Position numbers and translations under genes: made by a program. The notes under the pieces are model-generated. The model ran no database searches. It was not told the origin of the DNA and saw only the letters and a program-made list of their open reading frames with translations. A stretch of 33,220 nucleotides of DNA from Anaerolineae bacterium (GTDB lineage Bacteria; Chloroflexota; Anaerolineae; Aggregatilineales; J027). Every line of letters starts with the position of its first letter. Position 1 is the first letter of the stretch. The stretch spans positions 1 to 33,220 of the forward strand of contig JAAUUD010000005.1 in assembly GCA_012031655.1 (NCBI GenBank), read 5' to 3'. This document shows positions 1 through 33,220 of the stretch, piece after piece.

Positions 1-69
1 CCCGTCTTTAGTGCGGCGTTGGGGGGGAAGCAGCGTCGTGCCGCTGCCTGGTTTGATTGCCTGTGCCAT
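1..69 (-). CDS. N-terminal fragment of a CDS running off the window edge (possibly an ABC sugar permease)
   Basis: Minus-strand ATG at 69 opens MAQAIKPGSGTTLLPPQRRTKDG to the edge. The permease guess rests only on position downstream of a sugar-SBP C-terminus. Confidence 0.35.
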   Translation of the reverse strand, partial: MAQAIKPGSGTTLLPPQRRTKDG

Positions 70-185
70 AAACAAACCTTCTTTATAATCAACAACACAG
101 CTTGATGCTGGTGCATCAACATCTGTTCGATACTATTTGTGCTATAAGTTGGTTGCACCAAACTGGTGCAACAAGGGCTTTACAG

Positions 186-483
186 TCAGCCCCAGGAGAT
201 GTTTTCCAGGTTGACCGTTGCCCAGTCAAAGTCGCGCTCCAGGGCACCGCGGAAGGGATCATCTTGTGCCACCGTGCTAGAAGCACTCGCCAGGGCGTTA
301 TCGACTTGTGCTTTGTCGAACGCCTGACCAAACGTTTGCTGCCTGTCGTTATCAGTTAATGCCAGTTATGGCGGTGTTGTTTACCAGCCCTGCGATACCG
401 GCGTGTGTGCGGAACAGAACAAACGCCATAACCAGGTTAGCCGCGAGTGATGCGATCAACAAAAGGGGTAATATTTTGCGCAT
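186..483 (-). CDS. Small membrane-anchored protein (~99 aa) with an apparent frameshift near 352-360
   Basis: Minus strand: MRKILPLLLIASLAANLVMAFVLFRTHAGIAGLVNNTAITG... then, in another frame, LTDNDRQQTFGQAFDKAQVDNALASASSTVAQDDPFRGALERDFDWATVNLENISWG*. One N-terminal TM/signal segment. No family recognised. Confidence 0.4.
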
Positions 484-511
484 GTGCCTACCCTAAAAAA
501 CTAATTTTGAG

Positions 512-545
512 AGCAGATGGCAGCCGGTTCAGGCTGCCGTCTGCT
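512..545 (-). terminator. Stem-loop terminator downstream of the SBP fragment
   Basis: 14-bp inverted repeat AGCAGATGGCAGCC / GGCTGCCGTCTGCT (one G-T wobble), 6-nt loop. On the minus strand it is followed by a T-rich stretch (CAAAATTAGTTTTTTAG). Confidence 0.7.
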
Positions 546-557
546 TGTTAACGTGGG

Positions 558-800
558 CTACTCGCGGTCCATAACCTCTTGGATTTTCGCTTCGGCGTCC
601 ACCACAGCCTCATCAATGGTCATGGTATCGGTCAGGACGTTGTGGATCATCGTTGGGACGATCAGGTTCAGGATTTCGGTAGACTCGGGAACAATCGGGA
701 AGCCGACCCCGTATTGCAGCATTTCGGTGCCCACTTCCAGGAAGCGGATCTGCTCCAGGCGCAGGTCGGTAGAGAGCAATTTCTGGCAGAAGGGGTTTTG
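558..800 (-). pseudogene. C-terminal fragment of a sugar ABC transporter solute-binding protein
   Basis: Frame ending at 558: LLSTDLRLEQIRFLEVGTEMLQYGVGFPIVPESTEILNLIVPTMIHNVLTDTMTIDEAVVDAEAKIQEVMDRE*, typical of type 1 SBP C-termini. The N-terminal part is absent. The boundary near 800 is approximate. Confidence 0.6.
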
Positions 801-1086
801 GCTTGCCCGCCTTCCCAGCGTTCCATGCCGTGGTTCCCACATAATGCACACACGCCAACCCCAACCGTGCCTGAATATCCACCGCCGCCCGCCCAGAGAC
901 CACCGCCACAACCTGTGTGTAGGCGCACAGCTGGTTCAGCAGGTCTCGGTGCAGCGCGGGAACTTCCGCAGCATCGGGCTGCGCCACAATCGGGCTAAGG
1001 GTCCCGTCCATATCGGTGATCACGCCCACCCGCGCACGGGTGGCCAGGGGCGCCAGCAGCCCTTGAGTTGCCTCTCGCCAATGCAT
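800..1086 (-). pseudogene. otsB: N-terminal fragment of trehalose-6-phosphate phosphatase (HAD family)
   Basis: MHWREATQGLLAPLATRARVGVITDMDGTLSPIVAQPDAAEVPALHRDLLNQLCAYTQVVAVVSGRAAVDIQARLGLACVHYVG, with DxDGTL and VVSGR motifs; continues as NHGMERWEGGQAK after a 1-nt slip near 837. The rest of OtsB is missing. Confidence 0.7.
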
Positions 1087-1121
1087 TCACTTATCCTTGT
1101 ATTGAGCAAAAGGAACAGCCC

Positions 1122-2078
1122 ATGAAAGTCATTACCGTTACCCTTAACCCGTCTTTCGAGCGCACCTTCGTCGTGCAATATCTAGCGGTAGGCTACCACA
1201 ACCCCGCCCGCGAAACAACACGCCTGGACCCTGTGGGGCGTGGCGTTAACATCTCCCGGGCGCTTTTCGCCCTGAATGCACGCACAGAAGCCATTGTTTT
1301 GCTGGGCACCGATGCCACCGGTATCGCCTACCAGGCCCTCATTGAAAAAGAGCACTTCCCCGTGCGCTTGATTACGGCCAGCGGCCAAACTCGCAGCAAC
1401 GTTGTGATCTGGGATGCAGGGAACCAGACCGAGACTGTCCTGAGTGAAGACAACGCCGGCTTCACTGCCGAAGAAGTTCACCAGGTTGGGGAGCGTTTGG
1501 TGCAGGCCATTGAACCGGGCGATTATGTGGTCTTTGCAGGTCCCCTGCCCCAGGGCGTCTCAGACCAGGTGTATGTACAATTGATTGAGCGGAGCCATAG
1601 CTCCGGTGCTGAAATCGTGCTAGACCTGCCCAGCGAAGCGCTGCACGTGACCCTGATGGCGCGGCCCAGCATTGTCTTTTTAACCCAGGTCGAAACGGAG
1701 AAGTATTTCAACTATCCGGTTCGCACCCCAGAAGATGTGGCCTACTGTGCCCAAAGGCTCTGCCAGCAAGGGGCGCAGCAGGCGCTGATCATGCTCTCAG
1801 ACAACAACGGCGCCCTTCTGGCAGCCCATACCGAAGTTGTTCTTTTCCGCTTCCCAGAATTAGAAGCTACAGGTACGCAAAGTGGAGCTATTGCCGCCAT
1901 GATCGCTGGCTTTCTGGCGGGGCGCCTTCAAGAAAAACCGATCAAAGACGCCGTGCACATTGGCGCCGCCGCAGCACACTACGCACGCCAGCAGATTGGC
2001 AACGAATTCCTGGCCTCGGTGGATCTTTCAGAGTACGCCAGCGAGATCATCGTAGAACCTGTTACGCTGCCAGACTAG
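1122..2078 (+). CDS. PfkB/1-phosphofructokinase-family protein with a degenerate active site
   Basis: MKVITVTLNPSFERTF... TVTLNP start, RGVNISRAL, AGFLAGRLQEKPIKDAVHIG C-terminal block. AGGAA Shine-Dalgarno upstream. Canonical GAGD is absent. Confidence 0.8.
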   Translation: MKVITVTLNPSFERTFVVQYLAVGYHNPARETTRLDPVGRGVNISRALFALNARTEAIVLLGTDATGIAYQALIEKEHFPVRLITASGQTRSNVVIWDAGNQTETVLSEDNAGFTAEEVHQVGERLVQAIEPGDYVVFAGPLPQGVSDQVYVQLIERSHSSGAEIVLDLPSEALHVTLMARPSIVFLTQVETEKYFNYPVRTPEDVAYCAQRLCQQGAQQALIMLSDNNGALLAAHTEVVLFRFPELEATGTQSGAIAAMIAGFLAGRLQEKPIKDAVHIGAAAAHYARQQIGNEFLASVDLSEYASEIIVEPVTLPD

Positions 2079-3576
2079 AGTGCCTGGCCGGGTTCCGGCT
2101 TGCTAAAATTAATCACCCGCAGATCATTGAGCAACTTGACCCCGCCGGTGATCACCACAAAAATCTCAAGGCGTCCCAGGAACATGCCCACAATCTGGGT
2201 CCACAGCAGCATTGGGGGCGTATCCGGCATGGTGATGCCTACGGATAGCCCCACCGTGCCTAGGGTACTCGCAAATTCGAAGAAGCTATCCCCAAAGCTG
2301 TGACCATGCGCAGAGGTGATCACCGCCCCCACGAACAGGATCAGGATATACATAAAAACAAACATTGTGACCTGCCGCACTTTGCGGTCCGTCAGAAAAT
2401 CCTGGCGTTCTCCCTGCCATACCGGGGGTTCATTGACTGAGTGACGCGGCAAAAAGCGCGTTGGATCTCCCAACGCAAGCTCTTGTAAAGGATGTACACC
2501 CGCTGCTGCTTGAGGCCCCCAGAAGTAGACCCTGCCCCACCCCCGATGATCATCAGGGCGGTCAGGATGATCAGCCCAACATCCTGCCAGTTCGCATAGG
2601 TTACGGTGGAAAAACCTGTTCCAGAAATCGCCGAAACAGACTCAAAAATCGCCACGCGCACCGCTTTTTCTGTCGAGCTATAAAGCTCCAGCGTGACCAG
2701 CCCCAAAAGCACCAGCGAGGCCGCCACCAGCACAATCGTTGCCAGGCGCAGCTCTCCATTGCGAAACACCGCGCTAAACTTGCCACGGAAAAAGGTATAG
2801 GCAGTCAGAAAGTTCAGCGCACCCAGCAACATCAGGATGATGATCACAAACTCAATCCAGGCGCTATCCCAATAGCCAATAGACTCGACACGGGTCGAAA
2901 ACCCCCCGGTTGCCACCGCAGTAAAGGCGTGGTTCAGGGCATCAAACCAGTTCATGCCGGCCAATCGCAATGCCACCGCCCCCGCCACCAGATAGGAAAT
3001 ATAAATCCTTAACACAATGCCTGCGGACCGCCGCACATGCGGCGCCAACTGGTCCGAGCGCCCTTCTGCGACGCTCAGCCCAGCGCCAGAAGGCCCCGCA
3101 ATCGCACTGAGCACAATAATCACGAAACCGGCTCCGCCAGTGGCCTGCAAAAAGCTGCGATGAAACAGCAATAAGCGCGAGGCTTCGTCATGGACAGGAA
3201 ATAGCGACAGCCCGGTGGTGGTCAGGCCGCTTGTGCTTTCAAAAACGGCGTGGGTAAAGCTCATGTCAGCATTGACCATAAAAGGCAGTGCCCCACACAG
3301 CACCGCAGCAATCCACACCAGCAGCACAATCACGGCCCCTTCCTGCACGTTGAGGCCCTCCGGTTCCTGTGGCATCAGGAACTGCCACAGCAACAGCCCA
3401 ACCAGGATTAGACTGCTCCCAGCGATCAGAAACCCGGAGGCATAGCGAACTTCATCAGGATAAAACACCAGCAACAACAGCGGGGCGAGCATCAGCCAGC
3501 CCATAATGTGCAGAATCTCGCCAGTATATGCCAGGATGGTACGGTAGCGTTGCCGCAAATAGGCTCGATATCGCAT
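2075..3576 (-). CDS. trkH: Trk/Ktr potassium uptake membrane subunit, frameshifted near 2452-2456
   Basis: ORFs 2392..3576 and 2075..2473 join as ...GGLKQQRVYILYKSLRWEIQRAFLPRHSVNEPPVWQGERQDF... TrkH signatures include TGGAGFVI, GGFSTR and GGGAGSTSGG. Confidence 0.88.
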
Positions 3577-3579
3577 GGG

Positions 3580-4248
3580 CTAGCGCGGTTCAATCCCACA
3601 GATGGTGCGCAGATCGTCTTCCTGGTTCTCCGGTTGGCTGATCAGGATCAGGTGATCATCGACCATTAATCGTGTTTGGCCTCTGGGCACCAGCACTTCA
3701 TCATCGCGCAGGATCGCAGCAATAAGCGTTCCGCCGGAAAGCTCCAACTCAATGAGCGACTTCCCGACCGCTGGCGAATTCGCATCCAGGCGCACATCGG
3801 TGATGTTAATTCGCCCATCGGCCACCGGCATCAGCGCAGTGATGTCCTCGAAGCTGGCTTGCTGCTCAATCAGCGAAGCAATCACCCGTGTGGCCGAAAA
3901 CGCAATCCCTACCCCCAACCGAGTGAAGACTTCTTCGTTTTCTGGGTCGTTGACCAGCGCCAGCGTGCGCGGCACCCCAAAGAGCTTCTGCGCGACCTGG
4001 CAGGCAATCAGGTTGTCCTGATCGTGCGAAGTTAGCGCCAGCACCACATCTGCCCGACGCGCGCCGGCCTCCTCCAGCCGATTAACATCGGTCCCTTCCC
4101 CAAAAACAACTGTCGCTTTGGTCGCTTGAGAAAGCTCTCGGGAGCGGGCCAGGTCGCGGTTGATGATGGTGACGTGGTTACCACGCTCCACAAGTTGGCG
4201 CGTGATGAAATAGACCGTTTTGCTGCCCCCGATGATGACGATTCTCAT
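3580..4248 (-). CDS. trkA: Trk/Ktr regulatory subunit with TrkA-N and TrkA-C domains
   Basis: MRIVIIGGSKTVYFITRQLVERGNHVTIINRD... followed by a TrkA-C-like domain (INITDVRLDANSPAVGKSLIELELSGGTLIAAILRDDEVLVPRGQTRLMVDDHLILI). Adjacent to trkH. Confidence 0.88.
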   Translation of the reverse strand: MRIVIIGGSKTVYFITRQLVERGNHVTIINRDLARSRELSQATKATVVFGEGTDVNRLEEAGARRADVVLALTSHDQDNLIACQVAQKLFGVPRTLALVNDPENEEVFTRLGVGIAFSATRVIASLIEQQASFEDITALMPVADGRINITDVRLDANSPAVGKSLIELELSGGTLIAAILRDDEVLVPRGQTRLMVDDHLILISQPENQEDDLRTICGIEPR

Positions 4249-4673
4249 AGCGGCTTATGCTCTAAACTGGGGTCCACCGCATACAGAAAAGCCGCGACTG
4301 AAAGCTGTGTGGGGCTGATCATTTCCACATTTAGGCGTCGGTAGATCGACTCACGGGTTGGGTCATACACGCGGGCAATCACGTGGGGGACGTTAAAGAT
4401 GCTGCCAGCAATCTGAGCCACCATCAGGTTCAAGTTGTCTTCAGTGGTCGTAGCAAAGAGATAATCGGCCTGGGCGATCTTCGCTGCCCGTAACACGGCC
4501 ATTTCCGAAGCATCTCCCACAATCTGAAACCCACTAAACTCGTTGGTGAGCTTGTCAAAGGCGGCCTCACGCCGGTCAATCACAACCACACGGTGCCCAA
4601 TCCCACTTAAACGACTGGCGAGGATACTGCCTAAACGCCCGCAGCCTACTACGATGATGTAATCGGAACGCAT
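4245..4673 (-). CDS. TrkA-N (RCK/KTN) domain protein, N domain only
   Basis: MRSDYIIVVGCGRLGSILASRLSGIGHRVVVIDRRE...; GxGxxG Rossmann motif. 4-nt overlap with the next trkA-like gene. Confidence 0.85.
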   Translation of the reverse strand: MRSDYIIVVGCGRLGSILASRLSGIGHRVVVIDRREAAFDKLTNEFSGFQIVGDASEMAVLRAAKIAQADYLFATTTEDNLNLMVAQIAGSIFNVPHVIARVYDPTRESIYRRLNVEMISPTQLSVAAFLYAVDPSLEHKPL

Positions 4674-4883
4674 AAAATCCTCATCGGCTTGCCTGCGCTA
4701 TATTGTACCATGAGTCTTGAGTGACGTCGGGACTTGGCGAGCGCCGCCGTATTTGTGCGATTTGCCAAGCCTCTCAGCAACCTCTAAGCCCCAGCCTTAT
4801 TGCGAGACAAACTACGAAATGCTACCATTCGCAGTTAATACTTCTTTTACTTTTCGTTTCAGACACTTTAAGGAGTTCACCTC

Positions 4884-6149
4884 ATGCATCGTAAGGGTTT
4901 GTCGTTAATTGTTTTGCTCGTCGTGACGCTTCTGGCGGTCACCCCCGTTCTCGCCGCTCATACGGCCCCCGGCACCAGCACCCAACCCCAGCAGGAAGAA
5001 GGTGTGGTCGTCATCGCCCCCGGAGAGAGCATCCAAATTGGTCTGGCGGCTTCGCTCTCTGGCGATGTCATCCCGGAAGCTGGCCAGGACATCCGCAACG
5101 CTGCGCAACTGGCAGTCGACCAGTTTAACGAAGAAATGGGCGGCATCGAAGGCTTCCCGGTCGAACTGCTCGTGGAAGATGACCAGTGCATTCCGGAGCA
5201 GGCCGGGAACGTGGCCAACCTGTTCGTAACTGAGCCGCGCCTGGTTGCGGTCGTCGGGCACATGTGCTCTGGCGCGACGGCTGTAGCAGCGGAAATCTAC
5301 GAAGAAGCCCGCATTCCCATGGTTTCTGCAAGCGCCACCAACGGCCAGCTGACCGCTGCTGGCTTCACGGTCTTTAACCGCACCGTCTCCAATGATGATG
5401 TTCAGGGCCTGGTTGTGGGCCGCTACATCGCCGCTGTGCTGGAAGCCGAGACCCTGGCTGTGCTGCACGACAACAGCGACTACGGGCGCGGCCTGGCCGA
5501 AACCGTGGCAGCGATTGCGGCTGAAGAAGGTGTCAATGTGCTGGAACCCCAGGCCATTGATCCCGCTGAGCAGGACTACCGCGCTGTGCTGACCGTGATT
5601 GCGGGCGAAGCGCCGGATGTGCTGTACTTCGGTGGCTACCAAAACGAAGCAGCGCTCATCGTGGACCAGATGCGCGAAGTGGGGATGGAAGACACCATCT
5701 TCTTCTCGGCTGACGGCGTGCTGATCCAGCAGTTCCTGGACCTGGCCGGTGATGCCGCAGAAGGCTCTCACCTGAGCCTCCCGGCGGCTGAAGTGGACGA
5801 AGAAGTCAACGAAACGTTTGATGCCGCCTACGAAGAAGCCTTTGGCCTGGCGCCGGATGAACTCGGTCCCTTCCACGCCCAATCTGCGGACGCCGCCGCC
5901 GTTATCATCCAGGCGCTGATGGAAGTGGCCACGCTGGATGACGCCGGGAACCTGGTGATTGACCGCGAAGAACTGATTACGGCCATCCGTGCCACCGAGG
6001 GTTATGAAGGCGTGAGCGGCACCATCACCTGCAACGAAATTGGCGAATGCAGCGCCGCACGCGTTCAGGTCTTCATCGTGGAAGATGGCGAATTTGTTCA
6101 GCTAGAAGTGCCCGAAGAACTGCAAATGGTCGGGGACTCGATGGAATAA
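4884..6149 (+). CDS. livJ: Branched-chain amino-acid/amide ABC transporter substrate-binding protein
   Basis: Signal peptide MHRKGLSLIVLLVVTLLAVTPVLAA, then IQIGLAASLSGDVIPEAGQDIRNAAQLAVDQFNEEMGGIEG...; AAGGAG ribosome-binding site. First gene of a liv operon. Confidence 0.9.
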   Translation: MHRKGLSLIVLLVVTLLAVTPVLAAHTAPGTSTQPQQEEGVVVIAPGESIQIGLAASLSGDVIPEAGQDIRNAAQLAVDQFNEEMGGIEGFPVELLVEDDQCIPEQAGNVANLFVTEPRLVAVVGHMCSGATAVAAEIYEEARIPMVSASATNGQLTAAGFTVFNRTVSNDDVQGLVVGRYIAAVLEAETLAVLHDNSDYGRGLAETVAAIAAEEGVNVLEPQAIDPAEQDYRAVLTVIAGEAPDVLYFGGYQNEAALIVDQMREVGMEDTIFFSADGVLIQQFLDLAGDAAEGSHLSLPAAEVDEEVNETFDAAYEEAFGLAPDELGPFHAQSADAAAVIIQALMEVATLDDAGNLVIDREELITAIRATEGYEGVSGTITCNEIGECSAARVQVFIVEDGEFVQLEVPEELQMVGDSME

Positions 6150-6169
6150 AGCGCTCTTTGCGCTCCACC

Positions 6170-6195
6170 CTGGGCAGGCCACCCGCCTGCCCCAG
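6170..6195 (+). promoter_or_regulatory. Intergenic stem-loop downstream of the SBP gene
   Basis: CTGGGCAGG ... CCTGCCCCAG inverted repeat between livJ and the next ORF, with no U-tract after it. Possible attenuator or mRNA-stabilising hairpin. Confidence 0.5.
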
Positions 6196-6218
6196 GTCCT
6201 GAGTACGAAAGCAAGCGG

Positions 6219-6491
6219 ATGATCACTACAGAACGCCTAACAACCCTGAACTTCGACTGGCTACACGGCAAATACCTGGTTTTTGGGATTTTTTTCGGTT
6301 TTTTCCGCATCGCCTGGCACATCAGCGCCACTTCTGGGTTGTTAGGGCAGCCTCCTGCTGAATGGATCGAGGGCTTTACGGACGGGATGCGTGGATCCAT
6401 GTGGCTCTATGCGCTCCTGGGTGCGGTGGTCTTTTCTGCCGAGGCCCTGCGCAGGCGCCAGGCCCAGCAAAACGACCCATTAGCCCGCTGA
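6219..6491 (+). CDS. Small membrane protein (90 aa) inside the liv operon
   Basis: MITTERLTTLNFDWLHGKYLVFGIFFGFFRIAWHI...GSMWLYALLGAVVFSAEALRRRQAQQNDPLAR; two hydrophobic segments, stop 2 nt before the livH ATG. Confidence 0.6.
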   Translation: MITTERLTTLNFDWLHGKYLVFGIFFGFFRIAWHISATSGLLGQPPAEWIEGFTDGMRGSMWLYALLGAVVFSAEALRRRQAQQNDPLAR

Positions 6492-6493
6492 TT

Positions 6494-7741
6494 ATGTCTG
6501 CGGTCGGCACCCTGCTGGTGCTCGCCTTCGCTGAACGTGTAGACTACGTCACCCAGACCAACCCGGCCACCTTCATCACCTGGGCGCAGCTCTTTAGTAT
6601 TGGGCTGGTCCTGGGGGGCGTTTATGCCCTCATCGCGCTGGGCTACACCCTGGTATATGGCATCCTCTTTATGATCAATTTCGCCCACGGGGAAGTTATG
6701 ATGCTGGGCGCCTACTGCGGCTATTTTGCGATGCAGTTTGTGATTATGGACGGCCAGCACAGTTTTGAAGACGGTGCGGCCCTGATCTCTACCATCATTT
6801 TGCCGCTCATTGTGGGGGTTGTGTTCCTGGCCCCGCGCCGCGCCGCCGCCACAAACCAACCAAACGAAAGCCTCCAACGCAGCACCATCCGCAACTTCGT
6901 GATCATGCCTGGCCGCTTTTTGATCGGGCTGCTGATTGGCTACAGCATCCTGGTAGCGCTCAGCAATGGTGCACCCCACATGTACCTGATCGTGGTCACA
7001 ACCCTGGGCGTGCTATTCGTCGTGGTCTGCGGGATGCTTTTCTCGATGCTGGTCGCCTTCTTGCTGGAACGCACGGCCTACCGGCCTTTGCGTAAGGCCC
7101 CCCGCCTGGTGCCCCTCATCAGTGCAATTGGCGCATCCATCTTTTTGCAACAGGTTGCGCTACGCATCTTTGGCCCTGGGCGCAAAGCCTACGAGCAACC
7201 GCAATTGCTGGATACCCCTCCCAACTTTTTCATCAACCTGGGAACCCTGGGGGTTCTGCCTGTCAATAAAGTGGGTGTCTTTATCGTCATTCTCTCCATT
7301 TTGTTGATGATCATGCTCTACATCATCGTACAGCGCACCAAAATTGGGACGGCAATGCGCGCAGTTGCCGAAGATAAAGACACCGCTGCCCTGATGGGTA
7401 TCAATGTAGACCGGGTCATCGTATTCACCTTTTTGCTGGGGGCAGCCCTGGCAGGTGCAGCGGGTGTTATGCTGGGCTTACGCGGCGATGACCTCAACGC
7501 CCGCTTTGGCTTCACTCCTGGGCTTAAGGCCTTCACCGCGGCGGTATTGGGCGGCATCGGCAACATCCCTGGCGCCATGTTCGGCGGGTTTTTCCTGGGC
7601 ATTGTGGAGTCTCTGGGTCCCCAAATGCTGGGCCTGAACAACGATTGGAAAAATGCTATTGCCTTTTCGCTGTTGGTGATCGTGATTATCTTCCGCCCAA
7701 CGGGTATTCTAGGCGAGCTAACCGGGGCAAAGAAGGTTTAG
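6494..7741 (+). CDS. livH: Branched-chain amino-acid ABC transporter permease LivH
   Basis: GLVLGGVYALIALGYTLVYGILFMINFAHGEVMMLGAY...LLERTAYRPLRKAPRLVPLISAIGASIFLQQ...GTAMRAVAEDKDTAALMGINVDRVI...AAVLGGIGNIPGAMFGG. Confidence 0.92.
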   Translation: MSAVGTLLVLAFAERVDYVTQTNPATFITWAQLFSIGLVLGGVYALIALGYTLVYGILFMINFAHGEVMMLGAYCGYFAMQFVIMDGQHSFEDGAALISTIILPLIVGVVFLAPRRAAATNQPNESLQRSTIRNFVIMPGRFLIGLLIGYSILVALSNGAPHMYLIVVTTLGVLFVVVCGMLFSMLVAFLLERTAYRPLRKAPRLVPLISAIGASIFLQQVALRIFGPGRKAYEQPQLLDTPPNFFINLGTLGVLPVNKVGVFIVILSILLMIMLYIIVQRTKIGTAMRAVAEDKDTAALMGINVDRVIVFTFLLGAALAGAAGVMLGLRGDDLNARFGFTPGLKAFTAAVLGGIGNIPGAMFGGFFLGIVESLGPQMLGLNNDWKNAIAFSLLVIVIIFRPTGILGELTGAKKV

Positions 7742-7747
7742 CAGGCC

Positions 7748-10145
7748 ATGCAACACCAACTCAATGCGCTCTATCAACCCATAAAGCAGGGGCTGGCTAC
7801 CGGCGCCTTGCTCGGCGGTTTGCTGGTCTTCCTCATTTTGATCGGCATCCCTTCGCAAGAAAGCGAGCAGCTCGCCGCCGCGACCCTGCCCCTGTTTGCT
7901 GCACTGGCGCTGTTTTTTGGATGGCGCCTGGCCCGAGGCTATACACAAGACTGGCTTGCCCTGACCATCAACGTGCTGGCAGCGGCTGTGCTCACCAACT
8001 TCCTGCTGATGAGCTTCCTGGGCATCATCAACCAAATGCACGCGGATAATGTGGATGTGGTTGGGGACTACTTTGCGCGCATGAGCACCTATCCCATGCA
8101 GGTGCTTTCCGGCGTCCCGCGCGAGGAGCTGCACCCGAACCCCCCGCGCGATCCCATCACGCGCGAATACCCGCCCAATACCGAGCTACGCACGAACCCA
8201 TTTCAGCTTTTCACCCGTGCAGAGTATGCCTTTTTCTCGGTAGCCGGGGTGCACTTAGGCGGCTTCTAGTGGCCTAACCTTGTTGCTGGGCGCAATGCTC
8301 ACCCTCGGTGGTGCAGCCCAAAAAGCCGCTGAACGCGCTGACTTCGCCAGATGGCGCCAAACCAGCGCGAACCTCCTGAAGCAGCTTAAGCTGGACTACC
8401 CCCTGGCCGAGCTACGCCACTGGACTGTGCTCCTGCTGCCTCTGTTCCTGTTCCTGCTCTTCTGGAGCAGCGTGTCGCAACCCGTCTCAGGCGGCATTTT
8501 TGACACCCTGGGCACGGAAAGCGGCGCCGAACTACACCTGGTAGACCTGAACAGCACCTTTAACCTGACCAGTAGCTCCCTGGTCAATGCCCGTAGCTTG
8601 CAACTCATCCTGGCTTTTAGTATGGTGATTGCGGGCATCTTCGCGGTTCAGGGCACGCGCCAGAACTTCAGCCGCTATCCCTACGTGTTGCGCGTGGGTC
8701 TGATCTACCTCTTTATCCTGATTTGGCTGGGCGTGGCAGCCTGGCGGGTAACCCTCAGTGACGAACAATTTATTGCCCCCAGCATCGACTTCCTCGGTTG
8801 GGAGTCGCAGGAGTGGTCCATTGTTGCGTTGATCTGCATCGCGCTGGGCATGTTCTTCTACGGCCTGCTGAGCAACCGCAACCCGCGTAATTTCGAATTC
8901 TCTCTGGTCCTCATCATGGTAAGCGGCTTGGTGATGCTGGCTCCGTTAAACATGGACCAGTACCAGACCAACGTGAGCACCTTGGTTGCAGTGTGGATCA
9001 TGTTTGGCCTGGGGATGAATATCGTTGTTGGCTACGCGGGCCTGTTGGACCTCGGTTATGTGGCTTTCCTGGCCATTGGTGCCTATACCTACGCCTTTCT
9101 CTCACCCATAAACACGCAGGCCAAGCTAAACCGTACCGAACTCAACGACCTCGGGTGGGCAATTTACATAGGCTTGGTGGTGGTGCCGCTGGTTGTGTTT
9201 GGTGCGAGCCTGGCCTGGCACCGTCTGGGCCGGGGCAACACCTCAAACCGCCCTGCCGCAACTTCTGCGCTCAAGCGCCTGGCGCCGCTCTGGAAGAACC
9301 AGCCGCCTCTGCTGGTGACGCTGGCGCTGATTGGAGTTGCGGTTGGCGCAACCTTTCTTGTGCGTGCTGTGCTGGAGGCATCCGGCCAACTTGAAGTATG
9401 GCAGTTCTCGCCCTTCCTGGTATCGCTGTTCGTTGCCATGTTTGCGGCAGCTTTTGCGGGTTTTGTGCTGGGGGTGCCTGTGCTGCGTTTACGTGGCGAT
9501 TATCTGGCGATTGTAACTCTGGGGTTTGGGGAGATCATCAGCCTGAGCCTGCGCAACCTGAGCAATATCACCGGGGGGCCATCCGGTGCGGTGCGCCTAC
9601 CCCAACCTGTCGCGGATGATACCCCCGCGCTGACGGCCTCACTGGCGGTCCTCTACCTGAATGTGGTGTTCATCCTGCTGATCATCCTCCTGGCCAATCG
9701 CCTGCGCAATTCGCGGATTGGCCTGGCCTGGCTAGCCATGCGTAGCGATGAAGATATCGCCCAATCCATGGGCATCAACCTCGTGAACGCTAAGCTACTG
9801 GCTTTTTCCATTGGTGCTGGCTTTGCGGGAGTTGCCGGGATGCTCCTGGCGGCCAACCAACCTGGCGGCATCTTTCCAGAAAGCTTTACCCTGCAACAGT
9901 CTATTAATGTGTTGGCCCTGGTTATTATCGGCGGGATGGGCAGCATTCCTGGCGTCATCATCGGCGCAATCGTGCTGGTGGGCTTGCCAGAAATCCTGCG
10001 CCCGGTTCAGGAATACCGGATCATGGCGTTTGGGTTATTGCTGGTTGTCACGATGGTGGTCCGTCCCAGTGGCCTGTTGCCCACCCCACCCCCAGCGCTG
10101 GAAGCCGAAGCTCAAAATCTTTACCAGAGCCGGCGTGAGGAATGA
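7748..10145 (+). CDS. livM: LivM permease with a large N-terminal extension; frame break near 8259-8267
   Basis: Core: GLGMNIVVGYAGLLDLGYVAFLAIGAYTYA...LRLRGDYLAIVTLGFGEIISLSLRNLSNITGGPSGA...GGMGSIPGVIIGAI. Upstream ORF 7748..8269 joins in frame 8280..10145 if one T is removed at 8264-8265 (VHLGGSSGLTLLLGAML). Confidence 0.8.
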
Positions 10146-10147
10146 CC

Positions 10148-10984
10148 ATGAATGCCCTTGACGTTCAGTCCATCACCAAAGTCTTTGGCGGGCTGGTCGC
10201 TGTTTCAGAGGCCAGCATGGCCATCCCTGATCGCGCCATTGCCAGCCTCATAGGACCCAACGGCGCAGGCAAAACCACGTTCTTTAACTGCGTTTCGGGT
10301 TTCTACAAACCAGAACGCGGAAAGATCATCGCCTATGGGCGCAATATTCAGGGCCTGCGTACAGACCAGATCATGGCGCTGGGGATTGCGCGGACCTATC
10401 AGAACATTCACCTCTTTAGTGGCATGACCGTTCTGGAAAACATCCTGGCCGGGATGCACAGCCGCCGGGCCATGGGGCCACTCGGCGCATTGGCGCGCCA
10501 CCGCAGCAACCGAGATGAAGCGCGCAATGTGCTGGCCAATGCTTACCACTGGCTGGAATACGTTGGCCTGGCGGGTCAGGGCGACCAGTTCGCCACCAAC
10601 CTCTCCTATGGAAGCCAGCGCCGGCTGGAAATCGCACGCGCCCTGGCCAGCGAGCCACGCATCCTGCTGCTGGACGAGCCAACCGCAGGCATGAATCCAC
10701 AAGAAAAACAAACAATGATCGACTTTATCCGGCGCTTGCGCGATGAACTGGGCCTTACCATCTTTTTAATCGAGCACGATATGGGCCTGGTGATGAACGT
10801 TTCTGATCAGATCACCGTCCTCGACTATGGCCGCGTCATTGCAGAAGGCACACCCACAGAAGTCAAAAACAATCCGCGTGTCATCGAAGCCTATCTGGGG
10901 AGCCAGGCCGAGCAAGAACCCCATGCCGCCGAGATACCTGATGACCTTCCCCAAGATGAACAGCCCCAGAAAGAAACTGTGTAA
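10148..10984 (+). CDS. livG: Branched-chain amino-acid ABC transporter ATP-binding protein LivG
   Basis: Walker A GPNGAGKTT, signature LSYGSQRRLEIARAL, Walker B ILLLDEPTAGMNP. An alternative start lies at 10142. Confidence 0.92.
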   Translation: MNALDVQSITKVFGGLVAVSEASMAIPDRAIASLIGPNGAGKTTFFNCVSGFYKPERGKIIAYGRNIQGLRTDQIMALGIARTYQNIHLFSGMTVLENILAGMHSRRAMGPLGALARHRSNRDEARNVLANAYHWLEYVGLAGQGDQFATNLSYGSQRRLEIARALASEPRILLLDEPTAGMNPQEKQTMIDFIRRLRDELGLTIFLIEHDMGLVMNVSDQITVLDYGRVIAEGTPTEVKNNPRVIEAYLGSQAEQEPHAAEIPDDLPQDEQPQKETV

Positions 10985-10987
10985 GCT

Positions 10988-11704
10988 ATGAGCCTGCTGG
11001 AACTCCGCAACGTCCATACTTTTTATGGCAAAATTCATGCCCTAAAGGGCATTTCGTTACGTGTGGAAGAAGGCGAAGTGGTCACGCTGATCGGTAGCAA
11101 TGGGGCCGGAAAAAGCACCACGCTCAAAACTATCTCTGGCATTACGCCAGCCGCTGAAGGCAACATCATCCTGGGTAAGCAAGAGATCACCCAGCTAAAG
11201 CCGGATCAGATCGTTGGGCTGGGCGTCATCCAAAGCCCAGAAGGGCGTCGCATTTTTGGCCGCCTGACCGTGCGGGAAAATCTGGAGATGGGCGCCTTCA
11301 CGCGCGATGACAAAGCCGGCATAGCGCAAGATCTCGAGTACGTCTTCGGTCTGTTTCCGCGCCTCAAGGAGCGCGAAAATCAGCATGGCGGCACGCTTTC
11401 TGGCGGCGAACAACAGATGCTGGCCATGGGCCGCGCCTTGATGGCCAAGCCACGCATTCTGCTGCTGGATGAACCCTCAATGGGCCTGGCGCCTCTGCTC
11501 GTCAAGAGCATTTTTGAGATCATCAAGTACCTGAATGAAGAGCGCCACACCACCATTCTGTTGGTGGAGCAAAATGCTAACGTAGCACTGCAAGTGGCGC
11601 AGCGCGGTTATGTGCTGCAAAGTGGGCACATCATCATTGCGGATGATGCCGAGGTGCTGGCCGCAGACCCCTCCATCCGCGAAGCTTACCTGGGAGGACA
11701 TTAA
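10988..11704 (+). CDS. livF: Branched-chain amino-acid ABC transporter ATP-binding protein LivF
   Basis: Walker A GSNGAGKST, LSGGEQQMLAMGRALM, ILLLDEPSMGLAP. Confidence 0.93.
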   Translation: MSLLELRNVHTFYGKIHALKGISLRVEEGEVVTLIGSNGAGKSTTLKTISGITPAAEGNIILGKQEITQLKPDQIVGLGVIQSPEGRRIFGRLTVRENLEMGAFTRDDKAGIAQDLEYVFGLFPRLKERENQHGGTLSGGEQQMLAMGRALMAKPRILLLDEPSMGLAPLLVKSIFEIIKYLNEERHTTILLVEQNANVALQVAQRGYVLQSGHIIIADDAEVLAADPSIREAYLGGH

Positions 11705-11707
11705 GCG

Positions 11708-12220
11708 ATGCGCCGCCTGGTCTTGTTTCTGCTCTCCCTGCTCTGGCTGGCCGCGGCCTGCACCAGCCCGCGCGATGAAGCCGCTGCCTGGGCAGACCGA
11801 TTTCCCGAAGAGATCACACGCGAAGGCGGCCTGGCCTGGGAGCTTGATGACCGCCTGCAACGCACTGCCGCAGACCCTTCTGGCTTAGGGCACGTCCTGC
11901 TGCGTTACGAAAGTGATGATGATCTGAGCACACAGGTCACAATATGGGCGTTTGGCTCGGTTCGCCTCGCGGAGCTGCACTATGCCGCGCAGCTTGAGCA
12001 GTGGAGCTTGCAGGGCGCCACCCTGGAACGTGAACGTGCGGGCACCGCAGCATTCGACGCGGTGGCCACACCCGGCGGGGGGCTGCTCTTCTACCAGGTA
12101 GAAAACGTGGTCTTTCAGGTGGCTTTCCTGCTGCCGGCAGAGCCAGAAACACAGCAGTTTGGCCCTGAGCTTTATGAGACCTGGATGGAGTTGATCCTGG
12201 CGATTGAAGACGCGCTTTAG
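11708..12220 (+). CDS. Small lipoprotein at the 3' end of the liv operon
   Basis: MRRLVLFLLSLLWLAAACTSPRDEAAA...; clear lipobox (LAAAC), 3 nt after the livF stop. Confidence 0.7.
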   Translation: MRRLVLFLLSLLWLAAACTSPRDEAAAWADRFPEEITREGGLAWELDDRLQRTAADPSGLGHVLLRYESDDDLSTQVTIWAFGSVRLAELHYAAQLEQWSLQGATLERERAGTAAFDAVATPGGGLLFYQVENVVFQVAFLLPAEPETQQFGPELYETWMELILAIEDAL

Positions 12221-12897
12221 GGCTCCTCGGTGCGCTTGATGGGCAATCCAGCGCGTTGCCATTCCATCATCCCCTGGTCAAGCACCCGCACCCGATACCC
12301 GCGCTGTTGCAAAGCCAGGGCCAGTTCATCCGAAAGCAAGCAATAGGCACTGCGGCAGTAGGCAACCACTTCTTTGTCACGCTGTAAGTTGAGTTCGGCC
12401 TCCAGCGCCTCCAGAGGGAGGTTAATGGCACCTGGGATGTGCCCAGCTTGATATTCGTCCTCTGGACGCGCATCGAGCAAGATGACACTCTCACTGCGCA
12501 GTCTTTCCAGGAGCTCGGCGGCATCGATAGCCTCCAGAGATGCCCGTTGCTGAAAGAAGTTGTGCATCAGGTCATCAATCTCCAGCAAGTGCGTTTGTGC
12601 CAGGTCGTTGATGGACAACCAGACTTTGAGCACCATCGCATCAGCCAGGCGATAATACGCAAAAGTGCCCTCTCGGCGGACGGCAACCAAGCGTGCTGCT
12701 CGGAGCACCTGCAAATGCTGTGAAACATTGGCCACCGACATTTCCGTTTTGCGTGCCAACCCTTCGACCGTATGATCTGTCTGCGCGAGCAAATCAATGA
12801 TTTCCAGGCGTCGGGGACTGCCCAGTGCTTTCCCAATCCGTGCAAATTGCTCGTACAGTTGAAGCTTATACTCGTTCTTCTGGGTGTTGGCTGGCAT
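12217..12897 (-). CDS. ArsR-family HTH regulator fused to a rhodanese domain
   Basis: N-terminal ArsR wHTH (ALGSPRRLEIIDLLAQTDHTVEGLARKTEMSVANVSQHLQVLRAARLV) plus rhodanese domain (VILLDARPEDEYQAGHIPGAINLPL...VVAYCRSAYC). Confidence 0.9.
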   Translation of the reverse strand: MPANTQKNEYKLQLYEQFARIGKALGSPRRLEIIDLLAQTDHTVEGLARKTEMSVANVSQHLQVLRAARLVAVRREGTFAYYRLADAMVLKVWLSINDLAQTHLLEIDDLMHNFFQQRASLEAIDAAELLERLRSESVILLDARPEDEYQAGHIPGAINLPLEALEAELNLQRDKEVVAYCRSAYCLLSDELALALQQRGYRVRVLDQGMMEWQRAGLPIKRTEEP

Positions 12898-12988
12898 CCT
12901 AGCGCACCTTTTCGGTGAGGCGGTATTGATCAGATGTTATTGTATGCGTAAGCGGGGTAAAACCGCCAGCCTTTGGGGACAAACAAAG

Positions 12989-13015
12989 AGGCCGAAAGCT
13001 GTCAACTTTCGGCCT
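12989..13015 (-). terminator. Terminator hairpin downstream of tRNA-Asp
   Basis: Perfect 10-bp stem AGGCCGAAAG / CTTTCGGCCT with a 7-nt loop, followed on the minus strand by CTTTGTTTGT. Confidence 0.75.
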
Positions 13016-13018
13016 GAA

Positions 13019-13092
13019 CGCGGTGGACGGGACTCGAACCCGCGATCTTCGCCTTGACAGGGCGATATGTTAACCGGCTACACCACCACCGC
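13019..13092 (-). tRNA. tRNA-Asp (anticodon GTC)
   Basis: Minus strand: GCGGTGGTGGTGTAGCCGGTTAACATATCGCCCTGTCAAGGCGAAGATCGCGGGTTCGAGTCCCGTCCACCGC(G). Acceptor stem GCGGTGG/CCACCGC, anticodon loop CTGTCAA, TPsiC arm GGTTCGAGTCC. Confidence 0.95.
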
Positions 13093-13109
13093 TCGTAGTC
13101 GGTTGCAAT

Positions 13110-13138
13110 ATAATAATGGGCAGGAGCCATTTCGGCAA
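13110..13138 (-). promoter_or_regulatory. Putative sigma70 promoter for tRNA-Asp
   Basis: Minus strand TTGCCG-N17-TATTAT ending 17 nt before the tRNA 5' end. Confidence 0.5.
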
Positions 13139-13165
13139 GGGTCAAGTTAGCTGTTCACGCAAGTT

Positions 13166-14311
13166 TTAAGGTTTCTCATGCTGATAAATCCGGGGTGGCC
13201 TGGCAAGCAAACGCGTGGTTATCTCATAGTTTATGGTCTCAGACCAAAGCGCGATTTCGTCCGCGCTAATCTCCTCCCTCCCCTGCTTACCCAGGATCAC
13301 CACCTCATCTCCAGGTTTTGCGTCTAAAACTTCGCTGAGGTCAACGCTAAGCTGATCCATAGACACCCTTCCAAGCACGGGCACGCGTTTCCCGCCTACA
13401 AGGACCATCCCTCGATTGCTCAGCGTTCTTGGGTAGCCATCGCCATAGCCTATTGGCACAAGGCCTATGCGCCGCTCACTTGGCGTAACATAAGTGCGGC
13501 CATAGCCAACGCTGTACCCGGCAGGCAGGGTTTTTACTCTCCCTAAGTGGCTTGAGATGCGTAGTGCTGCCCGGAGTTCGAAAGGGGGTTGGACGGCAGC
13601 ATTGGGTCTGAGGCCATAGATGCCGATTCCGCAGCGGACCATGTTCAGGTGGCTATAGCGGTGGTATAGCGTCCCCCCCGTGTTCGCACTGTGTAGCAGT
13701 GCTTCTGGGGCAGTGCTGGTGCGGATGATTTCTGCGGCTTCGATGAATACACGAAGTTGCTCGCCTGTAAAGCCGTTTTCTGGTTCATCCGCCACCGCAA
13801 AGTGGGTATAGATGCCCGCCAGGCGCAGCGCTGGCTGGGCCGCAACCGCTCTTGCAAAGTCTAGACCTTCATGGGGCAGCACTCCAGCGCGGCCCATGCC
13901 AGAGTCCAGCTTGATATGAACAGAAACAATGCGCCCCAATCGCTGAGCAGCCACAGCAAGCGCTTGAACCTGCTCCATTTCCGTGAGGGTCGGGGTCAGG
14001 TGATGGGCTGCGACTTGTTCCATTTCTTCTGGCAAGGCATAGGTCATCACCAGGATGGGCGCTTGCAACCCCGCTTGCCGCAACTCCAGCCCTTCAGCCA
14101 CGCGCGAAACCCCTAGCCAGCTTGCCCCCGCCGCCAACGCAGCCCGCGCCACAGGCACCGCTCCATGCCCATACGCGTTGGCCTTTACCACGGCCATCAC
14201 CTGGACGGTTGGCCCGACCCACTCGCGGAGCCGGGCCACATTCTGGCGCACCGCCGCCAGGTCCACTTCAATGCAGGTGACCGTCTTCCCCCCCTGCCCG
14301 CCTGAGAGCAT
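13166..14311 (-). CDS. alr: Alanine racemase
   Basis: VMAVVKANAYGHGAVPVARAAL PLP-lysine motif, HIKLDSGMGRAGV, VGYGRTYVTPSERRIGLVPIGYGDGYPR, GRVSMDQLSVDL. Confidence 0.95.
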   Translation of the reverse strand: MLSGGQGGKTVTCIEVDLAAVRQNVARLREWVGPTVQVMAVVKANAYGHGAVPVARAALAAGASWLGVSRVAEGLELRQAGLQAPILVMTYALPEEMEQVAAHHLTPTLTEMEQVQALAVAAQRLGRIVSVHIKLDSGMGRAGVLPHEGLDFARAVAAQPALRLAGIYTHFAVADEPENGFTGEQLRVFIEAAEIIRTSTAPEALLHSANTGGTLYHRYSHLNMVRCGIGIYGLRPNAAVQPPFELRAALRISSHLGRVKTLPAGYSVGYGRTYVTPSERRIGLVPIGYGDGYPRTLSNRGMVLVGGKRVPVLGRVSMDQLSVDLSEVLDAKPGDEVVILGKQGREEISADEIALWSETINYEITTRLLARPPRIYQHEKP

Positions 14312-14313
14312 GG

Positions 14314-16943
14314 CTAAAGCGCTGCCAGTCGCTCTTGGAAGGTGCGGTAGCTGGCCTGATATTCGCTGAGGCGGTCGCGCTCGCTCTGGACAACTTGCGG
14401 CGGCGCTTTGCTGACAAACTGTTCGTTTGCTAACTTCTTTTCAATGTTCTGGATGAGCTTCTCCACGTTTTCCAGCTCTTTCTGGAGCCGCACCCGTTCT
14501 GCATCCAGGTCCACCAGGTCTGCCAGCGGCAGATAGAGCGTCACATCCGCCGCGACCAGCGCCGCTGCTTTTTCCGGCGCACCCCCATTCAGCCGAATGT
14601 CCTCAATGTTGCACAGCCGCGTAAAGACGTAGCCATAGTCCGCCAGCAGGTTGCCAGTCGCCCGGGGTTAGCCAGGGCGTGCAAGCGCTTGCCTGGGTCC
14701 ACGTTATACTCGTTGCGCACCAGGCGCACCTGCTGCACCAGGTCAACGAGCAAGCTCATCTGTGTTTCGGCGACTTCGTCCCGCAGAGCCGGGCTGCTGG
14801 GCCAGGCGGCAACACACAGCGCCTCGCCTTCATGCGGCATGTGCTGCCAGATTTCTTCTGTGATGAACGGCATGTAGGGGTGCAACAGTCGCAGCACCGT
14901 ATCCAGCGTATAGACCAGCACCTGGCGTACAGTGGTCTTAGCGGCCTCATCCTCACTGTATAGGGTGTGCTTGCTCACCTCCAGGTAAATCGGCGCAAAC
15001 TGCTCCCACACAAAGTCTAGAATCTGGCGTCCTGCTTCAGCATATTGATAGCTTTCAAACAGCCGATCCACGGTTTCCACCAGTTCAGTCAGATGGCTGA
15101 GGATCCAGCGCTCCGGCAAATCCAGGGTGGTTGGGTCAGGGCGCTGCGGGGTCAGTTCTGCATCCCCCAGGTTGCTCTGGACGAAACGCGCCGCCTGCCA
15201 CAGTTTGTTGCCAAAATTTCGGCTGTACTCAACACGGCTCATAGCCAGGTTCATGTCGTTGCCGGGTGTCGAGCCTGTTAGCAGCGTAAAGCGCAATGCA
15301 TCTGTGCTATAGGTATCCATGGTGTCCAGTGGATCAACGACATTCCCCAGGGTTTTGGACATCTTGCGGCCTTGTTCGTCGCGCACCAGCCCATGCAAGT
15401 ACACCGTGTGAAACGGTGGCTTACCCGTAAACCATAGCCCCATCATGATCATCCGCGCCACCCAGAAGAACAGGATGTCGTAGCCAGTTTCTAGCACGCT
15501 GTTAGGATAATAGCGCGATAGGTCCGGCGTTTGGTGCGGCCAGCCTAGCGCGCTAAAGGGCCACAGCCCACTACTAAACCAGGTATCCAGCACATCCGGG
15601 TCCTGTTCCCATAGCCCACTGTCATCCGACGGGCCAGCGCGCAACACGCGCATTTCGCCTGTTTCGCGGTGATACCAGGCCGGGATGCGATGCCCCCACC
15701 ACAATTGGCGGCTGATACACCAATCCTGGATGTTTTCCAGCCAGTGGAAGTACACCTTTTCGAAGCGCTCCGGCACGATGCGAATATCCCCGTTCCGCAT
15801 GGCAGCGATAGCCCGATCGGCCAGGGGTTGGATTTTCACAAACCACTGCTCCGAGATCAGCGGCTCGATGACCTCACCTCCGCGCTGGCTGACAGGTAAT
15901 GTGGTGTGGTAGTCCTCCTCGCGGAGGGTCATCCCAGCGGCTTGCATATCGGCCCATAGCTTTTCCCGGCAAGCATAGCGATCTAACCCCGCATAGGGGC
16001 CGCCCTGCTCGTTGATCGTCGCATCCTTGTTCATCACGTTCAGGATGGACAACCCATGCCGCTGTGCAAGCTCATAGTCGTTAAAATCGTGCCCTGGTGT
16101 GATCTTAAGCGCGCCTGTCCCAAATTCCATATCCACAAATTCATCCGCGATGACGGGAATCGAGCGATTCAACATGGGCACATAAGCGGTTTTGCCGATC
16201 AGGTGCTGGTAGCGCGGGTCGTTCGGGTTCACCGCCAGCGCGGTATCGCCCAGGATCGTCTCTGGACGAGTGGTCGCCACAGGCAAGGACTCACCACCTT
16301 CAACCGGGTAGTTGAAGTAGTACAGCTTGATGTCAACTTCCTTGTTTTCCACTTCCAGGTCGCTCACGGCGGTTTGCAACCCTGGCGACCAGTTAATGAG
16401 CCGGGTGCCGCGATAAATCAACCCCTGCTCATAGAGCGTCACAAAAGCTTCGGTCACCGCTCCCGAAAGCCCCTCATCCAGGGTAAAGCGCTCACGCTCC
16501 CAGTCGCAGGAGGCGCCCATACGCCGCAACTGGTTCTGGATTTGCCCACCATATTTTTCCTTCCAGGCCCAGGTACGCTCCAAAAAGGCTTCCCGCCCGA
16601 TTTCACGCCGGTCAATGCCCTCCTCGCGCAACATTTTTTCCATCTGGAGCTGCGTGGCAATGCCAGCATGATCTGTACCAGGGATCCAGAGTGCCGCTTT
16701 GCCCTGCATCCGCGCCTGGCGGATCATCAAATCCTCCAGGCTCACGAACATTGCATGGCCATTGTGTAGCGCGCCAGTCACATTAGGCGGTGGAATGGCG
16801 ATGACGAAAGACTCAGCCCCTTCTGGGGCGACTTCTGGTTTGAAGTAGCCTTTGGACTCCCAGAAAGCATATAGACGGCTTTCTGCCTCGTGGAAATCAA
16901 AATTTTTGCTGAGTTCTGGCATCGCTTTTCCCTTCTTGTTCAA
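14314..16943 (-). CDS. valS: Valyl-tRNA synthetase, frameshifted near 14661-14668
   Basis: PPPNVTGALHNGHAM (HIGH), KMSKTLGNVVDP (KMSKS), GTDHAGIATQ. The C-terminal coiled coil (YLPLADLVDLDAERVRLQKELENVEKLIQNIEKKLANEQFVSKAPPQVV) lies in ORF 14314..14544 in another frame. A second possible start is near 16922. Confidence 0.94.
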
Positions 16944-17007
16944 GTTCTGCTGCTCCCGCGTTGCTAGATTGCAACCGGGCCTGAATGACTACACGACATT
17001 GACTGAG

Positions 17008-17832
17008 CTACCCTCGCCGCACAAACGTTCTGATTTCCGGGGCTGCCATGGGCTTTGTCCCAATCATCACCAGTTCGGCCCGGTCATGCGAAATCTCGAT
17101 GTCCTCAAACCCCGCTTCGAGCATCACCACCTGCACTTCAGCAGCCGTGAGCGCCCGGTTCTGGATGGGAAAAACCTGCACATTATAGCGCTCCCCCTCC
17201 TGCGTCAGGATGAACTTGTTAAGCGTAACGGTCAGGGGGGGGCCTTCGTGCCAATCCCACGTCTCAAAGACGATAGTTTGCTGCCCACCATGGTCTTCGG
17301 GGTCGTGAACACGCCCCGGCAAAAAGCGCGGTCGATCCTGTAAGTAGGGCTCAAAGTCGCGCATTCCGATCAACACAATGCCGCCAGGCCGCAAGAGCCG
17401 ATAAAACCCGGCTAGCGTTTCTTCGATCTCTGTATCGGTGATGAGGTGCGGGAAAGCATCGCCCTTGGTCAAGATGACGTCCAGATTGCCATTCGTCATG
17501 CGGGCAATATCCAGAAACCCGGCCTGCAAAAAAGTAATGCGGTCACTCACGCCGGATTCTTCGGCATGTTTGCGCGCTCGTTCGATCATCTTCGGGCTAG
17601 GGTCAGAGGCCAACACCCAATACCCAATTTGCGCCAGGGCGACAGCCTGCGTCCCTGGCCCACAAGAGGCATCCAGCACCGTCTTCACCTCCCGGTCGCG
17701 GAACCAGCGCTTCAGCCGCATGCCTTCGCGCGCCAGTTGCGCTTCCCAGTCCCGGTAAAACAGATGATACTTCTCCGCCAACAGATCATAGTAGGCTTGG
17801 TTGGCGTTGCCTTGTGCGGATGTGTCGCTCAT
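17008..17832 (-). CDS. Class I SAM-dependent methyltransferase
   Basis: MSDTSAQGNANQAYYDLLAEKYHLFYRDWEAQLAREG...VKTVLDASCGPGTQAVALAQIGYWVLASDPSPKMIERARKHA. The ORF extension to 17907 overlaps the T-box terminator, so the internal ATG is preferred. Confidence 0.82.
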   Translation of the reverse strand: MSDTSAQGNANQAYYDLLAEKYHLFYRDWEAQLAREGMRLKRWFRDREVKTVLDASCGPGTQAVALAQIGYWVLASDPSPKMIERARKHAEESGVSDRITFLQAGFLDIARMTNGNLDVILTKGDAFPHLITDTEIEETLAGFYRLLRPGGIVLIGMRDFEPYLQDRPRFLPGRVHDPEDHGGQQTIVFETWDWHEGPPLTVTLNKFILTQEGERYNVQVFPIQNRALTAAEVQVVMLEAGFEDIEISHDRAELVMIGTKPMAAPEIRTFVRRG

Positions 17833-17881
17833 GTTGCCTTCCTTCGCAGCCTGCCTTGTTGCGGACGGACACTTGCCAAAT

Positions 17882-18115
17882 AAAAACGTCCCTGCCACAA
17901 CTGGCAAGGACGATTGCTCGCGGTACCACCTTGCTTCCTGGCCTTACACTAAAAAGCCAGGCGCTCGAGACGCGCTAACGGGCGTTACCGGGTGTGCTTA
18001 CTCAATTCAGCGCACCAACTCAGGAGCGACTTCGGCGGGACCCTGCGGTTTGCGCTTGCAGCCTGTGGCGCAAACTCTCTGCAACGCGGCTTAACCCGCC
18101 TACTCCTCTCCTTCA
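17882..18115 (-). ncRNA. T-box riboswitch leader, probably tRNA-Val responsive
   Basis: Minus strand: T-box/antiterminator AAGGTGGTACCGCG (17919..17932); terminator stem CGTCCTTGCCA/TGGCAGGGACG followed by TTTTT (17882..17912); Stem I GGAG-AGTA-GGCGGG ... CCCGCC-GAAGTCG-CTCC with candidate specifier GUC (18028..18030). Confidence 0.92.
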
Positions 18116-18145
18116 CAGTTGTTGGGTCAGGTGAGGTTGATTGAG

Positions 18146-18218
18146 AGCCAACTATGGGAGTCGAACCCATAACCTATCGCTTACGAAGCGATTGCTCTGC
18201 CGATTGAGCTAAGTTGGC
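18146..18218 (-). tRNA. tRNA-Thr (anticodon CGT)
   Basis: Minus strand: GCCAACTTAGCTCAATCGGCAGAGCAATCGCTTCGTAAGCGATAGGTTATGGGTTCGACTCCCATAGTTGGC(T). Acceptor GCCAAC/GTTGGC, anticodon loop TTCGTAA. Confidence 0.95.
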
Positions 18219-18229
18219 AACTTGCCTGC

Positions 18230-18256
18230 ATTATAGCAAGGCGCGCGACCTGTCAA
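18230..18256 (-). promoter_or_regulatory. Consensus sigma70-type promoter driving tRNA-Thr and probably the downstream T-box operon
   Basis: Minus strand TTGACA-N15-TATAAT; the -10 lies 11 nt upstream of the tRNA 5' end. Both hexamers match consensus exactly, though the spacer is short. Confidence 0.75.
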
Positions 18257-18394
18257 GCGGAAACCCTTCTGCCGCCAGCAGATTAGAACGTCAATAGAAA
18301 GCTTCGCCGCTGGCCATGCGCTGGTTTAAACTACACTATGGGCTTCTGTGGAAGCAGGGCCTCTTTGCTAGCCTGCTGCTGGAGCACACGCGCC

Positions 18395-19418
18395 TTGAAA
18401 ATCCAAGCCTTTACAAGCCCACACGTTTTTGAAGCCCTCCGCCCGGAATGGAACGCCCTCCTCCAGAACAGCCAGCAAAACTATGTTTTCCTGACTCACG
18501 AATGGCAATCGACCTGGTGGCAAGCCTATCACCCGGGGGAACTTTGGGTGCTCACCCTGCGCGATGAAGCCGATAACCTGCAAGCGATTTTCCCCTGGTT
18601 CATCCACACCCAACCCGAAAAAGGCCGCATTGTACGTTGGATTGGGTGTGTCGAAGTCACCGACTACCTGGGCGCCATCCTGCAAAAAACGCCAGGAAGA
18701 AGCCCTGCTGGCTACGGTTGTGGACTATCTGGTGGAGCACAGCGACCACTTCGACCTCATTGATCTCTGCAACATCCCGGCAGGTGCGCCCATTCTGGCG
18801 CTGCTCCCACCTTTGTTAGAAGCCAGCAACTTTCAGGTGAATGTCTGGCAACAGGAAGTCAGCCCGGTGATTCAGCTGCCTTCAGACTGGGAAGCTTACC
18901 TGGAAATGTTGGACAAGAAACAGCGCCACGAAGTTCGCCGCAAGCTGCGCCGCATCACTGGCCAGAACTTCGAAGTCACCTGGCGCTACGAACAACCCCA
19001 GACGCCGGAAGAATGGGCCAGCCTGAAGGAACGTTTTTTTGGCCTGATGCGCGCCAGCGGCGAAGACAAGCAGCGCTTTCTGGAAGACCCGCAAAACGTC
19101 GATTTCTTTGCGCACCTTTTGCCTACCATGGCGGAACAAGGCTGGCTTCTGCTCAGCGTTTTGCAGATCGATGGGCGCGATGCCGTTGCCTATTGCAGTT
19201 TTGATTATGAAGGGCGTGTGCTGCTCTACAACACTGGCCAGGACCTGGACTATTACGCGGAATACAGCACGGGAAGTGTTTTGCTGGCCTATATCATCCG
19301 GGATGCCATCGAGCGTGGGCGCCAGGTCTTTGACTTTTTACGCGGTGATGAACGCTACAAGTATCACATGGGCGGGCAGGATACAGCAGTGCTGGGAATT
19401 TCCGCCCAGCGCCCATGA
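18395..19418 (+). CDS. FemAB/BioF2-like (GNAT-fold) acyltransferase, frameshifted near 18684-18689
   Basis: ORFs 18338..18763 and 18564..19418 join at an A6 run (...VTDYLGAILQKRQEEALLATVVDYLVEHSDHFDLIDLCNIP...). C-terminal DKKQRHEVRRKLRR and VLLAYIIRDAIERGRQVFDFLRGDERYKYHMG are typical of BioF2/CelD-like proteins. Start is uncertain (TTG at 18395). Confidence 0.72.
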
Positions 19419-20712
19419 GCACCGCGCCGCACCTCCCCCCGCTACGCCTGGCCATGCTCAGCCTGCACACCTCACCCTATGCAGCCCTGGGTGGCCAAAA
19501 AACGGGCGGCATGAACGTCTACGTGCGCGAGGTCACGCGCGAGATGGCCAGACGCGGCTTACTAGTGGACGTTTTCACCCGGGCCACGGCTCCAGATGAG
19601 CTACACCAGGTCAGGCCAATGGATGCCCACACGCGCCTTATTCACTTGCCTTGCGGCCCAGCAGAAACCCTTTCCCCAGAAGCCATGTTTGTGCACACAG
19701 GTCAGTTCCGCGATGCCTTGCTTAATTTTGCTGCTCAGCAAGGCACCACTTACCACACCGTCTATAGCCACTACTGGCTAAGCGGCTGGGTCGCAATTCA
19801 GTTGCGCCGACGTTGGGGCATCCCCGTGGTGCAGATGTTTCACACGCTGGGCCGCATGAAAAACCGCATCGTGCCAGGGATGCCAGAAGCGCCCCCTGGC
19901 GACACCCGTATCCAGGGCGAAACGGAGATCATCCACCAGGTTGACCGCATTATCGCCGCCACTCCGGCGGAACGCGAACAGTTGCTTATGCTCTACCGTG
20001 CAGATCGACGCCGCATTGATATTGTCCCACCTGGGGTTGACCTCACCCGTTTTCACCCCGGGGATCCGCTCGAAGCGCGGCAGCGGCTCCATCTCCCGGC
20101 AGATGCAAAATTCTTCCTGTTCGTGGGGCGTATTGAACCCCTCAAAGCCGTGGACATCCTGATTGAAGCCCTGGGCGAGCTGCGCCAGGCACGCCCAGAC
20201 CTCGGCCAGAACCTGGCTGTTCATGTGATTGGCGGCGACCCCCAAAATGCAGACCCCGAAATGCAGCGCTTGCAGGCACTCTGCGCTGCACTGGGGCTAG
20301 AAAAGCAGGTTCAATTTTGGGGGCGCAAGCGCAAGAGTCCCTAGCGGACTACTACCGGGCTGCGGAAGCCCTGGTGATGCCGAGCGATTATGAAAGCTTT
20401 GGCATGGTCGCGCTAGAAGCAATGGCCTGCGGAACGCCAGTCATCGCCTCCGAGGTGGGCGGCCTGGCGTATCTGGTGGAAGATGACCGCACTGGCTTTC
20501 ATGTGCCTGCCCGCGAACCAGCCACCCTGGCGGCCCGCATGGCGCTGCTGCTGGAAGACCCTGCCGACGCCAGGCCATGGCCAGGCTGCCCTGGCCCAGC
20601 GCGCCAATACAGCTGGGCCAGGATCACCGACCGGTTGCTGGCGACCTTTACCATGCTGGAAATGCGCCCGCATCGGCTCAACTGGCCCCCAACAGCAGGC
20701 CCGCTGAGCTAG
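19415..20712 (+). CDS. Group 1 (GT4-type, MshA-like) glycosyltransferase, frameshifted near 20319-20323
   Basis: LSLHTSPYAALGGQKTGGMNVYVREVTREMARRGLLVDVFTRAT...SHYWLSGW...FVGRIEPLKAVDILIEAL; second ORF ADYYRAAEALVMPSDYESFGMVALEAMACGTPVIASEVGGL. A 6th G in the G5 run restores VQFWGAQAQESLADYYRAAEAL. Confidence 0.85.
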
Positions 20713-21038
20713 CCACCATACGAATTCACGGTATTCAACACCGGCGCGTCGATGAAGGGCGGTGTTGCTTGGAGCTCGTAGGTAGCTTCTTCATCGAGCG
20801 TAACTTGCCCTTTGTGATAGAGCACATCATTAAAGGCGTCGTAGAAGTAGCGGCGGCGCGCCCAGCTGTACTGAGGATGCAGGAATACCACCTCAAACTG
20901 AAGCGCATCGGCTTCGAGCAGCACCTGCTCGTTAACCAACCAGACTGGCGCATACTGCTCCAGGTGGTTATGCACCTTACGATTACGCCGCTCCCGCAGG
21001 ATATCTTCTTTTTGTGGCTGTGAAGTCGCTTCCGCCAT
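20709..21038 (-). CDS. Hypothetical protein (109 aa)
   Basis: Intact ORF MAEATSQPQKEDILRERRNRKVHNHLEQYAPVWLVNEQVLLEADALQFEVVFLHPQYSWARRRYFYDAFNDVLYHKGQVTLDEEATYELQATPPFIDAPVLNTVNSYGG. No family recognised. Confidence 0.65.
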   Translation of the reverse strand: MAEATSQPQKEDILRERRNRKVHNHLEQYAPVWLVNEQVLLEADALQFEVVFLHPQYSWARRRYFYDAFNDVLYHKGQVTLDEEATYELQATPPFIDAPVLNTVNSYGG

Positions 21039-21189
21039 GCTATTGCACTCCTTGAATCATCATCTATCCTCTATTTTAGCCGCCAAGACGCAGAATTCAC
21101 CGTCCAACTTGCGGATTGACCATCCAGAAGCTTGCTGCCTGGCGATATAATACCCTTCCTGAACGAAAGCAAAAGGCAAACAAGGCAGC

Positions 21190-23094
21190 GCGCTTGAGCA
21201 CCTGGACCCCTGGCAACTACCGGCCCCTCATTTTGAACGGCGGCCCAGCCGCCGCCGCGCACTCCGCTTGCGCTCTTTCAATGCCGCTCTGGACGATAAA
21301 CTCTACGACCTGGCCCACGACGAAGCAGGCGCCCAACGGGTTGCCGAGATGGGCTTTAACTGGGTTCATCTGGTGTGCAGTGCTGGCTATCCGCCGGAAA
21401 TCGAAGAAGTGGACTGGGTGGCCTTTGCGCGGGCGGTGCGGGTTTATCACCAGGCGGGCCTGCAAGTGAGCGGCATTATTCAAGCCACCAATTGCGTGTT
21501 CGCCGGAAGCTACAAAACCAAAGACTGGTACGCGCAGGACCCCCAGGGCAACCCCATTATTTTTATGCCGGGTCGCTATGTGACCAGCATCATCCATCCC
21601 GAATGGCAGGCCGAGGTTCAAGCGCGCATCCAGACCGTGTTAGAAGCTGAGGCCGATGGCGTTACCCTGGCCTATCCCTGGTACGGTGGCGCGGGTTTGC
21701 TGTGGCGTGGCACGTTGCTGGGCCAGGTCGGTTGCTATCATCCCCTCTCGCAAGAGCAATACGCCGAAGCTGCCGATGGGGCCGCAATCCCGCCCCTGCT
21801 GGACCTGCGCGACCTCGACTCCCTGGCCTACCTGCACTGGCGCGCAGCACAACTCCGCGCCACCTTAGCAACCTGGGCGGCCACGGCCCATGCGCAAGCC
21901 CCAGCTTGCCACGTAAGCATCCTGCAAAGTGCCCCAGCAGCGCAACATCTCGGCCTGGCGCTGGGCCTGGACCTTACCCAGCCCATCCGTGGGATTGCCG
22001 GGGTGATCTTCGAAACCCGCACCTTGCCGGACCTGCGCCAGAATGGCACCCTGGCAAGCAATGCGCCGCTTCTGGGCCAGGTTAAGGCACACCCCCAAAC
22101 GACCCCCGCAACCCTGCTGGGGCACGAACAGGGCACCGGCTTTGACCGGGTTCACCCGGCGCGTGCCTTTGCCCGTCAGGTTTCCGAGGCCAGTGCTCTG
22201 CATGTGCCGCTGGCCGTTCAAGGCGCTGATTACCTGTACCACAGGCAGTTTACTTCGCTCCTGCATGCGCGCTACAAAGCGCAGCAACACACCCTGGGTC
22301 GGCTCAATGCCTGGGGAAAACGCACGCTAAATGGCTGGCGGGTCGTCAGCCCGCCAGTCCACTCGCAATTTACCTGCCGCCAGACCTCGCCTGGCACGGC
22401 TGGGAAAAAGCACTAGCAGCTTATCACCTGGCCTGCGCCGTTTGCCTGGATCATGGGCTACCCTTCCGGGTCGTCGTGGAGGCACCTGGGCCAGAAGTCA
22501 CGACCCTGATCGTCCTACCAGGTTCTACGGCAACACTCGAAAGCGACCTGGCTACGTTCCAGGCCCGGGGCGGGCAGCTCATTGCCCTTGGGCACAAACG
22601 CGCTGAGGCTAACGTCATTCCCTGGCACAGCCGTCAATGGGCGTTTTCCTCGCATCAAGCGCTTGCAGGCTGTCTTAAGGGCAGGCTCTGCGCGCGCCTG
22701 GCGTGGCTATGCCGAAAGCTGGCTGGTTCATCGGCTGGCGAACCGTTTACGTTTGCCTGCCCGCTGGCTGGCGCCTCCATTGCTTATGCCCCCGCCCCAG
22801 GAGGTTGCCCAGGGCATTTTAGAAGCGCTAAACCTGTCCGCCTTGCCCCATGTCGAAGCCGGCACACCCGTGCTCCTCACCCTCTGGAAAGAAGCCAGCC
22901 AGCGCCAGCAGATTCACCTCGTCAACTACAGCTATAAAAACCAGACGGTCACCCTGCATCTTCCTGAACTCACCGCTGCGGACCTCTACACCCCGGGCAG
23001 CGAAGCTGACCCTAATCGAATTGTTGGCTCTAGCTTGCGTTTTAGCCTGGAAAGTGCCAAAGTCCTACGCACGCTGGAGATGGCAGCAGAATGA
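21190..23094 (+). CDS. Putative glycoside-hydrolase-like (TIM-barrel) protein, broken by two frameshifts
   Basis: Pieces in three frames: FNAALDDKLYDLAHDEAGAQRVAEMGFNWVHLVCSAGYPPEIEEVDW...; PLAIYLPPDLAWHGWEKALAAYHLACAVCLDHGLPFRVVVEAPGPEVTTLIVLPGSTATLESDLATFQARGGQLIALG; FPRIKRLQAVLRAGSARAWRGYAESWLVHRL...VNYSYKNQTVTLHLPE. Breaks near 22350 and 22645. Family call from general GH-like pattern only; start uncertain. Confidence 0.5.
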
Positions 23095-23197
23095 GATTAC
23101 GGCAGGATTAAGGTAAAATTCGCGTTAGGCTGCGCGGTAGCGTTTTTCACGTATTCACAGTATGGTAAAGCTCAGCAGATTTGCAGAGGGCAAGGCT

Positions 23198-24166
23198 TGG
23201 ATGAGACTACGCATCTGGGGCGCGCGCGGCTCCATCCCAACCCCGATCACAACACCTGAAATGCGCAGGCGGCTGCACGAAGTGTTGGTGCGCAGCCAGG
23301 GTGTCAATCTGGACTCGTCAGAGGCCATCGACCGATTTCTGGATCGCCTTCCGGCGTCCTTAACCAGTGTAGTCAGCGGCAATACGTCTTGTTTTGAGGT
23401 GCGCGCCGGGGAGCAACTCTTTATTTTTGACCTGGGGAGTGGTTCTCGGTTGCTGGGCAAAGCGCTGATGCAAGAGGAATTTGGCCAGGGCCAGGGGACA
23501 GCGCATATCTTCATCAGCCACACCCATTGGGATCACATCGAAGGCTTCCCCTTCTTCACCCCGGCTTACGTACCAGGCAACCAACTCCACTTCTACACCC
23601 CTTTTGAGGACATAGAATGGCGGTTGCGCCAGTTGATGGGTGCACCGTTCTTTCCGGTGGAGCTCGATTACCCCCAGGCCACCCGCAGCTACCATACGCT
23701 GAAGCCAGGCCACCCGCACCAGATCAACGACGTTCAGATTGAAATGATACCCCTGCATCATCCTGGCACTTCCTACGCGTACAAGCTCCAAGGCGGCGGC
23801 AAAACGCTGGTCTACGCGAACGATGCTGAATATCCGCAGATGGACCAGCAGTTTACCGCCCCATACGAAGACTTCTTCCGTGGGGCCGATGTGCTGATTT
23901 TCGATGCCATGTACACCTACGAAGCCGCTGTGACGAGCAAGGTTGATTGGGGCCATAGCACCCCTAAGGCTGGGGCCGAACTGGCCTGGCGCGCTGGGGT
24001 CAAGCGCCTCATTTTGACCCATCATGATCCCGAAGATGCCGATATCGCTTTATGGAGCAAGATCGAAGATGCAGACCAGCACATCCGCTTTCGCAACACC
24101 CGCACCTCAGAAGAACGCCCGCTGGAAGTGCTGCTGGCCACCGAAGGTTTGACCCTGGAAATTTGA
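23198..24166 (+). CDS. Metallo-beta-lactamase-fold hydrolase
   Basis: MRLRIWGARGSIPTP..., FIFDLGSGSRLLG, metal motif HTHWDH, YANDAEYP, LILTHHDPEDAD. ORF can extend to 23162. Confidence 0.85.
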   Translation, partial: WMRLRIWGARGSIPTPITTPEMRRRLHEVLVRSQGVNLDSSEAIDRFLDRLPASLTSVVSGNTSCFEVRAGEQLFIFDLGSGSRLLGKALMQEEFGQGQGTAHIFISHTHWDHIEGFPFFTPAYVPGNQLHFYTPFEDIEWRLRQLMGAPFFPVELDYPQATRSYHTLKPGHPHQINDVQIEMIPLHHPGTSYAYKLQGGGKTLVYANDAEYPQMDQQFTAPYEDFFRGADVLIFDAMYTYEAAVTSKVDWGHSTPKAGAELAWRAGVKRLILTHHDPEDADIALWSKIEDADQHIRFRNTRTSEERPLEVLLATEGLTLEI

Positions 24167-24169
24167 CCT

Positions 24170-25840
24170 GTGTCTGCTCAAGACCCTCTTCGGCTCCTAC
24201 ACGACCTGACTATTGCCCTGAGCGGTGGCCGCAATCTGGTCATGGGCCTGCCTGTGGCGCTCTGGCGCATCAAAACGGTGTTCCAGGCCGATGCCATTGC
24301 CCTCACCTACCGCCACTCCGATTTAATCGACTCGCCCCTGACCATCGGCAATCCGTTGCTCCTGTTGCCAGATGACCACCCCACCCTCCAACACATCCAT
24401 CGCCATGTCAATCCGCTCTTCCTTTCTGCCCACGAAACCGCCAACCCAGAAGCCAGCGCTAGCTTGCTGATGCGCCTGGCCTATGGAGATGTCCCGCTGG
24501 GGCATCTTCAAATTGCCAGTGCAAATGCACAGGTCAACTGGCAGGTGGCCGAGCACCAGCTCTTCCAGATGGCTGCCTCGGCCCTCGGTGTGGCATTGCT
24601 CAACGGCGAAGAGTTCCGCGCCATGCAGCGGCAGAGCAGCGCCTTTGGCTGGCTGGATAAATTTGGCGACAGCCTGCTGAACCTGCTGAGCAGCCTGCGT
24701 ATTGACCATGTAGCCGAACGCATCATGATGGCCGCGCGTGACTTGCTGGAAGTGGAAGAAGCCTCCATCATGCTCAAGGATTACGAAAGCGACGACCTCA
24801 TCCTGTGGAAGAATATCCCAGCAGAGCGTCACCTCTCTATCCGCCTCAAGCCTGGTCAGGGCATCGCTGGCTGGGTGCTGGAGTATGGCAAAACAGCCAC
24901 CGTGAACGACGTAACCCAGGACCTGCGCTGGGAACCCGCCTTTGACCTGGCGGATGGCTTCACGACGCGTTCGATTATCGCCGTGCCCATCTTCATCGAA
25001 GACGAGGTGGTGGGCGTGGTAGAGGGCATTAACAAGGTTGCTGGCAAGTTCAGTGCCGAGGATGAAGTGATGGCGCGGGCGCTTGCCAAATGGGCTGCAA
25101 TCGCCATCGGCAACGCGAACGCCTACGACGAGCTGCGGCGCACCAGCGAACAGCTGGCCGAGGCCAAAAAACAAAGTGCTATGGCCAACATGGTTTTGAG
25201 CCTGGCCCACAAAATCAACAATTCTGTGGGGGCTATCCGCGTCTGGGCTATGGAAGCACGCGATGAACTGGCCACCCCCCGTGCCCAACTGGCGGAGTTG
25301 CGCTACCTTACAGAAAGCGTCTTAAACAACACCGAGGAAACCCTGTTGATGGTTCGGCGTATTCGTGGGGCCACAGAACTTCGCCTGGGCGATCTCCAAC
25401 CGTGCAGCCTGGCAGAAACGCTGGAGGCTGCTGTGCAGTTCTCGCGTTTGGCACCGTCGGTCGTGATCCAGCGCTACTACGAACCGGAACTCCCCCCTGT
25501 GGGTGCTGACCCAGAGCGGCTGGTTGAAGTCTTTTTAAACCTGGTCAACAATGCGGCGGATGCGCTGGGCCGTAGCGGGGTGCTCACCCTCACCTGCCGC
25601 TATGCGCAGAACGGCTTGCTCGAAGTGCTGGTGCAGGATAACGGCGATGGCGTTCCAGAGCACCTTCGCGACCGCATTTTTGAACCGTTTGTGAGCGGCA
25701 AGCAGGATGGGCTGGGCCTGGGCCTATGGATGGTCAAACTCTATATCGAGCTACTGGGCGGGGCCATTAGCATGACATCCTCCCCCAAAGGCTCCACTTT
25801 CCGCATCACCCTGCGGGCCTGGGAGGGTCAGTCAACATGA
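24170..25840 (+). CDS. GAF-domain sensor histidine kinase
   Basis: GAF region (LEVEEASIMLKDYESDDLILWKNIPAERHLSIRLKPGQGIAGWVLEYGKTATVNDV); H-box LSLAHKINNSVGAI; N-box LVNNAADAL; G-boxes VQDNGDGVPEH and GLGLGLWMVKLY. Confidence 0.88.
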   Translation: MSAQDPLRLLHDLTIALSGGRNLVMGLPVALWRIKTVFQADAIALTYRHSDLIDSPLTIGNPLLLLPDDHPTLQHIHRHVNPLFLSAHETANPEASASLLMRLAYGDVPLGHLQIASANAQVNWQVAEHQLFQMAASALGVALLNGEEFRAMQRQSSAFGWLDKFGDSLLNLLSSLRIDHVAERIMMAARDLLEVEEASIMLKDYESDDLILWKNIPAERHLSIRLKPGQGIAGWVLEYGKTATVNDVTQDLRWEPAFDLADGFTTRSIIAVPIFIEDEVVGVVEGINKVAGKFSAEDEVMARALAKWAAIAIGNANAYDELRRTSEQLAEAKKQSAMANMVLSLAHKINNSVGAIRVWAMEARDELATPRAQLAELRYLTESVLNNTEETLLMVRRIRGATELRLGDLQPCSLAETLEAAVQFSRLAPSVVIQRYYEPELPPVGADPERLVEVFLNLVNNAADALGRSGVLTLTCRYAQNGLLEVLVQDNGDGVPEHLRDRIFEPFVSGKQDGLGLGLWMVKLYIELLGGAISMTSSPKGSTFRITLRAWEGQST

Positions 25841-27537
25841 GCACCACCCCTCGAATTTTGCTGGTAGAAGACCGTCCAGATTGGCAGAGCATTATCAAAC
25901 GCAACCTGCGCGGCATCCCCTGCACCATAGATGTTGCCGATAGCTACGAGGACGCCCTCAAGCTCCTGCGGATGCGTGCTTATGCCCTGGCCGTGATTGA
26001 TCCCGTGCTGGATAACAGCAACAAATACAATCGCGATGGCTTGCGGGTGCTCTCCGAAATCCACCGCCTCTCCCCAGAGACGCGCCTGATCGTCATTAGC
26101 GGCTCGCTCACCAACGCTACGCTTCGCAAGTTTGAGATGATGCCGCCGCGCCTGCCCATGCTAGAAAAACCAGCTGGGATCGGGAGAACTTCCGGACGCT
26201 GGTCAGCCGTATGTTGGACGAACCCATCCAGGTTCCGCCTTCCCCCACCACAGAAATCTCCCTGCCTGTACGCTCCGCTACCTCAGGTAGCACCAAGCGC
26301 GACTCCAAAACCAATATTCCCATCCTTACAGGAGAAACCATCCCGCGCGGCGGGCCGCGTGTCCTCATCGTCGAAGACGCCCCGATTGGCAGATGATCCT
26401 CTCTCAGACGATAGAGGAGGCCGGGTGGTATTGGCGGGTGGTGACCGATGGTGACGAAGCGATTCAGGTGATGGACCGCCAGGCGCGCAAGTTCAACCTG
26501 GCCCTGCTGGACCTGCGCTTGGGAGATGCGGAAGTCGCCGCCGGTGAGGGGCTGGGCTGGCGCTTTCTGGACTACCTCAGCAAGCACGATCCCAATATCA
26601 AGGTCATCATCGTCAGTGGAGAGGCCAGCCGCACAGATGTAGCCAACCTCTTCATGAAGCACGCCATCAGCGGTTTTATTGACAAAGATACGTTTGATAG
26701 ATCGCAGCTGCTCACCCTGATTCAGGATATCCTGGCTGGGCCACAACTCCAGATTCAAACGCTAGGGGGCTTCGCCCTCTGGCGCGACAACCAGCTGGTT
26801 GACATGTTCGGCCACCCCCTCGCCGAAACCTTCTTAAAAATCCTCATTACGCGGCGTGGCGAACCGACAACCCTGGATGAACTGCGCGACCTGCTGAATC
26901 TGGACAGCGATGCACGCGAAGCCAGCGCCACCCTGCGCAGCATTGCGAACGCCACATGCCTGGCGCTGGAACCGGGCCTGGTGGATCCCTACGACTCCAG
27001 CTTCATCATCCGCACCGGCTCCGCCTACTACTTCAACACGGCTGCGCAGGTCAACCTGGATATCGAAGAGCTGGACCGCATTTTGCTAGAGGGGCAGCAC
27101 CACGAGCGCGAAGGTGCCTTTGTGCGCGCCATCCGCACCTACGAAAGATCGCTGGCGCTCTACCAGGGTGAATATCTGCCCCAGGATCGCTCGGCTCGCT
27201 GGACCGTTGCCACGCGCAATGCACTACAAACGCAATTCGTGCAAATCCTCAATCGGCTGGCAGATGTCTACGCCCGTGATCAACGTCTGGAAGATGCCAT
27301 CAGCGCGGCGCAGTTCTCGTTGCAACAGGATGCATACCACGAGTCCACCTACCGCCGCCTGATGCGCTATTACGCCTGCCACGGCAACCTGAAGCCGCTT
27401 TGCGCATTTATCATACCCTGACCAAGTTGCTGCGGGAGTTCTTTCAGGAAGAGCCAGACGAAGCCACCACGCAGCTCAAGAAAGCTATCGAACGCGCCGA
27501 GCAGGTGCCCTGCATCGAACGCACACTTGTCAGATAA
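25837..27537 (+). CDS. Tandem-receiver (REC-REC) response regulator with SARP-like wHTH and BTAD domains, broken by three apparent frameshifts
   Basis: REC1 PRILLVEDRPDWQSIIKRNL...ALAVIDPVLD...LIVISGS...MLEKP; REC2 PRVLIVEDAPDWQMILSQTIEEAGW...LALLDLRLGD...VIIVSGEA...GFIDKD (after repair); then LQIQTLGGFALWRDNQLVDMFGHPLAETFLKILITRRGEPTTLDELRDLL and BTAD-like helices. Breaks near 26171, 26383 and 27395. ATGA overlap with the kinase. Confidence 0.82.
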
Positions 27538-27605
27538 ACCCAACTGCAACTGGCCTGGCCTGTGCTAGAATATCGGGCGCACACTGCCACAGGAGAATAA
27601 AGTCA

Positions 27606-29137
27606 ATGCCGCGTGCTCTCATCAGCGTCTCGGATAAAACGGGACTCTCGGAATTTGCCCTGGACCTGGCCCAACATGGCTGGGACCTGGTGGCCAGTGG
27701 CGGCACCGCTGCCCACCTGGCCGCGCTCGATCTGGGGGTTATCCCGCTGGAGCGCCTCACCAGCCTGCCAGAGATGCTCGGTGGACGCGTCAAGACCCTC
27801 CATCCGGCCATTCATGCTGGCATTCTGGCACGCGATACCGAAGCCGACCTGGCCGAATTGCGCCAGCACGGTTTCGCGCCGATTGATCTGGTTATTTGCA
27901 ACCTCTATCCTTTTGAAGCCGCCCTCCAGCAACCCACCCTGGCGCTCGCTGAAGCGCTGGAGTTCATCGACATTGGTGGCGTCACCCTGCTACGCGCAGC
28001 CGCCAAGAACTTCCATCGGGTGGCGGCGGTCTGCGACCCCGCCGATTATCCCGCGATGCTCAATGCCCTGCGCGAGGCCGGTAGCATTCCTCTGAAGTTG
28101 CGTCGCTACCTGGCCCACAAAGCCTTCGCCCACACCCGCGACTACGATGCAGCCATCTTCAGCTATCTTTCGGAGGGCGCCGACCCTGCCGAACTCGCGC
28201 CCCGGCTAGCCCAGCACTGGCACAACGTCTATCCCTTGCGCTATGGCGAAAACCCGCACCAGCTGGCCAGTTTTATGCAACGCGCCCTGGCAGCCTGCCC
28301 CTGGGTGGCCAGGTCCTGGGCGGCAAAGAGCTTTCTTACAACAACATTCTGGATGCAGACGCCGCCTGGCGTGCCGCCACCAGCTTTGAGAGCGCCCCGG
28401 CGGCGGTGGTCATCGTCAAGCACCTGACCCCCTGCGGAATCGCCCTGGCCGAAAGCCCGGCGGCGGCCTTCCCCGCTGCCCTGGCCAGCGACCCCGTTTC
28501 TGCTTTTGGCGGGGTGATTGCTGTCAACCAGCCGGTGGATGAGGCCTTTGTTAGCGCCCTGGGCACCCTGTTTATTGAAATCATCATTGCGCCGGACTTC
28601 AGCCCCGGAGCGCAGGAAATGCTGACTCAGGGCCGCAAGAACTGCCGCCTCATCCGCATGGCAGAGGCTCCGGCTCCGGCTCCGCTGGAATACCGCTCCG
28701 TGCTGGGTGGCCTCCTGGTGCAGGAACGCGACCAGGGCGACCCAGCACTGGCCACCTGGCGCGTGGTTTCGGAGCGCCAACCCAGCACGGACGAACTGGC
28801 GGCGCTCACCTTTGCCTGGAAAGCCGTGGAACACGTCAAGAGCAATGCGATTGTGCTGGCACGCGGGCAGGCGACCGTAGGCATGGGTGGGGGCCTCCCC
28901 AACCGCCTGGATGCGGTCCGGCTGGCGGTCGAGAAGGCAGGTCCGCAAGCGCAGGGCGCGGTCCTGGCTTCAGACGCGTTTTTCCCTTTTCCAGATGGCG
29001 TGCGGGTCGCTGCACAGGCGGGGGTCAGCGCTGTGATCCAACCGGGCGGCTCGTTGCGGGATCAGGCCGTCATCGAAGTGGCCAATGCTGCCGGGCTGAC
29101 CATGATCCTGACCGGGGTCCGTCATTTCCGCCATTAA
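27606..29137 (+). CDS. purH: Bifunctional AICAR transformylase/IMP cyclohydrolase, frameshifted at 28271-28274
   Basis: MPRALISVSDKTGLSEFALDLAQHGWDLVASGGTA...GGRVKTLHP...GNPHQ-type LRYGENPHQLASF[Y]; KHLTPCGIALAES...SDPVSAFGGVIAVN; SDAFFPFPDGV. A 5th T restores the frame; total ~510 codons. Confidence 0.95.
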
Positions 29138-29225
29138 GGGTCCAAGGTTGGGCAGCCACACGGGCTGCTGCTAACGTCAAGCCAAAGTGGGTGGCCATCT
29201 GGCCCAGAAGAGGAGCCTCGAGGCA

Positions 29226-30494
29226 ATGAACATCGCCGTGATTGGGAGCGGTATAGCAGGGCTGACAGCAGGTTATTTACTAAGCCAGAAGCACACGGTC
29301 ACCCTTTATGAGCGCCAGCCAACCCCCGGCATGGACGCTTTTTCGGTTGATTTGGAGGGCGGTGTACGGCTCGATGTCCCCATGCGCCTTAATTACCCCG
29401 GTTACTATCGGGCTTTGCTAGCAATGTACGCCCATCTGGGCATCGAAACCCAGCGCTTGCAGGCCAATGCCACCTTCCTCACCCCGGATGGACATCCATA
29501 CTTTCGGTTTAGCACCCGGCGGCTTGGGCCCCTGGCGCTACCTCAGTTGGATGGCGAACCCAGTGGCCAATGGTCTGCCGGGCAAATTGCCGCGGACGCC
29601 TGGCGCCTGGCGCAGCAAGCCAGCCACGACCTGGCCAGTGGCACCGTCGGCAACGTGACCCTGGAGGACTACCTGGCGCACAATCGTTACTCGGCGGACC
29701 TGGCCGAAGGGTTCCTCTATCCCTTCTACGCCACCATCAGCACCTGTGCCTACGCTACCGTGCGCAATATGCCCGCCCAGGTCATCCTGGAAACCCTCAA
29801 CCCCCGCATTTTGCTGAGCGGCTTTCGCACCTTTCAGCGTGTCAAGCATGGCACCCAGGCCGTGGTGAAGGCCCTTACACAGCCCATCCAATCGTTGCGG
29901 CTCAGCACCACAGTTGAGGCGGTTTGCCGCGTGCCTGGCGGGGTTCAGGTGGTGGAGAACAACGGAGCCAGCAGCGTTTACGATCATGCCATTATTGCAA
30001 CGCAAGCCAACCACGCCTTGAAGCTTGTGGCTGATGCCAACCCTGCCGAGCGAAGTGTGCTGCATGCCTTCCCATACGAAAGCTGCGAAGTGGTCATCCA
30101 CACCGATGCTAACCTGCTCCCGCCATGTAGCCGAGACTGGGCGCAGATGAACTTCGTTGTTGGCTCTGAAGATGTGCTGCCAACGGCCACCGGCTGGATG
30201 AACCCGGCTTATCCAGAACTCGCCGCCCGCCCGCCGATCTTCCACACGCTCAACCCCGCCAGCCCCATTGACCCGGCGCACATCATCGACCGCACCTGGT
30301 TCGAACGCGCTACCCTGTCGCCCACGGCGCTGCCCGCCTGGCAAACCCTGCAAAATCTGCACAACGAGCGCGGGCGGCAATTGTGGTTCGTGGGGGCCTA
30401 TGCGACGCCTGGCCTGGCGCTACAAGAAAACGCCGCCGAATCTGCGGTTCAGGTGGCATTGCGGCTGGGTGTAGCACCGCCCTGGGAGCGTTAG
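29226..30494 (+). CDS. FAD-dependent oxidoreductase/amine oxidase-like protein
   Basis: MNIAVIGSGIAGLTAGYLLSQKHTVTLYERQPTPGMDAFSVDLEGG (dinucleotide-binding GxGxxG); C-terminal LWFVGAYATPGLALQENAAESAVQVA. Confidence 0.82.
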   Translation: MNIAVIGSGIAGLTAGYLLSQKHTVTLYERQPTPGMDAFSVDLEGGVRLDVPMRLNYPGYYRALLAMYAHLGIETQRLQANATFLTPDGHPYFRFSTRRLGPLALPQLDGEPSGQWSAGQIAADAWRLAQQASHDLASGTVGNVTLEDYLAHNRYSADLAEGFLYPFYATISTCAYATVRNMPAQVILETLNPRILLSGFRTFQRVKHGTQAVVKALTQPIQSLRLSTTVEAVCRVPGGVQVVENNGASSVYDHAIIATQANHALKLVADANPAERSVLHAFPYESCEVVIHTDANLLPPCSRDWAQMNFVVGSEDVLPTATGWMNPAYPELAARPPIFHTLNPASPIDPAHIIDRTWFERATLSPTALPAWQTLQNLHNERGRQLWFVGAYATPGLALQENAAESAVQVALRLGVAPPWER

Positions 30495-31306
30495 CCGGGT
30501 TTGGTAGCGCTCACCAGCACATAGCGGACCCAGCCCCACCGAACAAGCGCCGCCGCGCCTGCTCCGGTCAACAGGATTTTTGGCCAACCGCGCCAGGGTG
30601 TGCGTAAAAAATAGCGCCGGGCGTGCCGCCCTGCAAACCCGGCAAAACCCAGCAAAACGGCCTCGGTGGCATCTTCAACGCGTACGCTGGCAAAGCCCAG
30701 CCCTTCCAAACGCGGCGCAAACTCGCTTTGCCGCACCCAGTTTTTGGCGGGCAGGCTGCCTAGCGGACTCAACCGACGCATGACCACAGCCCCAACATCA
30801 GATACACCATCGCCCAGCACCAGGTCGGCCATGCTCAATCGCCCCCCAGGGCGCAAAACCCGCCAGGCCTCGGCCAGAAATTGCCAGCGTGTGCGATAGT
30901 GATAGGCGCTATCCAGGCTCAGCACCACATCAAAACTGGCCGTTGGCCAGGCGCCGAGATCATGGGCGCTCCCGTGCCGGAGGTCCAACCCAGCTGGGAG
31001 GCCCGCTGTATTTGCCCGCGCCAGGGCCAAATGCGCCGGAGAAACCTCAAGCCCAGCGATCTCGCGCACCCCATATTCCCGCACCCATAGTTTAAGCTGC
31101 TCACCAGCCCCAAAGCCGATGTCCAACAGGCGATCACCATCGCTCAATTGGGCACGCTCCGCAACCTGCCCGGCAAGCGCAGCGGCTGCATGGGCATAAT
31201 CTTCGGTGCCGGGCCAGTAGCCGAGGTTGCCCCACCACGTCGGTTGCGGCGTTTCCCGGTTAAGCAGCGCAAAGTCCAGCGCAAAACGGGCGGAAGTCCA
31301 GTCCAT
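30491..31306 (-). CDS. Class I SAM-dependent methyltransferase
   Basis: LLDIGFGAGEQLKLWVREYGVREIAGLEVSPAHLALARANT...FDVVLSLDSAYHYRTRWQFLAEAWRVLRPGGRLSMADLVL. Confidence 0.85.
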   Translation of the reverse strand: MDWTSARFALDFALLNRETPQPTWWGNLGYWPGTEDYAHAAAALAGQVAERAQLSDGDRLLDIGFGAGEQLKLWVREYGVREIAGLEVSPAHLALARANTAGLPAGLDLRHGSAHDLGAWPTASFDVVLSLDSAYHYRTRWQFLAEAWRVLRPGGRLSMADLVLGDGVSDVGAVVMRRLSPLGSLPAKNWVRQSEFAPRLEGLGFASVRVEDATEAVLLGFAGFAGRHARRYFLRTPWRGWPKILLTGAGAAALVRWGWVRYVLVSATKPG

Positions 31307-33096
31307 CAACGTCCGGCCTGGGCCGCCACCTGAACCGTACCCAAAGTCAAGGCATCGCCCAGCACCTCACCCTCCGCATTTAGAACCGGCAACCGCGTGA
31401 CCTCCCCCTCGGCATACATCCCCACCAACAATGCATACGTCCCAGGTGGCAAGGCCAGATAATAGGGATCGCGCAACAGGTCGCCGGGTTGCCAGGCCGT
31501 AGTCGGCGCGAGCCCTCCAGCGGGCGCTGGTCATCCTGAGCAACCAGCGGTGCCCCTGGCGCAGCAGCAGCGTGGATAAAACCGTTGAATTCCTGCGGTG
31601 TGCGCTGAAGAGGCTCCCAATACAAAAAAATCGTCACCCCGAACGGATCAGCAGCATGGAGGGTATAGCCACGTAGCCGCGCGACCTCACCCAAACGCAC
31701 ATCGAGCGGGTAGGCGATCTCCAGAGGAAGCACTTCAAAACGCCGATACTCCTTAACCAGAGGAATAGCAGGCGGCACGAATTGTGCCTGCACTTCCAGG
31801 CTACGGGCAATCTCAAATGTCGAGTCTGCCCCTTGCACAAATACCGCGTCGTATCGATTGAGCAACGCACCCAGCTCTGTCACTTCGTTCCAGGGGATTT
31901 CCTCCGCCCCACCGCGATAGTAGTAAGTCAGTGCCGGGTCCACATTCCCTGTGATTACCGCGCTGTCCGGGCTGGCACGCTCATCCAGAAATGCCGCCAG
32001 GCTGCGCCAATCCGGGGCCTTGGGTGGGTCTTCATAAAAGTACGCATACAGCGAGAACAGCCCCACCGCCAGCAGCACCAACGGCACCCCTGCCCCAGCC
32101 AGGGGCCTCTGGCGCGGTTCGCCACCCACAGGATGCTCAACAGCAATGCCGGCGTGACAGCGATCACATAGCGCGGGCGAAAGATGTTCATCTGTGTGCC
32201 AAAAAGCATCAACAGGGCCAGCGGCAAAAACAGCCACAGCAGCAATAGCACACGCTGCGGCGCACGCCGCCGCCCTCCGGCCAGCAATCCCAGCAGCAAG
32301 GCCATCATCAGCGCCGCCCCTGCCAGCAACGAGAGGCCCCCTTCCCCAAAGAGCAGGGTCGGCAGAAAGCGCCGCAGCAGGGTCTCCACCGAAACCCGCG
32401 CCGCCGTGCCAGAATAGCCAGACCCCGCCAGGCGCGTGAGCTGCACCAGCAAAGGCAGCAAGGCCAGGCTCATTGCCAGCCAGGTGCGCGCCATCCGGCC
32501 TAGCACCGCCCGCCGCCGGAAGAACAACAGCGCAAAACTCAGCTGCACGAGCAAGAAAAACGGCTCCAGCAAGAACGTATAGGACGCCGCCACCTGTGCC
32601 ACCCCATACAGCGCCCAATCGCGCCAGCGGTTGGAGGTCAACGCGCACCAGAACAGCCACAACGCCAACGGGCTAAACGCTGCCCAGATGGCGTAGTTCC
32701 GAACATCCTGCGAGTGCCAGATCAAAAAGGGGTTGATCGCCCACAGCGCGCCCGCCCAGAGGGCGCCGCGCGATTTTGCGGGAAGAAACGCCGTGCCAAG
32801 GCCATCATCACGGCTACACCGGGCAAGTTGAGCAGGAGCGGCAACACGCGCATGGCAAACTCGCTCTCTCCGGCGGCTTGCTTCCAGGCCCAGAACAGCC
32901 AGAAAGTCCCCACCGGGTGTGGCTCCCAGCCCGCCAGGTTGCGCCAGGTCTCCAGCGGAGGTTGGGCCCAGCTCAGCACACTGAAGGCTTCATCGCCCCG
33001 CAGGGGCACCTCCGCCAACTGGTACACGCGCAAAGCCGCCGCCAGTACAGTCAGCAAGACCACCCAAACAAGGCGGGTCCGGGCAGGACGCAGCAC
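31306..33096 (-). CDS. Multi-pass membrane glycosyltransferase (GT39/ArnT-like), broken by three frameshifts
   Basis: LRVYQLAEVPLRGDEAFSVLSWAQPPLETWRNLAGWEPHPVGTFWLFWAWKQAAGESEFAMRVLPLLLNL; GALWAGALWAINPFLIWHSQDVRNYAIW in frame 2; C-terminal segment GVPLVLLAVGLFSLYAYFYEDPPKAPDWRSLAAFL...GTYALLVGMYAEGEVTRLPVLNAEGEVLGDALTLGTVQVAAQAGR*. Breaks near 31513, 32087 and 32774. Confidence 0.75.
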
Positions 33097-33102
33097 AGGG
33101 AC

Positions 33103-33220
33103 CTAACGCTTTTTGAGGCGTTTTTTCTTGGAACGGTTGGGCTGCTGCGTCACAGACGCCTGCGCCAGCTTCTTGCGCGTTGCAGAGCGATCCTCTCCAT
33201 CAGCCTTGCCGCCATCATCG
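33103..33220 (-). CDS. C-terminal fragment with a basic tail, truncated at the window edge
   Basis: Minus frame: ...DDGGKADGEDRSATRKKLAQASVTQQPNRSKKKRLKKR*. Family not identifiable. Confidence 0.4.
   Translation of the reverse strand, partial: DDGGKADGEDRSATRKKLAQASVTQQPNRSKKKRLKKR

Follow-up and report, generated by a model that had tools for sequence, protein, structure and literature searches.

On the minus strand of the window, a stretch of 33,220 nucleotides from an Anaerolineae bacterium, a gene for tRNA-Thr is closely followed by a T-box riboswitch, the leader of an operon containing valS. The question raised by this locus is whether the tRNA and the tRNA-sensing regulator are made as one RNA from a single promoter and, if so, which tRNA the riboswitch reads and what such an RNA would do. 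The elements concerned are as follows.

18230..18256, minus strand: promoter TTGACA-N15-TATAAT, with TTGACA at 18256-18251, a 15-nt spacer, TATAAT at 18235-18230 and TG ahead of the -10 (extended -10), read from the sequence
18146..18218, minus strand: tRNA-Thr(CGU) gene with discriminator U (U73), CCA not encoded (Rfam RF00005, 70.9 bits)
18126..18145, minus strand: 20-nt linker from the tRNA to the start of the T-box model, read from the sequence
17903..18125, minus strand: T-box leader (Rfam RF00230, 119.1 bits, E 4.8e-26, model positions 1-219 of 219)
18028..18030, minus strand: specifier GUC (Val), from the sequence and the Rfam alignment, with the same codon in relatives
17925..17928, minus strand: T-box bulge UGGU, suited to a tRNA ending in ACCA, from the sequence
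17887..17912, minus strand: intrinsic terminator, an 11-pair stem and then TTTTT, from the terminator scan
17008..17832, minus strand: SAM-dependent methyltransferase gene, the first gene of the gated operon (Pfam Methyltransf_25)
14589..16943, minus strand: valS, N-terminal 784 codons (Pfam tRNA-synt_1 and Anticodon_1)
14314-14667, minus strand: C-terminal part of valS in another frame (open frame)

The order of promoter, tRNA-Thr(CGU) and T-box given in the preliminary description is borne out by the sequence, ARAGORN and Rfam. The tRNA has a cloverleaf with its anticodon and a conserved T-arm (ARAGORN, Rfam), ARAGORN placing the boundaries of tRNA-Thr(CGT) at 18145-18218, and the transcription start predicted from the promoter lies at about 18223 on the minus strand. 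The consensus promoter scan accepts spacers of 16-18 nt only, so the window promoter, with its 15-nt spacer, is not listed by it. The gap between tRNA and T-box, previously put at about 31 nt, is indeed short, but it measures 20 nt to the start of the Rfam model, 31 nt extending past the element's 5' boundary. As had been described, neither a hairpin with a U-tract nor a recognisable promoter was found in this linker from the sequence and the terminator and consensus scans.

The T-box scores above the curated threshold of RF00230 (93 bits). Its GUC specifier follows the specifier-loop GAA and agrees with the valS downstream, and a tRNA-Val(GAC) with A73, encoded in the window's genome, fits the UGGU bulge. 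From the specifier, the bulge and the downstream valS, the predicted ligand of the T-box is tRNA-Val. The terminator (17912-17887) overlaps the 3' side of the antiterminator, as seen from the Rfam alignment and the terminator scan. Sensing of the adjoining tRNA-Thr is ruled out by the GUC specifier and by the mismatch at the discriminator, U73, where the bulge needs A; because of its CGU anticodon and U73, this tRNA is non-cognate on both counts. The proposal that tRNA supply and a tRNA-sensing regulator come from one RNA is supported by the comparative genomics described below, but the tRNA supplied (Thr) is not the tRNA sensed (Val).

The valS gene is split over two frames (14314-14667 and 14589-16943, minus strand), as are, on the plus strand, an acetyltransferase-like gene (18338-18763 and 18564-19418) and a glycosyltransferase-like gene (19415-20344 and 20317-20712). 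This suggests either indel errors of the draft assembly or real frameshifts in the three genes.

The window's genome is a draft fragmented into 470 contigs, with a completeness of 70%. The adjacency that the preliminary description expected in close relatives is kept in 9 of 10 genomes of the family, where tRNA-Thr(CGU) stands directly before the GUC T-box, and in about 30 of the 34 genomes of one genus of a sister family (5 + 25 by pattern searches), making about 39 of 44 genomes across the two groups; the pattern searches, which at the level of the order covered 154 genomes, rely on exact motifs and a restricted range of gaps, and these counts are lower bounds. For the sister genus, 29 of 30 loci were confirmed as tRNA-Thr(CGU) by ARAGORN, with the GTC specifier recognised in nearly all, and wherever the pair was read it was Thr(CGU) with a GUC T-box; in a full locus from this genus (L245) valS lies directly 3' of the T-box. 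No second high-identity copy of tRNA-Thr(CGU) was found in any of the 10 family genomes, and the other threonine isoacceptors, where seen, lie in a separate cluster. Searching 154 genomes with the reversed pattern as a control yielded 0 and 1 matches, which together with the conservation rules out chance adjacency. Most of the genomes are metagenome assemblies; conservation across many of them, and the presence in isolates of the nested form described below, argue against an assembly artefact.

In two other genera of the order (L016, L027) tRNA-Thr(CGU) is separated from the downstream T-box by 0.8-1.4 kb that includes a uridine kinase-like gene, and the methyltransferase gene comes after the T-box; one of them adds a further ORF before the T-box. 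This order is probably ancestral, and the fused tRNA/T-box form would arise if the genes in between were deleted.

Running the same pattern on a sample of 400 Chloroflexota genomes revealed further tandem pairs. In several families tRNA-Val(GAC) precedes T-boxes whose specifier (ACC) is threonine-like and which are followed by a ThrRS-like frame, with 5-9 nt from the tRNA to the T-box model in L288, L299 and L300; the loci of this type (L282, L288-L296, L299, L300) are a mirror image of the tRNA-Thr/valS T-box of the window's family. A tRNA-Glu(UUC) precedes a T-box and a SerRS-like frame in L283, and in L284-L286 tRNA-Ala(GGC) precedes T-boxes with a CTC specifier, two of these cases adding tRNA-Ala(CGC) and one (L286) having a LeuRS-like frame downstream; the ThrRS-, SerRS- and LeuRS-like names for tandem pairs come from reading of the N-terminal sequence, not from a profile search. 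All the pairs seen are non-cognate, which with about five independent pairings is statistically not significant. Non-cognacy as a selected feature, sparing the sensor from a short-circuit, was considered and set aside on this ground.

Another T-box of the window's genome (G000:C64:8203-8506; L006:1501-1804, minus strand) has a whole tRNA-Ala(GGC) gene within it, placed after Stem I/II and before the antiterminator, and this nested tRNA is found in 10 of 10 family genomes (L006 and L078-L086). At least 66 nested loci, most from a collection of species genomes, were verified by ARAGORN. The form is spread widely in Chloroflexota and Bacillota, with cultured isolates among the carriers, which by record title include Chloroflexi, Ktedonobacteraceae, Thermomicrobia and Coprothermobacterota as well as Desulfotruncus alcoholivorax, Desulfofundulus thermosubterraneus and Syntrophomonas and its relatives. 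Besides the two named Desulfo- species, Dictyobacter arantiisoli and Tengunoibacter tsumagoiensis are cultured organisms with the nested form. The nested pattern matches 35 of the 400 sampled Chloroflexota genomes, of which a few are probably chance matches. Among at least 120 stretches with the pattern in the species genomes, about half were without a tRNA and two had other tRNAs and no specifier that could be recognised; all of these were set aside as chance matches.

In nine nested loci the Rfam T-box model spans its full length (74 to 131 bits), and in the alignments of three the tRNA appears as an insertion of 76-82 nt in the loop of Stem III. The CUC specifier is recognised in most nested loci, and a LeuRS-like frame usually lies downstream. 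Stem III is formed by pairing between the two flanks of the tRNA: duplex energy, averaged over 53 non-redundant loci, was -11.1 kcal/mol for a locus's own flanks, compared with -7.6 when flanks were swapped among loci, and 0 of 20000 permutations reached the value of the own flanks (z -10.7). In Ktedonobacteria and some others the same leuS leader has two tRNA-Ala genes, CGC just upstream and GGC nested inside (L088, L128, L153, L165, L167, L201, L202). With the tRNA inside the T-box, as in the nested form, there is no alternative to a single transcript, and this strengthens the corresponding reading of the tandem form.

In L093, L116, L151, L184, L144, L176, L158 and L183 the first long frame past the nested T-box does not look like leuS, being acyl-CoA synthetase-like, aminotransferase-like or acetyltransferase-like. 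Genes other than leuS therefore appear to have recruited the composite leader in these few cases. The tmRNA model RF00023 gives the nested tRNA-Ala 41-47 bits, at or just below its threshold (L196:3015-3089, L093:6221-6296, L116:2294-2368 and L166:979-1053), and automatic annotation may therefore call it a tmRNA.

Consensus scoring of 38 tandem loci placed a promoter, mostly with an extended -10, 10-18 nt ahead of the tRNA in every one, with a mean score of 10.5 compared with 7.1 for the best site in the tRNA and linker. The upstream promoter outscores the best inner site in 37 of the 38; the exception, G005, has a longer linker with a TTAATA-N17-TAGAAT-like site whose score equals that of the upstream one. 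The linkers differ in length and sequence between loci, and no conserved promoter or terminator was found between tRNA and T-box. No terminator was found in the linkers of the family genomes, and in the sister genus some longer linkers fold into hairpins, a few of them with ATTTT after, and a few loci have weak inner sites. On consensus evidence the layout is that of a mixed tRNA-mRNA operon, with a promoter ahead of the tRNA, no further one before the mRNA and, in the window and the family, no terminator before the mRNA leader. A natural control is provided by G001, the one family genome without the pair, where tRNA-Thr(CGU) is located elsewhere with a short T-run after it. Its Val T-box, again before a methyltransferase gene, has a promoter of its own, TAGACA-N17-TATAAT (L014 1466-1494), with the T-box model starting at L014 1501. 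A T-box promoter is visible where no tRNA adjoins, and absent from view where one does.

It is probable that the promoter at 18256-18230 drives a single RNA carrying tRNA-Thr(CGU), the Val T-box, the conditional terminator, the methyltransferase gene and valS, the tRNA being made unconditionally and the synthetase gated; the co-transcription of tRNA and T-box from one promoter, as first proposed, is strongly supported by the comparative genomics. Because it lies upstream of the conditional terminator, in the tandem and the nested form alike, the tRNA would be produced in every round of transcription, and uncharged tRNA-Val would decide at the terminator only whether the polymerase enters the synthetase operon. 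The terminated leader would be a tRNA precursor, not waste, and the T-box terminator would serve also as that of the tRNA gene. In the tandem form the tRNA would probably be freed by RNase P and RNase Z, the latter for the 3' cut because CCA is not encoded, and the T-box would thereby acquire a 5' end made by processing; we may reasonably infer that tRNA nucleases make this end of the riboswitch. The 3' end of the tRNA is about 230 nt from the terminator, a few seconds' transcription, so the decision would probably precede processing. As counterpoints, the 15-nt spacer of the window promoter is below the optimum, and in the minimum-energy fold of the window transcript the cloverleaf is weakened (mean pair probability 0.65, compared with 0.95 for the tRNA alone), the tRNA acceptor pairing with the T-box through complementary sequence that is not seen in most other loci read.

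The same elements could also form two transcription units, with the tRNA transcript ending or being trimmed just past the tRNA and the T-box promoter lying inside the tRNA gene or the linker. That this family's Val T-box can have its own promoter is shown by G001, and the evenly scored inner site of G005 and the hairpins and weak inner sites of some sister-genus linkers would fit such a division. We nevertheless regard it as unlikely, as the inner sites are weak, unconserved and in all but that one locus inferior to the upstream promoter, several are located at the Stem I base, where a start would, from their positions, lose the 5' side of the stem, and the family linkers are without a terminator. 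Since other pairs in the phylum leave 5-16 nt, a separate T-box promoter would need to sit inside the tRNA. The read-through could also be real and the fusion functionally inconsequential, loss of the uridine kinase gene having joined two neighbours by accident. The gene order in the two other genera does indicate an old neighbourhood in which fusion by deletion is possible. Such an accident is made very unlikely by the keeping of the pair in most genomes of both groups despite strongly varying linkers, by the loss of the visible T-box promoter and by the repeated appearance of the same architecture in other tRNA/T-box combinations; retention, promoter loss and recurrence suggest at least a dependence on the shared promoter.

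It might further be supposed that the cis-encoded tRNA joins in the decision, its processing by RNase P/Z or its fold altering that of the T-box and so coupling the status of threonine (or alanine) tRNA to synthetase expression. The nested tRNA does lie in the discriminator domain, after the sensor and before the terminator, enclosed by a covarying Stem III, and its excision would split the sensor from the expression platform. For the tandem form, however, the tRNA is outside the T-box and non-cognate, the linkers vary freely and the terminator would be reached in seconds, probably quicker than processing, and we consider this participation extremely improbable, though less so for the nested form. 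A broader proposition, which we would offer only tentatively and with more doubt than confidence, is that tRNA-bearing T-box leaders of Chloroflexota and Bacillota are a distinct class of composite RNA in which maturation and decision occur on the same molecule, the nested tRNA being structurally part of Stem III and its excision by RNase P/Z, which would sever sensor from platform, tuning or resetting the switch and coupling two amino acids.

The single-transcript reading suggests that a riboswitch leader may serve as a tRNA precursor as well, the terminated RNA still giving a component of translation. T-boxes with a 5' end cut by tRNA nucleases would be implied, and the nested form implies a riboswitch that has to work with a whole tRNA separating its sensor from its decision hairpin. 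Whether RNase P/Z acts before or after transcription termination becomes directly testable, and Rfam T-box matches with long Stem III insertions would be worth checking for tRNAs.

The T-box of the window resembles those of valS and other synthetases (RF00230; Wels 2008, PMC2494555; TBDB, PMC7778990) in being complete, with a synthetase-matching specifier, a UGGN bulge and a transcription terminator. It differs from RF00230 T-boxes in beginning about 20 nt past a tRNA gene and in having no promoter of its own, and a term search of PMC2494555 and PMC7778990 turned up no T-box with a tRNA gene next to it or within it. Insertions of unknown structure and function are noted for every T-box domain in a 2020 review (PMC7583486), and T-boxes with insertions or in tandem (PMC7583486; contiguous riboswitches, PMC12452182) are likewise leaders carrying extra domains. 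Unlike in those cases, the extra piece here is a full tRNA gene, tRNA genes being unmentioned in the passages found in the two papers. In the open-access papers searched, neither tRNA genes directly next to T-boxes nor tRNA genes nested in them were found to be described, an earlier mention being possible in the classical comparative papers. The suspicion that the arrangement was undescribed looks right from this search, and the arrangement is broader than first seen: T-boxes and mixed tRNA-mRNA operons are already known, and the tandem and nested tRNA/T-box arrangements, which are widespread, seem to be undescribed.

The thrU-tyrU-glyT-thrT-tufB operon of E. coli is a mixed tRNA-mRNA operon, in which tRNA and translation-factor genes have one promoter and the tRNA is excised by RNases. 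Like it, the window has a tRNA and a translation-related gene that would share a promoter, with the tRNA probably cut out by RNases. Unlike the E. coli operon, it has a conditional, tRNA-sensing terminator between the tRNA and the protein gene, which would uncouple the two products.
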